Source of the DNA: Synechococcus sp. PCC 7502
GTDB taxonomy: Bacteria; Cyanobacteriota; Cyanobacteriia; Pseudanabaenales; Pseudanabaenaceae
Assembly: GCF_000317085.1 (NCBI RefSeq)
Contig: NC_019702.1
Location: forward strand, 1 to 64,000
Length of the DNA stretch: 64,000 bases
Reading direction: 5' to 3'
Position numbers and translations under genes: made by a program. Positions 1 to 64,000 of the stretch are shown piece after piece. Numbering within the stretch: the first letter of the stretch is position 1; each line of letters opens with the position of its first letter. The notes beneath the pieces are model-generated. The model was not told the DNA's origin. It did not search any database and worked only from the letters and a program-made list of their open reading frames with translations.

Positions 1-180
1 TTAGATATAGACAGAAGTTTGCTATATTGCGTTAGATATTTAGTCTAAAATAAAGTTAGAAATTACCTAAATGGGTATTAATCCCATATTTAAGGGCAAA
101 ATCATCAAATAAAGTCATTTTTAATACTATTCAAGATTAAATTGTCAAGTTATTAATATGTACCATTATCTTGAGTACGA

Positions 181-250
181 TTATCTACAGTAAGTGCTAG
201 TATTAATCTCCCATGAATCTTATTTGTTTAAGCTAAACCCCTGTGGATAT
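181..250. promoter_or_regulatory. Two near-consensus DnaA boxes at dnaA
   Basis: TTATCTACA (181-189) and TGTGGATAT (242-250, the reverse complement of ATATCCACA) each match the DnaA box TTATCCACA at 8 of 9 bases. The second overlaps the GTG start of dnaA. This placement would allow DnaA to repress its own gene, or could be the edge of an origin. Two boxes alone do not establish oriC, and no AT-rich unwinding element with box clusters is evident in the first 242 bases. Confidence 0.35.
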
Positions 251-1637
251 TTCAGTTGAAACCCTATGGACAATGGTGCTTGAGCTATTACAGTCTCAAC
301 TTAGCCATCCCACCTTTGAAGCTTGGATTAAAACTGCCACGGCTGAGGAGCTAACCACAGAACGTTTGGTAATCCGCACGCCCCATCCCTTTGCGCGTAA
401 TTGGCTCATAAAGTACTACCTACCCAGTATCAGTACCTCGGTGGCAGAAATTTTGGGTTACCCCGTTGAGGTGCAAATCCTATCATCCCAAGCCAATGTC
501 AATTTAGAGCTAGAAAAAGAAGAAGAGCCTAGTGCCGAGATCGCTAATTCTATTAATCAAGTAGTTAGTTCAGAAGCGATCGCCCCCCGTCACAATCATA
601 ATCTTAATCCTAAGTATGTATTTTCTCGATTTGTAGTTGGCTCTGCCAGTCGCATGGCTCATGCCGCAGCTTTAGCCGTAGCAGAATCCCCCGGACGAGA
701 GTTTAATCCTTTATTTTTGTGTGGTGGTGTGGGCTTGGGCAAAACCCATTTAATGCAGGCGATCGCCCACTATCGTTTAGAAATAGTTCCCGATGCCAAA
801 ATTGCCTATGTTTCCACAGAACAGTTTACAAATGATTTAATTACAGCAATTCGTAAAGATGCGATGCAGGCATTTCGGGAAAATTACCGTGATGTGGATA
901 TGATTCTAGTCGATGACATTCAGTTTATTGAAGGTAAAGAATATACCCAAGAGGAATTTTTCCATACCTTTAATGCCCTATATGAAAAAGGTAAGCAAAT
1001 TATTATTGCTAGCGATCGTCCCCCCACTCAAATTCCCCGCTTACAAGAGCGATTGTCATCTCGGTTTTCCATGGGGCTAATTGCTGATATTCAAGTCCCA
1101 GATTTAGAAACTCGCACGGCAATTTTACAAAAAAAAGCTGAATATGAAAATCTGCGCATCCCCTCCGAGGTCTTGCATTATATTGCTGCCAGCTACACCT
1201 CTAATGTGCGTGAACTGGAAGGTGCATTAGTTAGGGCTGTCGCCTATATTTCCATCTCGGGTTTACCCATGACCATTGAAAATGTAGCACCAGTTTTAAA
1301 TCCGCCCAAAGAGCCATTGGAAATTTCTCCAGAATTAGTCCTAAGTGTGGTTGCTGATTTCATGGATGTGGAACTTTCCGAACTTCAGGGTAGCTCTAGG
1401 CGGCGAGAAGTGAGTCAGGCGCGGCAAGTGGCAATGTATTTAATGCGTCAACATACTAGCCTCAGTTTGCCTAAAATTGGTTTTGCCTTGGGTGGGAAAG
1501 ACCATACAACGGTAATGTATAGCTGTGAAAAAATTACTAAACTCCAAGCCAAAGATGCTGATACTGCCCAATTATTAAGGGAACTGAGCGATCGCATTTA
1601 TTTAATCGCCCAATCGGACAATAGCAAAGCGGTTTAA
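243..1637 (+). CDS. dnaA: Chromosomal replication initiator DnaA
   Basis: DnaA binds DnaA boxes and opens the origin to load the replicative helicase. The 464-residue protein has the usual order: an N-terminal domain I (about 1-80), a variable acidic linker (about 85-120), an AAA+ ATPase with Walker A GGVGLGKT at 161-168 and Walker B around ILVDDIQF, and a C-terminal DNA-binding domain carrying the DnaA signature around GGKDHTTV. The start is GTG at 243, which gives the expected N-terminus. The length is normal for cyanobacteria. It converges on bciB with a gap of about 20 bp. A near-DnaA box overlaps the start codon, so autoregulation is plausible. Identification is secure. Confidence 0.98.
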
Positions 1638-1657
1638 TTTTCTAATGCTTGGGTATT

Positions 1658-2848
1658 CTAATTTTTAGGTAACTTGTACTGAGCAATAATGCGTTTAGCA
1701 AACTCTGGAACATGAGCCTCTAATTTTTGCGGGTAGTTGCGCTTGGTATAAAGATAATTGCGGATGAAGTGGGAATCGATGGAAAAACGACCATACTCTA
1801 ACCCCTTGGGTCCAATTTTATTGACAACAAAGTTAATAATCGAGGCAACCCACATGGGTAAGGTTGTGGCATTATCGTAAGCGGCTATACCCTGTTGAAC
1901 GGCACTATGGCGATCGCCACTGGACATAACAGGTTGAGATTCTAGTTGTGACTGCACAGACTCTAGCATTTCTTTACCCGTATCATTTCTTACCACAATC
2001 CACTGCCAACCAAAGGGTGCGCCCATATAGCCCACTACTAAATCGGCTAGAGAATTTACATAATCAAAACAGGTCATACAGGAAGGGGCAAATACATCCT
2101 TAAGTTCTTTCGTATTCAAACCAAAAAATGGCACCATTTCCGTTGAGCCGTCTTCATGTTTGAAATGCACATTAAAATCCTGCATAAACTCATAACTAAC
2201 CACCGTACTGGGCGATCGGCTAGTGGTGTCGAGAAATTTCTGTAATCCTGCCCGATTGACATTATCTACACAGGGGGTTCCCAAAACGTAAAGTTTTTCC
2301 AGTCCCAATTGTTTTTCTACAGTGCGTAGTGCTTGAATCTGACAACCCACACCAATTACTAGTAATCTTTTCATGCCCGATCTCTCCACCAGTTCTAATA
2401 CAGATAAATTGGGTGAAAGGGTGGGTTTGTTTACTCTAGCAGCAAGGATTTCCTCTGGAGTGGTAGCAATTATGGGTTTAGGGGTAAAGCGATCGCTATC
2501 ACTGGCTTGGACACAAACTACACCTTCGACTTTTCCCGAAGTCAGCATTTCTATGGCAATACTAGAGACAATTCCCGTCCATTGCGCCCCAGCGATCGGA
2601 TCAGTTTTACGGGCTGCTATCATCTCTTGATGAACACCAAAGTATAGCTCCTGCTCGTTATCTAAATTGCGATCGCGCCTATGGGTTTGAACCTCTAGCT
2701 CTTGGATATGCTGGGTAATAAATGCACAAGCCTCTTTAACATAATGAATATAATAAGTGTCGCAGAGTCCACATTCACTACATAGAGCTTTAGCAGGGCG
2801 ATGTTTAACATTAGTTAGGGCTTTAGCTTTAAGATGGGGCGCAGTCAT
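1658..2848 (-). CDS. bciB: Divinyl chlorophyllide 8-vinyl reductase, BciB type
   Basis: This is a ferredoxin-dependent FrhB/FdhB-family Fe-S flavoprotein. In cyanobacteria the orthologue family (BciB, Slr1923 in Synechocystis) reduces the 8-vinyl group of divinyl chlorophyllides in chlorophyll synthesis. The 396-residue protein has an N-terminal cysteine cluster CSECGLC (residues 23-29) and a later CMTCFDY motif, as expected for two 4Fe-4S clusters, plus the FrhB N- and C-terminal domains. The ATG at 2848 is clear. The related plant enzyme HCAR (7-hydroxymethyl chlorophyll a reductase) belongs to the same family, so exact substrate is by family inference. It is transcribed apart from its neighbours. 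Confidence 0.88.
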   Translation of the reverse strand: MTAPHLKAKALTNVKHRPAKALCSECGLCDTYYIHYVKEACAFITQHIQELEVQTHRRDRNLDNEQELYFGVHQEMIAARKTDPIAGAQWTGIVSSIAIEMLTSGKVEGVVCVQASDSDRFTPKPIIATTPEEILAARVNKPTLSPNLSVLELVERSGMKRLLVIGVGCQIQALRTVEKQLGLEKLYVLGTPCVDNVNRAGLQKFLDTTSRSPSTVVSYEFMQDFNVHFKHEDGSTEMVPFFGLNTKELKDVFAPSCMTCFDYVNSLADLVVGYMGAPFGWQWIVVRNDTGKEMLESVQSQLESQPVMSSGDRHSAVQQGIAAYDNATTLPMWVASIINFVVNKIGPKGLEYGRFSIDSHFIRNYLYTKRNYPQKLEAHVPEFAKRIIAQYKLPKN

Positions 2849-2956
2849 GGGGCGGTTTTTTATTATAGGAGTTACGCATTGACAAAACTAGCATGATGTC
2901 GGTGACGAATTTTAGGAGTTTATCGATCATGAGGCACATCAAAAGGAGGAACACTA

Positions 2957-3595
2957 TTACTTAGAACTAGAGGTGGGAAATAAAGCTGGTTCAGTGCCTT
3001 GGCGCAGCCTTTGAATATTAGAGCGATGCAACCAAACCACATAGCTACCTGCAACTAAGGCAAAACCCATATAGGAAAGCGGAGACTTGGTAATTATCAT
3101 TAAGATCGGGGTGGCGATCGCTGCGGTAATCGAGCTAATGGATACAGTCCGCCAAATTGCCATAGTTCCTAACCACAGACCAAAGGCGGCGATCGCTACT
3201 AGCCAATTTAGTCCGATTAATACGCCTAAACCTGATGCCACAGCCTTTCCACCCTTAAACCCTAGCCATACTGATTTGGTATGCCCCAATAGAGCCATCA
3301 TTGCTGCCCCCAATATAAAGTATTCCAGTCCATTGGTCATGTATTCTAAACGCAGCCAAGTACTAATCTCTGGGGCAGACTTCATTAACAAAACCGCAAG
3401 TAAACCCTTGAGTAAGTCAACCACAAACACCCCAATGCCTGCTTGCTTGCCAACTGTCCGCCACACATTAGTAGCACCTGTGGAGCCTGAGCCATGTTCA
3501 CGAATATCAATGCCCGCCATGCGTCCGACTATATAGCCCGTGGGGAGGGAGCCACATAAATATGCTATAGCCAATAGCCCAATTTGTGTCCACAT
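2957..3595 (-). CDS. plsY: Glycerol-3-phosphate acyltransferase PlsY
   Basis: PlsY transfers an acyl group from acyl-phosphate to glycerol 3-phosphate, the first step of phospholipid synthesis, in the plasma membrane. The 212-residue protein is very hydrophobic with about five membrane segments. It carries the family motifs GSGSTGATN (residues 35-43), GHTKSVW (104-110) and FKGGKAVA (113-120), which form the substrate sites. Length is typical. It lies about 30 bp downstream of the DUF3086 gene on the same strand and may be cotranscribed with it. Confidence 0.96.
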   Translation of the reverse strand: MWTQIGLLAIAYLCGSLPTGYIVGRMAGIDIREHGSGSTGATNVWRTVGKQAGIGVFVVDLLKGLLAVLLMKSAPEISTWLRLEYMTNGLEYFILGAAMMALLGHTKSVWLGFKGGKAVASGLGVLIGLNWLVAIAAFGLWLGTMAIWRTVSISSITAAIATPILMIITKSPLSYMGFALVAGSYVVWLHRSNIQRLRQGTEPALFPTSSSK

Positions 3596-3624
3596 AGTTA
3601 GAAATTAAAGGTTAGAAATTAAAA

Positions 3625-4644
3625 TTAAAAATCCCGATCCCTAAAGTAAGTATTTTTAGCAGCAGGATCACGCCCAAATGCTAATAATAAAGGAAATCTC
3701 AAGGTATCTATAGAAATAGACTCTTCTGCTTCATCAATAATAATTAAGGGCATTTGTCCCTCTGTAGTCAGGCGATCGCCTTTTAAACACAAAGGATCAG
3801 GGTCTTCAAATAACACCACCCCTTTTTCAGGTCCAAAGTTTTCACGATTAAGCCCTAAACAGTCTTGAAATCCCCGTCGCCATTCTCCCAGCCGTTCGGG
3901 AGAAGTTGCCAGAATCAGCACCCGAATTTTATCACCGTAGAGCGATCGTAAAATTGATACTGCCGCCGCCGCTACGAGAATATTTTGTAACCTTGTCCCC
4001 ATAGTGCGAATGGCACCCCGCCCCGCTTGGGCAAAAAACCAATTGCTCACTCGTTCCGCATGGGTAGCCTCAAAGGTACGCCGCAGTTTCCATGTGGGTC
4101 CATAATAATCGGGCAGGGTACGATACCGTTCTAAGAGTTGTTCAATTTTTTGTTTTTGATCCCCAAATGCCTGTTCCGTTAGTGAAGGTGGTTCGACTGC
4201 TGCAACTTTTTTTAGTTCTGGCTCTGCAACTTTAACGGGCTTAGGCACTAGATTTAGCTTTTCTACGGTGCCAACAAGGTCTTGTAAACTGCCAAGTAAA
4301 TAATCTTTGAATCCTTGCACCCGCACTGCCACATCTTGGGATGCTCCCGCATAGATAGTTTTCATCTCATTTTGGAGACGTTCATACTTGCGCTGTAAAA
4401 CAGCAATTTCGGCGGTGATCTCTTGCTTACGGGTTTGATACTCAGTTAGGCTGTCTTGGGTAATTTGGGTGATTGTAGCCTGTAATTCACTAATTTGAGT
4501 TTTATCAGCTCTTAGTTGGGCAATTTCAGCTAATAGCTGTTGTTTTTCTATTTGTAATGCTGCTAAAGCTTCTTGATCTGCTAATTGGGCAGAATTTGAT
4601 TCTAAGGTTTGCTCAGCACTACCAAAATTATTATCTTCGTCCAT
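3625..4644 (-). CDS. DUF3086 domain protein (cyanobacterial, unknown function)
   Basis: This 339-residue soluble protein has a long coiled-coil-like N-terminal part (about residues 20-100, rich in E, Q, K and L heptads) and a globular C-terminal part with the sequence style of the cyanobacterium-restricted DUF3086 family. No catalytic motif is recognised. It is followed at about 30 bp by plsY. No function is known for the family, so none is claimed. The family assignment is from recalled sequence character and should be confirmed by a profile search. Confidence 0.75.
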   Translation of the reverse strand: MDEDNNFGSAEQTLESNSAQLADQEALAALQIEKQQLLAEIAQLRADKTQISELQATITQITQDSLTEYQTRKQEITAEIAVLQRKYERLQNEMKTIYAGASQDVAVRVQGFKDYLLGSLQDLVGTVEKLNLVPKPVKVAEPELKKVAAVEPPSLTEQAFGDQKQKIEQLLERYRTLPDYYGPTWKLRRTFEATHAERVSNWFFAQAGRGAIRTMGTRLQNILVAAAAVSILRSLYGDKIRVLILATSPERLGEWRRGFQDCLGLNRENFGPEKGVVLFEDPDPLCLKGDRLTTEGQMPLIIIDEAEESISIDTLRFPLLLAFGRDPAAKNTYFRDRDF

Positions 4645-4759
4645 ATTTCTAGGCGATCGCCATTAATTACTCTTCAATCTATGTTGACATAATATGTTTA
4701 CCTCAGACATTTCTCTGGAATTTTATCCAAAATACTGGATAAGTTTATGACTTCATGAA

Positions 4760-5743
4760 TTAAGACTGGCGATACTTATTTTGATAACGCAAACGGGTAC
4801 CGCTCCACAGCAGCTTTTCCCTGAGGGCTTGATAAAAAGAATAATTTTCCCTGAGGATGACAAACTTAGCCCAATGGCTGGACATGCCAATATCTACCCT
4901 TTGTCCGGGCAAGAGCGAACTAGCCAGCACTCCGTCTGTCCACAGCTTGATACTTGGATCATCATTCAAACTCCAGATACTGACAACCAGCTTAGGCGGT
5001 AAAACTATAGTGCGGCTGGATAAGCTCAAGGGACAAATTGGCGTAATCACGATCGCTTCCATACCCGGATGAACTATGGGTCCATTGGCAGCTACCACAT
5101 AGGAAGTTGAACCCGTGGGTGTAGCAATAATTAAGCCATCCCCATGATATTGATCCACTACTTCGCCATCAATTTCTAGCTCCAATGCCGATGTACTCAT
5201 GCGATCAGGAGATGCGGGCTTAATACACATTTCATTCAAGCTAAAAAAAACGGAGCTTACCAAGTCACTATCATTAATATTCTTGTCAGCATTAATAATC
5301 TTGGCAGAGAGCATCATTCTGGTTTCAATGGCATAGCGATCGCTCAGTAATCTTTCCCATACCTGTTGCGTATCCACAAACTCTTCGGCTGCTTGAGTTA
5401 GGAATCCCAAATGTCCACCCGTATTAATTGCTAAAATTGGTACCGATTGTGAGGCTAAGTATCTTGCTGCTCCAAGAGTGGAACCATCACCACCTAAGAC
5501 CAAAGCTAGATCAATATCCCCCATAGATTGAATAAATGCAGGATAGGGATTATCGTATGCCCCACTTGCTCCCATTAACACATGACATCCTAAGCTTTCT
5601 AGTTCATGGCTACATCGCTCCGCCCAACTTTGACTAACAGAGCTATCGGCTTTATAGGCAATTATGACTTTACGCAGTTTCACAGGCTTTGCGGTGAGTT
5701 TATCAGTTAAGCCTATCAACTTTTGGGCGATCGCCAATACCAC
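4760..5743 (-). CDS. nadK: NAD kinase
   Basis: NAD kinase phosphorylates NAD to NADP with ATP or polyphosphate. The 327-residue protein shows the hallmark GGDGS motif (84-88), the NExxI-like segment and the PTGSTSY motif used for NAD binding. The open frame begins with GTG at 5743. About 22 residues precede the usual family start near KLRKVIIAYK, so the true start could lie a little inside. Cyanobacteria often have two NAD kinases, and this could be either. Confidence 0.95.
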   Translation of the reverse strand: MVLAIAQKLIGLTDKLTAKPVKLRKVIIAYKADSSVSQSWAERCSHELESLGCHVLMGASGAYDNPYPAFIQSMGDIDLALVLGGDGSTLGAARYLASQSVPILAINTGGHLGFLTQAAEEFVDTQQVWERLLSDRYAIETRMMLSAKIINADKNINDSDLVSSVFFSLNEMCIKPASPDRMSTSALELEIDGEVVDQYHGDGLIIATPTGSTSYVVAANGPIVHPGMEAIVITPICPLSLSSRTIVLPPKLVVSIWSLNDDPSIKLWTDGVLASSLLPGQRVDIGMSSHWAKFVILRENYSFYQALREKLLWSGTRLRYQNKYRQS

Positions 5744-5882
5744 AATTTTGTAAGTTCAGAAATTTATGGCAGTTTTCGAGCAAATTTGCTACAAGAAAAG
5801 GGTCACAGGGCAAAGCTCCGTAATGGTTTTAGTATTTTTAGCTGTGACACAACGGATCACAATTTGGTGTAAGTTTAGCAAT

Positions 5883-6356
5883 TTACTCAAATTTATTCCT
5901 AAATATGGCAATTATTCTGGGGTGAAGAAGAACTGGTAAGCCCAAAGCAGAGATAACGCTCATGAGTAAATTTGTTCCCACCGAGGCATTATAATCCGCA
6001 ATTATCCGAGCTGCTGCCAAAAGATTGGGAATTAACACTGATATGAGTAAGCAGATACTAATTGCCCTCGCCCATTCATACAATCGCCATAACCCCACGC
6101 CAAGAGCTAGGGGAATAAAACTAACACTCAGTTTGGCAATGTCAGAAAAGAAAGCCACATTTACAGTAATTTCCTCAGATTCAAACTCCGAACCTTGATT
6201 ACGGATGGTTTCAATAAATGGATTGAGGCTGGGGAGCGATCGCAAATTTTGAAAGCGAATATAAATTAAAACCAAGCTTACAGTAATCATCACCATTGCC
6301 AGTAGGCTCACCGCTAGGGGTCGCTCTATTCCACGGTTTTCTTTAGTCTTAGCCAT
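5883..6356 (-). CDS. Small membrane protein downstream of P-type ATPase
   Basis: Not recognised. The 157-residue protein has four likely membrane segments (about residues 13-32, 68-85, 93-115 and 128-147) and a basic N-terminus. Its ATG lies 2 bp after the stop of the P-type ATPase gene, so the two are almost certainly cotranscribed and may work together, for example as an accessory membrane subunit. That link is inference from spacing only. Confidence 0.7.
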   Translation of the reverse strand: MAKTKENRGIERPLAVSLLAMVMITVSLVLIYIRFQNLRSLPSLNPFIETIRNQGSEFESEEITVNVAFFSDIAKLSVSFIPLALGVGLWRLYEWARAISICLLISVLIPNLLAAARIIADYNASVGTNLLMSVISALGLPVLLHPRIIAIFRNKFE

Positions 6357-6358
6357 AG

Positions 6359-8869
6359 TTACGGTTGGGTCAGGGCAATGGGTAACTGGCGCAAAAATTT
6401 ACTGCATTGGATCATACGCAGTAAGTAGTTGGCGGTAAATGGCAAAAATAGAATTAAAGACCAACCGAGGCGATCGGGAAGGGAAATTTGAAATAGATCG
6501 GGTAGCTCCATAATCATTACCGTAGCGCAAACAAAAATGAGAATTCCCAATTTAACGGGGAAAGTGAACTTAAAGATGGTGCGAGGTCGCCATACCGAGA
6601 TTTGGCAGGTATCCCAAAATACTAACAGGCTATAGATAATGCTAATCATAATCGAAACTGCCTGTGCTTGCCCCCGTCCAATTTCCTTAAAGTCTTCGGG
6701 ACTGACGGCACTATCAATACTGAGTAACCCCAGACTACCAAAGTAGGCGAGCATATAGCCCAAGGACATAGCTACAGCCCCCACAAAACCAGCAAGGAAG
6801 CTATAGCCTAAAACATCCTTAAGGAAGTTATTAATTTTTTGTACTTTCAAAATACCTACAGAAATTAAGATCGTAGGGATGCTCACCAAAAAGAACGTAA
6901 GCACCGTAAGTTGACGTGGCTCGATGGGAAATGGGAGTTGCACAAATCCCACAAAGGAAATTGTGAGAATTACCATAATATTTTTGGTGAGATAGAGTAA
7001 AGCTGAAGCTAAAATTTTCTGCTTAATCTGATCACCCGCTTCAAATGCTTGGGGCAGAGTGGCAAGGGAGTTATTAAGGAGAATAATATCGGCAACATCT
7101 TTACTAATTTGCGCTCCATCGTTCATGGCGATTGCCAGTTGTGCTTCCTTAAATGCAGGCACATCATTAACTCCATCCCCGACCATTGCCACATAGCTAC
7201 CCTGTTTGACCATGGCTTTAATTAATCGGCGTTTGGTATCTGGGGTAATTCTGCCAAATACCTTACCCTGCATGGCGGCTTTGCCAAATTTACTGGGATC
7301 GCATTTATCTAAATCTGACTGGGCAAACATGGTGTCGGGCGTAACCTTAATGCCTGCTTGCTGGGCGATCGCTGCCACCGTATCCACACTATCTCCAGAG
7401 ATCACCTTGATTTCAATACCCTTTGCTTCTAGATCGGCGATCGTATCAATCACATCAGCACGCAACTCATCCTTAAGCAGGACTAAACCACGGTCTTCTC
7501 TAGTTTCTGGAAGGGCTTGGTTATTTTCAGGCATGGACTGACAGGTAACCACCGCCAGCACCCGAATTCCCTGACGGGCAAACTCTAAAGCTAGGGCTTG
7601 CGATCGCGGATCGGTTAATAAAATTTCTGGAGAGCCAACGATGATAGTACATCTGTTAAATTGATTAGTAGATTTGTCCTCTAAGGTAATTGCCCCCCAT
7701 TTCCGCGCTGAACTAAAGGGAACTTCACTTTGCTTTTTTGCCAAACTTTTGGGTAATCCGATAAATGCTTCCATTGCTTTGGCACTGCTGTTATGAGTTC
7801 CCACTAGGGCAACATAAAGGGCAATTAATTCCGTAAGTTGAGGGCGATCGCATTGTGCTAGGGGAATAATTTCTTGAACTACCAGATGATTTTTGGTGAG
7901 GGTACCAGTTTTATCTGTACACAAAATCCGCACGCTATTCATGGAGTCAACGGCATTAATCCTTTGAATTAGGGTTTGTTGCTTACTAATTTCCACTGCC
8001 CCTAAAGCCAAAGCTACACTAATGGAAAGTACTAACCCCGCAGGGACAAAGCTATTCACAATTACCGCCGCATACCTGAGCGTATCAACGGGAGTTCTGC
8101 CACTATTCAGACTAGCGATTAAATGTAAAAATCCTGCTACCAGTAAGGCAAACACAAAGATTTCGACGACGGCATTAATCTTCTTTTGCAGAGGGGTGAG
8201 CGATCGCTTATAAACCCTTGAGGTTTGGGTGATCTGATTTGCATAACTTTCGTTGCCAATTTTTACCGCCCTAAATAACCCACTGCCAGCACCACAAAAG
8301 GAACCTGAAAGGACTGTATCCCCCACTTGCTTATCCACAGGATCGGATTCCCCAGTTAAGAGTGATTCATCCATTTCCAAAGATTCGGAAACTAAGACCT
8401 CTCCATCTACGGGTGCGCGATCGCCGGGCTTAAGCTCAATTACATCATCTCTGACTACTTCACCTAAGGGAATAATTAGGGAAACGCCATCTCTGCGTAC
8501 GGTGACCTGCTGTACAGACAGTAATGCCAATTTATCCAAGGACAGCTTAGCTTTGACTTCTTGAAAAACACCTACAACAATATTACTCAGAATCGTAACG
8601 CCTGAAAATAGGGCATCCGTGGATTGCCCCAATGCCGCCAGCAAGCTTAAAATAATGCCAAAGGAAATATGAAATAGGGTAAAAATATTTTCTTTAAATA
8701 TTTCCCCGTAGGTGCGAGTGGAACGAAATACGACGACATTGACATCTCCACTCGCTACTCGATCTGAGACCTCGGAGGTGGTTAAACCTTGGATTAAATC
8801 TGCTGACGATAAATTTTCAGGGATTAAATTTTCAGTAGATAAAGGTGAATCTGATAACGGAGATGCCAT
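6359..8869 (-). CDS. CtpE-like P-type cation ATPase
   Basis: This P-type ATPase is 836 residues long, with the phosphorylation site DKTGTLT (Asp319), the actuator motif TGES (172-175), and the hinge GDGVNDVPAF. Membrane segment 4 reads VPAGL (275-279) instead of the PEGL of canonical SERCA-type calcium pumps. A PAGL-type segment together with the overall size resembles mycobacterial CtpE, a plasma-membrane calcium uptake pump. The ion specificity is therefore inferred as calcium or another divalent cation. There is no N-terminal metal-binding CxxC domain, which argues against a copper or zinc pump. It is followed 2 bp later by a small membrane protein gene. Confidence 0.9.
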   Translation of the reverse strand: MASPLSDSPLSTENLIPENLSSADLIQGLTTSEVSDRVASGDVNVVVFRSTRTYGEIFKENIFTLFHISFGIILSLLAALGQSTDALFSGVTILSNIVVGVFQEVKAKLSLDKLALLSVQQVTVRRDGVSLIIPLGEVVRDDVIELKPGDRAPVDGEVLVSESLEMDESLLTGESDPVDKQVGDTVLSGSFCGAGSGLFRAVKIGNESYANQITQTSRVYKRSLTPLQKKINAVVEIFVFALLVAGFLHLIASLNSGRTPVDTLRYAAVIVNSFVPAGLVLSISVALALGAVEISKQQTLIQRINAVDSMNSVRILCTDKTGTLTKNHLVVQEIIPLAQCDRPQLTELIALYVALVGTHNSSAKAMEAFIGLPKSLAKKQSEVPFSSARKWGAITLEDKSTNQFNRCTIIVGSPEILLTDPRSQALALEFARQGIRVLAVVTCQSMPENNQALPETREDRGLVLLKDELRADVIDTIADLEAKGIEIKVISGDSVDTVAAIAQQAGIKVTPDTMFAQSDLDKCDPSKFGKAAMQGKVFGRITPDTKRRLIKAMVKQGSYVAMVGDGVNDVPAFKEAQLAIAMNDGAQISKDVADIILLNNSLATLPQAFEAGDQIKQKILASALLYLTKNIMVILTISFVGFVQLPFPIEPRQLTVLTFFLVSIPTILISVGILKVQKINNFLKDVLGYSFLAGFVGAVAMSLGYMLAYFGSLGLLSIDSAVSPEDFKEIGRGQAQAVSIMISIIYSLLVFWDTCQISVWRPRTIFKFTFPVKLGILIFVCATVMIMELPDLFQISLPDRLGWSLILFLPFTANYLLRMIQCSKFLRQLPIALTQP

Positions 8870-8936
8870 TGATTTAATTTTGATTGAATCTTTTAAGTTC
8901 GTCTATCTAAAAAAGCTAACAACCTTTTGGCATACA

Positions 8937-9356
8937 TCATATCCACCAAAGCCCGAATACTTGGTCAATAGCTTTTCTCCCTGCATCAAAGTGAGTTATG
9001 CACCTGCGGCAATATACCATGTCGGCGTAACCAGCTAGATCTTCAATTGCCCCTCCACACACCGTGCAGTGTTTGCCTACCCATTCATGAATAAAGTTGT
9101 TATCAGATGGAATAGCCACAAACGAGATCAGACATTCTTGCAATCTATCGATGGCATCTATTTTCTCAGAGGAGTTTCCCCAGCCCTTAATAGTAATTGA
9201 GCGCATCTCAGTTAAGTGAGTTTCTGCTTGAAGCAACAATTTGCGTTTATGCTCAGTATCAACTAGCGTCATTCTCTTGCAGATCGAAAGAATTGCATCG
9301 TTCTGTCCTGAAATAGCGAATATAAATTTTGTTAGTGGTTCGTTTAGGTCAAGCAT
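8937..9356 (-). CDS. Hypothetical protein with Cys-x2-Cys pairs
   Basis: Not recognised. The 139-residue protein ends with two CxxC pairs (CTVC and, about 17 residues on, CRRC), which would suit a zinc-ribbon-like knuckle. The N-terminal two thirds look helical. It lies between the ATPase and lpxC in the same direction, but with gaps of about 65-90 bp, so it may be transcribed alone. A metal-binding role is inference. Confidence 0.6.
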   Translation of the reverse strand: MLDLNEPLTKFIFAISGQNDAILSICKRMTLVDTEHKRKLLLQAETHLTEMRSITIKGWGNSSEKIDAIDRLQECLISFVAIPSDNNFIHEWVGKHCTVCGGAIEDLAGYADMVYCRRCITHFDAGRKAIDQVFGLWWI

Positions 9357-9449
9357 GGGAGGAACATACGTATATTAATTGGATAGCTTTGAAATGAAGA
9401 ACTAGGTTGTATATATTTCTCTCTGAATTATGAACGTAAATATATAAAA

Positions 9450-10283
9450 CTAAATAAGGTTATGTAATGCTTGAGCAAATTGGGTATGGAGATGATGGCT
9501 CGCTTTAAAGGCAATAATATGTGCTTGGGGCAGAAATCCTAATAAACTTAAATCTCCGATCAGGTCTAACAGTTTATGGCGACAGGCTTCATTTTCAAAT
9601 CTGAGGGGTGGATTCAGCCATTTTTGATCATCACAGACGATGGCATTTTCTAAACTGCCACCTTTAATTAGTCCCTGCGATCGCAAATACTCTATTTCCT
9701 TTACCATCGTAAAAGTTCGGGCAGGAGCAATATTCTGAGCAAATTCTGCACTCAAATTTTCCAAATTAGGACACCAACTAAACCACTGCTGGGCGATCGC
9801 TTGGGCGGGAAACTCAATGCCATAGGTAAATCGCAGTCGATCACTGGGTACAGCCATGACGAAACTATCACCTTTATAAACAGAAATAGGAACTTGAATT
9901 GGTTTTAAGTCGGTAGCGATCTCCGATTGTGCAGTAATTCCTGCTGTAGCGATCGCCTGCACCCAAGGCAAAGCTGACCCATCTAAAATTGGTAACTCCC
10001 CGTGATCAATTTCGATCCGAGCATTGTCTATACCCATACCCACCAAAGCCGCCAATAGATGTTCTACGGTGCGAACAGTTTTATCCCCGTGACGCAATTC
10101 CGTTGATAAAAGTGTTGATGCCACTGCTTGCCACTGGGCGGGAATTAATTGATCATCAATCACAAAATATCTGCCCGTATTTACTGGAGCAGGACAAACT
10201 AAGACTGTGGCTAGTTCCCCACTATGCAAACCCACACCCTGAAGGCTAAATGCCGTGGTGATCGTATTTTGACTTCTTGGCAT
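9450..10283 (-). CDS. lpxC: UDP-3-O-acyl-N-acetylglucosamine deacetylase LpxC
   Basis: LpxC is the zinc-dependent deacetylase that commits to lipid A synthesis. The protein shows the N-terminal GVGLHSG, the zinc-ligand region VEHLLAAL and the C-terminal HKLLDLIGDL. I chose the ATG at 10283 (277 residues, MPRSQNTI). The open frame extends to a TTG at 10313, but that would add ten hydrophobic residues absent from the family. The gene follows the 561-residue conserved gene closely and is likely in the same transcript. Confidence 0.95.
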   Translation of the reverse strand: MPRSQNTITTAFSLQGVGLHSGELATVLVCPAPVNTGRYFVIDDQLIPAQWQAVASTLLSTELRHGDKTVRTVEHLLAALVGMGIDNARIEIDHGELPILDGSALPWVQAIATAGITAQSEIATDLKPIQVPISVYKGDSFVMAVPSDRLRFTYGIEFPAQAIAQQWFSWCPNLENLSAEFAQNIAPARTFTMVKEIEYLRSQGLIKGGSLENAIVCDDQKWLNPPLRFENEACRHKLLDLIGDLSLLGFLPQAHIIAFKASHHLHTQFAQALHNLI

Positions 10284-10309
10284 AGTAAAAATTAACAGAA
10301 AAAATAAAA

Positions 10310-11995
10310 TCAAAAATCCAGATCAAAAATATCCGCAGTCTTAAGTACACCTAAGTCTAATTCCGATGGCTCAATTAATGCAACCTCATAATAAGCAAGA
10401 ATATGATTGAGACTAGGTTTACCCTTTGTTGCTCCCGATACCCCCATGGCAATAACTACACCACAAATCCCCTCAGTTTGCTCACAGCGTCGTAACCACC
10501 TTTGCCGCATTTCCCGATCAGGGGGATAATCATCTTCGCTAAATTCACCAAATAAATGTAGTTCGTCGTTACCCATAACCAAAAGCCCTAATTCAGAGCG
10601 ATCTCCCATATATTCCGCAGGGTTAAAACAAATTCCCCTAATTCCGCCCAGAGCAAGGATTTGATCAATCAGTTCTAAGGCTTTAGGACGTGATGTTTGT
10701 AACAGTAATACCGAAAAAGCATCTCCAGTACGGGGAAAAGCTTTGCTTGCTAATAAACAGTAATTGAGCTTCTGCTCTCGCCATAAATCCACGCCTTCCC
10801 ATGAAATTCCTAACAACTTGACCACAGTGTTATCTGGTAATAGGTCTTGGTGAATTACAGTTTCCCCCTCATCTTCGGCAATTTGTTGAATCTCCGCTTC
10901 TAAATCGGGAGCAGTTTTGACGGTTACACGCAATTCCTGATTAGGCTCATCCAGTTCTGAATTCTGATCCAAAGTCTGAGGCTTAATTTTATAGGAACCC
11001 TTAATTACTCCATATTCGCCCTTTTCTAGCTGAGCTTTATGACTGGCAATAAACATATTTAAGCTTTGCATTGCCACAGTTAAAGGAATAGCTTCCTCTT
11101 CGTATAAGAATGGTCTACCACCTTCAAGGGGGTCTAAAATCCCAAAAATTGGATGCACATCATCCTCAGTGTCATTATTATTAACTAAATTATTAGGTAA
11201 CCAGCCTTGATTACGAATTGCCCAAATTTCATGTTCTGATAAGGACTCATTGGATTCAAATAACGTAAACATACATTCTTGGTGCAGGAATATCTCTTCT
11301 AGATCATCATTTTCATCCTCAGCCACTAGCTGTCGAAAGCGCACAAGGGAACTGCGGGAAAGGTAAAAAATTACACCCCTCTCCATGCCCAAATGCCCCA
11401 TGATCACTGCATACAGGGTACCTATATCCCACCGATTAATTTCGATCGCCAAAACTTGATGATCCCACATATATCGCCAGGGGCTACTACGCCAAAGTAG
11501 GTTTGCTTGGTGATATAGAGCCTTTGCCTGAGATGCTGGTACCGTAGGTGGAGGAGCTTGGTTGTGCTGCACTAAATTCTCAAAAATTTCATCAATCATC
11601 GGTAAATGATCAATGTGTTCAACGCAAATATCTAGGCTTTGTAAAACTCCCCGTAAATAAAATTGTAAAGAGCGATCGCGCACCAGAATTTTTTGAGGAC
11701 GACTAGGCTTACTCGGACTTTGGGGACGCTCCATTGCCTGTAATAATGCCCGTACAATTGCCTCATTACCGACCCTAGGCTTGACTATATCCATAGAACG
11801 CACTACTCCCATGGTGCCATCTACCCAAAGAATGTACTGGGGTTTATCTTCTTGGGTATGATCAGCAATATGAATGAGGTTACTACCATCTTGCTCATAG
11901 ATTCTTGGCAGCGATCGCCGATCACCCTCCCACACAGAGTTAGATTGGGGAATTTGTTTAAGACGACGAATGGTCGAATTTTTAAGGGCTGTCAT
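10310..11995 (-). CDS. Conserved cyanobacterial protein, DUF6930-like
   Basis: This protein of 561 residues has no catalytic motif that I recognise. The N-terminal region containing ILWVDGTMGVVR resembles the DUF6930 family of cyanobacteria, though that assignment is tentative. Acidic stretches are frequent and there is no signal peptide or membrane segment. The open frame begins with TTG at 11998, but an ATG one codon later (11995) is the better start. lpxC follows about 27 bp downstream in the same direction. Confidence 0.65.
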   Translation of the reverse strand: MTALKNSTIRRLKQIPQSNSVWEGDRRSLPRIYEQDGSNLIHIADHTQEDKPQYILWVDGTMGVVRSMDIVKPRVGNEAIVRALLQAMERPQSPSKPSRPQKILVRDRSLQFYLRGVLQSLDICVEHIDHLPMIDEIFENLVQHNQAPPPTVPASQAKALYHQANLLWRSSPWRYMWDHQVLAIEINRWDIGTLYAVIMGHLGMERGVIFYLSRSSLVRFRQLVAEDENDDLEEIFLHQECMFTLFESNESLSEHEIWAIRNQGWLPNNLVNNNDTEDDVHPIFGILDPLEGGRPFLYEEEAIPLTVAMQSLNMFIASHKAQLEKGEYGVIKGSYKIKPQTLDQNSELDEPNQELRVTVKTAPDLEAEIQQIAEDEGETVIHQDLLPDNTVVKLLGISWEGVDLWREQKLNYCLLASKAFPRTGDAFSVLLLQTSRPKALELIDQILALGGIRGICFNPAEYMGDRSELGLLVMGNDELHLFGEFSEDDYPPDREMRQRWLRRCEQTEGICGVVIAMGVSGATKGKPSLNHILAYYEVALIEPSELDLGVLKTADIFDLDF

Positions 11996-12185
11996 CAAGA
12001 ACTCCGAACAAAGCGAACTGCAAATAGCTGATGGGATAAAAGTTTTAGAAATACTTTCGCATTACTATATTAAGCAACCATGCACACAAAAACTAACTTC
12101 ACCAGTTAACATAGTTAAATAGTCAAAAAGTACGTAATTAAAAAGTAAGCAGCTAAACACTAATCACATAATCATACTTAAATCT

Positions 12186-12380
12186 ATGGACGAACTTAAA
12201 CCGATCTTGCAAGAGCTAACCCTCCAACCTACAGCATTCCTCGGTGGTCTAGTTGCGGGCTTTCTGAGACTTGACTTAAACGAAGACCCCCTTAAAACTT
12301 GGCTTAGTCAGCAGGGAGTAGCCACAAAATCTACCACCACTCCAAAACAGTCAGGTCCGCAATCCATATCCATCGATTAG
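12186..12380 (+). CDS. Small conserved cyanobacterial protein
   Basis: A 64-residue protein of unknown function. The segment FLGGLVAGFLRLDL (about 19-32) looks like an amphipathic helix and is followed by a charged patch and a polar Thr/Ser/Gln tail. It lies about 100 bp upstream of the Tic20 gene in the same direction. After the TAG stop (12378-12380) the same frame remains open for 23 codons to TAA at 12450-12452 (see findings). Confidence 0.7.
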   Translation: MDELKPILQELTLQPTAFLGGLVAGFLRLDLNEDPLKTWLSQQGVATKSTTTPKQSGPQSISID

Positions 12381-12478
12381 CAAAAACTCACTGGAATTCA
12401 TCCTAGAACTGTCGAATGGACTGTCAAACGTAACCTTGCCCGTGCAATTTAATTAATAACTAATTAATAATATCAATA

Positions 12479-12988
12479 ATGACTATCCGTGGCTCAGCAA
12501 CCTTAACCGATAAACTTTGGGGTTCCTTACTTTATGCCCTGCCTATGGCATCGGTGGTCATACCCTATGGACTACCGATATTTAACCAAGTTCCCTATAT
12601 TGTTTATCCTTTTCTGCCTTTCATTGCCTTACTAGGGGTATTAAATATTCAAATCATTCCCCAACTGATTTCTGTGGATGTGTTGGTGTTTCTATGTCTG
12701 TACTTTTTTGTGGTTAGAAATATTAAAATCTCCCACTTTATTAGGTTTAATGCCATGCAGTCAATTCTTCTCAGAATTATCTTGATCCTAATTCAAGTAA
12801 TTAGTAGTCTATTGGCTCCAGTGATTGGCAGTTTAGGGGCAATGCAGTTTCTAGTTGAGGTTTTTGCTAATACAATTTTTATGGGAATGACGGCTGCCTG
12901 TGTCTATGCGGTGGTGCAAACTATCCGTGGTGCCTATGCCGAAATGCCGATTGTATCTGATGCTGCCTATTACCAAGTTCCCTACTAA
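12479..12988 (+). CDS. Tic20 family membrane protein
   Basis: This is a 169-residue protein with four membrane segments. The start DKLWGSLLYALP and the central HFIRFNAMQ motif are characteristic of the Tic20/Ycf60 family. In chloroplasts Tic20 is part of the inner-envelope import channel; the role of the cyanobacterial homologue is not settled. The end of the gene overlaps the convergent permease gene by 4 bp. Confidence 0.9.
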   Translation: MTIRGSATLTDKLWGSLLYALPMASVVIPYGLPIFNQVPYIVYPFLPFIALLGVLNIQIIPQLISVDVLVFLCLYFFVVRNIKISHFIRFNAMQSILLRIILILIQVISSLLAPVIGSLGAMQFLVEVFANTIFMGMTAACVYAVVQTIRGAYAEMPIVSDAAYYQVPY

Positions 12989-13968
12989 TCCAGTTCTTCT
13001 AGGCGAATTCTTGGATCAACGGCTTTTAAGAGTAAATCTGCCAGTAGGTTACCAATTACCAGCATCAAAGTACCAAGGGTTAGTCCCGCCATGACTAAAT
13101 TCACGTCCTTTTGCTGAACTGCTTGTAATAGAAGTTTACCGAGTCCGGGTAGCCCAAAAAAGTATTCCGTAATAAACGACCCGCCCAGTAAGCCTGAAAG
13201 TTCAAAACCCAATAGCGTGATTAGGGGATTAATAGCATTGCGTAGGGCATGGACATAGATCACCTTATTTTCAGGTAATCCCTTAGACCGAGCCGTTTTG
13301 ATATAGTCTTGGCGCAATACATCGAGTAAATTTCCCCGCATTAAGCGTTGCAGTCCCACAAAGCCAATTATCGTTAAAGTAAATACAGGTAAGACTAGAT
13401 GATAGCCAATATCAATAATTTGACCAAACCAATTGCGATCGCCAAAATCAATGCTAGTCAGACCGCCCACGGGGAATAATGAAGTACTTTGGGCAAACAT
13501 TAATACTAAAATTGCCAAAATAAAACTGGGAAACCCTTGGATTATATAGCTGACAACTTGAATGGTTTGATCTAGCTTAGTGTTTTGCTTAACTGCACAA
13601 AATATCCCCAAGGGAATAGCGATCGCCCAAGTAGTAACTAAAGAAGCAAGTGCCAAAATTAAAGTATTCCCCGCCCTCTCACTCACAAGCTGAAATACAG
13701 GGGCATTACCTTGGCAAGTTCGACCCAAATTACCCTGTAAGGCACTGCCAAGCCAGTTGCGATATTGGATCAAAATTGGCTGATCATAACCTAGCCTCGC
13801 TTTTTCGGATTCAATAAACTCCTTAGAAGTAGATGGGTTGAGCTTAACATCGGTAAAACAGTCTCCGGGTGAAAGCTTCAGCATGACAAAGCTTAAAACT
13901 GATACGAGGAATATGACTAAAACCGCTTGTCCTAGTCGTTTAAGGATATAGGCGAAATTATCATTCAT
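12985..13968 (-). CDS. ABC transporter permease, DppB/OppB type
   Basis: A 327-residue inner-membrane permease of the peptide/nickel ABC transporter class. It has about six membrane segments, the conserved start FAYILKRLGQAVLVIF, and the EAA-like loop region around ARSKGLPENKVIYVHALRNA. The matching DppC permease, ATPases and binding protein are not next to it, as is common in cyanobacteria. Its start overlaps the stop of purD by 4 bp, so the two are translationally linked although functionally unrelated. The transported substrate cannot be told from sequence alone. Confidence 0.92.
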   Translation of the reverse strand: MNDNFAYILKRLGQAVLVIFLVSVLSFVMLKLSPGDCFTDVKLNPSTSKEFIESEKARLGYDQPILIQYRNWLGSALQGNLGRTCQGNAPVFQLVSERAGNTLILALASLVTTWAIAIPLGIFCAVKQNTKLDQTIQVVSYIIQGFPSFILAILVLMFAQSTSLFPVGGLTSIDFGDRNWFGQIIDIGYHLVLPVFTLTIIGFVGLQRLMRGNLLDVLRQDYIKTARSKGLPENKVIYVHALRNAINPLITLLGFELSGLLGGSFITEYFFGLPGLGKLLLQAVQQKDVNLVMAGLTLGTLMLVIGNLLADLLLKAVDPRIRLEELD

Positions 13969-15263
13969 GGTGATTTAATGTTTAGCACCTTTGGTACTTC
14001 TATTACCCCAATATCACGGCGATAGTTTGCTCCATCATAACTAATATGACTAACAGCCCGATAGGCAGTGGCGATCGCTTCATTGAGTTCCTTCCCCGTA
14101 GCACTTACGCCTAATACTCTGCCCCCATTCGTGACGAGGCTTTTATCTTTGATTTTAGTACCAGCTTGAAACACTGCTGCCCCGTTTTCTTCAGCCTTTT
14201 TAATGCCTGAAATTAATTTTCCGCTTTCCGTGGTTTCAGGATAGCCCGCACTGGTCATAACTACACACACTGAACTGCCGGGTTTCCAACTGATGGGTAG
14301 AAACTGCCCTAGTCTTTTTTCCACACAGGCTAGTAATAAATCTTCAAGGGGTGAATTCAGTAAGGGTAAGATCGCCTGGGTTTCTGGATCACCAAATCTG
14401 GCGTTAAATTCAATGACCTTGGGCTTACCTTCGGGAGTAATCATTAAGCCCGCATACAGACAGCCACAGTAATTTATGCCGCGATCGCGTAAAGCTGCAA
14501 TGGTTGGTTCCAAAATCGTAGTTTGAATTTCTGCCATTAACTGGGGGGTAGTAATTACACTAGGGGCATAGGCTCCCATGCCACCAGTATTTGGTCCCAG
14601 ATTACCTTCTTTAAGCCTTTTGTAGTCTTGGGCAGGAAGTAGGGGACGAATTGTGTCTCCATCCGTAACCGCAAGGATTGATACCTCTTGTCCCGCTAAA
14701 TATTCTTCAATTAAAACCCTTTCCCCCGCCGTACCAAATTGTCCCGTAAACATTTGCTCGATCGCCCCTAGAGCCTGATCCAATGTTGTAGCAACCGTTA
14801 CCCCTTTCCCACTAGCCAACCCATCAGCTTTAATAACAATAGGAATACTTTGCGATCGCACATAGGCTTTTGCCAACTCAGGGTCTGTAAACGTGGCACT
14901 GGCAGCCGTAGGAATCCCCGCACTGATCATTAATTCCTTAGCCCAAGATTTACTAGATTCAATTTGAGCGGCAACTTGAGTTGGTCCAAATACGGGTAAA
15001 TTCGCATCATGAAAGTAGTCCACAATGCCCATGGCTAGGGGTAACTCAGGTCCAATCACGGTTAAAGCTACGCCCTGTACCGATGCAAACCGCCTAATTC
15101 CTTCAAAGTCACTCACAGCAAAGGATAGATTTTGACATTTGGGCATAGTGGCAGTTCCACCATTACCCGGAATACAGAGAATTTGGGTGACTTTTTCCGA
15201 TTGGGCAAACTTCCATGCAAGGGCGTGTTCTCGACCACCACTACCTACGATTAAAACTTTCAA
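13965..15263 (-). CDS. purD: Phosphoribosylamine-glycine ligase
   Basis: PurD joins glycine to phosphoribosylamine using ATP, the second step of purine synthesis. The 432-residue protein has the N-terminal GSGGREHALAW, the ATP-grasp core with GGMGAYAPS, and the metal-binding EFNARFGDPETQ. Length is typical. The start is TTG at 15263, the only codon that gives the family N-terminus MKVLIVGSGG. A DppB-like permease gene overlaps its 3' end. Confidence 0.97.
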   Translation of the reverse strand: MKVLIVGSGGREHALAWKFAQSEKVTQILCIPGNGGTATMPKCQNLSFAVSDFEGIRRFASVQGVALTVIGPELPLAMGIVDYFHDANLPVFGPTQVAAQIESSKSWAKELMISAGIPTAASATFTDPELAKAYVRSQSIPIVIKADGLASGKGVTVATTLDQALGAIEQMFTGQFGTAGERVLIEEYLAGQEVSILAVTDGDTIRPLLPAQDYKRLKEGNLGPNTGGMGAYAPSVITTPQLMAEIQTTILEPTIAALRDRGINYCGCLYAGLMITPEGKPKVIEFNARFGDPETQAILPLLNSPLEDLLLACVEKRLGQFLPISWKPGSSVCVVMTSAGYPETTESGKLISGIKKAEENGAAVFQAGTKIKDKSLVTNGGRVLGVSATGKELNEAIATAYRAVSHISYDGANYRRDIGVIEVPKVLNIKSP

Positions 15264-15334
15264 GTCTGTACCTATGTGCTGATTTAATATTTGCTGATTT
15301 TAAAATGCTGATTAGGCATAGATTATAGCAAGGT

Positions 15335-15625
15335 TCAAAACTCAAATACCCAAATTATCCAGCCTTTTTTCGCAACTGTGATTACATACTGGGAAGATAG
15401 ACGGTTGATGATTTTTTCTACTTCTGCCCAGGTTGTACATACTCTAAATATGCTGTAGGTATGATTTTCATAGTCTAAAGCGGCAATGGGTTTATCTAGG
15501 TCGGGCAGTTTCACATGGCGATGGCGAACTTGAGCAGGAAGAATTACAAAGCGATCGGTATTGGTACCAAGACGAAACAGATCGGTATTATTGAAATTGT
15601 CACCTAAGTCAGAAGCTTGAGTCAT
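15335..15625 (-). CDS. Small conserved hypothetical protein
   Basis: Not recognised. A 96-residue protein with an acidic N-terminus, a central basic stretch (QVRHRHVKLPD) and an aromatic C-terminus (KKGWIIWVFEF). No membrane segment. The gene is upstream of purD in the same direction with a 70 bp gap. The amino-acid composition is normal for a real protein and the ATG is clear. Confidence 0.6.
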   Translation of the reverse strand: MTQASDLGDNFNNTDLFRLGTNTDRFVILPAQVRHRHVKLPDLDKPIAALDYENHTYSIFRVCTTWAEVEKIINRLSSQYVITVAKKGWIIWVFEF

Positions 15626-16010
15626 AGATAATCATTATTAACTTTTAACTCATTTATAATTGCACCGATCTGGGTGGAATCTAGTAAGAATTTATGCTTT
15701 AGTAGTGAAACAGTTCATAGGCTAGATCGCTTAACTGGAAATCTATCGGATTGGGATAGTCTCGTTTCTGATAGTGATCAAGAGGGCTGAAACAACTACA
15801 AGTTTTACTAGTTCTTCAAAGGGAAGTCTTTCTTGGCTGAGATTAAAGATGGCTTTGTCTAAGATAGTCAAGCTCGTGCTACTTTATGTCCGTTAGTAAT
15901 GGCATAACTTCTGGCTGGCACTTAAAATCATCAGGATTGGTTAATCTGATAAACTAGCAAAACCGAATCTACTTATTAAAGTAAAAATCTAAAGTAAAAA
16001 TAAATTTCCG
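15626..16010. other. Intergenic region upstream of leuS
   Basis: 385 bp between divergent genes. It should carry promoters for the small minus-strand gene and for leuS. A possible decayed reading frame lies on the minus strand at 15699-15883. An imperfect hairpin (ATCAG-ATT / AAT-CTGAT) lies near 15930-15950. No RNA gene recognised. Confidence 0.5.
15699..15883 (-). pseudogene. Possible decayed coding remnant
   Basis: On the minus strand one frame stays open from 15883 with protein-like sequence (FNLSQERLPFEELVKL), then a neighbouring frame continues with RDYPNPIDFQLSDLAYELF to a TAA at 15699-15701. A single frameshift near 15780 would join the two. No family recognised. The plus strand is also partly open here, so this may be chance. 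Confidence 0.25.
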
Positions 16011-18575
16011 ATGGAAACGAGCAAGTACAATCCCCAAACTATAGAACCAAAGTGGCAGCAAATCTGGAAGGAGCAGCAATTAGATCAAACTCCTGAACCG
16101 TCGGATGATCGCCCTAAATTCTATGCTCTTTCTATGTTTCCCTATCCATCGGGAAGCCTGCACATGGGACATGTTAGAAATTACACAATCACCGATGCGA
16201 TCGCTCGTTTTAAGCGCATGAGTGGTTATCGAGTTCTACATCCTATGGGTTGGGATGCCTTTGGTTTACCTGCGGAAAATGCGGCAATAGATCGAAATAC
16301 TCACCCTGCTACGTGGACTTTCCAAAATATCGAGCAAATGCGATCGCAACTTAAACAGATCGGACTTTCCTACGATTGGGATCGAGAATTGGCAACCTGT
16401 GCCCCCGATTATTATCACTGGACACAGTGGTTATTTTTAGAGTTTTTAGGTGCAGGATTAGCATATCAAAAGGAAGCCACGGTAAATTGGGACCCCATTG
16501 ATCAAACAGTTTTGGCAAATGAACAGGTAGATAGTGATGGTCGATCTTGGCGATCAGGTGCAAAGGTGGAAAAAAGAAAGCTGCGCCAATGGTTCTTTAA
16601 GATTACTGACTACGCTGATCGCCTACTTCAAGATTTAGACCAACTGCCCCACTGGCCCGAACGGGTAAAAACCATGCAGGCAAATTGGATCGGTAAATCC
16701 ATTGGAGCCGAACTTACCTTTCCCATAGTCCAACCTTCGGAAACAGCAGCAAAAATAACTGTATTTACTACTCGCCCCGATACTATATATGGTGTGAGTT
16801 ATGTGGTGCTTGCGCCTGAACATCCTTTAGTTAAGGAAATTACTACAGCAGAGCAGAAGGATCAAGTAGAAGCGTTTATTACTGCCGTGGCTAGTATTAG
16901 TGAAATCGATCGCACCGCCGAAGATAAGCCCAAACAAGGAGTCTTTACAGGTGGCTATGTGATTAATCCATTCACAAATCAAGAAGTTCCGATCTGGATT
17001 GCTGACTATGTTCTCCTTGAGTATGGCACTGGGGCAGTGATGGGAGTTCCAGCCCATGATGTTAGAGACTTCGCTTTTGCTAAACAATATGGCTTGCCAA
17101 TTCAGCAGGTGATTATCTCTAATTCTCAAACAGAAGTAAAAGAACTAAAATCTGCCTATACTGAAACTGGCATTATGATCCAGAGCGATCGCTTCAATGG
17201 ACTAGATTCAGTCACAGCCAAAACTAAAATTATTGAATATGCTGAAGCCAATAACTGGGGCAAAGCTCGCATTCAATATCGGTTGAGAGATTGGCTAATT
17301 TCCCGTCAAAGATATTGGGGTTGTCCGATTCCAATTATTCACTGCCCTGATTGTGGTATTGTCCCCGTACCCGATCAAGACTTACCCGTGGAATTGCCTG
17401 AAAATGTGGAACTGACAGGAAGAGGCGGATCACCCTTGGCACAGTTATCAAGCTGGGTGAATGTTAAATGTCCAAAGTGCGGAACCCATGCCAAACGAGA
17501 AACCGATACCATGGATACTTTCATTGATTCCTCTTGGTATTATTTACGCTTTACCGATGCTAAAAATCCTAAAGAAGCCTTTACCAAAGCAAAGGTGAAT
17601 GACTGGATGTCTGTGGATCAGTATGTGGGTGGAGTTGAACACGCTATTTTACATTTACTATACTCACGGTTTTTTACTAAGGTTTTGAGCGATCGCCACC
17701 TTCTGAATTTTAATGAACCATTTCAAAGACTCCTAACCCAAGGGATGGTGCAAGGGCTAACCTATAGCAACCCCAAAAAGGAAGGTAAAGATAAATGGAT
17801 TTCTTCAACCCTAGTCAATCCTGCTGATCCCCGTGATCCAGAGACAGGTGAACCCTTGGAAGTTGGTTATGCCACCATGTCTAAATCTAAAGGTAATGGC
17901 GTATCTCCACAACAGGTAATTGAGAAGTATGGAGCCGATGTGATGCGAATGTTCGTTTTATTCAAGGCTCCCCCCGAGAAAGATTTAGAATGGGATGAAG
18001 CAGATGTAGAAGGACAATGGCGGTTCTTAAATCGAATTTGGCGATTAGTTACAGAATTTGTTGAAGCTCAGCCTAAGATTACTGATATTCCTGATAAAAA
18101 TCTTAAAAGAGCCATACATACTGCCATTAAGGAAATTACTGAGGACTTAACAGGAGATTATCAGTTAAATACTGCTATTTCCGAACTGATGAAGCTCAGT
18201 AATGCCCTGCAAGATAGTTCCGATAAGGCATCTTTCACATTCAAGGAAGGAATTGAAACTTTATTAATTTTGCTAGCTCCTTTTGCTCCTCACATTGCCT
18301 GTGAACTTTGGTCAATGCTGGGTTATCAGAACACAATCCTGACCCATAAATGGTTGGTACATGATCCTAATGCTTTAATTGTGGATGAGATTACCCTCGT
18401 CATTCAAATAAATGGCAAAGTTCGAGGTAGTATTCAGGTTCCTTCAGGAGCGGATAAGACAGCTTTAGAAGAGTACGCCCGCAATTCAGAGGTTGCTCAA
18501 AAATATTTAGAAGGGAAAGAAATTAAAAAGGCGATCGCTGTACCGGGGAAACTAGTAAATTTTGTAATTTTATGA
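16011..18575 (+). CDS. leuS: Leucyl-tRNA synthetase
   Basis: LeuRS charges tRNA-Leu. The 854-residue protein has the class I signature HMGH (51-54), the catalytic loop MSKSK (623-627), and the editing domain with TTRPDTIYG that removes mischarged amino acids. A zinc-like CPDCG/CPKCG pair occurs in the catalytic insert. Length is typical of bacterial LeuRS. Its stop overlaps the next gene's start (ATGA), so it heads a tight run with the hypothetical membrane protein, dnaE-C and mobA. Confidence 0.98.
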
Positions 18576-19438
18576 AAAATAATGGTTCTAAAAAGATTAG
18601 TCCAACCTTAGAATCCTTAAATATATTTTTCAAGACCTTGGGACTCATAGTTTTCTGTGGAGCAATAATTCCTTTTGTAGTGATTTGGTGGCTTTCTCGC
18701 AGTTTAGAGCAGGCAATCATCCTAGCTTTAGTCTTTGACATAATGGCGATCGTGCTTTTTTTGGGATCGGTCAAATCTAAAATTGTACAATCGGCGGTAA
18801 TTCCTGCAATGGTTACAACTAGTATTGATAACTATCCCCGACTTGATCGCAGCTATCTGGATAACTATACTCAAAGACTGGAATCTTTAGGATTTAAGCA
18901 TTTAGGAGATATAGGTCTAGCGGGAGAACAAACCAAACTGAATACAGGTGTAGCAAGAATTTTCTGGCATCCCGAACATAACTGTTTATGTGAAATCGGG
19001 CAGAATTTTTCTGGAACAGACTCTAATAAAGATGTACCTATGCGTTGTGTCTTTGGCAGCCTTTTTGATAAAGCTTGGACATTGGCAACTTCTAACATGG
19101 CTAATGTTAATGGCATTGTTTATATGATGCGCCGACCTAAAAGTTTATGGCAAAGGTATCCTGAATATGGTCTTGCCGAAATCGAAAGTTTATTAAGAAA
19201 GCATTTGGACTTGCGAGAAGAAATATCAAGTACTCTCAATTTAGCGGTACAAGCTAATTTAACCTTAGAAGATTACATTCACCATGAGGAAGATCAAGGA
19301 GTTCAACGTCATTATGCACTAGAAAAAAAGAATATTCTAGTAGGACTAATAGAAGCCTATCTATTTGAACTCAAGCCTAAATTTGAATGGCTAGGGGACT
19401 ATGCTAAATTTGCTAAAAGGAATAAAAAGCAAGGTTAA
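18572..19438 (+). CDS. Conserved hypothetical membrane-anchored protein
   Basis: Not recognised. The 288-residue protein has two adjacent membrane segments near the N-terminus (about 22-40 and 45-65). The rest is probably cytoplasmic and without a known motif. Its ATG overlaps the leuS stop by 4 bp, and it ends 5 bp before the dnaE-C start, so translational coupling on both sides is likely. Function unknown. Confidence 0.75.
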
Positions 19439-19443
19439 AATTA

Positions 19444-19551
19444 ATGGTTAAGATCGTAAGTTGTAAACCCCTTAGAGTCCAAACTGTCTATGATATTGGG
19501 GTCGAAAAGGATCATAACTTTATACTAGATAATGGCTTAGTTGCCTCTAAT
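19444..19551 (+). other. C-terminal fragment of the split DnaE intein
   Basis: 36 codons encode the IntC peptide, ending in Ala-Ser-Asn directly before the Cys+1 codon (TGC at 19552-19554). It is the same size as the known Npu and Ssp DnaE IntC pieces. Splicing motifs are all intact. Confidence 0.95.
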
Positions 19552-20763
19552 TGCTTTAACAAGTCCCACAGTGTTGCCTACGGCTATGTCACCTATCAAA
19601 CTGCATACCTCAAGGCAAACTATCCTGTGGAATACATGGCAGCGTTGCTATCTTCCTCCAGTGGCGACCAAGATAAAGTCCAAAAATATATTGCCAGTTG
19701 CAACAACATGGGCATAGAGGTTTTACCTCCAGATATTAATGAATCTGGTATTGACTTTACCCCCCGTAATACCAAAATCATGTTTGGATTGGCAGCAATT
19801 AAAAATCTAGGTGAAGGGGCGGTACATTCTATCCTTGAAGCAAGGGAAGTTGGCGGTAGTTTTAGCTCGTTAGCTGATTTATGTAGCCGAGTGGATGCAA
19901 GGGCATTGAATAAAAAAGGATTGGAAGCATTAATTCAAACTGGGGCATTTGATCGCCTAAATTCCAATCGCCATCAACTAATTAGTGACCTAGAAGTAAC
20001 CGTGGAATGGGCTTCCCGTAAGGCTAAAGATCAAGCTAGTGGGCAAGGTAGCCTATTTGATATGTTGGGCGGTGAAGCCGAAAAAGTCATTTTTGATGAA
20101 ACTCCCGCAGGCATTCCCGTTGAAGACTATCCACCCCAAGAAAAGCTGCGCATGGAAAAGGAATTATTGGGCTTTTATATTTCCGATCATCCCCTCAAAA
20201 TTGTCAAATCCTCAGCCGCCGTCATTGCTCCCATTAATTTAAGCGATATGGAAGAGTATGTGGGTAGAACGATTACAGCTATTGTCCTTGTCACTGATAT
20301 TAAGGAAATTGTCACGAAAAAAGGCGATCGCATGGCAGTAATTCAAATTGAAGACTTGACGGGTCGGGCTGAATCGGTAATTTTCCCCAAGACCTACGAG
20401 AAAGTACGCCTAAATTTACAAAAAGATGCCCGTCTCATGATTTGGGGTAAGATTGATCGCCGAGATGAACAGTCTCAATTAATCCTTGATGATCTACAAC
20501 CCATTGACTCGGTGCGCATGGTTAAAATCCATTTAAGTTACGAGGATGCACAGGAATCACAAAAACTCTACGCCCTCCGTGAAATCCTACGAGAGCAGAA
20601 AGACCCCGAAGAAAATGGTAAAGTCCCTGTTATTGCCTCCATTGGCGAATCATCTCAACTGGTGCGTTTCGGGAATCAATTTTGGGTCAAGGATGAAATC
20701 TTAACCGTTGAGGCATTACTTAAAGCTAACTTTCAGGCGCAAGCAGATGGATTAGTAAAATGA
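19444..20763 (+). CDS. dnaE-C: DNA polymerase III alpha, C-terminal half with split intein
   Basis: In most cyanobacteria the catalytic DnaE subunit is encoded in two unlinked genes, whose products are joined by protein trans-splicing. Residues 1-36 here are the C-terminal intein piece: it contains YDIGVEKDHNF (block F) and ends in ASN (block G), with the splicing Asn at residue 36. The extein starts with Cys-Phe-Asn (19552 onward), the invariant nucleophile context. The remaining 403 residues are the DnaE C-terminal region, including the HhH region and the OB-fold. The N-terminal half is not in this window. It sits between a hypothetical gene (5 bp) and mobA (4 bp overlap). Confidence 0.97.
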   Translation: MVKIVSCKPLRVQTVYDIGVEKDHNFILDNGLVASNCFNKSHSVAYGYVTYQTAYLKANYPVEYMAALLSSSSGDQDKVQKYIASCNNMGIEVLPPDINESGIDFTPRNTKIMFGLAAIKNLGEGAVHSILEAREVGGSFSSLADLCSRVDARALNKKGLEALIQTGAFDRLNSNRHQLISDLEVTVEWASRKAKDQASGQGSLFDMLGGEAEKVIFDETPAGIPVEDYPPQEKLRMEKELLGFYISDHPLKIVKSSAAVIAPINLSDMEEYVGRTITAIVLVTDIKEIVTKKGDRMAVIQIEDLTGRAESVIFPKTYEKVRLNLQKDARLMIWGKIDRRDEQSQLILDDLQPIDSVRMVKIHLSYEDAQESQKLYALREILREQKDPEENGKVPVIASIGESSQLVRFGNQFWVKDEILTVEALLKANFQAQADGLVK

Positions 20764-21371
20764 TTTTTGCTTCTTCAGGAGTTTCTTTGGGAGCGATCGC
20801 CCTAGCAGGGGGAAAAAGCTCACGCATGGCTACAGATAAGGCACTACTAGAAATTAATGGTAAGCCTTTATTACAAAAAGTTTGTGAGGTTGCCCAAGCC
20901 TGTGGAGCCAATCCGATTTTAGTGATCACCCCTTGGCAAAAAAAATACAAGTTTCTGAATTTGCCGCTGGAATCTAAATTTATCCATGAACCTGCTCCTC
21001 AAAGTCCATTATCAGGATTTACTCTAGGTTTATCTAACTTAAAAACCGATTGGGTACTATTACTCGCCTGTGACTTACCCCAGTTAAAATCCGATGTCAT
21101 TCAAGCTTGGAGTCAAAATTTAGCAAATTTGCCTTCACAAGCGATCGCCTTTTTACCTAAACATAGCAAAGGCTGGGAACCACTATGCGGATTTTATCGT
21201 TGTTCTTGTCTAGAAAGTTTAGAAAGCTATAGACAAAAAGGTAAATATTCCTTCCAAGACTGGCTATATGCATCTAGGGTGATAGAAATTCCCCATGTTG
21301 ATCCTGAAATGCTCTTTAACTGTAATACTCCAACGGAATATGCTCAGGTTAAAAATACTTTCAATAAATAG
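20760..21371 (+). CDS. mobA: Molybdenum cofactor guanylyltransferase
   Basis: MobA attaches GMP to molybdopterin to make the bis-MGD cofactor. The 203-residue protein has the nucleotide-binding start LAGGKSSRMATDK, the metal-binding LLACDLPQL, the PLCGFYR segment and a C-terminal NCNTPTEY, all family features. Its ATG overlaps the dnaE-C stop. In cyanobacteria the product would serve nitrate reductase and similar enzymes. Confidence 0.92.
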   Translation: MIFASSGVSLGAIALAGGKSSRMATDKALLEINGKPLLQKVCEVAQACGANPILVITPWQKKYKFLNLPLESKFIHEPAPQSPLSGFTLGLSNLKTDWVLLLACDLPQLKSDVIQAWSQNLANLPSQAIAFLPKHSKGWEPLCGFYRCSCLESLESYRQKGKYSFQDWLYASRVIEIPHVDPEMLFNCNTPTEYAQVKNTFNK

Positions 21372-21375
21372 GCAG

Positions 21376-21401
21376 AAAAAAACAGCTCTATTAGAGACTG
21401 T
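21376..21401 (-). terminator. Rho-independent terminator of the pst operon
   Basis: Read on the minus strand: ACAG-t-CTCT, loop AAT, AGAGCTGT, then seven Ts. The stem has one bulged T. It lies about 75 bp after the pstB stop, between pstB and the convergent mobA. In the other direction it lacks a clear T-run. Confidence 0.6.
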
Positions 21402-21473
21402 CAATAATTTTATTTATCAACGTTAAATAAAACCTGCGATCGCTAAATAATCCCTTGAATTAACCCAATAAAC

Positions 21474-22331
21474 CTAACCAAATAAACCAGCTACATAATC
21501 TCTAGTTGCAGAGTTAGAAGCATTTGTAAAGATTTTGGCGGTTTGAGCATACTCCACCATTCTGCCAATACGACTTTCATCGGTATTAAAGAAAGCTGTG
21601 TAGTCAGATACCCGTGATGCCTGCTGCATATTATGGGTCACAATCACAATGGTTAGCGAAGTGCGGAGTTCTTGAATTAGTTCCTCAATCTTTAGGGTCG
21701 AAATTGGATCAAGGGCAGAACAAGGTTCATCCATTAATAATACTTTTGGTCTAACCGCAAGCGATCGGGCAATACAAAGACGTTGCTGTTGACCACCAGA
21801 CAGCCCTAATGCTGACTTTTTCAGCTTATCCTTAACTTCATTCCACAGAGCCGCGCCTTTTAGAGCAGTTTCGACAATTTCATCTAGTTCTTCACGATTT
21901 TTTTTAAGTCCTGCAATTCTAACTCCGTACAGAATATTATCATAAATACTCGTAGGAAAGGGGTTGGGCTTTTGGAAAACCATGCCGATTTGGCTACGCA
22001 GACGATTAATATTGACATTAGGTGAATAGATATCTTGACCAAAAAACTCAACTTTACCGTCAATCTTGATCTTGCTTTCTAGCTCGCCTATGCGATTTAA
22101 AGACTTCAACAGTGTAGATTTTCCACAACCAGAAGGACCAATCATCGCTGTAACTTGGTTTTGCTTAAAGTCAAGGTTTACTCCTTGAAGTACTTTTAAG
22201 GTGCCATAGTAAAAGTTCAGGTCTTTAACTTGAATAGCTGGTACCGTGATGTCAGTAACCAGATCAGAAAGCTGAATCACTGTTTCAGTAGAAATGCTTT
22301 TAGGGTTAGAAGGTTTATTAGGGTTTTGCAT
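21474..22331 (-). CDS. pstB: Phosphate ABC transporter ATPase PstB
   Basis: The ATPase of the high-affinity phosphate importer. The 285-residue protein has Walker A GPSGCGKST (65-73), the ABC signature LSGGQQQR, Walker B LLMDEPCSALD and the switch histidine in VTHNMQQA. The roughly 30-residue N-terminal extension before the usual start is Ser/Thr/Pro-rich and less certain. It is last in pstS-C-A-B, 16 bp after pstA. Confidence 0.97.
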   Translation of the reverse strand: MQNPNKPSNPKSISTETVIQLSDLVTDITVPAIQVKDLNFYYGTLKVLQGVNLDFKQNQVTAMIGPSGCGKSTLLKSLNRIGELESKIKIDGKVEFFGQDIYSPNVNINRLRSQIGMVFQKPNPFPTSIYDNILYGVRIAGLKKNREELDEIVETALKGAALWNEVKDKLKKSALGLSGGQQQRLCIARSLAVRPKVLLMDEPCSALDPISTLKIEELIQELRTSLTIVIVTHNMQQASRVSDYTAFFNTDESRIGRMVEYAQTAKIFTNASNSATRDYVAGLFG

Positions 22332-22347
22332 AATAGCTAAAGGAAAA

Positions 22348-23244
22348 CTAACGAGTATTTAGGCGATCGCGAGTAACTAGGCGAGATACCACGTTAACTG
22401 TAATTACTAATATCAGTAGCACAGCCGCAGCAGTCCAAGCTAATTTGTTTTGTTCGGGATAAGCAGATGTAGAATATTGGTAAATTAAAACAGCTAGAGA
22501 TGGAGCAGGGTTAAATAGACCTTGGGGCCAATCTTGACTGGATAGTGCCGTGAATAACAAAGGAGCAGTCTCCCCTGCAACACGAGCCACAGCCAGAAGC
22601 ACACCAGTGGTAATACCAGGTAAAGCTGCAGATACGACAATTCTAAAAGTAGTCTGAAATCGATTGCCACCCAAGGCAGCAGATGCCTGACGTACACTTG
22701 TAGGAATTAACTTTAAAGCCTCTTCTGAAGTTAGAGTAACGATTGGCAACATAATGGTAGCGAGGGCGAAGCTTCCTGCTAAAGCCGAAAAACTCTTGAA
22801 GTTAGCAACAATCACGCCATAGGCAAACACACCTACAACAATAGATGGGACACTACTTAAAATTCTAGTCGCAAATCGGACATAACCAGCCGTTTTAGGT
22901 TGCTCTTTCCCAAATTCTGACAAGTAAATCCCAGCCATTACGCCAAAAGGAATAGCCGCCAAAGAAGCAACTCCAACCATTAGCAAGGTTCCCAGAATGG
23001 CATTAGCAAAACCATTTTTAACATCCTGTTCGCCTACTGCTGCAGGTAAGGATGTAAAAACATCAAAACTTAAGTAGGGTAAACCTTTAAAGAATATTTC
23101 AATTAAGATTGAGCCTAGCGGTATTAATGCCACACCTGTTAAGGCAAAGGCAAGAACTGTCATAAATAAATTGAAGTTCGACCTAATCACTGGCAACGGC
23201 ACGGTGAGTTCAATTAACTCGGATTCCTGAACTTGATTGCTCAT
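22348..23244 (-). CDS. pstA: Phosphate ABC transporter permease PstA
   Basis: One of two membrane subunits of the phosphate importer. 298 residues with about six membrane segments and the binding-protein-dependent transport (EAA) region near ALGGNRFQTTFRIVVSAALP. It starts 11 bp after pstC and is followed 16 bp later by pstB. Confidence 0.96.
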   Translation of the reverse strand: MSNQVQESELIELTVPLPVIRSNFNLFMTVLAFALTGVALIPLGSILIEIFFKGLPYLSFDVFTSLPAAVGEQDVKNGFANAILGTLLMVGVASLAAIPFGVMAGIYLSEFGKEQPKTAGYVRFATRILSSVPSIVVGVFAYGVIVANFKSFSALAGSFALATIMLPIVTLTSEEALKLIPTSVRQASAALGGNRFQTTFRIVVSAALPGITTGVLLAVARVAGETAPLLFTALSSQDWPQGLFNPAPSLAVLIYQYSTSAYPEQNKLAWTAAAVLLILVITVNVVSRLVTRDRLNTR

Positions 23245-23255
23245 TAAATTATTAC

Positions 23256-24230
23256 CTAATCCTTAGTAAATAGTTGAACTAATAAAACTGCACCAATATT
23301 TACAATCAGAGTTAGTGCGAACAAAATTAGCCCCAAATATAAGAGCGCACCCGGATGTAAATCTCCCGCCGCTTCTGCAAATTCATTGGCAATTACCGCA
23401 GGAATACTGTAGCCAGAATCCAATAGGGAAGCACTAATCTGGGCAGTATTACCAATTACCATTGTTACTGCCATAGTTTCACCCAATGCACGTCCCAAAG
23501 CCAACATAACTGCTCCTAAAATACCAGGAGAGGCAGCAGGTAAGATTACCCTAGTAATTGTTTCCCACCGAGTTGCACCTAAGCCCATAGACGCACTACG
23601 AAACTCTGCTGGCACCGCTATTAATACATCTCTAGAAATAGAACCTACAGTCGGTATGATCATAATTGCCAGTAATACCCCAGCCGTCATGATATTAAAG
23701 CCTGAAGATTCGGTACCAAATAAAGGAATCCAACCCAGAGTGCTATGTAAAAATTCTTGAAAAGGCTTAATAACTGGGACAAATGTAAAAATGCCCCACA
23801 GACCGATAATCACACTAGGAATAGCTGCAATTAGTTCAACCGTATAGGCAATAGGCATCCGCACGCTTTTAGGAACAAAGTTTTCGCTGGTGGTTAAAGC
23901 GATCGCAACCCCCACAGGTGTAGCAAGTAAAATAGCGATCGCTGAGCTAACTATGGTGCCGTAAATGTAAGGAGCAGCCCCAAACTCATCAGTACCAACA
24001 TTCCAGTTAGTATTAAAGATAAATTGGGGTCCAAAGTTTTGGATGGCAGGGAAGGCACGAAAGGCAACGACCACTATCACAAATAGCATCATTGCCAGCA
24101 TTCCTAGACCAAATATTTTGACTAAGATCGTGAATCCATTTTCGAGGATATAACCTTTAGTATCAAAAACATTGATGTTGACTGCATTGGCAGCTTGGTC
24201 GGAGCTTGAGGATTTAGAATAACTTGCCAT
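23256..24230 (-). CDS. pstC: Phosphate ABC transporter permease PstC
   Basis: The other membrane subunit of the phosphate importer, with about six membrane segments and the EAA region near MGLGATRWETITRVILPAA. I chose the ATG at 24230 (MASYSKSSSSD, 324 residues). A TTG at 24236 is two codons upstream. It is separated from pstS by about 75 bp that hold a strong hairpin. Confidence 0.96.
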   Translation of the reverse strand: MASYSKSSSSDQAANAVNINVFDTKGYILENGFTILVKIFGLGMLAMMLFVIVVVAFRAFPAIQNFGPQFIFNTNWNVGTDEFGAAPYIYGTIVSSAIAILLATPVGVAIALTTSENFVPKSVRMPIAYTVELIAAIPSVIIGLWGIFTFVPVIKPFQEFLHSTLGWIPLFGTESSGFNIMTAGVLLAIMIIPTVGSISRDVLIAVPAEFRSASMGLGATRWETITRVILPAASPGILGAVMLALGRALGETMAVTMVIGNTAQISASLLDSGYSIPAVIANEFAEAAGDLHPGALLYLGLILFALTLIVNIGAVLLVQLFTKD

Positions 24231-24262
24231 CAGCAATTTTTCCTTCAGGGTGATTTACTTTA

Positions 24263-24294
24263 TTTAGGGACTGAAATTATTTGCAGCCCCTAAA
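24263..24294 (-). other. Hairpin between pstS and pstC
   Basis: On the minus strand TTTAGGGGCTG (24294-24284), a 10-base loop, then CAGTCCCTAAA (24273-24263): an 11-pair stem with one G-U pair. There is no T-run after it. It most likely protects the 3' end of pstS mRNA or partly stops transcription, so that more PstS is made than permease. Confidence 0.65.
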
Positions 24295-24305
24295 ATTTTT
24301 AATAA

Positions 24306-25340
24306 CTACTTAACAGAACTATTGACCACTTGAATTACTCTTTTAGCTACTGCCTCTGGAATTTGGGTATATTCAAGAGAGCCATTAATTTTTTGTCCTG
24401 AAGTCAAAGCCCATTGAATGAACTTTTTAATTGCAGGTGCTTTAGCTGCATCATAGTCTTTGGAAACTAACAGCCAAGTTAAGCCCACAATTGGGTAGCC
24501 ATCGGTTGGATCACCTTCAAACACTCTGAAATTTTCAGGGAACTTAAAGGTTGCTAAAGCTTTATTAGCATTACTTAACTCTGGAGTAACATACTGACCC
24601 TTTTTATTTTGTAGAAGGGCAGTCTCTAGATTACCATTTTTAGCATAGCTGTATTCTACATAACCGATCGCTCCAGCAGTTTGTTTAACTACACCAGCTA
24701 CACCAGCATTACCTTTACCCTTAAGAGGACTAGCAACCCATTTCGGAGCTTGACCAGGTCCTACTAATTTACGGAATGAGGGATCAATGGCAGAAAGGTG
24801 GTTAGTAAAGATGAAGGTGGTGCCACTACCATCGGCACGAACAGCAAGTCTGATAGGCAAGTCAGGAAGATTAACTCCAGGGTTATCCCTTACCAGTTTG
24901 GCATCATTCCACCGCTTAATTTGTCCTGTAAAAATAAGGGGAAGAGTGTAGCGAGAAAGTTTTAACTTTTCTACTCCGGGCACGTTAAAAATTACGGACA
25001 CAGCACCACCAGCGGTAGGAACTAAAATCACGCCTTTACTCACCGCAGCGATTTGTGCATCAGTCATGGCAGCATCACTACCCCCAAAGTCCACGGTACC
25101 TGCGGTAAATTGTTTAATCCCACCACTACTACCAATACCTTGATAGTTAACTTTAATATTTGGATTTTGCTTGGCAAATTCAGCAGCATATCTTTGGTAT
25201 AGAGGCTCAGGGAAAGTTGCCCCTGCACCATTTAAGGTCACGGTCTGAGCACTGGCTGCCATTGCCGTTCCAAATACCACTGAAATAGCTACGGCTGAAG
25301 TCGTGACAAGACGACGTAAACTTGAAGTGAAAAAGATCAT
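24306..25340 (-). CDS. pstS: Phosphate-binding protein PstS
   Basis: The periplasmic phosphate-binding protein. The start is the ATG at 25340 (344 residues), which gives a proper signal peptide (MIFFTSSLRR, hydrophobic core to AMAASAQ). The open frame extends to 25487, but that adds 49 residues before the signal peptide. The mature part starts with LNGAGATFPEPLY, with the phosphate-contact motifs YQGIGSSGGI and RADGSGTTF. A four-repeat Pho box lies 83 bp upstream of the start, indicating SphR/PhoB control under phosphate starvation. Confidence 0.97.
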   Translation of the reverse strand: MIFFTSSLRRLVTTSAVAISVVFGTAMAASAQTVTLNGAGATFPEPLYQRYAAEFAKQNPNIKVNYQGIGSSGGIKQFTAGTVDFGGSDAAMTDAQIAAVSKGVILVPTAGGAVSVIFNVPGVEKLKLSRYTLPLIFTGQIKRWNDAKLVRDNPGVNLPDLPIRLAVRADGSGTTFIFTNHLSAIDPSFRKLVGPGQAPKWVASPLKGKGNAGVAGVVKQTAGAIGYVEYSYAKNGNLETALLQNKKGQYVTPELSNANKALATFKFPENFRVFEGDPTDGYPIVGLTWLLVSKDYDAAKAPAIKKFIQWALTSGQKINGSLEYTQIPEAVAKRVIQVVNSSVK

Positions 25341-25422
25341 ATTTCCTAGTCCGTTGGATTTTTTGTGTGATTTTTTACAAGTAATCTCTAAATCTAAGAC
25401 TACAGCGTTGATGACCGCCCCA

Positions 25423-25463
25423 AGGTTAATAAAGTCACAAGATATGGTTAAGGCATGGTTAAG
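25423..25463 (-). promoter_or_regulatory. Pho box (SphR binding site) for pstSCAB
   Basis: On the minus strand four octamers are spaced by 3 bp each: CTTAACCA (25463-25456), CTTAACCA (25452-25445), CTTGTGAC (25441-25434) and ATTAACCT (25430-25423). The cyanobacterial Pho box is built from CTTAACCT-type octamers at 11 bp pitch, so this is an excellent match. The third repeat is the weakest. It lies 83 bp before the pstS ATG. Confidence 0.88.
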
Positions 25464-25602
25464 TTTTGATGATACCGTTATCCACAAACAATTTTCAGAT
25501 TATGCTCACCACAACTTAGTGAGTAAATCCCCGTGCAAAATAAAAGTGACACACTGTATAAGTTCTGACAAATGTTACAGATTTATCCCAATTTTTATAG
25601 TT

Positions 25603-26460
25603 CTACCTAGAAAAACTAGCAGCAGGGGTAATGCAAATAATAGGATTCCCCTTACGACTTACATGGGCAATCTCAGGAGAGAAGCTAGTAGTTGGCGAGT
25701 CCACCCGAGCCACGAAATCAGCAATGCGTAACTGTGTCGCATCTAAATGTAAAGCCATAATTACAGCCTGAGCATTTCCCTTTGCCCCAGCATGTGCCAC
25801 ACCTTTCAGTTTTCCCCAAATTAAAATATCCCCTGTGGCAATTATTTCTCCGCCCGCATTGACATCCCCAAAGATAATAATGCTGCCATTGTGACGAATT
25901 TCCACTCCCGATCGCACCGTCATTTTTAGATACAAGGGATCGTCTTGGGGGGATATTTCAGGATTTACGGGAGTTTTGGGACTTTGATCTACGGATAAAC
26001 CAGCCGTGACCGCAGAGATCGCCGTTTGACGACGAAATGTGGAAACACTATGGAGAACTAACCCTTGGGTTTGGAGAATTTCCGTAATATCTTGAATTTG
26101 TCTGACATCTAAAAGGCGATCGCCCGCTTGCAAATAGACTAAAGTTCCCGCAGTCAAAGTATCCGCCTGTGCCGTAATTTTTTGCTGGAGTTGCTCTAGT
26201 AAATCAGTCCAAGTTAAGGTGGTATGGCTAGAACCATCAGTATCGGTCAGTTCTTGCTCCAATGGCAGGATCAGATTTAACTTATCATCAAGGGTTTTGA
26301 ACCTAATTTGCGGTACTGAAATTTGAGGTGCTGAGGGGGCAGGTTGAATCAGTTTATCGCTTTCAATTATGGTTTCCAGTAAAAAATCCTCCTCTCCTCC
26401 TTGATCAGGTATTTTGCCAAGGTCTTGAGGGGGATTAGTTAAAGTTTGCTCAGAGTTCAT
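25603..26460 (-). CDS. minC: Septum site-determining protein MinC
   Basis: MinC with MinD blocks FtsZ ring assembly away from midcell. The 285-residue protein has a low-complexity N-terminal start, then the MinC N domain, then the C-terminal beta-helix with VRSGVEIRHNGSIIIFGDV and a repeated Gly-rich pattern (INAGGEIIATGDILIWG-like). It starts 14 bp after clpC's stop. minD and minE, which often follow minC, are absent here. The gene ends before the pstS promoter. Confidence 0.92.
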   Translation of the reverse strand: MNSEQTLTNPPQDLGKIPDQGGEEDFLLETIIESDKLIQPAPSAPQISVPQIRFKTLDDKLNLILPLEQELTDTDGSSHTTLTWTDLLEQLQQKITAQADTLTAGTLVYLQAGDRLLDVRQIQDITEILQTQGLVLHSVSTFRRQTAISAVTAGLSVDQSPKTPVNPEISPQDDPLYLKMTVRSGVEIRHNGSIIIFGDVNAGGEIIATGDILIWGKLKGVAHAGAKGNAQAVIMALHLDATQLRIADFVARVDSPTTSFSPEIAHVSRKGNPIICITPAASFSR

Positions 26461-26473
26461 TGAAAAAGTTAAA

Positions 26474-28960
26474 TTAGGCAGAGGGCATGAGTTGTAAAGG
26501 GCTATCCGCAGGGGCGATCGCCGAGGGTTGCTCTACACAAATTACCTTACCATCATCATCCACATCTACAATTACCGATGCGCCATCTCTAACCTTACCT
26601 GTGAGAATTTCTTCCGATAAAGAATCCTCAAGTAAGCGCATAATTGCCCGACGTAAGGGTCTAGCTCCATAGCTTTGGTTATAACCTTCCCGCACTAGTA
26701 AGTCTTTGAAGCGTTCAGTGACAGCAAGGGTAATATTTTTCTCCTTGAGTCGCTTGTAAACTTCATTAAGCATGAGTTCGGCAATCTCTCTAATTTCTTC
26801 AATCTTCAGTTGTCTGAAGACGATGATTTCATCAAGACGGTTAAGAAACTCTGGGCGGAAGTATTGTTTTAGCTCTTCATTAACTAGCGATCGAATTCGA
26901 GTATATGCGGAGTCAGCTTGATCTTCAGCAAAGTCAAAGCCTAAACCACCGCCACCTTTTTCAATGACCTTAGAACCAATATTGGAGGTCATGATAATTA
27001 GGGTATTTTTGAAATCTACGGTACGTCCCTTAGAATCTGTCAATCGTCCATCTTCTAAAATTTGTAAGAGTAAATTAAAGACATCAGGGTGAGCTTTTTC
27101 AATTTCATCAAATAGAATCACGGTATAAGGGCGACGACGGACAGCTTCAGTTAATTGACCACCTTCGTTATAACCCACATAGCCGGGAGGTGAACCAATG
27201 AGCTTAGAAACCGTATGCCGTTCCATAAACTCAGACATATCCAACCTGACCATTGCCTCTTCCGAACCAAAGAAGTAGGCGGCTAGAGCCTTTGTTAACT
27301 CAGTTTTACCAACACCTGTGGGTCCTGAGAAAATAAAACTAGCGATCGGACGGTTAGGATTCTTAAGTCCAACTCTGGCACGACGAATGGCACGGGAAGT
27401 AGCTTTTACGGCTTCTTCTTGTCCGATTAAGCGTTGGTGCAGAGTTTCCTCCATTTGCATCAATTTCAGGGATTCAGATTCGGTGAGCTTACTTACAGGT
27501 ACGCCAGTCCAAGAACTAACGATATGGGCAATGTCCTCTTCTGTGACCACTGGTACCACATCATCCTTAGTGGTTTCAGCTTTTTTAGCTTGACTCAAAT
27601 TGCGGATTTCCTGCTTAATCTCTAGCTCGCGATCGCGCAGTTTAGCTGCCTTATCAAAGTCTTGAGACCTCACAGCATCATCTTTATCTTTCAGCAGTTG
27701 TCGTAGTTCCTTATCCAGTTCCTTAGCCGCAGGGGGGAGTTGTGAATTCAATAATCTGACTCTGGAACCAGCTTCATCAATTAAATCGATCGCCTTATCG
27801 GGCAGAAATCGATCAGAAATGTAGCGATCAGATAACTTAGCCGCCGCATCAATTGCTAGATCAGAAATTTTGAGTTTATGGTGCTGCTCATAGCGTTCCC
27901 GCAACCCAAATAGAATTTCGATGGTTTCTTCGACACTTGGTTCACCAACCATAACTGGCTGAAAACGTCTTTCCAATGCCGCATCTCGTTCAATGTGTTT
28001 ACGATACTCATCTAAAGTCGTTGCCCCAATGCATTGAAGTTCACCACGGGCTAAAGCAGGTTTCAGGATATTAGCGGCATCGATCGCCCCTTCCGCAGCA
28101 CCAGCCCCAATTAGGGTATGAACCTCATCAATTACCAAGATCACATTATTAGAAGAACGAATTTCATCCATAATCTTTTTCAAGCGTTCTTCAAACTCAC
28201 CTCGATATTTGGTACCTGCTACTAACAAGCCAATGTCAAGGGTTACTACCCGCTTATCTTGAAGAATGTCGGGAATATCACCACTGGTAATTCTCTGTGC
28301 CAATCCCTCAGCGATCGCCGTTTTACCAACACCTGGTTCACCAATTAAAACTGGATTATTTTTAGTTCGCCGTCCCAAGATTTGAATCACACGCTCAATT
28401 TCTTTTTGGCGACCTACCACTGGATCAAGTTTGCCCTCCATCGCTAATTGGGTTAAGTTAGACCCAAATTCATCCAAAGTTGGGGTTTTTGTGCGTCCAC
28501 CACCACCACCTGCGGAAACTTCAGCAGTTTCGCCTAACATTCTAATTACTTGAGTACGAACTTTCGACAAATCTACGCCAAGATTTTCTAGAACCCTTGC
28601 CGCTACTCCTTCCCCTTCACGAATTAGACCTAGGAGTAAATGTTCTGTCCCAATGTAGTTATGTCCTAACTGGCGAGCCTCTTCCAGGGAAAGCTCTAGA
28701 ACTCGTTTTGCCCTTGGGGTAAATGGGATTTCCACTGCTACAAAGCCTGAACCACGCCCAATAATTTTTTCGACCTCAATTCTTGCATCCTTGAGGTTAA
28801 CTCCCATAGACTTGAGGACTTTGGCGGCAACGCCTGTTCCTTCTCCAATCAGACCCAATAAGATCTGCTCTGTGCCAACGAAGTTGTGTCCGAGGCGGCG
28901 AGCTTCTTCTTGAGCCAGCATGATGACCTTAATTGCCTTTTCTGTAAAGCGTTCAAACAT
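26474..28960 (-). CDS. clpC: ATP-dependent Clp protease ATPase subunit ClpC
   Basis: ClpC unfolds proteins for ClpP and is the main Hsp100 of cyanobacteria. The 828-residue protein has two N-terminal repeats (1-140, each with GHN-GTE), the first AAA+ domain with GEPGVGKT (207-214), a UVR segment near [13 protein letters not shown], and a second AAA+ domain with [17 protein letters not shown] loop, as used to dock on ClpP, is present. Followed closely by minC. Confidence 0.98.
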
Positions 28961-29550
28961 GGCTTTGTTCCCACTACTTGCTGCATTCGATAGAATTCAG
29001 TATAACAGCCTATTTTCTAGGTTAGGGGTAGATTATAGATCGGTTTTGGTTAGGTTAACCGAATTAATGACTAATCTTAGATTTTAGGAATTAAATCTTG
29101 GGATCATTACCTATCAGCATTATTACTTAATTATTTACGGTTAAAGAAATCTAGAATTAAATCTGGAACAATTGCGATCGCTACACCAATTTATACACTA
29201 AACAGCATCTTCATCAGTCTGACCATTGGATAGAATTTCACAAATACTGCTCTATAGAACGCTTTTACCTAACTCTTAATTCATTTTGACTGGGAAAGAA
29301 TGTATTTAAGACTACTGTAAGAAGCTGATCACTAAGGATAGGATTAATCAAGTTAATTCTTGGTTGATCTAGTAATTACCATAGGTAGTCCAAGCAAGTT
29401 GATTACATAAAGTAACAAAGTAGCTTATTCGGTAATTTATTCAAACAACTTATTTCAGACAACTTAATTAAAGAGTTAGCGAATATTTAAGCTTTTAGTC
29501 TATGTGCGTAGCTAGTAAATAACAGACAAATAAACAATTAGGAAATTAAG
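28961..29550. other. Intergenic region between clpC and TPR gene
   Basis: 590 bp, AT-rich, between divergent genes. It presumably carries both promoters. A short palindromic patch (TCGGTT ... AACCGA) is near 29040-29070. I see no RNA gene or reading frame. Confidence 0.4.
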
Positions 29551-30600
29551 ATGAAAACAATTGTCTATCTAATGCACAGCAGTAGCGAACAATTAGATTT
29601 ATGGTTGCAAAATCTATCATCTCAGGATATTGAACTTGTTAATATTTCTCCTACGGATGACCTTGTTAATGTAGTCGAAAAAACTCCATCTAGCAGCCTG
29701 CCCAGCCTAATTTTAGTGGAAATGAGTATTCAATGTCCTGAGAGTAATTTGCTCCAGGCAAGTAAAGTAAGCAGATGGTGTAAAGATAATCAACCTTCTA
29801 TTCAGATTGTCTTCTTGACTACTCGCAGCGAATCAGAGCTTACAAAACTAGAACAGCGTTGGGCGACAAAGCAAGGATCTATGTGCATATTACCAAGACT
29901 TGATCAAGAAAATCTTAGCTCCCAAATTAGTCAGATTTACGGATATTTAAATTTAGAAGTACCGATCAAAATTCCCGATGTGGTTCCAGAAGTTTTGATT
30001 CCAGTGACCACAGATATTTCTCAAGACATTTCTAACCAATGGCTGGATAACGCCAAGTTACTAATTGAGAAAAAGGATTTTGCAGCAGCAATGAATCAAC
30101 TAAAGGAAATCATTAAAAATAATAAAGAAAGTGTAGATGCTTACTTATTATGTGGAGAAATCTTTACCCATCTTAAAAATCTTGAAAAGGCAGTTCAAGC
30201 GTATTCTGAGGCAATAAGTATAGATCCAAAGTGTGCAAAACCCTATTACAAAAGGGGTGTAACATACAATAGCCTGAAAAACTATCACGCCTCGATCTCT
30301 GACTTTAATATACTCATTAAGCTAGAGCCCAATTATCCTGAAGCATATAATGCCCGAGGATTGGCTCGCAAGGGGTTAGGTGATATTGAGGGGGCGCGCT
30401 TAGATTACAACCAAGCCATCAAAATCAACCCCACTTATGCCGAAGCATACTTAAATCGAGGGATGTTGCTATATAGCGTCGGCGAACAAACGGGGGCTCG
30501 CAATGACTATGAGCAAGCCGTAAAGCTCGACTCCCAGTATGAAGGTAGCTATTTTTCTTGGGCAAATAACACTGAGATGAAAGGACTTTCAGTATTTTGA
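29551..30600 (+). CDS. TPR-repeat protein with receiver-like N-terminus
   Basis: 349 residues. The first ~130 residues have the look of a degenerate receiver domain (ILVEMSIQCPES..., FLTTRSE), but no clear phosphoacceptor Asp pair is present. From about residue 163 to 335 there are about five TPR units with the A-x-x-x-Y/G-x-x-x motif, such as AVQAYSEAISIDP and ARLDYNQAIKINP. TPRs bind partner proteins. The GGDEF-EAL gene starts 29 bp downstream, so it may be a partner in c-di-GMP signalling; that is inference from position. Confidence 0.8.
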   Translation: MKTIVYLMHSSSEQLDLWLQNLSSQDIELVNISPTDDLVNVVEKTPSSSLPSLILVEMSIQCPESNLLQASKVSRWCKDNQPSIQIVFLTTRSESELTKLEQRWATKQGSMCILPRLDQENLSSQISQIYGYLNLEVPIKIPDVVPEVLIPVTTDISQDISNQWLDNAKLLIEKKDFAAAMNQLKEIIKNNKESVDAYLLCGEIFTHLKNLEKAVQAYSEAISIDPKCAKPYYKRGVTYNSLKNYHASISDFNILIKLEPNYPEAYNARGLARKGLGDIEGARLDYNQAIKINPTYAEAYLNRGMLLYSVGEQTGARNDYEQAVKLDSQYEGSYFSWANNTEMKGLSVF

Positions 30601-30629
30601 TAGCCTCCTAATTACACCATGAGATCACT

Positions 30630-32819
30630 ATGAATCTGTCAAATAATCAACCTAGTCCTGATCAACAGATTCAACACTTTAGTAAGCTGACTCAGCAAAG
30701 TTCGATGAAGGTTTTTGAGTGGGGAAACTCAAAGTTTCGAGCGATCTTTGCAGGTGCCGCATTTGGGATGGCGATCATTAATTTAGATGGGAAAATTATT
30801 GAAAGTAATTTAACTTTGCAACAGATGCTTGGATATGCCGAAAATGAACTATTTGGGGTTTCTCTGACTGATCTAATTCTGCCTGAAGATATTAATGATG
30901 GTTTTGAGTTTCTGACCGATTTCGCAATTACGGATCACCACCGCATAGACAAGCGTTGCATTTGCAAGCTAAACCAAGTTATTTGGGTGCGCCTGACCAT
31001 TTCATTAATTCGCAATATTGATAATTCGCCTCATTTTTTCATTGGTATTTGTGAAGATATTACCATTCAAAAACAGGCTCAGGAAATGAGTCATAGTGCT
31101 GAATTACTGCAGGTGATTTTAAATAATATCCCCCAATTAATTTTCTGGAAGGATCGCAATTCCATGTATCTGGGCTGTAATAAAGTCTTTGCAGATGCTA
31201 TGGGCTTAACTTCTCCCGAACAAATTATTGGGATGTATGATTACGATTTGCCTAGTATTACTTTTGCCGAAGCTGAAAAATATCGAGCAGTTGATCTGCA
31301 AATTATGGAAAGCGATCAAGCTCAACTGGGAATTATAGAATCTCAGCCAAATTCCAATGGTAAAGAAATGTGGGTGGAACGCAATAAAATTCCGATTCAT
31401 AATAGTTCTGGAGATGTAATTGGAATTTTGGGTACGCTTCAAGATATTACACTCAATAAACAAGCAGAAATCTCACTCAAAACATCGTTATCCAACCTTC
31501 AAGAAGTCCAAGCAAAACTGAAATATGATGCCTGCCATGATTCCCTAACGGGTCTTTACAATCGGTTTTGGCTAATCGAAAAGCTGAAGCAGATCATGGG
31601 TAAGAACAGTTTGTACGCTGTACTATTTATCGATCTCGATCGCTTTAAGGTAATTAATGATAGCTTAGGGCATTTAGTTGGAGATGAATTACTGAGACAA
31701 GTTGCCCAGAGACTACAAGAGTGTCTAACAAAAAATAATTCCACAGTCACTAGGCTTGGTGGCGATGAATTTATCCTACTTTTGGAAGATATTGATGATT
31801 TACCGATCGCTACTAATTTAGCAACCCAGATTCAATCACAATTGCGGCTGCCATTTAATCTCCATAATTACGAAATTTATATTACCGCCAGTATAGGGAT
31901 TACGTTTGGGATAAAGACATATCAACAACCTGAGGATATCTTAAGAGATGCTGATATTGCCATGTATCAGGCAAAAAGTAAGGGAAACGGTCGCTATGAA
32001 GTTTTTAATCCTGAAATTCTAGCGGGATTGATGGAACGGTTAAGCCTTGAGAATGATTTACGCAGAGCGATCGCCAACCAAGAATTTTTTTTAGACTATC
32101 AACCTTTGATTTCCTTATCCGATCAGAGTGTGTGTGGATTTGAAGCGTTAGTCCGTTGGCGGCATCCAGCTAAAGGCATAATTTCTCCCAACCGATTTAT
32201 TCCCATTGCCGAGGAAACTGGTTTAATTAACCCCTTAGGCTTTTGGATTCTGCGTGAAGCCTGTCAGCAAGCTCAATTTTGGCTTCAAGCATTTTATCAA
32301 CAGTCACCGTTCAGTATTAATGTCAATCTCTCGCCTATGCAACTGAAGCAACCAGATTTAGGATGTCAAGTTAGACAAATTCTTGCTGAAACTGGCTTAC
32401 CTGCTTCATGTTTAAAGTTGGAAATTACGGAAAGCTGCATACTAGAAACCGATAGCTCACAACTTATAATCCTCAATCAATTAAAAGAAATGGGAATTAA
32501 GCTTTGCATTGATGACTTTGGAACTGGCTATTCTTCCCTGGGGCGATTGCATGAGTTTCCCATTGACACCTTAAAAATTGATCGCTCATTTGTCAAGCGC
32601 ATTGACTCTGGAAGCACAGAAATTATCGAAATGATTTTGGCTTTAGCTAAGGGTTTGAATATGAATACAGTAGCTGAAGGCATAGAAAACTTGGAGCAAC
32701 TGCACAGGTTAATACAACTGGGCTGTCACTATGGGCAAGGCTATTTATTTGCACAACCACTCGATCTCCACGCTTCAACCCAATTTATTCGGAAATTTGC
32801 CAAAAAAAGTCTGACTTGA
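30630..32819 (+). CDS. PAS-PAS-GGDEF-EAL c-di-GMP turnover protein
   Basis: 729 residues. Two PAS domains (about 35-150 and 155-275) precede a GGDEF domain with an intact GGDEF motif (377-381) and an EAL domain with EAL at 505-507. EAL metal and catalytic residues look intact (NVNLSP, EITES, DDFGTGYSS, KIDRSF, AEGIE). So both synthesis and hydrolysis of cyclic di-GMP are possible. No membrane segment is visible, so it is probably cytosolic. Which activity dominates cannot be told from sequence. Confidence 0.92.
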   Translation: MNLSNNQPSPDQQIQHFSKLTQQSSMKVFEWGNSKFRAIFAGAAFGMAIINLDGKIIESNLTLQQMLGYAENELFGVSLTDLILPEDINDGFEFLTDFAITDHHRIDKRCICKLNQVIWVRLTISLIRNIDNSPHFFIGICEDITIQKQAQEMSHSAELLQVILNNIPQLIFWKDRNSMYLGCNKVFADAMGLTSPEQIIGMYDYDLPSITFAEAEKYRAVDLQIMESDQAQLGIIESQPNSNGKEMWVERNKIPIHNSSGDVIGILGTLQDITLNKQAEISLKTSLSNLQEVQAKLKYDACHDSLTGLYNRFWLIEKLKQIMGKNSLYAVLFIDLDRFKVINDSLGHLVGDELLRQVAQRLQECLTKNNSTVTRLGGDEFILLLEDIDDLPIATNLATQIQSQLRLPFNLHNYEIYITASIGITFGIKTYQQPEDILRDADIAMYQAKSKGNGRYEVFNPEILAGLMERLSLENDLRRAIANQEFFLDYQPLISLSDQSVCGFEALVRWRHPAKGIISPNRFIPIAEETGLINPLGFWILREACQQAQFWLQAFYQQSPFSINVNLSPMQLKQPDLGCQVRQILAETGLPASCLKLEITESCILETDSSQLIILNQLKEMGIKLCIDDFGTGYSSLGRLHEFPIDTLKIDRSFVKRIDSGSTEIIEMILALAKGLNMNTVAEGIENLEQLHRLIQLGCHYGQGYLFAQPLDLHASTQFIRKFAKKSLT

Positions 32820-33078
32820 TTGCATTCTTGGTCTTTATTACTTGGTCTTTTTATCAAATGCTCTCAAAGTTACTTTTCCGAGGCTGTGGAAAATAGTTGT
32901 GAGTCAGTGGGAAACTGCGATCACTTTGGCAAGCAATTCAGGATCAAGCCTTATCAATACTTTGACTAGAAATTGGGGACTAGAAATTTTGGGATCAAGC
33001 AAATTATGGCAAATTATGGTTTATTGGGTTTAGGTTGTTCTACCCATATTTAATCCAATGTTTAGCTGAGGCATAGTC

Positions 33079-34710
33079 ATGAAAAAGTATGCGATCGCTT
33101 TTGTAATTACCCTATTGATCACCCTAGTTTTTGCGCCCTTTGCTAGTACCCAATCCCGAACAGTAAATGTCAAAATACTAGCATTCAATGATTTTCATGG
33201 CAATTTAGAACCCGCTAACCTAAGCGTAAAGCTCCCCGACCAAACTACGGTTCCTGCTGGTGGGGTGGAATATTTAGCATCTCACATTGAAAAATTACGC
33301 AACACTAATGCCAATACGATAGTAGTATCTGCTGGGGATACCATTGGAGCCAGTCCTTTACTTTCAGCTTTATTCCATGATGAGCCAGCGATCGCCGCAT
33401 TAAATAAAGTCGGTTTAGATTTAAATGCTGTGGGTAATCACGAATTTGACCAAGGGGCATCGGAACTATTACGAATGCAAAATGGTGGATGTCATCACGA
33501 TGGTTGTCAGGTAGAACAATTTCAGGGAGCTAATTTTAAGTTTCTAGCCGCCAATGTAATTGATAAAAATACGGGTAAGACCATCTTTCCTGCTTACCAA
33601 ATTCGAGAATTTAACGGGATTAAAATCGCTTTTATTGGGATGACATTGGAGGGGACACCAAAAATTGTTTCACCATCTGGGGTAGCGGGACTAGAATTTA
33701 AAAATGAGGCAGATACGGTTAATGCCCTAGTCCCAGAGTTAAAAAAGCAGGGAATTAAAGCGATCGCTGTCCTATTACATGAAGGTGGATTGACCACAGG
33801 TGGCTATAATGAATGCCAAAATATTTCGGGGGCGATCGTTGATATTGTGAAACGTACCGATCCAGAGGTGGATTTATTTATTACTGGACATACCCATCAG
33901 GCATATAACTGTGTGATTGATCAACGCTATGTCACCAGTGCCTTATCCTTTGGGCGGCTAGTTACGGATATTGACCTGACCCTCGATCGCACCACAGGAA
34001 ATATAAGCCAGATCAAAGCTAATAATATAATTGTTACGCATAATTTACCAAAGGCGGCAGCTTTAACTAACTTAATTGCTAAATATCAAGCTGTGGCTAT
34101 GCCCTTGGCTAGTCGCAAAATTGGCTCCATCAAATCAGATATTAGCCGTGCTGTTAATATTGCGGGAGAGTCTCCCTTGGGTAAAATCATTGCCGATGCT
34201 CAATTGGCTGCTACTAGAACTGAAGGGACAGGTAATGCCGTGATCGCCTTTATGAATCCAGGGGGAATTCGGGCGGATTTAACCTATGGGGATGGTAATA
34301 TCACCTACGGACAGGCTTTTACTGTGCAACCTTTCGGCAATAGTTTAGTCACTATGACGGTAACAGGGGCGCAAATTAAGCAAATCTTAGAACAGCAGTT
34401 TGATAATCCTGTGGTGGGACAAAATCGAATTCTGCAGGTATCCCAAGGATTTAGCTATACTTGGACTGCTAACGCTCCCCTTGGTAATAAAGTCAGCAAT
34501 ATGAAACTCCATAATCAAAATATTGATCCCACGGCTGACTACAGAATTACTGTCAATAGTTTTCTTGCTGATGGCGGGGATAATTTCACGGGGTTCAAAG
34601 AAGGGCGCGATCGCTTGGGTGGAGTCTTGGATTTAGCTGCCCTAGAAGCATTTCTTCGGGTTAGATCGCCCTTAGAATCAAGTTCCAGCCCACGGATTAC
34701 GGTTAATTAG
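33079..34710 (+). CDS. Secreted 5'-nucleotidase / metallophosphatase
   Basis: 543 residues of the UshA/5'-nucleotidase family. A signal peptide (MKKYAIAFVITLL ...) is followed by the metallophosphatase core with NDFHGNL, GNHEFD and GHTHQAYN metal ligands, and a C-terminal nucleotidase domain with GGIRADL and FLADGGDNF. The enzyme probably releases phosphate from nucleotides in the periplasm. No Pho box is visible upstream. The GHL10-like secreted gene follows 20 bp later. Confidence 0.92.
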   Translation: MKKYAIAFVITLLITLVFAPFASTQSRTVNVKILAFNDFHGNLEPANLSVKLPDQTTVPAGGVEYLASHIEKLRNTNANTIVVSAGDTIGASPLLSALFHDEPAIAALNKVGLDLNAVGNHEFDQGASELLRMQNGGCHHDGCQVEQFQGANFKFLAANVIDKNTGKTIFPAYQIREFNGIKIAFIGMTLEGTPKIVSPSGVAGLEFKNEADTVNALVPELKKQGIKAIAVLLHEGGLTTGGYNECQNISGAIVDIVKRTDPEVDLFITGHTHQAYNCVIDQRYVTSALSFGRLVTDIDLTLDRTTGNISQIKANNIIVTHNLPKAAALTNLIAKYQAVAMPLASRKIGSIKSDISRAVNIAGESPLGKIIADAQLAATRTEGTGNAVIAFMNPGGIRADLTYGDGNITYGQAFTVQPFGNSLVTMTVTGAQIKQILEQQFDNPVVGQNRILQVSQGFSYTWTANAPLGNKVSNMKLHNQNIDPTADYRITVNSFLADGGDNFTGFKEGRDRLGGVLDLAALEAFLRVRSPLESSSSPRITVN

Positions 34711-34730
34711 TTATTTAAGTTATTTCAATC

Positions 34731-35921
34731 ATGAAAAAATGGATCAAGTCATTAATTCTCATCTGTTCTGGTTTAGCGATCGCTTTACTCCTGAATCTGG
34801 GTTTAAACCTACCGATTTGGGGGCAATCCTTACCAGAACTGCGGGGAGTATGGCTGACCAATGTTGATAGCGATGTACTTTTATCTCGTTCTAATTTAGA
34901 GCAGGCAATGGTGCGTTTGCAACGACTGAACTTTAATACGATCTATCCTACGGTTTGGCATGAGGGCTATACCCTTTACCCCAGTGAGGTTTCAGCAAAA
35001 TCCTTTGGACAGTCAATTCGTCCCGATCCCCAACTGCAAGGGCGAGATATGTTAGCTGATGCGGTGGAAATGGGACATAACAAAGGGCTAACGGTAATTC
35101 CCTGGTTTGAGTTTGGCTTGATGTCCGAGGAAAATGCCGAATTAACAAAAAAATATCCCCAATGGCTAACAACGCGTAAAGATGGCTCTAGTGTGTTTGT
35201 CTATGGTGATCACGGACAACATCGGTTTGTGTGGCTTAATCCTTTACGTCCCGAAGTCCAAAGCTTAATTGTGGATTTAATTACGGAAATTGTTTCTAAG
35301 TACGATGTCGATGGCATTCAGTTAGATGATCACTTTGGTCTGCCTGCGGAACTCGGCTACGATGATTTCACGATCGCTCTGTATAAACAGGATCATAACG
35401 GGCAGCTTCCCCCAGATAATCCTAAGGATTTGGAATGGACAAGGTGGCGATCGCAGTATATTACCGACCTCATGGTTAAAGTTAAGGTGGCGGTTAAAGC
35501 TGTTAAACCTAAGTGCATAATTTCTCTTTCCCCCAATCCCAAGGCTTTTTCCTACGAAAATTATCTCCAAGATTGGCACCGTTGGGTCAAAATGGGACTT
35601 TTAGATGAGCTAGTAATTCAAGTATATCGCTCGGATTTGGCAGGGTTTGAGAAAGAATTAATCAGTTCTGACCTAGTGGAAGTGCGCCAAACTATACCCG
35701 TGGGCATTGGCATCCTGACGGGTTTACGCACCCAAAAAGTCGATATGCAGCAAATATCAGCACAGATTAAATCTACTCGCAGTCGAGGGTTTCAAGGCTT
35801 TTCTTTTTTCTTTTATGAGACCCTTGGTAATCGAGATGGAGCATTTAAAAATTTATTATCCGCCAAGAGCGATCGCCCCCAAATTAGTCCGCAGATTAGT
35901 TCCCAAATCAGTAAATCTTAA
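34731..35921 (+). CDS. Secreted glycoside hydrolase-like protein, GHL10 family
   Basis: 396 residues. A signal peptide (MKKWIKSLILICSGL ...) is followed by a TIM-barrel-like region with the family start ELRGVWLTNVDSDVL, then IYPTVWHEG and GIQLDDHFGLP. This is the GHL10 (formerly DUF187) family, with unproven carbohydrate substrates. It is likely cotranscribed with the 5'-nucleotidase. The C-terminus is a short Ser/Gln tail. Confidence 0.85.
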   Translation: MKKWIKSLILICSGLAIALLLNLGLNLPIWGQSLPELRGVWLTNVDSDVLLSRSNLEQAMVRLQRLNFNTIYPTVWHEGYTLYPSEVSAKSFGQSIRPDPQLQGRDMLADAVEMGHNKGLTVIPWFEFGLMSEENAELTKKYPQWLTTRKDGSSVFVYGDHGQHRFVWLNPLRPEVQSLIVDLITEIVSKYDVDGIQLDDHFGLPAELGYDDFTIALYKQDHNGQLPPDNPKDLEWTRWRSQYITDLMVKVKVAVKAVKPKCIISLSPNPKAFSYENYLQDWHRWVKMGLLDELVIQVYRSDLAGFEKELISSDLVEVRQTIPVGIGILTGLRTQKVDMQQISAQIKSTRSRGFQGFSFFFYETLGNRDGAFKNLLSAKSDRPQISPQISSQISKS

Positions 35922-35929
35922 GCCTTGAA

Positions 35930-36499
35930 TTATAAAACCTTCTCAATGCGGCGATCGGGAAGAAACCAAATAATTGCCACCAGCACATAGAGCGAAAATC
36001 CCAGCCAAGAATTAACAAAGGATAATAAAATCCCCAAGGCATAAATTCCTAAGGAAACCTTACCTTTTATATCTTTACCGATCGCAATCGCCAAGGTTGA
36101 TCCTGCACCGTGATGGGAAATTAAAGTAATACTCAAAATCGTGTAAGCGATCGCCGCAAAAAATAGAACCACGCCATACATGGCAACAGGTAGAGACGCA
36201 AAGTGGTTTTCCCCTGTCCACCCAGTCACAAACGGAATTAGGGATAACCAAAATAGCAGATGTAAATTCGCCCATAACACATGACCATTTATCCTTTCCA
36301 CCACTTGAAATAGATGGTGATGGTTGTTCCAGTAAATGCCAAGGATGATAAAACTGATTACATAACTTAAAAATACGGGAAATAAGGGACTCAATGCGGT
36401 CAAGTCTTCACCGTGGGGAACTTTTAATTCCAGCACCATAATCGTAATAATAATTGCGATCACCCCGTCACTAAATGCTTCTAATCTTCCTCTATCCAT
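35930..36499 (-). CDS. TMEM175-family membrane protein (potassium channel-like)
   Basis: 189 residues with about six membrane segments. The family motif RxxxFSDG appears at residues 5-12 (RLEAFSDG), which is the pore signature of TMEM175/DUF1211 proteins. Bacterial members conduct potassium in some species. It converges on the GHL10 gene with a gap of 8 bp. Confidence 0.85.
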   Translation of the reverse strand: MDRGRLEAFSDGVIAIIITIMVLELKVPHGEDLTALSPLFPVFLSYVISFIILGIYWNNHHHLFQVVERINGHVLWANLHLLFWLSLIPFVTGWTGENHFASLPVAMYGVVLFFAAIAYTILSITLISHHGAGSTLAIAIGKDIKGKVSLGIYALGILLSFVNSWLGFSLYVLVAIIWFLPDRRIEKVL

Positions 36500-36572
36500 A
36501 GTGGTAAACCATGCCCGCTAATTAATACCGAGATTTTAAGGGAAAGTAGAGTTAAGAGCGAGTTTATTTAAT

Positions 36573-37583
36573 CTATTTAAGCAAATCAGCAATTAGGCTA
36601 GCGGTCACAGGGGCAAGTAAAATCCCATTGCGATAATGTCCCGTGGCTAAGATCAGATTACTATACTTAGGGCAAATTTCTAAAATCGGGATTTCCTCGG
36701 GGGCATGGGGACGAAACCCCCACCAAGTTGATTGAATATTCATGTTGGCGATCGCTGGATAGAGGCGAATAGCATTATTTAGTAAGGTCGCAATCCCCTT
36801 CGCCGTATTTCCCGCTAAAAATCCCACATCTTCTACACTGGCACCAATAATGATCCTGCCATCGAGCCGAGGCACAATATACACATCATCACTAAACAGG
36901 ACGGTTTTCAAGCTGCGATTTGGATCAAATACTGACAACATCTGTCCCTTGCGGGGTGATATGGGTAATGGGATTAACTCCTTTGTCCATGCCCCCGTTG
37001 CCAAAATATAGCGATCTCCTTGTATATTGCCTTGACTGGTAACTAATTGGGTAACATGGTGATGATCAGTGGCAATGCTATAAACACTAACCCCTTCCAA
37101 AATTTTGACAGAGTTTTGGCGTAGAGCCGCTAATAAAACTTGGGCTAAGGCACGATTATCAACTTGGGCATCCTGATCAAACCATAGTCCTCCGACCACA
37201 TTATGACTTAATCCCGATTGCATCGCTTTAACTTGCTGGCGATCGCAATACTGAGGCAGATTCTGTAAATTATGTTTCCAAACTAAGACTTCATTCATAT
37301 AAGGCGACAAAATTCCACATTGCCAATAGCCACATTCCATCCCCGTTAAGCCTTGTAGTTTACTAATCCAATTTGGGTAAAGACCCCGACTGCGTAGTGC
37401 CAAATCCAATAAATTTCCCGATAATCGCTCCGCTTGAGGTGCTAACATCCCTGCCGCCGCCCAAGTTGCCCCCATGCCACAGGTATTACGTTCAATAATC
37501 GTTACTTCTGCCCCTACCAGCGATAATTCCCATGCGATCGATAAACCAATAATGCCGCCGCCAATAATTAATACATCAGTCAT
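36573..37583 (-). CDS. thiO: Glycine oxidase ThiO
   Basis: FAD enzyme that oxidises glycine to iminoglycine for the thiazole part of thiamine. 336 residues, with the dinucleotide-binding GGGIIGLSIAWEL at the N-terminus and the DAO-type motifs ATWAAAGMLAP and ATGHYRNGI. Length is typical of ThiO. In some cyanobacteria it is fused to ThiG; here it stands alone. Other DAO-family oxidases remain possible. Confidence 0.85.
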   Translation of the reverse strand: MTDVLIIGGGIIGLSIAWELSLVGAEVTIIERNTCGMGATWAAAGMLAPQAERLSGNLLDLALRSRGLYPNWISKLQGLTGMECGYWQCGILSPYMNEVLVWKHNLQNLPQYCDRQQVKAMQSGLSHNVVGGLWFDQDAQVDNRALAQVLLAALRQNSVKILEGVSVYSIATDHHHVTQLVTSQGNIQGDRYILATGAWTKELIPLPISPRKGQMLSVFDPNRSLKTVLFSDDVYIVPRLDGRIIIGASVEDVGFLAGNTAKGIATLLNNAIRLYPAIANMNIQSTWWGFRPHAPEEIPILEICPKYSNLILATGHYRNGILLAPVTASLIADLLK

Positions 37584-37708
37584 TTATCACCAAGAAGCTA
37601 GTACAATTTTTGGCAAAGGGTCTTCACCTTAGTTTTATCTTTGGTTTTATCCTTATAAATATAAATTTAAATACAGTTAAATATAAATCTACTTACTAAT
37701 AGAATAAA

Positions 37709-38302
37709 TTGGAACAGCAAAAAAATTTCGGGTCTTGGTGGGCAAGTCAAAAAGAAAATATCCGCACAATTGTAATTGCAGTGATTGTGGCGATTTTACT
37801 CAGAACATTTGTCATAGAACCACGATATATTCCATCTGCATCCATGGAACCCACCCTACATATTGAAGACCGCATCATTGTAGAAAAGGTGAGTAATTGG
37901 TGGCGATCGCCCCAGAGAGGAGAAATTTTAGTTTTTTATCCGCCAGAGTCGCCATTAATTGAAGATAATACCAAGGCATATATCAAGCGTGTCATTGGTT
38001 TGCCCGGTGAATTAATATCTATCCATGATGGACAAGTATTTATTAATGGGAAGCCCCTAAATGAACCCTATATTCTTGAACCCATAGACTATTACCTACC
38101 TGCTAATCCTCTGAATTCAGCGATCAAAGTTCCTGAAAATACCTATTGGATGATGGGCGATAATCGCAATAATAGTAACGATTCCCACGTGTGGGGATTT
38201 CTCCCTGAACAAAATATTGTCGGTAAAGCCATAGTGCGATTTTTCCCATGGGATGGACGCGCAGGTATTCTCGAACATCCAAGCTACGAACCTAATAATT
38301 AG
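37709..38302 (+). CDS. lepB: Signal peptidase I
   Basis: Cleaves signal peptides from exported proteins. The 197-residue protein has one N-terminal membrane segment (about 18-35), the catalytic Ser45 in PSASMEPT, the catalytic Lys93 in YIKRVIGLPG, and the box GDNRNNSNDSHVWG. The start is TTG at 37709. Its stop overlaps the convergent HEAT-repeat gene by 4 bp. Confidence 0.96.
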   Translation: MEQQKNFGSWWASQKENIRTIVIAVIVAILLRTFVIEPRYIPSASMEPTLHIEDRIIVEKVSNWWRSPQRGEILVFYPPESPLIEDNTKAYIKRVIGLPGELISIHDGQVFINGKPLNEPYILEPIDYYLPANPLNSAIKVPENTYWMMGDNRNNSNDSHVWGFLPEQNIVGKAIVRFFPWDGRAGILEHPSYEPNN

Positions 38303-38958
38303 CCTAATAATATCTTGGCAATTTCTGATACCTGTGACGCAGTGTCCTCAGTTAACGTTTTCAGACTAGCGATCGCAGGCTCTGTCCCAATATTTGCGAA
38401 AGCCTGTGCCAAACGGTGACGCACTTGCCAGTCTGGATGCTCCACAAGGGGTAATAATAAATCCAAGCTCCTTACATCCCCCAATTCACCCAATGCCCCA
38501 ATTGCTGCGATTTTAACTAGATCATTAGGATTATGCGCCAAAGCATCTGCTAAAAGCTCAAAACCCCGTTGATCCCCTAATTCTCCCAAAGCCGCAATAA
38601 TACTAAACTGCATCATCCAGTCCGTGGTATTTCGATAGGCATTAGCCAAATGGGTAAAGGCATCAGTCAGCTTTAAGGCTCCAATGGCATCCGCCGCCGC
38701 CGCCCGCACATCTATTTCTGGATCAGTTAATAGGCGGTCACACAAAATCTGACCAGATTGCTCTAAATTATGATTGCCAATGGTTGCTAATTGACTGACA
38801 GCATCATAACGAATTCTAGTATGGGGATCGCTAGTAGCAATAGCTACAAATTCAAACCTTTCCGCTACAGCTAAACCCCTACTTTGAGCCAAAGCTTGCA
38901 TGCGATCGCCGTAATTATCAGACTTAAGCTGGTTACGGAGCAAGTCAATATCTATCAT
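38299..38958 (-). CDS. HEAT-repeat protein, NblB-like
   Basis: 219 residues made of HEAT/PBS-lyase repeats such as RIRYDAVSQLATIG and VRAAAADAIGALK. The size and repeat order match NblB, which attacks phycobilisome chromophores during nutrient starvation. I chose ATG at 38958 (MIDIDLLRNQLK); a GTG at 38985 adds nine residues. The 66-residue gene lies just upstream. Bilin lyase subunits share the fold, so NblB is the best but not the only reading. Confidence 0.75.
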   Translation of the reverse strand: MIDIDLLRNQLKSDNYGDRMQALAQSRGLAVAERFEFVAIATSDPHTRIRYDAVSQLATIGNHNLEQSGQILCDRLLTDPEIDVRAAAADAIGALKLTDAFTHLANAYRNTTDWMMQFSIIAALGELGDQRGFELLADALAHNPNDLVKIAAIGALGELGDVRSLDLLLPLVEHPDWQVRHRLAQAFANIGTEPAIASLKTLTEDTASQVSEIAKILLG

Positions 38959-38984
38959 TATGTGATTTTGTGCTAATAAGTACA

Positions 38985-39185
38985 CTAATAAGCTAAGGTT
39001 TCTAGGGTTTCACGCAGATAGCTAGTTACCAGTTCATCAATGCGATCGGAGTTTAGCTCCTGTTTCTGATCTTTACCGTAGGTTTCTGCTAATCTAGTGC
39101 GTCTCCACTTTTCAAAACCACTGCTACCTGCAATTACTTGCTTAAGGGATTCCCAATTTTTGGTGTCTGGCTGGGTGAGATTCAT
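38985..39185 (-). CDS. Small conserved protein upstream of HEAT-repeat gene
   Basis: Not recognised. The 66-residue protein starts MNLTQPDTKNW and contains a basic KWRRTRLAETYG segment and a C-terminal SYLRETLETLAY helix. No membrane segment. Its stop is about 26 bp before the ATG of the HEAT gene, so they are probably cotranscribed. Confidence 0.6.
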   Translation of the reverse strand: MNLTQPDTKNWESLKQVIAGSSGFEKWRRTRLAETYGKDQKQELNSDRIDELVTSYLRETLETLAY

Positions 39186-39321
39186 ATTTAGCTTTCCTCT
39201 GGCTAGGTTTAGGCTAACTCTTAACTATTTTAATAACTGTTTACTTGCGAGATTTACTTTCGAGATAATGTTAAGAGCTAATGTAAATACTAGCACCTTC
39301 TTTCCTGAAGTATTTGTAACT

Positions 39322-39705
39322 ATGAATGCAGTCCAAACTTCTTTGCGTCCCAGTTATGCTATACCCGCCGTAGTTGGCATAGTTGGCATCGGGCTATGGT
39401 TTCTCAAATTTTGGGCGATCGCTGGCTTTTTGATCCTATTTAGCCTATTTTTAACTTTTCAAACCGCCACATTATTATTGGTTTTTACACCTACAGCCTT
39501 AGATATTTATCGTAATCGCACTTTAACTCGACAATTTCCCTACCAAGACTGGCAAAATTGGCAGATTTTTTGGCAACCAGTTCCGATCCTGTTCTATTTT
39601 AAGGAAGTTAAAAGTATTCATTTTTTACCAATAATTTTTGATGCCCATGCCCTGAAAGCTAACCTTGAACAACACTGTCCAAAAGCCATAGATCAAAAGT
39701 TATAA
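39322..39705 (+). CDS. DUF3119 family membrane protein
   Basis: 127 residues with two membrane segments (about 14-27 and 32-55). The C-terminal part FYFKEVKSIHFLPIIFDAHAL matches the cyanobacterial DUF3119 family, of unknown function. I chose ATG at 39322 (MNAVQTSLRPSYAIP). The open frame goes back to 39097, but that part overlaps the divergent gene and looks like chance; an ATG at 39268 is also possible. Confidence 0.75.
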   Translation: MNAVQTSLRPSYAIPAVVGIVGIGLWFLKFWAIAGFLILFSLFLTFQTATLLLVFTPTALDIYRNRTLTRQFPYQDWQNWQIFWQPVPILFYFKEVKSIHFLPIIFDAHALKANLEQHCPKAIDQKL

Positions 39706-39711
39706 ATCAAA

Positions 39712-40485
39712 CTAGAGATCAATAAAGCTGGGGCTAAAATCGGGGGCGATCGCTAAAATCGTATTCCCCGCTAAACTAATCCAGTCTGAATGCTCAAATA
39801 ACGGCTCCGAAGCAATCAGCATACTATCCACACTGCGTAACCAATACAAAGAAGGAATGGGGGTACGACTGGCACAACGACTGGCAACTAACTGCTTACC
39901 ATCACTGACAATCAGATTTAAGGAAGCATTAACACTGTACTTATGACACAGGTCGATTACCGCTGCCAAAGTTTCCTGTAGGGCTAAAACCATGGAGCCA
40001 GAGTTGTGGATAAGATTTTGAAAAAATAAAGCTAAAATATGCTCCGAATCAGTATTTCCAGAAATATTTTGATAGTATTCGTCCTTTAATAAAGAGCGCA
40101 GGGGACGATAGAGCGATCGGTGAAAATCCTCAATATAACCATTGTGAACGCCAATCACATCTCGATGGCTAAAAGGTTGGCAATTGGCTAAATCCAGAGA
40201 CTGTCCGGGGGTGGCACTGCGAATATTGGCTAAAATACAGTTCGATTTGATATATCGTCCCAAGTGTAAAAGATTAATATCATTCCAAATGGGTAAAGTA
40301 TTTTTATAAAAAAAAGGTGGCTGGGCGGGAGCATACCAACCAATGCCAAATCCATCGGCATTTAATAGTCCTGCCGTCATTTCTTGGGGCTGATAGCTTT
40401 GTACCGTTAGTGAGTGCGTAGTCTTACTTACCAAATGCTCAAGATAGATCGATTCCCGTCCCAAATAGCCAACTAAACGACACAT
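39712..40485 (-). CDS. Class II glutamine amidotransferase (EgtC-like)
   Basis: 257 residues. The N-terminal Cys2 after the start Met is the expected nucleophile, with CRLVGYLG, then GFGIGWY, NIRSATPG and the VHNGYI segment. This fits the YafJ/EgtC branch. EgtC removes glutamate in ergothioneine synthesis, but no other Egt genes are here, so the substrate is not shown. It converges on the DUF3119 gene with a gap of 6 bp. Confidence 0.85.
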   Translation of the reverse strand: MCRLVGYLGRESIYLEHLVSKTTHSLTVQSYQPQEMTAGLLNADGFGIGWYAPAQPPFFYKNTLPIWNDINLLHLGRYIKSNCILANIRSATPGQSLDLANCQPFSHRDVIGVHNGYIEDFHRSLYRPLRSLLKDEYYQNISGNTDSEHILALFFQNLIHNSGSMVLALQETLAAVIDLCHKYSVNASLNLIVSDGKQLVASRCASRTPIPSLYWLRSVDSMLIASEPLFEHSDWISLAGNTILAIAPDFSPSFIDL

Positions 40486-40494
40486 TAATTTTTC

Positions 40495-41049
40495 CTATGA
40501 ATTAATAGGAAATCTTAGTTGATCTGGGTTAATTTTTCTGGCTAAATCCGCTACAAGGCGATCGCAAACTTTTTGGGGTGAGTCATCGGTATCTATTACT
40601 AGGCAAACATCAGCTTGGGCATAGAGGGAACGTCTTTGTTCATAAAGTTTAGTCAAAGTTGCCAATGGATCGGCAGTTTCTAATAAAGGACGAACATGAT
40701 GACTAGAACGCAGCCGATGATATAGCTGTTGCATAGACACATCCAGCCATACTACTAGCCCATTCCGTAAGTGTGACCAGTTCAAGCGATCAAGGACAAT
40801 CCCACCACCCGTAGCCACAACTAGTCTTGTATAGGCAGAAACTTCAGATAACACCTGATGCTCAATTTGACGAAAACCTGATTCCCCAGATTCAGCAAAA
40901 ATTTGGGCAACGGTACGTTTGGTACAAGCCTCTACTAAACTATCAGTATCCACAAATCTGTAATTCAATCTGTCGGCGAGCAGTTTACCAATGGTAGATT
41001 TTCCTGCCCCCATCATGCCAATTAAATAGATGTTTGTCCCATCTAGCAT
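40495..41049 (-). CDS. aroK: Shikimate kinase
   Basis: Phosphorylates shikimate in aromatic amino acid synthesis. The P-loop GMMGAGKST lies near the start, followed by DTDSLVE, GESGFRQIE and TGGGIV. I use ATG at 41049 (184 residues); the open frame goes to a TTG at 41079, which would add ten residues. Upstream, the small hypothetical gene is 45 bp away in the same direction. Confidence 0.95.
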   Translation of the reverse strand: MLDGTNIYLIGMMGAGKSTIGKLLADRLNYRFVDTDSLVEACTKRTVAQIFAESGESGFRQIEHQVLSEVSAYTRLVVATGGGIVLDRLNWSHLRNGLVVWLDVSMQQLYHRLRSSHHVRPLLETADPLATLTKLYEQRRSLYAQADVCLVIDTDDSPQKVCDRLVADLARKINPDQLRFPINS

Positions 41050-41093
41050 ATTTACGTTACTTATTAACTTACCTACCAAACTAACAATTAGAA

Positions 41094-41432
41094 CTAGCGA
41101 TTAGACAAATGCCGACTCAGTAGTTGCTTTTCTAGGGCGGCAATCCGTTCGTAGGCATAGGTCAATTGGGCAGATAGCCTTCCAAGTTGCCATTCACAGG
41201 GAATCTGCTGATCGCCTTGACAAACATGGGCATTATCTTCATCAATAATATCCTTATGGGCAAAACTATACTCTAGGGTTTCTCGTTGTAGTCGGTTTAT
41301 AGAACTTGCTTCATTGGTTATGCCATTACTTACAAGGGCAGCAATAATCTGCTTAGGCATAGCCTCGATAACGTGATTGAGGTGACGTAGCTGATCTCTA
41401 AGTTCAAAAATTTGAGTTTGCAAGTCGTTCAT
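41094..41432 (-). CDS. Hypothetical coiled-coil protein
   Basis: Not recognised. 112 residues; both ends look like coiled coil (FELRDQLRHLNHVIEAM and YERIAALEKQLLS), with a central Cys pair (CQGDQQIPC). It lies upstream of aroK in the same direction. Between it and the sigma factor gene is a terminator, so it has its own promoter. Confidence 0.6.
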   Translation of the reverse strand: MNDLQTQIFELRDQLRHLNHVIEAMPKQIIAALVSNGITNEASSINRLQRETLEYSFAHKDIIDEDNAHVCQGDQQIPCEWQLGRLSAQLTYAYERIAALEKQLLSRHLSNR

Positions 41433-41525
41433 AGCGATACTTCCCTGATAAGGATTCCTATATATTAGTTAACCTATTTGGAAAATACGGCGATCGCAGA
41501 ATTATTTAAGTTTTAACCTAGATTT

Positions 41526-41580
41526 AAAAAAGGAGTTTGGGGCAAAGCCCCAACTGAGGGTGCAGCCCTCAAACTCCCTT
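41526..41580 (-). terminator. Branched (three-way) terminator of the sigma factor gene
   Basis: On the minus strand an outer stem (41580-41570 with 41539-41529, one mismatch in 11) encloses two hairpins, GAGGG/CCCTC (41570-41556) and GGGGC/GCCCC (41551-41539). It ends in six Ts (41531-41526). It lies about 38 bp after the sigma factor stop. The T-run makes this a terminator in minus orientation. Confidence 0.8.
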
Positions 41581-41618
41581 CAATCCGTACTTAATAAATT
41601 TGAGTGCGTAAGTTACTA

Positions 41619-42623
41619 TTAGCTGGCAATAATATATTCCTGAACCCGTTGACGACGTTTGCGTAAAGCATCCATTGCCTGACGCTCTAATTGGCGCACC
41701 TGTTCACGGCTCAAGTCCATGCGCTTACTGATACTAGCTAAGGATAGTTCTTGACCATCTTCTAAGCCATATCGCAAGATCATTACCTGTCTTTGTTTAG
41801 GACTAAGTTCAGATAGTAGTGACTGTACCCCATCACGCAGCGACTCATTCAAGGCATAGGTTTCAGGAGAATGCCCCTGATCCTCAAGTAAGTCAGCAAG
41901 CTCAGTATCTTGATTATCGCCAATGCGTAAATCCAGGGATATCGGTTGACGTGCCAAAGATAAACATTCTCGCACCTGTTCTGGCTTAATTTCTAAAGTT
42001 TCAGCTACTTCTGCAGCTGTTGCTACTCGACCTAAGTCTTGAGCAAGTTGGCGTTGTGCCTTTTTAATCTTATTAAGCTTTTCGGTGATATGAACGGGTA
42101 GCCGAATGGTACGAGCCTGTTGAGCGATCGCTCTGGTAATTGCTTGTCTGATCCACCAGTAGGCATAGGTGGAAAACTTGAAGCCCTTAGTTGGGTCAAA
42201 TTTATCCACAGCCCTTTCAAGCCCTAGGGTTCCCTCTTGGACTAAATCTAAAAGTTCCAGATTACGTTTTTGATACTTTTTAGCTACGGACACTACTAGG
42301 CGTAGATTGGCTTCAATCATCTTACGTTTAGCTCTGGTTCCTTGCTTCAGGGCATCATTTAAAGCATTCGGCTCAAGCCCCACAGCCTGCGCCCATTCCT
42401 CTTGGGTAGGTAGGCGATCAAACTGCTCAGATAGGGTTTCTTGGGTGGTGATATATCCCATCAAATGCTGAACCTGCTTGCCATATATAATTTCCTCCTC
42501 GTTAGTAAGCAGAGGAATTTTCCCAATCTCATGCAAATAGGTACGCACCATATCGGCAGATAGAGTGCCTTGCTTGGCTTTGGCTGGTGATTTTATGGAC
42601 TGTGTCAGCTTTTGTTTAGGCAT
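41619..42623 (-). CDS. RNA polymerase sigma factor, group 2 (RpoD/SigB-D type)
   Basis: 334 residues with region 1.2 (MVRTYLHEIGKIPLL), region 2 with LVQEGTLGLERAVDKFDP and the -10-binding FSTYAYWWIRQAITRAI, region 3, and region 4 ending in REQVRQLERQAMDALRKRR. It lacks the long region 1.1 of the main sigma factor, so it is an alternative group 2 factor of the kind that responds to stress, dark or carbon/nitrogen status. Which Sig letter cannot be set from sequence alone. It has a long 585-bp upstream region. Confidence 0.93.
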   Translation of the reverse strand: MPKQKLTQSIKSPAKAKQGTLSADMVRTYLHEIGKIPLLTNEEEIIYGKQVQHLMGYITTQETLSEQFDRLPTQEEWAQAVGLEPNALNDALKQGTRAKRKMIEANLRLVVSVAKKYQKRNLELLDLVQEGTLGLERAVDKFDPTKGFKFSTYAYWWIRQAITRAIAQQARTIRLPVHITEKLNKIKKAQRQLAQDLGRVATAAEVAETLEIKPEQVRECLSLARQPISLDLRIGDNQDTELADLLEDQGHSPETYALNESLRDGVQSLLSELSPKQRQVMILRYGLEDGQELSLASISKRMDLSREQVRQLERQAMDALRKRRQRVQEYIIAS

Positions 42624-43208
42624 TGTGTTAACTCCTTACTGAACTCCTTATTCAGATTCAGCAGACTAAAGAATTGAAAATCATTATGTAACTTGCTTGT
42701 GTTAGTTTATTTTTTTGCAAACCGTTTAGTTTTGTAAACTTTATAAGCTTAATTGTAATTTGTGGTCAGGTAATCGATTATGATAGCTAGTTATTTTTAA
42801 ATAGCAATAGTTTTGTATTAATTATTATTACAGATTTATGCAAAAACTCAACATTAGATTTCATAGTTATTTGCGCCTTATTTTTTAAGTATTTACACTC
42901 ATTGCATAGAAACTACGTATAAACTGACATTACCTTTTCTGCTATTACGCCATTAGGTAAAAATCAGATGCCTTAAATCCGAATATTTTTTTTAAGATTT
43001 AAGGCTATGACGAAAACATGGGCAAGTTTGTGCCATAAGTTTATATATTTACTAAATTTTTAGTTGCCAAATTTTAGCTAATTAGATAAGAACAACTAGC
43101 GATCGCTGATATTCGGGCTGAATTGACTGCTATCAAACTCTATTACACTAAGACTGATTGACCTAGAAATAAGTTTAAATAAGGCTTTCTTAATTTAGGT
43201 TTATTAGC
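42624..43208. other. Long intergenic region upstream of the sigma factor gene
   Basis: 585 bp between the sigma factor gene and btpA (both minus strand), AT-rich. It contains a perfect 10-bp inverted repeat at 42970-42979 and 42996-43005. No reading frame of note or tRNA is seen. It should hold the sigma promoter and perhaps the 3' end of btpA mRNA or a small RNA. Confidence 0.45.
42970..43005. repeat. Perfect 10-bp inverted repeat with T-rich loop
   Basis: GCCTTAAATC (42970-42979) and GATTTAAGGC (42996-43005) are exact reverse complements with a 16-base loop containing eight Ts. It lies 347 bp upstream of the sigma factor start and 204 bp downstream of btpA. It may be an operator, an RNA hairpin or part of a small RNA. 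Confidence 0.5.
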
Positions 43209-44048
43209 CTATTTAGGATGCCATTCTTGAATAATCTTAGGTGAATTAGGTTTGCTTAGATGAGTTGCCTCGACAAAACGAGTGACTCGATTGGGATCAA
43301 TAGATTGATGAATCTGCCCGTTGCGCTTTAAAGAGCTAGAAACAATTACCCCGTTAGCATACTTGAGGAGTTGGGCAACATTTTCGGCGGTGGCACCCGA
43401 ACCCACTAAAAATGGTACATCTCGACAGGCGATCGCTGCTTCTTGCAAATCTTGATGGGTAGGAGCATCACCTGTGGCAAAACCCGATAGGATAACTCCG
43501 TCCGCTAAACCTCTATAAATAGCGTCATGAATGGCTAAGGTTAAATTGGGAACCGAAATTGGGTGAGCGTGTTTGACAAGAACATCAGCAAAAATTTTGA
43601 CATCACAGCCTAGTTCTCGGCGATAGCGTAATAGTTCGTAAGCGTTGCCTTCGATAATTCCTTGATCCGTTGCCATTACTCCAGTTAGGACATTAACTCG
43701 GATAAATTTAGCACCAACACAGGCAGCGATCGCCATTGCCGAAAGAGCATCATTGCGTAAAACGTTAATCCCTACCGGCACATCGACCATTTGCATAATA
43801 CGTTGTACGACCAAGGTCATCGCACTAATTACGGCTGGATCAACTCGACCACTGGTAAAAGGGGCATCAAAAAAATTCTCTATGATAATCCCATGTACCC
43901 CTCCTGATGCTAGGGCAGTTGCCTCCTGTTCGGCTCGATCAAGTATGTGTTTTAAGTTCCCTCCCCAACGAGGCGAAGTGGGTAAGGGTAGAAGGTGTAC
44001 AACACCTATAACAGGATGGGAGTTATCAAATATTTGGTTCAGATCCAC
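43209..44048 (-). CDS. btpA: Photosystem I biogenesis protein BtpA
   Basis: BtpA is a thylakoid-associated protein that stabilises PsaA/PsaB in the cold in Synechocystis. The 279-residue protein has PVIGVVHLLPLP, GGVHGIIIENF, GINVLRNDA and an FAD-like Gly-rich C-terminal part (LVGSGATAENV), all characteristic of the family. The start is GTG at 44048 (MDLNQIFDN). It stands about 200 bp downstream of an IDH gene. Confidence 0.9.
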   Translation of the reverse strand: MDLNQIFDNSHPVIGVVHLLPLPTSPRWGGNLKHILDRAEQEATALASGGVHGIIIENFFDAPFTSGRVDPAVISAMTLVVQRIMQMVDVPVGINVLRNDALSAMAIAACVGAKFIRVNVLTGVMATDQGIIEGNAYELLRYRRELGCDVKIFADVLVKHAHPISVPNLTLAIHDAIYRGLADGVILSGFATGDAPTHQDLQEAAIACRDVPFLVGSGATAENVAQLLKYANGVIVSSSLKRNGQIHQSIDPNRVTRFVEATHLSKPNSPKIIQEWHPK

Positions 44049-44256
44049 ACGCTTGGTTATTTAAGAAGATACCAATTATTGCTTTACTGTACCTTGATTG
44101 GGTACACAAAATCTTAAGTATCAGCAAAAGTCATCGGTTATTTTTAATTAGTTTTTAAGTAATCACCTATACAAATATTAAGGGGAGAAATATTTAGGGG
44201 AGATGTGCTGCCCCCTAAAGTTAATTAATTACTAGTTGAAATATCTAGTTAAATTA

Positions 44257-45330
44257 CTAAGCAAGTTTATTGGCGATCGCCTCTGCCATTTCTTGAGTAC
44301 CAACGGGGGTAATCCCAGCTTTAGCAAGGTCATAGGTAACGCTTGTTCCTTCGTTAATTACGTCCTCTACAGCTTGTTGCAGGCGATCAGCAGCCTCAAT
44401 TTCGTTTAAGTGTCTGAGCATCATTACTCCCGACAAAATTAGGGCGGTGGGGTTAACCTTATTTTGACCTGCATATTTGGGAGCAGAACCGTGAATTGCC
44501 TCAAATACCGCAATATCAGTGCCAAAGTTACCACCGGGGGCTACACCTAGTCCGCCAATCATGCCCGCACATAGATCGGAAACAATATCTCCATACAAGT
44601 TGGGGAGAACCAAAACATCATAGAGTTCAGGCTTCTGCATTAGCTGCATACACATATTATCGACAATGCGATCGTCAAACTCTATATTTGGGTAGTCCTT
44701 TGCCACATCCTTAGCTACTTCTAAAAATAGACCATCGGTAAATTTCATGATGTTGGCTTTATGCACGGCTGTAACTTTTTTACGACCATTAGCTTGGGCA
44801 TAGTCAAAGGCAAATTTCACGATGCGGCGACTACCCATATCAGAAATAGGTTTTACCCCGATCGCCGAATGCGGCACTATTTTTTTCTTGGATAAATTCT
44901 GCAAATATTCTAAAGCTTGTTCTGCTTCGGGCGTACCTGTTTGAAATTCAATACCAGCGTAGAGGTCTTCGGTGTTTTCTCTGACAATTACAAGATCGAC
45001 ATTTCTAAATGCACTTTTGACCCCATCAATGGATTTAGCGGGGCGCAGATTGGCATAGAGGTCTAGTTCTTTACGAATTGCGACGTTTACAGATCGAAAG
45101 CCAGAGCCTACGGGTGTAGTAATTGGTCCTTTGATGGCGGTTTTTGTTGCCTTTATGGACTCAAGCACATGATCAGGAAGTGGAGTTCCGTACTGCTCCA
45201 TCACATCCACCCCAGCATCAACAACTACCCAGTCAATTTTTACGCCTGTAGCATCTATCGCTGTTTGTGTAGCTTTTGCTACTTCTGGTCCAATTCCGTC
45301 GCCTCTAACTAAAGTTACTGAATGTGTCAC
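44257..45330 (-). CDS. Isocitrate dehydrogenase-like enzyme (short form)
   Basis: 357 residues of the isocitrate/isopropylmalate dehydrogenase family. The substrate loop [16 protein letters not shown] keeps the Ser and Asn that contact the gamma-carboxylate of isocitrate in E. coli Icd. The cofactor region [14 protein letters not shown] carries Lys-Tyr where NADP enzymes have it and NAD enzymes have Asp-Ile. So NADP-dependent isocitrate oxidation to 2-oxoglutarate is the best call, although well-known cyanobacterial Icd is about 475 residues. The start is GTG at 45330. Isopropylmalate or homoisocitrate activity is less likely. Confidence 0.82.
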
Positions 45331-45487
45331 TGAATTTACCTAATGTTTTCAAAATCATACCAATCAAGCCCATATTAATTTAGAACGGGTTGGTAAAATC
45401 GACACATAAAACACAGAAAATAGAATCTAAATAGACAAGAGAATCTCAGTGTATTATTAAAATAAAGTAACATTTCATTAAGTAATT

Positions 45488-45790
45488 ATGAGCAATCCTT
45501 TAACTCGCGCCTTTTTCATTGGTAGAGCCACCGCCGAGGCAATAATTGAACAAGTGGAAGATACCTTAACTGATGCTTTGAGTGCCTTTGGTAAGTTTGA
45601 TGCTGAACAAAGGGAAAAATTAAGAACTTTTACGGAAACAGTTTTAGAAAAAGCAGATTTAGCAGAAGGACAAACCGTAACTACAACGACCACTCAAGAT
45701 GTGGATTTACAGGAAGTTATAGACAAACTGCGGGCTGAGGTTGCTAATTTACGCTCAGAACTGCAAGAGTACCGTAATAACCAAAACTAA
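45488..45790 (+). CDS. Small coiled-coil cyanobacterial protein (DUF6825-like)
   Basis: 100 residues. The N-terminus NPLTRAFFIGRATAEAI and the C-terminal coiled coil (EVIDKLRAEVANLRSELQEY) are joined by a Thr-rich linker. It resembles a small family conserved in cyanobacteria (tentatively DUF6825). No function known. Clear ATG, divergent from the IDH gene. Confidence 0.7.
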   Translation: MSNPLTRAFFIGRATAEAIIEQVEDTLTDALSAFGKFDAEQREKLRTFTETVLEKADLAEGQTVTTTTTQDVDLQEVIDKLRAEVANLRSELQEYRNNQN

Positions 45791-45804
45791 TTTACCAATT
45801 CAAA

Positions 45805-46542
45805 CTACCAATTAATTTGAGCCGCCCCAGCGATCGCCACTGGATGCAATAACCGAAATGCTACTACGGCGATCAATACGCCAATATAGGCGGGACGTAG
45901 AAATTCCTGCCACTGAATTTCTTGTTTTCCTTGCCATACTGCCAAAAACGGGATGACCGATGTTCGATTTTTAATTTCTAAAAAAGCTGCCCCAAATCTT
46001 TGCTCTAGGCGGCGATCGCCATGCCAAACCCCAAATAAATGATGCAAAATCAGCCCTGTTGAAGCCACAATCATAAAGCTAGAGCCAATCCAGAGGGTGT
46101 GAGCAATGCACCAAATCACCTGTCCTACCATCTGCGGATGCCTCGAAATTCTAATAATGCCTGTTTCATATAAATGGACTTGAGGTTTTTGGATGGCGGC
46201 AATTTCCAATAGATTAAAGGTAGCGGGATAGAGAAAGATAAAAGAAATTACGGAAACCACGGATACTAGTGTTTTGATCCCAGTTACATCTTGAACATTC
46301 CAGAGGATAACGCCATCGTAGCGATGATTAAAGAAGTAAATTAGCATTACCGTAGCTAGGGTTAAGCTCACCAAGGCAAAAATTACTCTGTATGCCCTTG
46401 CTCCAATTTTTGTTTCTGCTTTTGCCCTTAAGGCTGCTAACCCACTGTGGGCGATCGCAAACCCTAAAATTAAGCCCAACATGATCAGGTGTGATGAATA
46501 TTCTGAGATCAAATCTGATAGAAAGTTTAATGAAAATGGCAT
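45805..46542 (-). CDS. NnrU family membrane protein, possible Z-ISO
   Basis: 245 residues with about six membrane segments and the NnrU family signature RISRHPQMVGQVIWCIAH. The plant and algal 15-cis-zeta-carotene isomerase Z-ISO belongs to this family and binds haem b with histidines. A similar role in carotenoid synthesis is plausible, as conserved His residues are present. Function is inferred from family only. It converges on the small coiled-coil gene. Confidence 0.75.
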   Translation of the reverse strand: MPFSLNFLSDLISEYSSHLIMLGLILGFAIAHSGLAALRAKAETKIGARAYRVIFALVSLTLATVMLIYFFNHRYDGVILWNVQDVTGIKTLVSVVSVISFIFLYPATFNLLEIAAIQKPQVHLYETGIIRISRHPQMVGQVIWCIAHTLWIGSSFMIVASTGLILHHLFGVWHGDRRLEQRFGAAFLEIKNRTSVIPFLAVWQGKQEIQWQEFLRPAYIGVLIAVVAFRLLHPVAIAGAAQINW

Positions 46543-46609
46543 TAATTAATGATTAGTTAAGAATTAAAAGTAAATTTAGCGTTAATTTCAATATGCCACA
46601 TCTTCCCAT

Positions 46610-47395
46610 CTATAGCTCTACAATCACAGGAGTATGGTCGCTGGGCTGAGGATTTTTACGGGGATTAATATCAATTTCACAACTTAGCGATCGCTCATAT
46701 AAGTCCTTAGTGGCATAGTGATGATCAATGCGCCAGCCATGATTACGCCGAAAGGAACCTGCCCGATAATCCCACCAGCTATAGTGTCCTTCCCCGTCAT
46801 AAAACCTTCTAAAAACATCTTTAAATCCCAAATCTAAAATACTTTGCAATGCCGCTCTTTCGGTGTCCGATGCCATGATTTTTGTTTCCCGCTTGGCTGG
46901 ATCATGAATATCTATGTCCTCAAGGGCAATATTAAAGTCGCCACAAATTAAAATGTTGGATTCATGCTTAAGGGTTTCTTCTAAATAGGATTTTAAAAGA
47001 GCTAACCACTTTAATTTATATTCATATTTTTCCGAGGCGATCGCCGAACCATTAGGTACATATAGGTTAACAATCCTGACATCACCAATTACGCCAGAGA
47101 TTACCCGTTTTTGCAGATCAAACTCTGGATCAACATTTTTTAAGACTGCCGAAAAACCATTGCGAATCCCAGTTAATTCCTGCCGAGCAATTAAAGCTAC
47201 ACCATTATAGGACTTCTGCCCGTAGATATAGACAAAATAGCCTAACTCTTCCAATGGAGCTAAAGGAAAATCAGCATCAGATACCTTTGTTTCCTGTAGG
47301 CACAGCACATCAAGATCGGGACGACTTTCTAACCAGGCGATCGCTTGATCTAAACGACTCCGAATTGAGTTAACATTCCAAGTGGCAATTTGCAT
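46610..47395 (-). CDS. xth: Exodeoxyribonuclease III
   Basis: AP endonuclease/3'-exonuclease of base-excision repair. 261 residues with the metal-binding LQETKV, GDFNIALED and the active-site SDHTPVIVEL at the C-terminus, plus WRIDHHYAT. Length is typical. It lies 67 bp upstream of the NnrU gene in the same direction. Confidence 0.95.
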   Translation of the reverse strand: MQIATWNVNSIRSRLDQAIAWLESRPDLDVLCLQETKVSDADFPLAPLEELGYFVYIYGQKSYNGVALIARQELTGIRNGFSAVLKNVDPEFDLQKRVISGVIGDVRIVNLYVPNGSAIASEKYEYKLKWLALLKSYLEETLKHESNILICGDFNIALEDIDIHDPAKRETKIMASDTERAALQSILDLGFKDVFRRFYDGEGHYSWWDYRAGSFRRNHGWRIDHHYATKDLYERSLSCEIDINPRKNPQPSDHTPVIVEL

Positions 47396-47545
47396 TAGTC
47401 TATATCTTTAGCGTAATTTTGAGCGTGATCGGCTATTTTAGAATATTCTGAATTTGCAACCTATGGAATGGGAAATTTTACTGTCAGACACTCCTAAGAT
47501 TTTTTCTCAAGTTTATTATTAATAATTTCATTAGCAACATCCTCT

Positions 47546-49891
47546 ATGAATCCTCTAAAGCCCGCGACTACCCTAATGAATAATCTTAAATATCCTCAGA
47601 AGTTTTTGGTAATTAGTCTGATTTTTTCACTGCCAATGGTATTAATGCTGTACTTATTAGTAACAGAAATTAATAGTAGGGTTGAGTTTGCCCGTAAGGA
47701 AATCATAGGAAATCAATATTTGCGCTCTTTAAATCAAGTTTGGAAATATACACTTCAAGGCAAAGTTGCGATCCAAGACAAAGATTCTAATTTTAATCAA
47801 TCTCAAATTGCAGAGTCATTAAAAAATTTGGAATCTGTTAATCAGAGCTTAGAATCTAAACTACAAACCACAGAAATTTATCGAGAGCTAACAGATGTTA
47901 CTAAAACTCTAAGTAAAATTGATAATAGTCAGAATGCGTTTATTTACCAGATTCAAATCAATACTATTAAAAAACTAAGATCACAAGTAGGAGATACATC
48001 TAATTTAATTCTTGATCCAGACTTAGATACCTATTATTTGATGGATACAACATTACTAAGGTTGCCTGCTATTCAACAAATATTAACTGAAATTGAATTT
48101 ATTACCAGAGAAACTAGTAATCGTGGGTTCTTAACTGCCAGCGAAGAATCAAGGTTAAATCAGCTATCAGCTCTTCTAAAAGAACAAAGTCAAACTCTCA
48201 ATACAAACCTCAATAATTCTTTTAAGAATAATCCTGCCAATAATTTATCACCTAAACTTGGAGCGGATTTAGGAAAACTTTTAGATAACTTTAAACAAAT
48301 TAGCCAAGACCTAGATCAAGCTGTCGCTAAAAATAAAACTCTCAGTTTTACTGGAATTGATATTATCAAAAATTCCAATCAAGAATCATTTAAATTTGCA
48401 GATAAAACCCTAGATCAACTAGATATTTTACTAAATTATCGTATTAATAGTTTTATTCATAAGCAGATACTAATATCTCTATTTGTTGTAACTATTTTAT
48501 TGGTAGTAGCCTATTTATTTGTTGGCTTTTATCAATCGGTAATGCAAACAGTCAGGTGCTTGGATGTCGCTGCTAAACGTATGACTAATGGTAATGCTGG
48601 AAATTTAGAAACTATTAGCTTAGATACTAAGGATGAATTGGGAACAGTGGTTGAGGCGTTTAATCGTATTGCAGTGGCATTGGTTGAGGCTATTAATTCT
48701 GCCCGTAGTTCAGAGGTTAAGTATCGTAGTATTTTTGAAAATGCGATCGAAGGAATTTTTCAAACCTCTCCCCAAGGTGAATATGTCAGCGTTAACCCAT
48801 CCTTGGTAAAAATGTATGGTTATGACTCCGCAGATGAATTAATCAGTACCTGCACCAACGTAGAACATCAGCTTTATGTTGATCCACATCGCCGTCAGGA
48901 TTTTGTTAATCTCATGGCTAAAAATAATCAGGTGATCAAATTTGAATCGGAAATTTATCGTAAAGATCGCAGTACAATTTGGATTTCTGAAGATGCTCGT
49001 GCAGTAAAAAATGAGCAAGGGGAATTACTTTACTATGAAGGTTCGGTCAGAGATATTAGCGATCGCAAAGCCGCAGAAAAATCCCTACAAAAAGCCAATC
49101 TATCCATAATTTTGCTCAATGAACAGCTAAAAGCTGAAAATATGCGTATGAGTGCGGAACTCTCAATTTCTCGACGACTACAACAAATGATCCTGCCTAG
49201 GGATGAAGAGCTAAAGCAGATTAAGGAATTAGATATTTCTGGCTATATGGAACCAGCAACGGAAGTAGGTGGTGATTATTATGATATTTTGGTGGAAGAT
49301 GGGGGGAAAATTAAAATTGGGATTGGGGATGTTACTGGACATGGACTGGAAAGTAGCGTCCTGATGATTATGGTGCAGACGGCGGTGCGAACTCTACTGG
49401 TTAATAATGAAACTGATCCGATTCGCTTTTTGAATACTCTCAACCGTACTATTTATGATAATGCTCAACGCATGGAGTCTGGGAAAAATCTCACCCTTTC
49501 TCTGATTGACTATGAATGCGGTAAATTCACCATCAGTGGACAACATGAGGAAATGATTATTGTGCGAGCTACCGGTGAAGTTGAAAGAATTGACACAATC
49601 GATTTAGGCTTCCCCATTGGCTTGGAACCTCATATTGGGGATTTTATTAATAAAACTGAAGTAGAACTGAATGAAAATGATGTGGTTGTACTTTATACCG
49701 ATGGGGTTACGGAAGCAGAAGATATGGAAAAGGAACAGTACGGCATAGATCGACTTTGTACCGTGGTCTTAGAACATTCTCATCTTAGTGCCAACGACAT
49801 TCGCCAAGCCGTAATTGACAACTTGCGATCGCACATTGGAGAACAGCAGGTATTTGACGACATTACCCTATTAGTGATCAAACAGAAATAA
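47546..49891 (+). CDS. HAMP-PAS-SpoIIE/PP2C phosphatase
   Basis: 781 residues. Two membrane segments (about 18-38 and 310-330) flank an extracytoplasmic sensor. A HAMP domain (about 330-385), a PAS domain (about 390-510) and a coiled coil follow, and then a SpoIIE-type PP2C domain with VGGDYYD (about residue 575), GDVTGHGLESS and LYTDGVTEAED. These metal-binding Asp residues look intact. Such phosphatases act on anti-anti-sigma factors or STAS proteins. No STAS partner is next to it. Confidence 0.92.
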   Translation: MNPLKPATTLMNNLKYPQKFLVISLIFSLPMVLMLYLLVTEINSRVEFARKEIIGNQYLRSLNQVWKYTLQGKVAIQDKDSNFNQSQIAESLKNLESVNQSLESKLQTTEIYRELTDVTKTLSKIDNSQNAFIYQIQINTIKKLRSQVGDTSNLILDPDLDTYYLMDTTLLRLPAIQQILTEIEFITRETSNRGFLTASEESRLNQLSALLKEQSQTLNTNLNNSFKNNPANNLSPKLGADLGKLLDNFKQISQDLDQAVAKNKTLSFTGIDIIKNSNQESFKFADKTLDQLDILLNYRINSFIHKQILISLFVVTILLVVAYLFVGFYQSVMQTVRCLDVAAKRMTNGNAGNLETISLDTKDELGTVVEAFNRIAVALVEAINSARSSEVKYRSIFENAIEGIFQTSPQGEYVSVNPSLVKMYGYDSADELISTCTNVEHQLYVDPHRRQDFVNLMAKNNQVIKFESEIYRKDRSTIWISEDARAVKNEQGELLYYEGSVRDISDRKAAEKSLQKANLSIILLNEQLKAENMRMSAELSISRRLQQMILPRDEELKQIKELDISGYMEPATEVGGDYYDILVEDGGKIKIGIGDVTGHGLESSVLMIMVQTAVRTLLVNNETDPIRFLNTLNRTIYDNAQRMESGKNLTLSLIDYECGKFTISGQHEEMIIVRATGEVERIDTIDLGFPIGLEPHIGDFINKTEVELNENDVVVLYTDGVTEAEDMEKEQYGIDRLCTVVLEHSHLSANDIRQAVIDNLRSHIGEQQVFDDITLLVIKQK

Positions 49892-49987
49892 TCTGAAAAC
49901 CGAAGGTGATACTATTAAGTGGATTGAGATTAATTTAAGATTAAATCAAACGAGATTAAATGAGATAGAAGTTACCTCTTTAAAACT

Positions 49988-50332
49988 ATGGAACTTTGGG
50001 AGCAGGTCAGTCGGCAACGGGTGCAATACATCATCGATAGCTATGAACTTGATGGTGAAGATGGTGAGGATTTCAATGACTATTTAGAAGAACTACTAAT
50101 TGCCTATGCGCCCCCACAAATTGAATTAGCGATCGTGGAAACCATCGTTGCCAGTTGGCTTAAATTGCCTTCAACCAAAGGGATAGAATTTATGGAGCAG
50201 GCACATGAACGCTTGAAGGCTTGGGAAAGTAACTTTCAAATAACTATCACCCCTTCACAATTTCGTCAGATTACTGGACTTGACCCTACTCCAGTATTTG
50301 GTCAGTATCGCAATAATTTTTGTCTTAGCTAG
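49988..50332 (+). CDS. Small conserved hypothetical protein
   Basis: Not recognised. 114 residues, acidic in the first third (DGEDGEDFNDY), mostly helical with a C-terminal half near ITPSQFRQITGLDP. No membrane segment. Its stop overlaps the convergent ComFB gene by 8 bp. Function unknown. Confidence 0.6.
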   Translation: MELWEQVSRQRVQYIIDSYELDGEDGEDFNDYLEELLIAYAPPQIELAIVETIVASWLKLPSTKGIEFMEQAHERLKAWESNFQITITPSQFRQITGLDPTPVFGQYRNNFCLS

Positions 50333-51386
50333 GTAATTCTAGGTCAAGCTGTTTACGGCGATCGCGGGGAACCCACACTAACTCACCCCTTAGTACCTGT
50401 TCTAAGGCATCCTGCACAACCATAGCCACATTTTGCCAGTTTAGGTCAGTAACCTGTAAGATATCCTGCAATTCAATTATGGCTAATTCCTGCTCATGGG
50501 AAAATCTATCGGCGGGAATTGGTGGCAAAAAACGGGATGGGGATTTTAAGATTGTAATTACTCCCTGTCTGACGGTGACGAGAATATCCGATGACAACTC
50601 GGTGCGGGCGCGTTCTCGCCAATACTTTAACCCACTTTCACTAGTGGCATACATTGGAGGTAAACGATTCAGAGCATAGGCTGAGACTTCTTCTAGGGTT
50701 ACACGCTGACTTAAATTATCGGCAAGCTTGCTAATCTGTCTCTGTGCGACTGAAGCTACTAAATTTTCTAAGGTATTAACAAAATTCCAAGAAGCAGGTG
50801 CCATATAGGAGGCAAACTCTTTCATCTCGGTCATTTGGATAATGTTATCACCAACGAGGGGGCGAGAAGTTTTAGCTTTCCATGTTAACTCTTCGGAGTG
50901 ACGTTTAAGGTAATCAGAGACAGTGGAGGCATCACGCAAAGCTTTGCTTTTATAGGTACTATAGGCAACTGCTCCTTTGAGCTTGATCTCCAATAGTGCC
51001 TTTTCCACAGCATCGGGAACATCACGCCAACGCAGATCAGAGATACCTAAAATTTCCTGTAATTTTAATAGCGATCGCTCTTCACGCTCTAGCTCACTGT
51101 CAGGGAGGGGGGTATTATCTTTGAGGGAGTCTTTTTTAACACCAATTAGTCCTTTGCTAATGGTTTGAGCTATTTCCTGTTTCATGTCCGTGTGGGCGCG
51201 CTTTTGCTGCTGGATATAACCACGGCGGGTGGTGGCATACATCGGAGGAAGACGGTTTAAGGCATAGGCAGCCACTTCATCAAGGCTAGGTTTAGCTTTG
51301 ACCGCAGAAGACAAGCGGGAAATTTGGGCTTTGATCTCTTCTACGACTAATTCTTCGATCGCATTTCGACAACCTTGGATCGCCAT
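50325..51386 (-). CDS. Tandem ComFB-domain protein (c-di-nucleotide receptor type)
   Basis: 353 residues made of two repeats of the same module. AYALNRLPPMYAT occurs at 40-52 and again at 236-248. Each is followed by a second conserved patch, ILGISDLRWRDVPDAVEKAL (112-131) and a close copy, ILQVTDLNWQNV, near the C-terminus. ComFB proteins (CdgR in Nostoc) bind cyclic di-GMP and cyclic di-AMP. Single-domain ComFB is the usual form; a fused double is less common. The module linker has a basic stretch. A c-di-GMP enzyme gene lies in the window at 30630. Confidence 0.85.
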   Translation of the reverse strand: MAIQGCRNAIEELVVEEIKAQISRLSSAVKAKPSLDEVAAYALNRLPPMYATTRRGYIQQQKRAHTDMKQEIAQTISKGLIGVKKDSLKDNTPLPDSELEREERSLLKLQEILGISDLRWRDVPDAVEKALLEIKLKGAVAYSTYKSKALRDASTVSDYLKRHSEELTWKAKTSRPLVGDNIIQMTEMKEFASYMAPASWNFVNTLENLVASVAQRQISKLADNLSQRVTLEEVSAYALNRLPPMYATSESGLKYWRERARTELSSDILVTVRQGVITILKSPSRFLPPIPADRFSHEQELAIIELQDILQVTDLNWQNVAMVVQDALEQVLRGELVWVPRDRRKQLDLELPS

Positions 51387-51552
51387 TTAAAACAAGTTTT
51401 AGGGTAAGGTGTTTGATGATTAATTGTACAAGATTAAACCTAAGATTTTTAAGAGCTAAGATTTTCCCTAAGACTTAAGGTTTCTTAGCTTTTATGCTCA
51501 CTTTTATCCTCGAAATATAATCGGGATTAAATAATTAGAATTAAATAATAAT

Positions 51553-52449
51553 ATGGAAAACTTGAAAACTCAGTTAAATAACTTGCTTCAAAAAGCTAAG
51601 GGCATATTTACCCAACTGCAAGAGCGATTACCTAAGTCCATGCCTGCAAAACCTGTAACCGCAAAACCAACGGCTTCCTCTCCCCTTGGCGATCGCATTC
51701 GAGCAGAATTGTTAGAGGCTGTAACTTTTATCCAAAATAGATTATTGCCTACGGTGTTAGGCTTTGTGGCTAAGGTGGTTGATAAAATCGATCCTCCCCT
51801 AAGTTCAGTAGTTAATAAGGTTACGTCTAATCCTACGGTTATTAACGCTGGGCAAAAATTACAAGCCACCAGTCTATGGCAAAAGTCCTCCATAGCTTTG
51901 GCTCCAATTTGGCGATCTCTGACAGAAACCCTAAAGCCTGTATCGACATCTGAAAGTGTTAAACCAATTTTGGCAAAACCCGTTGGTACCTTTGCGCTGG
52001 TTTTAGTTTTGACCTTTTTATTATCCCTTAGACCTCATCCTGTAGCTTCTGTGGCAGTTGTGACTCCGATCCAACCAGTCCAAACGCAGCCCAAGCCCTT
52101 AACCGAGTTAATTCCTGCGGAAAGTGGTGATGCTCCGATTTCACCTGAGAAAGTATTAGTTAGCAGCATTCAGGCACAGGTTGTGGATATTTCCAGGTCC
52201 TACGGTGAGGCTTTAATTGGTGGAGTGCAGACTAATTTTAGGTTGGGTAGATTGATTGTGCAGTTATCAGATGCTTGGTATCAACTTAGTCCCGAACGCC
52301 AAGAACAGTTAGTTACGGATTTAGCAGAGCGATCGCAAACTTTAAGCTTCAAAAAATTATTTCTAGTGGATGTCGATCAACACCTACTGGCAAGAACATC
52401 CGCCATAGTTAAAGAAGGTAGTGCCGAGATGATTATTTTGCGCCGTTAA
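51553..52449 (+). CDS. Conserved cyanobacterial membrane protein
   Basis: Not recognised. 298 residues: a helical N-terminal region (1-110), one membrane segment (about 147-162), then a Pro/Thr-rich linker and a folded C-terminal domain of about 100 residues ending in AEMIILRR. There is no signal peptide, so the C-terminal domain may be in the periplasm or lumen. It stands divergent from the ComFB gene. Confidence 0.65.
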   Translation: MENLKTQLNNLLQKAKGIFTQLQERLPKSMPAKPVTAKPTASSPLGDRIRAELLEAVTFIQNRLLPTVLGFVAKVVDKIDPPLSSVVNKVTSNPTVINAGQKLQATSLWQKSSIALAPIWRSLTETLKPVSTSESVKPILAKPVGTFALVLVLTFLLSLRPHPVASVAVVTPIQPVQTQPKPLTELIPAESGDAPISPEKVLVSSIQAQVVDISRSYGEALIGGVQTNFRLGRLIVQLSDAWYQLSPERQEQLVTDLAERSQTLSFKKLFLVDVDQHLLARTSAIVKEGSAEMIILRR

Positions 52450-52496
52450 TTATTTTTAGTTCTAATTTTTCTCTAACTTCTTGTCTAATTTTAAAG

Positions 52497-52799
52497 ATGG
52501 CAGACCCCAAACCCAAAGAACAAAAAGATCAACAGCATCCTCTATATCGGGGCGATCGCACATTGGTAAATGATTTAATGCGGGTGGAGGCACCAACTGA
52601 GCGCAACCTCGCTGATCTTGCCCGACTGTGTATCAGGTATAGAGGATTTCCGGGGGCAAGGGATATTCAAACAGACTTGCTCAAGGTTTTACAAAAGTGG
52701 CAATTTTCGGAACCAGAATTATTTGCTCAAACTCGTAAAATCCATGCTGAATCAAAAGTCTATGGTTCGACCAAAGATGGTAGAGATGATTGGGCTTAA
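52497..52799 (+). CDS. DUF3288 family protein
   Basis: 100 residues with QQHPLYRGDRTLVNDLM at the start and LARLCIRYRGFPGA in the centre, matching the cyanobacterial DUF3288 family of unknown function. It lies about 50 bp after the preceding gene and 66 bp before rdgB, so may be in one transcript. Confidence 0.85.
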   Translation: MADPKPKEQKDQQHPLYRGDRTLVNDLMRVEAPTERNLADLARLCIRYRGFPGARDIQTDLLKVLQKWQFSEPELFAQTRKIHAESKVYGSTKDGRDDWA

Positions 52800-52864
52800 C
52801 ATCCTTTGATCCTTTTTTTAATTACAACATTTAATTAAAACACTCTAGTTAAAATATTCATGAA

Positions 52865-53485
52865 ATGCTCAAAACACTAATTATTGCCAGTAGTAATGCG
52901 GGAAAAGCAGCCGAATTGCAGGAGCATTTAAATAAATTTTCCGATCAGCTTGATAGTGAATCTACATTTGATTTGAGATTTGATCTTAGGCTTAAGCCCC
53001 AAAATATTGAGGTAGAGGAAACTGCAACTACATTCCTTGCTAATGCTCACCTCAAGGCATCTCAAGTGGCGATCGCTACTCGGTCATGGTCTATTGCCGA
53101 TGATTCGGGTTTAGAAGTAATGGCACTCAACGGCGCACCAGGGATATTTTCGGCAAGGTATGCTAATTCTGATTCTGAAAGGATTAAACGACTTCTAACC
53201 GATATGGAACATCAACCTAATCGGCTGGCACAATTTGTCTGTGCGATCGCCATTGCTGATCCCAATGGAGACATTAAAGCTGAGGCGGTGGGAATTTGTG
53301 CGGGTGAAATTATCGATGCGCCCCGTGGTCATAGTGGCTTTGGCTATGATCCTATATTTTATGTGCCTGAATATCAGCTAACCTTTGCGGAGATGCCCCC
53401 AGAGTTAAAAGCTCAAATTAGTCACCGAGCCAAGGCAATGGAGATTCTCAAGCCTCAAATTTTACAATTATTTTCGAGATTGTAG
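52865..53485 (+). CDS. rdgB: XTP/dITP diphosphatase
   Basis: Cleans deaminated purine nucleotides from the pool. The 206-residue protein has the HAM1/RdgB motifs SSNAGKAAEL, ADDSGLEVMALNGAPG and HSGFGYDPIFYVPE, and a C-terminal SHRAKAM. The 3' end overlaps the convergent CNB gene by 18 bp. Confidence 0.95.
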   Translation: MLKTLIIASSNAGKAAELQEHLNKFSDQLDSESTFDLRFDLRLKPQNIEVEETATTFLANAHLKASQVAIATRSWSIADDSGLEVMALNGAPGIFSARYANSDSERIKRLLTDMEHQPNRLAQFVCAIAIADPNGDIKAEAVGICAGEIIDAPRGHSGFGYDPIFYVPEYQLTFAEMPPELKAQISHRAKAMEILKPQILQLFSRL

Positions 53486-54298
53486 TTCTGATTCTAGCAA
53501 TTGCAGATGATTACCTAGGTCTTGGACTTCTTGTAAAATCATTTCAATATTCACTTCATTTTTGAGATTTACTTTATAGTCAGCTTCACTACGGATGCGA
53601 TCGCGGATGGCTTTACGGTTTTGACTCATCACGATTAAAGGTCCTTGCAATGCCACAATAATTGCTAAGAGTAAATTAAAAAACACGAATGGATAGGGAT
53701 CAAAAGAATCACGCAGGATAATTGGAGAATTCACTAGCATCCACACCAAGGTTAAGCCACCCAAGGACACAATAAACATCCAACTACCATTGAGTTCGGC
53801 AACTCGGTCGGCAAGGCGATCGCTCCAACTTAAATTCCGTTCTATTTGTTCTTCAATATTCACCGTTGCCCGTTGGGACAGTAATAAATTGGTCTCCCGG
53901 AGCCTCTCTGCCATAGTCCGCAGAATTGTCATTGCTACCCGTGGTTCGGCATGGATATAACTAGCTAACATTTCTCTAGTTAATTGTAATAGTTCCACAT
54001 CCGTGGCAGCGATCGCACTGGCACTGCGAGGTTTATCATCAATTAAAGCCAGTTCTCCAAAGTATTCACCCCGAATTAAATCCTTCAGAGATATGGATTC
54101 GGAGGTATTGTCAAGCACGGAAATATTCACACAACCCCGTACCACAACGTACATGGTGTCACCAATATCACCTTGCTTAAAGATTACTTCCTTGGCTTTG
54201 TAGCTTTTGACATTAACAGCGTATGCCAAAAAACTGAGGTCTTCACTACTCAGTCCCTTAAATAGAGGGATACTTTGGAGCAGGGCATTTTTATTCAT
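53468..54298 (-). CDS. Cyclic nucleotide-binding + DUF1003 membrane protein
   Basis: 276 residues. A cNMP-binding domain occupies about 1-130, with the phosphate-binding cassette YFGELALIDDKPRSASAIA, where the Arg is kept. A DUF1003-like region with two membrane segments follows, containing FDPYPFVFFNLLLAIIVA and MSQNRKA. So it is a membrane protein that may respond to cAMP or cGMP. A C-terminal coiled coil ends it. Ligand and output are not known. Confidence 0.85.
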   Translation of the reverse strand: MNKNALLQSIPLFKGLSSEDLSFLAYAVNVKSYKAKEVIFKQGDIGDTMYVVVRGCVNISVLDNTSESISLKDLIRGEYFGELALIDDKPRSASAIAATDVELLQLTREMLASYIHAEPRVAMTILRTMAERLRETNLLLSQRATVNIEEQIERNLSWSDRLADRVAELNGSWMFIVSLGGLTLVWMLVNSPIILRDSFDPYPFVFFNLLLAIIVALQGPLIVMSQNRKAIRDRIRSEADYKVNLKNEVNIEMILQEVQDLGNHLQLLESELQSRK

Positions 54299-54493
54299 AG
54301 ATGTTCATCGACACAACCATCCATGATTTTGACACTTGTGAAGCACTTATATGGAACCTTCTGTATTTTTGAGGCTTGTATCATGAATAGGTGGATTTGG
54401 AAGATGCGATCGCTTTTGGCTTATTGACTTGCAGTAATTATCGGTTTTGAGTAGATGATAAAATAGAAAAACTATGTACAGAACTTAGTAGCT

Positions 54494-54733
54494 ATGATTA
54501 CTCAAACAATGGTACAGCCGTCCTTCTGGATCGAGGGTGGTATTCAAATCCAAAAGGTGCGGGGCTTGAATCTTTTTAAGTTTAATCATGAACTGCAAAC
54601 CCGTCTCGAAACTTTGATTGATCTGCAAAAAGCCAACAATCTTAATTCCAATGATATTGCTGAATTGGCGGGACTTACAGAACTAGATCGCATTTTTACT
54701 CTCATGAATGCTCGGATTATCGCTGAGTCATGA
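54494..54733 (+). CDS. Small protein paired with HNH nuclease
   Basis: Not recognised. 79 residues with FELRKF-like LFKFNHELQTRLETLIDLQKA in the centre and an Asp/Glu-rich helical C-terminus. Its stop overlaps the ATG of the HNH gene (ATGA), which implies translational coupling. By position it could be an antitoxin-like or regulatory partner; this is inference. Confidence 0.65.
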   Translation: MITQTMVQPSFWIEGGIQIQKVRGLNLFKFNHELQTRLETLIDLQKANNLNSNDIAELAGLTELDRIFTLMNARIIAES

Positions 54734-55179
54734 ACATTCCCATTGCCAGTCGTCAACGTATTCGCCAACGTGCAAATTTTTTATGTGAATACTGTCATTC
54801 GCCTGAGGAAGCTAGTGCCTCCCTCTTTACCTTTGACCATCTTATGCCCCAGTCCCTTGGTGGTAATGATACTGAAAATAATCTAGCTCTTGCTTGTCAT
54901 CGCTGTAATGGTCGGCGCTACAATTTCATAAGTGGACTTGATCCTGAAACTCAGTTTATAGTTCCGCTTTTCAATCCTAGGCAAAATAAGTGGTTAGATC
55001 ATTTCATCTGGTCTGATGATGCTCAAAGAATTTTAGGTATCTCTGACATTGGACGTGCCACAGTCAAACGTCTGGATATGAATGACGATGATCATGATGA
55101 TGGTTCTATTTTACGCGCCCGCCGTCTTTGGACTCGGGGTGGTTGGCATCCGCCCAGTAGCGATTTGCAAAACGTTTAA
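54730..55179 (+). CDS. HNH endonuclease
   Basis: 149 residues with a complete HNH core: CEYC (19-22), FDHLMPQSLGG with the Asp-His pair (36-37), ENNLALAC (about 49-56) and the second zinc pair CHRC (56-59). These fit a metal-dependent DNA nuclease. The C-terminal part is acidic and then basic. It is coupled to the small upstream gene by a 4-bp overlap. The pair stands alone among housekeeping genes. Confidence 0.88.
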   Translation: MNIPIASRQRIRQRANFLCEYCHSPEEASASLFTFDHLMPQSLGGNDTENNLALACHRCNGRRYNFISGLDPETQFIVPLFNPRQNKWLDHFIWSDDAQRILGISDIGRATVKRLDMNDDDHDDGSILRARRLWTRGGWHPPSSDLQNV

Positions 55180-55197
55180 CAATTAAATCTGGTTTAT

Positions 55198-55656
55198 TTA
55201 CAGGAAATCAAAAAACTCTTGATCAATTTCGTAGCCTAAAACCTGAGTCATTTGCTGTAATTTCTCAGTACTGTCTATGCCCTGTGTCTTCAACCAATTA
55301 GAGATAATAAATATCTTTTGCATAATAAAAATCTGCATAGCCTCAAAGTTATACTCAATGCCTGTAGTAGCATGAAATTCGTGGGGAACCAGCATTGCTG
55401 CATATCTGCCTAGCTCGCCATCCTTCCAATCTAAGATATAGGGTAGCCAAGGATAGGTAGCATCTAAACGAATAAACCATAACCGCACTTCGGGAATTTC
55501 TGATAACTCCCTAGGATCGCTGGGATCACGATCATAGAAAATCTTGAATTGAACTGGATCATCAGTAATTGTATTGGTAATTTTAGCTATGACTAACTGA
55601 GCGGGGGTAATATCTAGGTTGGAGATCGCAGTGTGATTAATATTAATCGTTGGCAT
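55198..55656 (-). CDS. crr6: CRR6 family NdhI maturation factor
   Basis: 152 residues with the family signature DPRELSEIPEVRLWFIRLD and YPWLPYILDWKDGELGRYAAM. In cyanobacteria and chloroplasts CRR6 helps assemble the NDH-1 complex by maturing the NdhI subunit, needed for cyclic electron flow. It converges on the HNH gene with 18 bp between. The start is ATG at 55656. Confidence 0.9.
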   Translation of the reverse strand: MPTININHTAISNLDITPAQLVIAKITNTITDDPVQFKIFYDRDPSDPRELSEIPEVRLWFIRLDATYPWLPYILDWKDGELGRYAAMLVPHEFHATTGIEYNFEAMQIFIMQKIFIISNWLKTQGIDSTEKLQQMTQVLGYEIDQEFFDFL

Positions 55657-55748
55657 TTATTCTTAGTCTGACTTTTATATTGATCTTAGTTACTGATCCT
55701 AATTGATGAAAAGCCCAATTTTGCATTTACTCAAATTTCTCAAATGTA

Positions 55749-56393
55749 ATGACCTATCGCTACTTGTTATTTAATAAGCCCTACGGTGTTTTAAGCCAAT
55801 TTACTGATTCCAATAGCGATCGCCCCACCCTTAAGGACTATATTAATGTGCCATCGGTCTATGCCGTAGGAAGGCTTGATCAAGATAGTGAGGGATTATT
55901 ACTATTAACAAACAATGGGGCAGTACAGCATCAATTAAGTGATCCTAAGTTTGATCATCCTAAAACCTATTGGGTTCAAGTCGAAGGGATTCCCACTCCA
56001 GAGGCGATCGCTCAACTACAACAGGGAGTGGCTATTCAAACCTATAAAACTCGACCCGCCCAAGTTAAATTTTTACCCGAATCCCTAAATATTCCCCCCC
56101 GCCAGCCACCCATTCGTTTCCGTGCTGCCATTCCTACTATATGGCTAGAAATCACCTTAACAGAAGGAAAAAATCGCCAAGTTCGTCGTATGACCGCTGC
56201 CGTAGGATTTCCCACTTTAAGACTAATTCGAGTAGCGATCGCTCAACTTACCATCAATAGTCCAGAAGTTGGAGAGTTAGAGGTTGGTCAATGGCGAGAT
56301 TTAACCCCATTAGAGCTAAAGAGTATTTTAGGTTCTGTTCACAAACCAATACAACCAAATCAAGCTAGAAGAAAAAACACGCATAATTACTAA
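55749..56393 (+). CDS. rRNA pseudouridine synthase, RluE-like
   Basis: 214 residues with the catalytic motif [15 protein letters not shown] (the Asp is the nucleophile), the start [16 protein letters not shown] and the conserved NRQVRRM near the C-terminus. There is no S4 domain, as in RluE. It isomerises a uridine of 23S rRNA. The exact site is not shown by sequence. Start ATG at 55749. Confidence 0.9.
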
Positions 56394-56509
56394 TAATTAG
56401 GATGCAATTAGTGGCAGAGTATCGATTAGATGCCCTATTAAAAATTTCAGTTATGATCGTAAGATTTCCAGTAAATACTGCAAGAATAAAGTGTTAGTAA
56501 ATTAAGCAC

Positions 56510-57502
56510 ATGATATATCGTCAAGGGTTAAAGTTATTGGTATTACTCGGGATTTTACTTATTCCTGCCTGTGTGAGTAATCCGCCCAAGCCCTTTAGCT
56601 CTGAACCTATTCCCAGTGAAGCAATCGGGGAGATTACGGAAATAGCAGATCGTCCTGTATCAATTCGGCTGGTGCAAACTAATCAAGATATTGTTGCCAA
56701 TCTCGGCAAAGTTATTAAGCTGGAAGAGCCAGTTCGGACTCAAGGTGATGCCTTAGCCCAAATCACGTTAAAAACTGGAGTCGTAATTCGGATGCAGGGT
56801 GATACCCTTGTAACTATTAATGCAGATAATAAAATCGACCTTGCTAAGGGGAAAATTTTAGTTTGGGTACCTGCGAATACAACTGCCCAGATCAAAGTTA
56901 GTGGAGCGATCGCCTCTGTTAAGAATGCCACAGTTTACATTAACTCAGCCCAAAACTTGCAGATCATAGGCTTACAGGGAACAACCGAGGTATTACCCGT
57001 AAATGCACCCATAAATGCAATAGATGCCTCAACTACATCAAATACGCCTAAACTACTAGTGCTAAAAGCAGGGCAGAATCTCTTAATCAGTCAGGATGGC
57101 AAATATTCCCCTCCAAAAACTTTAACCACAGAAGATTTAAAAACTCAATTTAAACAAATCAAGCTTCTATCTGGTTTTAACAGTAGATTGGGCAGCCAAG
57201 AGATCATCTCCACTAATCTCAAAATTCCCATTAGTCCCACTGACTTTGTAATTCCTCCCAATCGTCCAACTCCACCTAAACCCAGCCCTGTGTATTATCA
57301 GGAACCTTATTACCCTGTGGAGAAAACTACTCAGACTCGGAGATCGCCTGCTACTTCACCACCTACCCCTGTTGAGGTTACGAATAAAGCCCCACAGGAA
57401 ATCCCCCCTGCCCCTGTGCAATCTCCTATGGAACCTGAAGTTGTCCCCAATGACACCCCACCTCAACCAACACAGCCCGAAGAAACCGAACCATCAAATT
57501 AA
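56510..57502 (+). CDS. FecR-domain lipoprotein
   Basis: 330 residues. A lipoprotein signal (MIYRQGLKLLVLLGILLIPAC) has the lipidated Cys at 21. A FecR-type domain follows (about 45-210), then a Pro-rich, Gln/Glu/Thr-rich C-terminus from about 245 on. Proteins of this kind anchor at the outer membrane and may sense or scaffold. FecR here is not next to a FecA or FecI gene, so iron signalling is not implied. Confidence 0.8.
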   Translation: MIYRQGLKLLVLLGILLIPACVSNPPKPFSSEPIPSEAIGEITEIADRPVSIRLVQTNQDIVANLGKVIKLEEPVRTQGDALAQITLKTGVVIRMQGDTLVTINADNKIDLAKGKILVWVPANTTAQIKVSGAIASVKNATVYINSAQNLQIIGLQGTTEVLPVNAPINAIDASTTSNTPKLLVLKAGQNLLISQDGKYSPPKTLTTEDLKTQFKQIKLLSGFNSRLGSQEIISTNLKIPISPTDFVIPPNRPTPPKPSPVYYQEPYYPVEKTTQTRRSPATSPPTPVEVTNKAPQEIPPAPVQSPMEPEVVPNDTPPQPTQPEETEPSN

Positions 57503-57522
57503 TTGGGAATTTATCAGAAAAT

Positions 57523-58266
57523 CTAAAAGTTATAGCCAAAACCAACCAAAATTCCTAAATCTGTTGTCCGCAAAAAAGCCAGATTAGCTGCCACATTAAT
57601 TGTGAACCTGGATGATATAGGAATGTCAATTCCTCCCGTAATCATTGGACCAACATTGCTATTTAAACCCGTATTAATTGCGACACCAACTCCTACATAG
57701 GGAGCAAACTGAACATCATTAAATAGCTGCTGAGGTGCAAAATCATAGGTTACAGGAATTAAAATAGTGGCAAAGTCTCTTAGGATTAAAATCCCTGGAC
57801 GTACAGATATGGTGTCAGTCAACCCAAGTTTACTAATAATTGCAAAACTGGTACCACCGAGATTACTGCCACCGGTGAGTCCAAAATTAGCACCAACTCC
57901 AAAATAACTAGAGCCTGACCGAGTAGCTCTAAATATACGGTTACCATCACTGTCAGTGGGGGCGATTTGAGCCGTAAAGTTAGCAGAATTTTTGAGCATT
58001 TTTGCATTACCATGAGGTACATCGTTCAAAGCTACTACCCTTGATATTTTTCCCAATGGTAGTTTCTTAATAGCCTTAGCATCAACCGAAATAGTTGCCT
58101 GCATAGTTGAGAGATTTGCAGATTTGCTAATTTCATGTTGCTTAAGTAGGGTCGGACAATTATTCGCTCCGTTGCAGTTATTGGAGTTAATTGTCTCTGC
58201 TTCTACTCTGGGAATAAAACTACCTGTGACTAAGAGGGTTAAACCAATCAGAAGATTAAGTTTCAT
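57523..58266 (-). CDS. Outer-membrane beta-barrel-like protein
   Basis: 247 residues from the ATG at 58266. An AGGAG Shine-Dalgarno (58278-58274) sits 7 bp upstream and decides this start over a TTG at 58284. A signal peptide (MKLNLLIGLTLLVTGSF) is followed by a low-complexity region and then alternating Gly/aromatic strands ending in GILVGFGYNF, as in outer-membrane barrels. No family recognised with certainty. It converges on the FecR lipoprotein gene with 20 bp between. Confidence 0.7.
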   Translation of the reverse strand: MKLNLLIGLTLLVTGSFIPRVEAETINSNNCNGANNCPTLLKQHEISKSANLSTMQATISVDAKAIKKLPLGKISRVVALNDVPHGNAKMLKNSANFTAQIAPTDSDGNRIFRATRSGSSYFGVGANFGLTGGSNLGGTSFAIISKLGLTDTISVRPGILILRDFATILIPVTYDFAPQQLFNDVQFAPYVGVGVAINTGLNSNVGPMITGGIDIPISSRFTINVAANLAFLRTTDLGILVGFGYNF

Positions 58267-58419
58267 ATTTCTGCTCCTTTGCAACCCTGATAAATTATGG
58301 GATTACTTAGAACTACACTGACATAGCCATGTTTGACTTCGTGAATAAGTTGATTGATTATTCAGAAATTGTAAACGGCTGGCTCTCAATCATCTCCTTA
58401 ACAGGTTTATGCTTGATTA

Positions 58420-58929
58420 CTATTTATTGCAGTAACGCAGGTAGGTAGCGATCGCTGGGGTAAAAATCTCTAAAAGCCGAATGTAAACTTCTCTCTTAAA
58501 CTCCACCACTGCATCTACGCACTCAGAAAATGGCATAAATTTAACTTGGGTAAATTCCCGTTGATGAATATCCAGATCACAGTCAGTGGCGGGATGATTC
58601 CAATAAACTAAGAACCATTTCTGCATTTGTCCACGGTACGCTGCCATTCCTGAAGTCAGTTTTAGGCTTTCGGGAAAATCATAGTATAGCCATTCCTCCG
58701 ATTCTTTAACCAACTCGGCATCAGATATGCCCACTTCCTCATAGAGTTCTCTTAGGGCTGCGGTTTTTGGGTCTTCCCCTGTATCAATTCCACCTTGGGG
58801 AAACTGCCATGCCCCCAATACGTTAGTGCGCTCTCCTGCTAAAACCTCACCATTTTGGTTAAAGACAATAATTCCCACATTCTGGCGATAGGGTTTAAGC
58901 TTATTTGGTGATGTATTTTTAGATGGCAT
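58420..58929 (-). CDS. rppH: RNA pyrophosphohydrolase RppH (NUDIX)
   Basis: 169 residues from ATG 58929. The NUDIX box is complete: GGIDTGEDPKTAALRELYEE. The start YRQNVGIIVFNQNGEVLAGE and a Trp-rich region WLYYDFPE are RppH features. It removes pyrophosphate from mRNA 5' ends, starting decay, and may also hydrolyse diadenosine polyphosphates. It overlaps the HdrB-like gene's stop by about 11 bp. Confidence 0.9.
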   Translation of the reverse strand: MPSKNTSPNKLKPYRQNVGIIVFNQNGEVLAGERTNVLGAWQFPQGGIDTGEDPKTAALRELYEEVGISDAELVKESEEWLYYDFPESLKLTSGMAAYRGQMQKWFLVYWNHPATDCDLDIHQREFTQVKFMPFSECVDAVVEFKREVYIRLLEIFTPAIATYLRYCNK

Positions 58930-59809
58930 TGAGGATTTGTAATACGGGTTTAGTAGACACAATATGACGATCCAAGCCTAGTGTAGCAGGAGCAATTCCG
59001 ATCCCCAAACCAATTAACTGTGGTAGATGGAGAATAGGAATCCCGAGTTTTTGTCCAATTACTTTTTCCACTTCTGGTTGACGAGAATCTAAATTCAAAT
59101 GACACAGGGGACAAGGTGTAACTATACAATCTGCGCCTGCGGCGATCGCACTACTAAGATGACGACCTGCCATAGAAAAGGAAGCATTGGTGGCATAACT
59201 GGAAATGGGCCAACCACAGCACTGTACTCTACCATCGTAATAGACAGGAGTTGCACCAAGGGTTTTAAAGACATTTTCCAAGGATTCAGGCTTATAGGGA
59301 TCATCAAACCGAGTCACAGTTTGCGCCCGCAATAGATAGCAGCCATAAAAAGAAGCACATTTGAGATTACTTAGAGATCGCACTACTTTAGCTTTTAATC
59401 GATCTAAGCCATAGTCCCGAATCATCACCCACAGTAAATGTAAAACTTCTGTATTCCCTTCGTAGTGGTGGGGAGCGAGAAATTCATTAATGCGATTGCG
59501 CCGAGCTTCATTATGTTGGAGTTTATCGTTAACTCGACCGAGAACTCCTTGGCAAGTACTGCACTGGGTCATGATTGGTAACTTCAACTCTTCCGCTAGG
59601 GCAATATTCCGAGCATTGACTGTATCTTCTAAAAATTCATCGGTTTCCTTAAAAGTACCTGAACCGCAGCAGGCAGCTTTTGTTAATTCTACTAACTCTA
59701 TTCCCAATTTCTGGGCGATCGCCACGGTTGAACCATGTAACTCTTTACAAGCTCCTTTGGAGACACAGCCGGGATAGTAGGCATACTTGAGGGTTTTTTC
59801 AGTGGTCAT
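58919..59809 (-). CDS. HdrB-like Fe-S protein (heterodisulfide reductase subunit B family)
   Basis: 296 residues with two CCG domains. The first has YYPGCVSKGACKE, ACCGSGTF and TQCSTCQG; the second has SFYGCYLL, QCCGWPIS and TPCPLCH. Each domain is Cys-rich and binds a noncubane 4Fe-4S cluster in HdrB. In cyanobacteria such proteins are also called SdhC/SdhE-like and may be the membrane-anchoring subunit of succinate dehydrogenase. No other such gene is next to it. The start ATG (59809) is directly preceded by a 15-bp palindrome. Confidence 0.85.
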   Translation of the reverse strand: MTTEKTLKYAYYPGCVSKGACKELHGSTVAIAQKLGIELVELTKAACCGSGTFKETDEFLEDTVNARNIALAEELKLPIMTQCSTCQGVLGRVNDKLQHNEARRNRINEFLAPHHYEGNTEVLHLLWVMIRDYGLDRLKAKVVRSLSNLKCASFYGCYLLRAQTVTRFDDPYKPESLENVFKTLGATPVYYDGRVQCCGWPISSYATNASFSMAGRHLSSAIAAGADCIVTPCPLCHLNLDSRQPEVEKVIGQKLGIPILHLPQLIGLGIGIAPATLGLDRHIVSTKPVLQILNAI

Positions 59810-59810
59810 C

Positions 59811-59825
59811 TTAAGCTGAGCTTAA
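59811..59825. promoter_or_regulatory. 15-bp perfect palindrome upstream of HdrB-like gene
   Basis: TTAAGCTGAGCTTAA is a perfect dyad (7-bp arms around a central G). It begins one base before the ATG of the minus-strand HdrB-like gene, covering the ribosome-binding region. Could be an operator or RNA hairpin controlling translation. Confidence 0.4.
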
Positions 59826-60055
59826 TTGTTTCAAGGGCATTATAGCTTTAATGCGATCATCGCCAACAAATCAACATCAAAGTAGCGATCTCCCTAAACG
59901 TCTATATTTTTGCATCACTAACCTTAATACTTAACAAGACTTGATAGTAATTAAACTTGTTTTAGGAATTTTAGGAACATAATGTTTGCAGATCTTCATC
60001 ATTTTACGCGTAGAATTAGCAGAAGACTAACGTAAAAAATAAAATCTTTAACGTA

Positions 60056-60487
60056 GTGGAAGATTATCAATCTGCATTTCTTCAACGGCATCAAGACACT
60101 GAAATACTTTGTCAATCAGCACGAAAAGTTGCTGCTATGCACTTTGGCGGTGTTACCGTAGAATGTCTATTAAAATCAATGATCTTAGCCACATTACCAA
60201 GAGGTGCAGACAGAGAATGGAAAAATGAATCTAATAATCCTGGTCACACAATTACCAACCCAGGTCACGATTTTCAAGATGCACTAAAGAGACATAATCG
60301 TCTACGTGACAGGATTCAAAAAGTTCCTCAAGTTAGAAATTGGCTAGTTAAAGTTGAGAATCCTAATCAGCACTTCATAGATATGCGATATTCTAGCAAC
60401 GAACTTAATGATACAGACTACAAGGAATGGCATTCTGCGTATAATAGTCTTATCGGATGGTTGCAAAAGCAGTTGACTACACTTTAG
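60056..60487 (+). CDS. HEPN-like protein of a two-gene conflict locus
   Basis: 143 residues from GTG 60056. The helix HFGGVTVECLLKSMI (29-43) and the later IDMRYSS (108-114) match the HEPN pattern: H-x-G-x-x-x-E-C-x-L-K and a downstream RY. A clear catalytic Rx4-6H in the right helix is not seen. HEPN proteins are often RNases or their adaptors in defence and toxin systems. The gene is followed 10 bp later by the large ATPase. Low HIP1 content suits recent transfer. Confidence 0.7.
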   Translation: MEDYQSAFLQRHQDTEILCQSARKVAAMHFGGVTVECLLKSMILATLPRGADREWKNESNNPGHTITNPGHDFQDALKRHNRLRDRIQKVPQVRNWLVKVENPNQHFIDMRYSSNELNDTDYKEWHSAYNSLIGWLQKQLTTL

Positions 60488-60497
60488 GAAAATCACT

Positions 60498-63161
60498 ATG
60501 CAGGAAGTCTGGCAAGTATCGTTAAAGCATCAACTTATAGATATTTATGTACAGAACCCAAGTAGTGAATGGGCTGAAATAAATATTTCAACCTCTGGAC
60601 TTTTAAATTTAACGATTGTAAGCGATCGCTTTAAGGGATTATCGTTCTCACAACGAAGAGATAATCTCCAAAATGTTCTTAATCAATTTAAAATATCTCA
60701 AGGTTTTATTTCCCTATACACAGTAGAAGAAGCGAGATCGTTGAATTTATCAGTACCTCCAATTACTAATGAAAATTCTATTAATAGTTGGCAAGATTTA
60801 GCTTTATTGGCAGCAAATCCCCAAAATCAAAGACCATCTTTAGAATCTGAACTTCGCACTCCTCGAACCATCACATTTTATTCTTTCAAAGGAGGCGTAG
60901 GACGAACAACAGCCTTAACTCATGTAGCTTGGATTTTGGCTATGAGAGGGCGGAAAGTGGTAGCTGTTGATTTAGATTTGGAAGCGCCTGGATTAAGTAC
61001 GGCTTTTCGTTTAGATCCATCACCTGAATTTGGGATTGTGGATTATTTCTATGAGCGTTCTTATCAACCTGATGGAGTAGAGCCAAATGTTTTAATTACT
61101 AAAATATTTGGTGAAGTTACGATACCTGATGCAACGGGAAGACTTTTTATTGTTCCTGCGGGGGCTTTGACTCTAGACTACATTTCCAAGGTTGATGATC
61201 TACGGGCAGCCACAATTCTTGATAATGGTGAAACTCTATGGACTCTTTTTAGGCGAGAAATTCAAGAGCAGTTAAAGCCAGATGTTATTTTGGTAGATTC
61301 AAGAACAGGTATAAATGAATGGGGCGCTTTATCTCTACTACAGGCTGCGGATGAAGCAATTATATTCTTGTTCCCTAACGAGCAAAACCGACAGGGGATT
61401 GATCTGCTCCTAAAATCACTTAATTCGTTCGGCAAGTTATCAATCAATTTTGTCTTTTCTCCTGTTCCAGATCTCAGTGAAACTGGCATGAAAAAAGTTA
61501 CAGAAATTTGGAAGTTATTGTCAGACGTTATAGAAAAAGAACCAAATATGGAGCAAGTAAATGAAACTGATTATGAAATTGCTGATCCATTTATAGTACC
61601 TTATCTCCCCCCTATTGCCCTAGCAGATCATTATCCTGTAACTGGACTATTAGACTATTACAACCGAATAGCTAATTTAATTGATGAAGATAACAACCAA
61701 AAGCGTTTAGGAGAGATATTAAATACAAAGGATAGTGATGAAAGATGGAGAATAATTGAAAGCCTTAACTTCCCAGCTTTAAATGCTGCTGATCCCAAAG
61801 CTAATCTTATTGACTTATTTCAGAAAACAGCTAATTTTGAAAAGTTTTTAGATGGAAGCACCTGTCTTATTAAGGGCAGAAAAGGAACAGGGAAGACTGC
61901 GCTATACTCGCTTCTACTAAATCATGAACCAAAAGCTAAAGAATTAGCTAATGGTCGTTTAGATGCTGTAACTTTTTTCTCTGGTCATGGCACATTTGAT
62001 CAAAGCCGTCCATCGAGAGATGAGTTTCAATTTATTCATCGACAGCTAGGAGAAACTGGAACATGGGAAGCTTTGTGGAGAGCTTATTTGATTCTTAGAT
62101 TATTTCAGTCTAGACAGTTAAATTTGGCTAGAGGAAATAACATTGAGAAGTTTAATAATTTGAGAAATACTTTATCGAATCTACCTATTGGAAGGTGGCA
62201 ATCCGAGCATACTCAAGCATTAATTCAACTGACAAACGACGATAATTTTAGATTAATTGTGAAAGATGCTCTAGACTTATTTGGTGAGCAAAAAATCCAG
62301 ATAAATCAGACTATTTGGATCTTGTATGATGATTTAGATGAAGATTTTTCTGAGAAAAATGGGGTTAGAGAGCAAGCATTAACTGGTCTATTTCAACTTA
62401 TTCAAGCTTGTGACGCTCGCCGATTAACTTCAGTTAGATTTAAGATTTTCATACGTGAAGATATTTGGAATCGCTTAAACTTTGACAATAAAAGTCATTT
62501 TAATGGACGTGATCTTCTTCTAAAGTGGACGAGAGTTGATTTCTTACGCCTTGCCTTACGACAAGCTATGCAATCAAGAGCCTTCAAAAATTTAGTGGAT
62601 ATGACCTCACCTATTGAAAATATTGATACTGCCACTGAAGAAAATTTAAATAAAGCACTGGATTTACTGTGGGGTGTGCGTAGAAGAACTGGTACTAAGG
62701 CTAAGTATGTTCATAGATGGGTTTATGAACGCCTATCAGATTTAAGCGGCGCTACTTTCCCTCGAAGTTTAAGTGTATTACTTCAGGGAGCAAAAGAACA
62801 TGAACTCAGTTACAAGGGACAAGCATCATTAAAATCACCATCTGATCGGTTAATTCGTGGTACATCTTTAGAGAGAGGTCTAGAAAAAGCGTCTGAAGAA
62901 CGTTGTGATGCAATTAGACAAGAGTATCCAGACTTAGAAAGATTTTTTGAATCTTTAGAAGGTGTTCCAGCATTGCCTACCAAAGAAGAACTTTATGTAG
63001 TATGGCAACAAAGTTATCTAGATTCATATCCTGACTTTGATAACTTTTCTGGTTTTTTGAGCGATATAGGATTAGCTAAATGGCGTGAAAAAGAGATTCG
63101 ATATGGCTTTGCCGATATCTATGTATATGGATTCAAAATGATTCGGAAGGGTGGAAGATAA
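60498..63161 (+). CDS. Large double-NTPase protein (KGGVGR plus P-loop ATPase)
   Basis: 887 residues. An N-terminal region (about 27-80) has VSDRFKGLSFSQRR, like the V-S-D-x-F-x-G-x-S of BolA folds. A ParA-like NTPase follows with KGGVGRTT (131-138), VDLDLEAPG and DSRTGINEWG; the Walker Lys is Arg, as in the KGGVGR group. A second P-loop NTPase has GRKGTGKT (460-467) and Walker B WILYDDLDED (607-616). The last ~230 residues are helical, without a known motif. This architecture is known from predicted bacterial conflict systems. It is coupled to the HEPN gene. Confidence 0.85.
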   Translation: MQEVWQVSLKHQLIDIYVQNPSSEWAEINISTSGLLNLTIVSDRFKGLSFSQRRDNLQNVLNQFKISQGFISLYTVEEARSLNLSVPPITNENSINSWQDLALLAANPQNQRPSLESELRTPRTITFYSFKGGVGRTTALTHVAWILAMRGRKVVAVDLDLEAPGLSTAFRLDPSPEFGIVDYFYERSYQPDGVEPNVLITKIFGEVTIPDATGRLFIVPAGALTLDYISKVDDLRAATILDNGETLWTLFRREIQEQLKPDVILVDSRTGINEWGALSLLQAADEAIIFLFPNEQNRQGIDLLLKSLNSFGKLSINFVFSPVPDLSETGMKKVTEIWKLLSDVIEKEPNMEQVNETDYEIADPFIVPYLPPIALADHYPVTGLLDYYNRIANLIDEDNNQKRLGEILNTKDSDERWRIIESLNFPALNAADPKANLIDLFQKTANFEKFLDGSTCLIKGRKGTGKTALYSLLLNHEPKAKELANGRLDAVTFFSGHGTFDQSRPSRDEFQFIHRQLGETGTWEALWRAYLILRLFQSRQLNLARGNNIEKFNNLRNTLSNLPIGRWQSEHTQALIQLTNDDNFRLIVKDALDLFGEQKIQINQTIWILYDDLDEDFSEKNGVREQALTGLFQLIQACDARRLTSVRFKIFIREDIWNRLNFDNKSHFNGRDLLLKWTRVDFLRLALRQAMQSRAFKNLVDMTSPIENIDTATEENLNKALDLLWGVRRRTGTKAKYVHRWVYERLSDLSGATFPRSLSVLLQGAKEHELSYKGQASLKSPSDRLIRGTSLERGLEKASEERCDAIRQEYPDLERFFESLEGVPALPTKEELYVVWQQSYLDSYPDFDNFSGFLSDIGLAKWREKEIRYGFADIYVYGFKMIRKGGR

Positions 63162-63165
63162 ATGT

Positions 63166-63235
63166 AGGGAGGCTTGCGCCCCCTATAAAAGCTAGTTCTA
63201 ACTCCCACCGATAAGTGCAACATCGCGGGAGTTAG
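63166..63235. repeat. Two hairpins after the NTPase gene
   Basis: Directly after the stop: AGGGAGGC (63166-63173), loop TTGC, GCCCCCT (63178-63184), with one bulged A. Then CTAACTCCC (63198-63206) and GGGAGTTAG (63227-63235), which enclose a second pair CGAT/ATCG. They may end or protect the HEPN-NTPase transcript. No T-run follows. Confidence 0.5.
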
Positions 63236-63287
63236 CTTCAAAGGCTGCATTATCACCATTCCAACCATTCGCTAACAGTAAAAATGC

Positions 63288-63521
63288 TCAAAATTTAACA
63301 GCAACTTTCTCTATAGGTTCCACAATCCAAAACTTGATTATAGACTGGCGATCTATATCTAAACGGGCTGACTCTCGATCAATTGCCGAAATCATCCACT
63401 AAGGCAAATCAACAGAAATAGGCTGAGTTTCTAAAGCAGGACGTTTTAATGTGGATAGATCGAATAAATCTAAGATATCTTCACCATCATCAAACTTTTT
63501 ATCCAACTCTTCAGCTTTCAT
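63288..63521 (-). pseudogene. Decayed BrnA/CopG-type antitoxin
   Basis: Reading from ATG 63521: MKAEELDKKFDDGEDILDL and so on, then an in-frame TAG (63401-63399) at codon 41, then WMISAIDRESARLDIDRQSI to a TGA at 63290-63288. A ribbon-helix-helix antitoxin would have Lys (AAG) where TAG now stands. It overlaps the brnT remnant by 11 bp, as in normal toxin-antitoxin pairs. Broken by one point change. Confidence 0.75.
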
Positions 63522-63690
63522 ATAGCTTCACCTCATTTTCGCGCGATCACCTTACAGAAATAATCCTAACCACAGAACCTCGATAAGTCACAATTGCTGA
63601 CTAGTTTTTGCCGTCAATCTTGCCAATGATCATAAAACGAGGCTTGTCTGTTGATAAAGTTTAGATTTCAACCCTATAGAGTGTATTTGA
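63511..63690 (-). pseudogene. Decayed BrnT-type toxin, C-terminal part
   Basis: Minus-strand reading gives DKPRFMIIGKIDGKN, then stop, then SAIVTYRGSVVRIISVR, stop, then SRENEVKLYES and a TGA at 63513-63511. In-frame stops are at 63663-63661, 63603-63601 and 63549-63547. The sequence has the BrnT C-terminal hallmark RGSVVRIIS-R-SRENEVKLYE. The N-terminal toxin half is missing, and a transposase gene begins at the other side, so an IS may have interrupted it. Confidence 0.72.
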
Positions 63691-63693
63691 GAT

Positions 63694-64000
63694 CTAGTTT
63701 TCTGCAAGCCTGATGAGCAATAGCCTGAGGAAACAGAGATTCAATTTTGTTGAAGCATTAAATAGAGTTTTCTCAAAGTTCTTAACTAAAATCTTACATC
63801 TTTCAACCCAAGCATTCGACCTTTCAATTACCCATCTTGCCTTGATAGGGACAAACCCAGACTTTCCAACTGATGCTTTTTCTGCTTTAGTGGGCTTGTC
63901 CGATAGTTCAAACTTGATTTTGCTCATAATTTGAGGGTAAATCTTCTCTAGCTCCTGCCTAATGCGGTCTGGATGATACCCGTTATCCAGCAAAATTGTA
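63694..64000 (-). mobile_element. IS5-like transposase, C-terminal part, cut by window edge
   Basis: The frame is open to the window end, so the start is outside. The visible protein of about 100 residues has DNGYHPDRIR (DDE domain strand), then KARWVIERSNAWVERCKI with the catalytic Glu region, as in IS5/IS1031-type transposases. It ends at TAG 63696-63694. The possible IS end GAGTGTATTTGAGATC lies at about 63679-63694. Confidence 0.8.

Follow-up and report, generated by a model that had tools for sequence, protein, structure and literature searches.

The ComFB/CdgR proteins are a recently recognised receptor family whose dimer takes two ligand molecules, and the binding of c-di-GMP and c-di-AMP that the original prediction ascribed to this family is borne out by published work (PMC12313861; PMC13075795). 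In Synechocystis, dimeric ComFB binds c-di-AMP (2.6 micromolar) and, with similar affinity, c-di-GMP (PMC12313861). The CdgR dimer takes two molecules of c-di-GMP, and CdgR works partly through DevH (PMC13075795); complexes of ComFB with SyCRP1 and SyCRP2 are mentioned in a review that cites later work (PMC13249358). ComFB proteins with one module form homodimers (PMC4381287; PMC12313861), and the ComFB of B. subtilis is an obligate dimer held together by N4, E7, D33, N40, and Y46, with N4K, E7K, and Y46F each turning it monomeric (PMC4381287).

Here we describe D1, a 353-aa protein with an ATG start, encoded on the minus strand at 50325-51386 of the window, i.e., the whole 64,000-nucleotide stretch of Synechococcus sp. 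PCC 7502 DNA that was analysed. Pfam family PF10719 (ComFB) matches D1 in two stretches (whole-protein E 1.5e-40; 137.5 bits against a curated cut-off of 25), each half passing the cut-off separately, and BLASTP of residues 1-195 against residues 196-353 gave 37% identity over 136 aa (E 2e-29), far beyond chance. These matches uphold the description of D1 as a fused double ComFB protein. Against NCBIfam NF052654 (late competence protein ComFB), D1 scored 26.7 bits, below the equivalog cut-off of 120. The ~195 residues initially given for each module stand as the repeat period (196 residues) but not as the length of the module, which is ~133 residues, 83 of them belonging to the Pfam core and the rest to an extension; the period is longer since a 63-residue linker separates the two modules. 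On the minus strand, the N module (residues 3-135) thus lies at 50982-51380, the linker (residues 136-198) at 50793-50981, and the C module (residues 199-332) at 50391-50792, both modules consisting of ComFB core and C-terminal extension. Both copies of AYALNRLPPMYAT are where they had been placed, at residues 40-52 (A40-T52; 51231-51269, minus strand), spanning helix H2 and a beta-stretch, and at residues 236-248 (A236-T248; 50643-50681, minus strand). The second conserved patch claimed for each module was found as the C-terminal extension (SL.KLQ.IL...DL.W..V, at approximately residues 101-128 and 298-325). Within the linker, the basic motif YLKR (residues 159-162; 50901-50912, minus strand) matches the pattern [YH][LIV]x[RK], which occurs in the linkers of 54 of 94 distinct doubles, 10.4 being expected from shuffled linkers; since the doubles compared are related, this motif is a lead rather than a test. 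A plus-strand, 114-aa ORF (49988-50332), which has no Pfam or NCBIfam match, is convergent with D1 and overlaps its end by 8 bases.

Alignment with B. subtilis ComFB placed N8, E11, E37, N44, and Y50 of the N module, and N204, E207, E233, N240, and Y246 of the C module, at the five interface positions, all of which are kept in both modules in 68 of the 94 distinct doubles (D or E, and Y or F, being accepted). AYALNRLPPMYAT represents mainly the known ComFB dimer interface (PMC4381287) rather than a proven ligand signature. Each half of D1 also matches the Synechocystis CdgR-c-di-GMP structure 8hja (E ~4e-13 each; 4.5e-13 for the N half alone), and the Arg and Tyr residues that the original prediction regarded as ligand-binding are present in both modules (R45/Y50 and R241/Y246). 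D1 begins directly at the ComFB core, however, without the N-terminal region of CdgR (LTPAMEAEVGR..., ~60 residues) and, in the alignment, without its K-[QK]-F-I lead-in. Of the 54 columns conserved at ≥85% in 19 CdgR-type proteins, the N module keeps 26 and the C module 29, many of them being interface residues, and substitutions relative to CdgR include Arg to Q61 in the N module and Gln to W256 in the C module. We conclude that D1 is a true member of the ComFB family, fused and lineage-specific, and strictly not a CdgR. The single-module ComFB protein of the same genome, which carries the CdgR N-terminal region and matches 8hja at E 4.5e-57, is a clear CdgR orthologue.

Since that genome already has a genuine CdgR, the doubles may no longer sense nucleotides. 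D1 could then be a protein-protein adaptor that has kept the ComFB fold and interface and lost nucleotide binding, its repeated motif being structural and CdgR being the only such sensor in the cell. What both modules retain is for the most part the set of residues at the dimer interface, found also in B. subtilis ComFB (PMC4381287), and D1 lacks the N-terminal region of CdgR and roughly half of the columns conserved in CdgR, all of which would suit such an adaptor. However, 93% of N modules and 91% of C modules of the 94 doubles retain the Arg of LNRLPP, although this Arg is not needed for the fold, since B. subtilis ComFB carries Lys at this position. The first Arg of YQRxRA is likewise kept in 76% (N) and 78% (C) of doubles, D1 having Q61 in its N module and R257 in its C module. 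We regard a complete loss of nucleotide binding as a tentative and rather unlikely explanation. By analogy with ComFB/CdgR, the balance tips slightly towards D1 binding at least one of the two dinucleotides; such binding is no more than plausible, given that its modules are asymmetrically conserved and lack the 60 N-terminal residues of CdgR. At the level of sequence, the halves of D1 are non-equivalent: E17, W57 (Y in D1), Q60, D86, L88, E98, and P124 typify the N modules alone, and N319 typifies the C modules alone. Two functional, equivalent sites are less likely than asymmetric halves and, considering Q61 in the N module and R257 in the C module, we infer that, if one half only binds, it is more likely to be the C half.

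An AlphaFold2 model of full-length D1, built from 24 doubles, reached a mean pLDDT of 86 and a pTM of 0.77, its weak spots being mainly the linker, where confidence is mostly low except in the last helix, and the C-terminal end. The C module resembled Synechocystis CdgR (8hja_A; Z 9.7, 1.6 A over 89 residues) and, at Z 6.4, B. subtilis ComFB (4wai); RNA polymerase sigma subunits were rejected as structural relatives, their weak VIA-align score (Z ~3) reflecting common helical arrangements. When the C module was modelled alone, pTM fell to 0.54, pLDDT dropped at residues 191-200 (from 89 to 48), 241-250 (from 96 to 86), and 281-290 (from 82 to 66), and the single-residue bridges at 249 and 289 vanished. 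These losses are read as contacts with the N module in full-length D1. Together with the interface residues in both modules, they make the proposed intramolecular dimer likely, i.e., confidence scores and predicted secondary structure point to the two modules packing in cis as a pseudo-dimer. Pairing in trans with other chains, giving higher-order oligomers or cross-linked partners, would be sterically possible across a linker with a median of ~61 residues and mostly low model confidence, and would resemble the homodimers of single ComFB proteins. Considering, however, that pTM is 0.77 for the whole chain versus 0.54 for one module, and that N and C modules have diverged systematically, as expected of a fixed N-C pair, trans pairing seems improbable.

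The genome that encodes D1 holds five doubles (325 to 478 aa) in addition to the single-module protein. A survey of how common such proteins are, with one genome per species and its depth in cyanobacteria, showed double-type matches in 38 of 38 Pseudanabaenaceae genomes, usually in several copies. In a phylum sample of 386 genomes, matches spanning both modules in one frame occurred in all four Pseudanabaenaceae and in 0 of the 382 others. ComFB doubles are thus present throughout the Pseudanabaenaceae, in about five versions per genome. A mobile-element origin was rejected, as D1 had no match in phages or plasmids. The literature on c-di-GMP in Pseudanabaena yielded no paper on a double ComFB protein; we regard the double as a variant, specific to this lineage, within an established receptor family, and tandem ComFB proteins may already have been described.

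Several other ComFB architectures were observed. Paralogue D5 (L013:5783-7219) has a coiled-coil-like N-terminal region with a weak PspA/IM30 match ahead of its two ComFB modules, and one paralogue group (L011, L017, L022, and L038) has a conserved C-terminal region of ~80 residues beyond module 2 that has no Pfam match. In another cyanobacterial family (L188:1464-2762 and L189:1583-2869; G344 and G385), DUF4388 is fused to a ComFB domain at the C-terminal end, which might connect ComFB with response-regulator-like proteins, and in genome G318 (L190:2464-3534) one ORF joins a putative IscB-like N-terminal stretch, in the same frame, to an entire CdgR-type protein.

A tree of 50 doubles contained several deep paralogue groups common to different genera, with D1 pairing weakly (86/68) with a paralogue from genome G003 (L052). 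A second tree, of 124 modules, needed no more than 4 and 2 changes to account for the N and C labels, ~39 being expected by shuffling. The exact branching is unsure because of weak forks and long branches; the overall picture fits a single fusion early on, after which the paralogues multiplied. The closest relatives of the doubles outside the Pseudanabaenaceae are single extended ComFB modules, and two such genes adjoin, unfused, in Symploca (L179) and Phormidium (L181), which is how the state before fusion would look. In Cyanobacteria bacterium M5B4, a double is split into two ORFs ~23 bases apart (L167:1021-2024; the same as L040), either by natural fission or by an assembly frameshift. Although this split and the presence of five doubles in one genome might suggest that D1 is superfluous or in decay, a duplicate with no function of its own, the frames stay open, and the spacing of the modules and the interface residues are preserved, over 38 genomes and deep paralogue groups, making such a reading highly improbable.

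Since the genome of D1 contains 13 GGDEF, 9 EAL, and 1 DAC domains, both c-di-GMP and c-di-AMP are probably present in the cell. The GGDEF-EAL gene of the window (30612-32816, plus strand) has both motifs intact, but its proposed link to D1 is weak, as it lies 18 kb away, shows no operon link, and is one among the 13 GGDEF and 9 EAL domains of the genome. The proteins flanking D1 shared no context across orthologue and paralogue loci, so no partner can be inferred from synteny. CRP-type regulators are encoded in the genome. A cyclic-nucleotide-binding domain joined to DUF1003 is encoded near D1, at 53468-54298 of the window. The genome that carries D1 measures 3.58 Mb in 3 contigs, with a chromosome of 3,510,253 bases.

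We propose that an extended single ComFB module underwent tandem fusion once, in the ancestor of the Pseudanabaenaceae, and that later paralogue expansion produced the five doubles of this genome, D1 among them. The modules of D1 are predicted to pack against one another at the interface known from classical ComFB dimers, forming a one-chain pseudo-dimer with non-equivalent halves. As in ComFB/CdgR, c-di-GMP and/or c-di-AMP would probably be bound in at least one half, and liganded D1 would act as a soluble adaptor that makes another protein more or less active; a transcription factor of the CRP family or a regulator of pili is the probable partner. Through its linker and its C-terminal extensions, which have diverged, each paralogue may have a partner of its own. 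We give this scheme as a whole, adaptor role included, a probability of about 0.5. In a more speculative version, which we think quite unlikely, D1 would be a one-chain heterodimer with c-di-GMP in one half and c-di-AMP in the other, and the five paralogues would each integrate both signals for a separate target; if so, an expansion of two-input sensors would take the place of some of the usual receptors in the Pseudanabaenaceae.

A covalent, asymmetric double, fixed across the Pseudanabaenaceae in approximately five paralogues, offers a natural test of which half of the receptor does what, and the doubles suit half-by-half dissection because mutations can be placed in one half at a time within the same chain. 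The ratio of one single CdgR to five doubles also points to a strong diversification of c-di-nucleotide signalling in this family. Should the doubles bind no nucleotide, they would be a case of a receptor dimer converted to an adaptor.

Among the known systems, the CdgR/ComFB proteins of cyanobacteria (Synechocystis Slr1970, PDB 8hja; Anabaena Alr3277) share with D1 the ComFB core with AYALNRLPPxYAT. CdgR, however, works as a homodimer of single modules and has a conserved N-terminal region of 60 residues, whereas D1 lacks that region and has two modules per chain, joined by a linker and each with a longer C-terminal extension. B. subtilis ComFB (PDB 4wai) has the ComFB fold and the interface residues in common with D1 (PMC4381287; Z 6.4) but is a single module with a four-cysteine zinc site. 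Since C6 is the only cysteine of D1, a zinc site of this type is absent and the identity of D1 as a zinc-binding ComFB was ruled out. The extended single ComFB proteins of other cyanobacteria (L191, L168-L174, and L192-L198) have the same ~133-residue module and second conserved patch as D1, with one module each.
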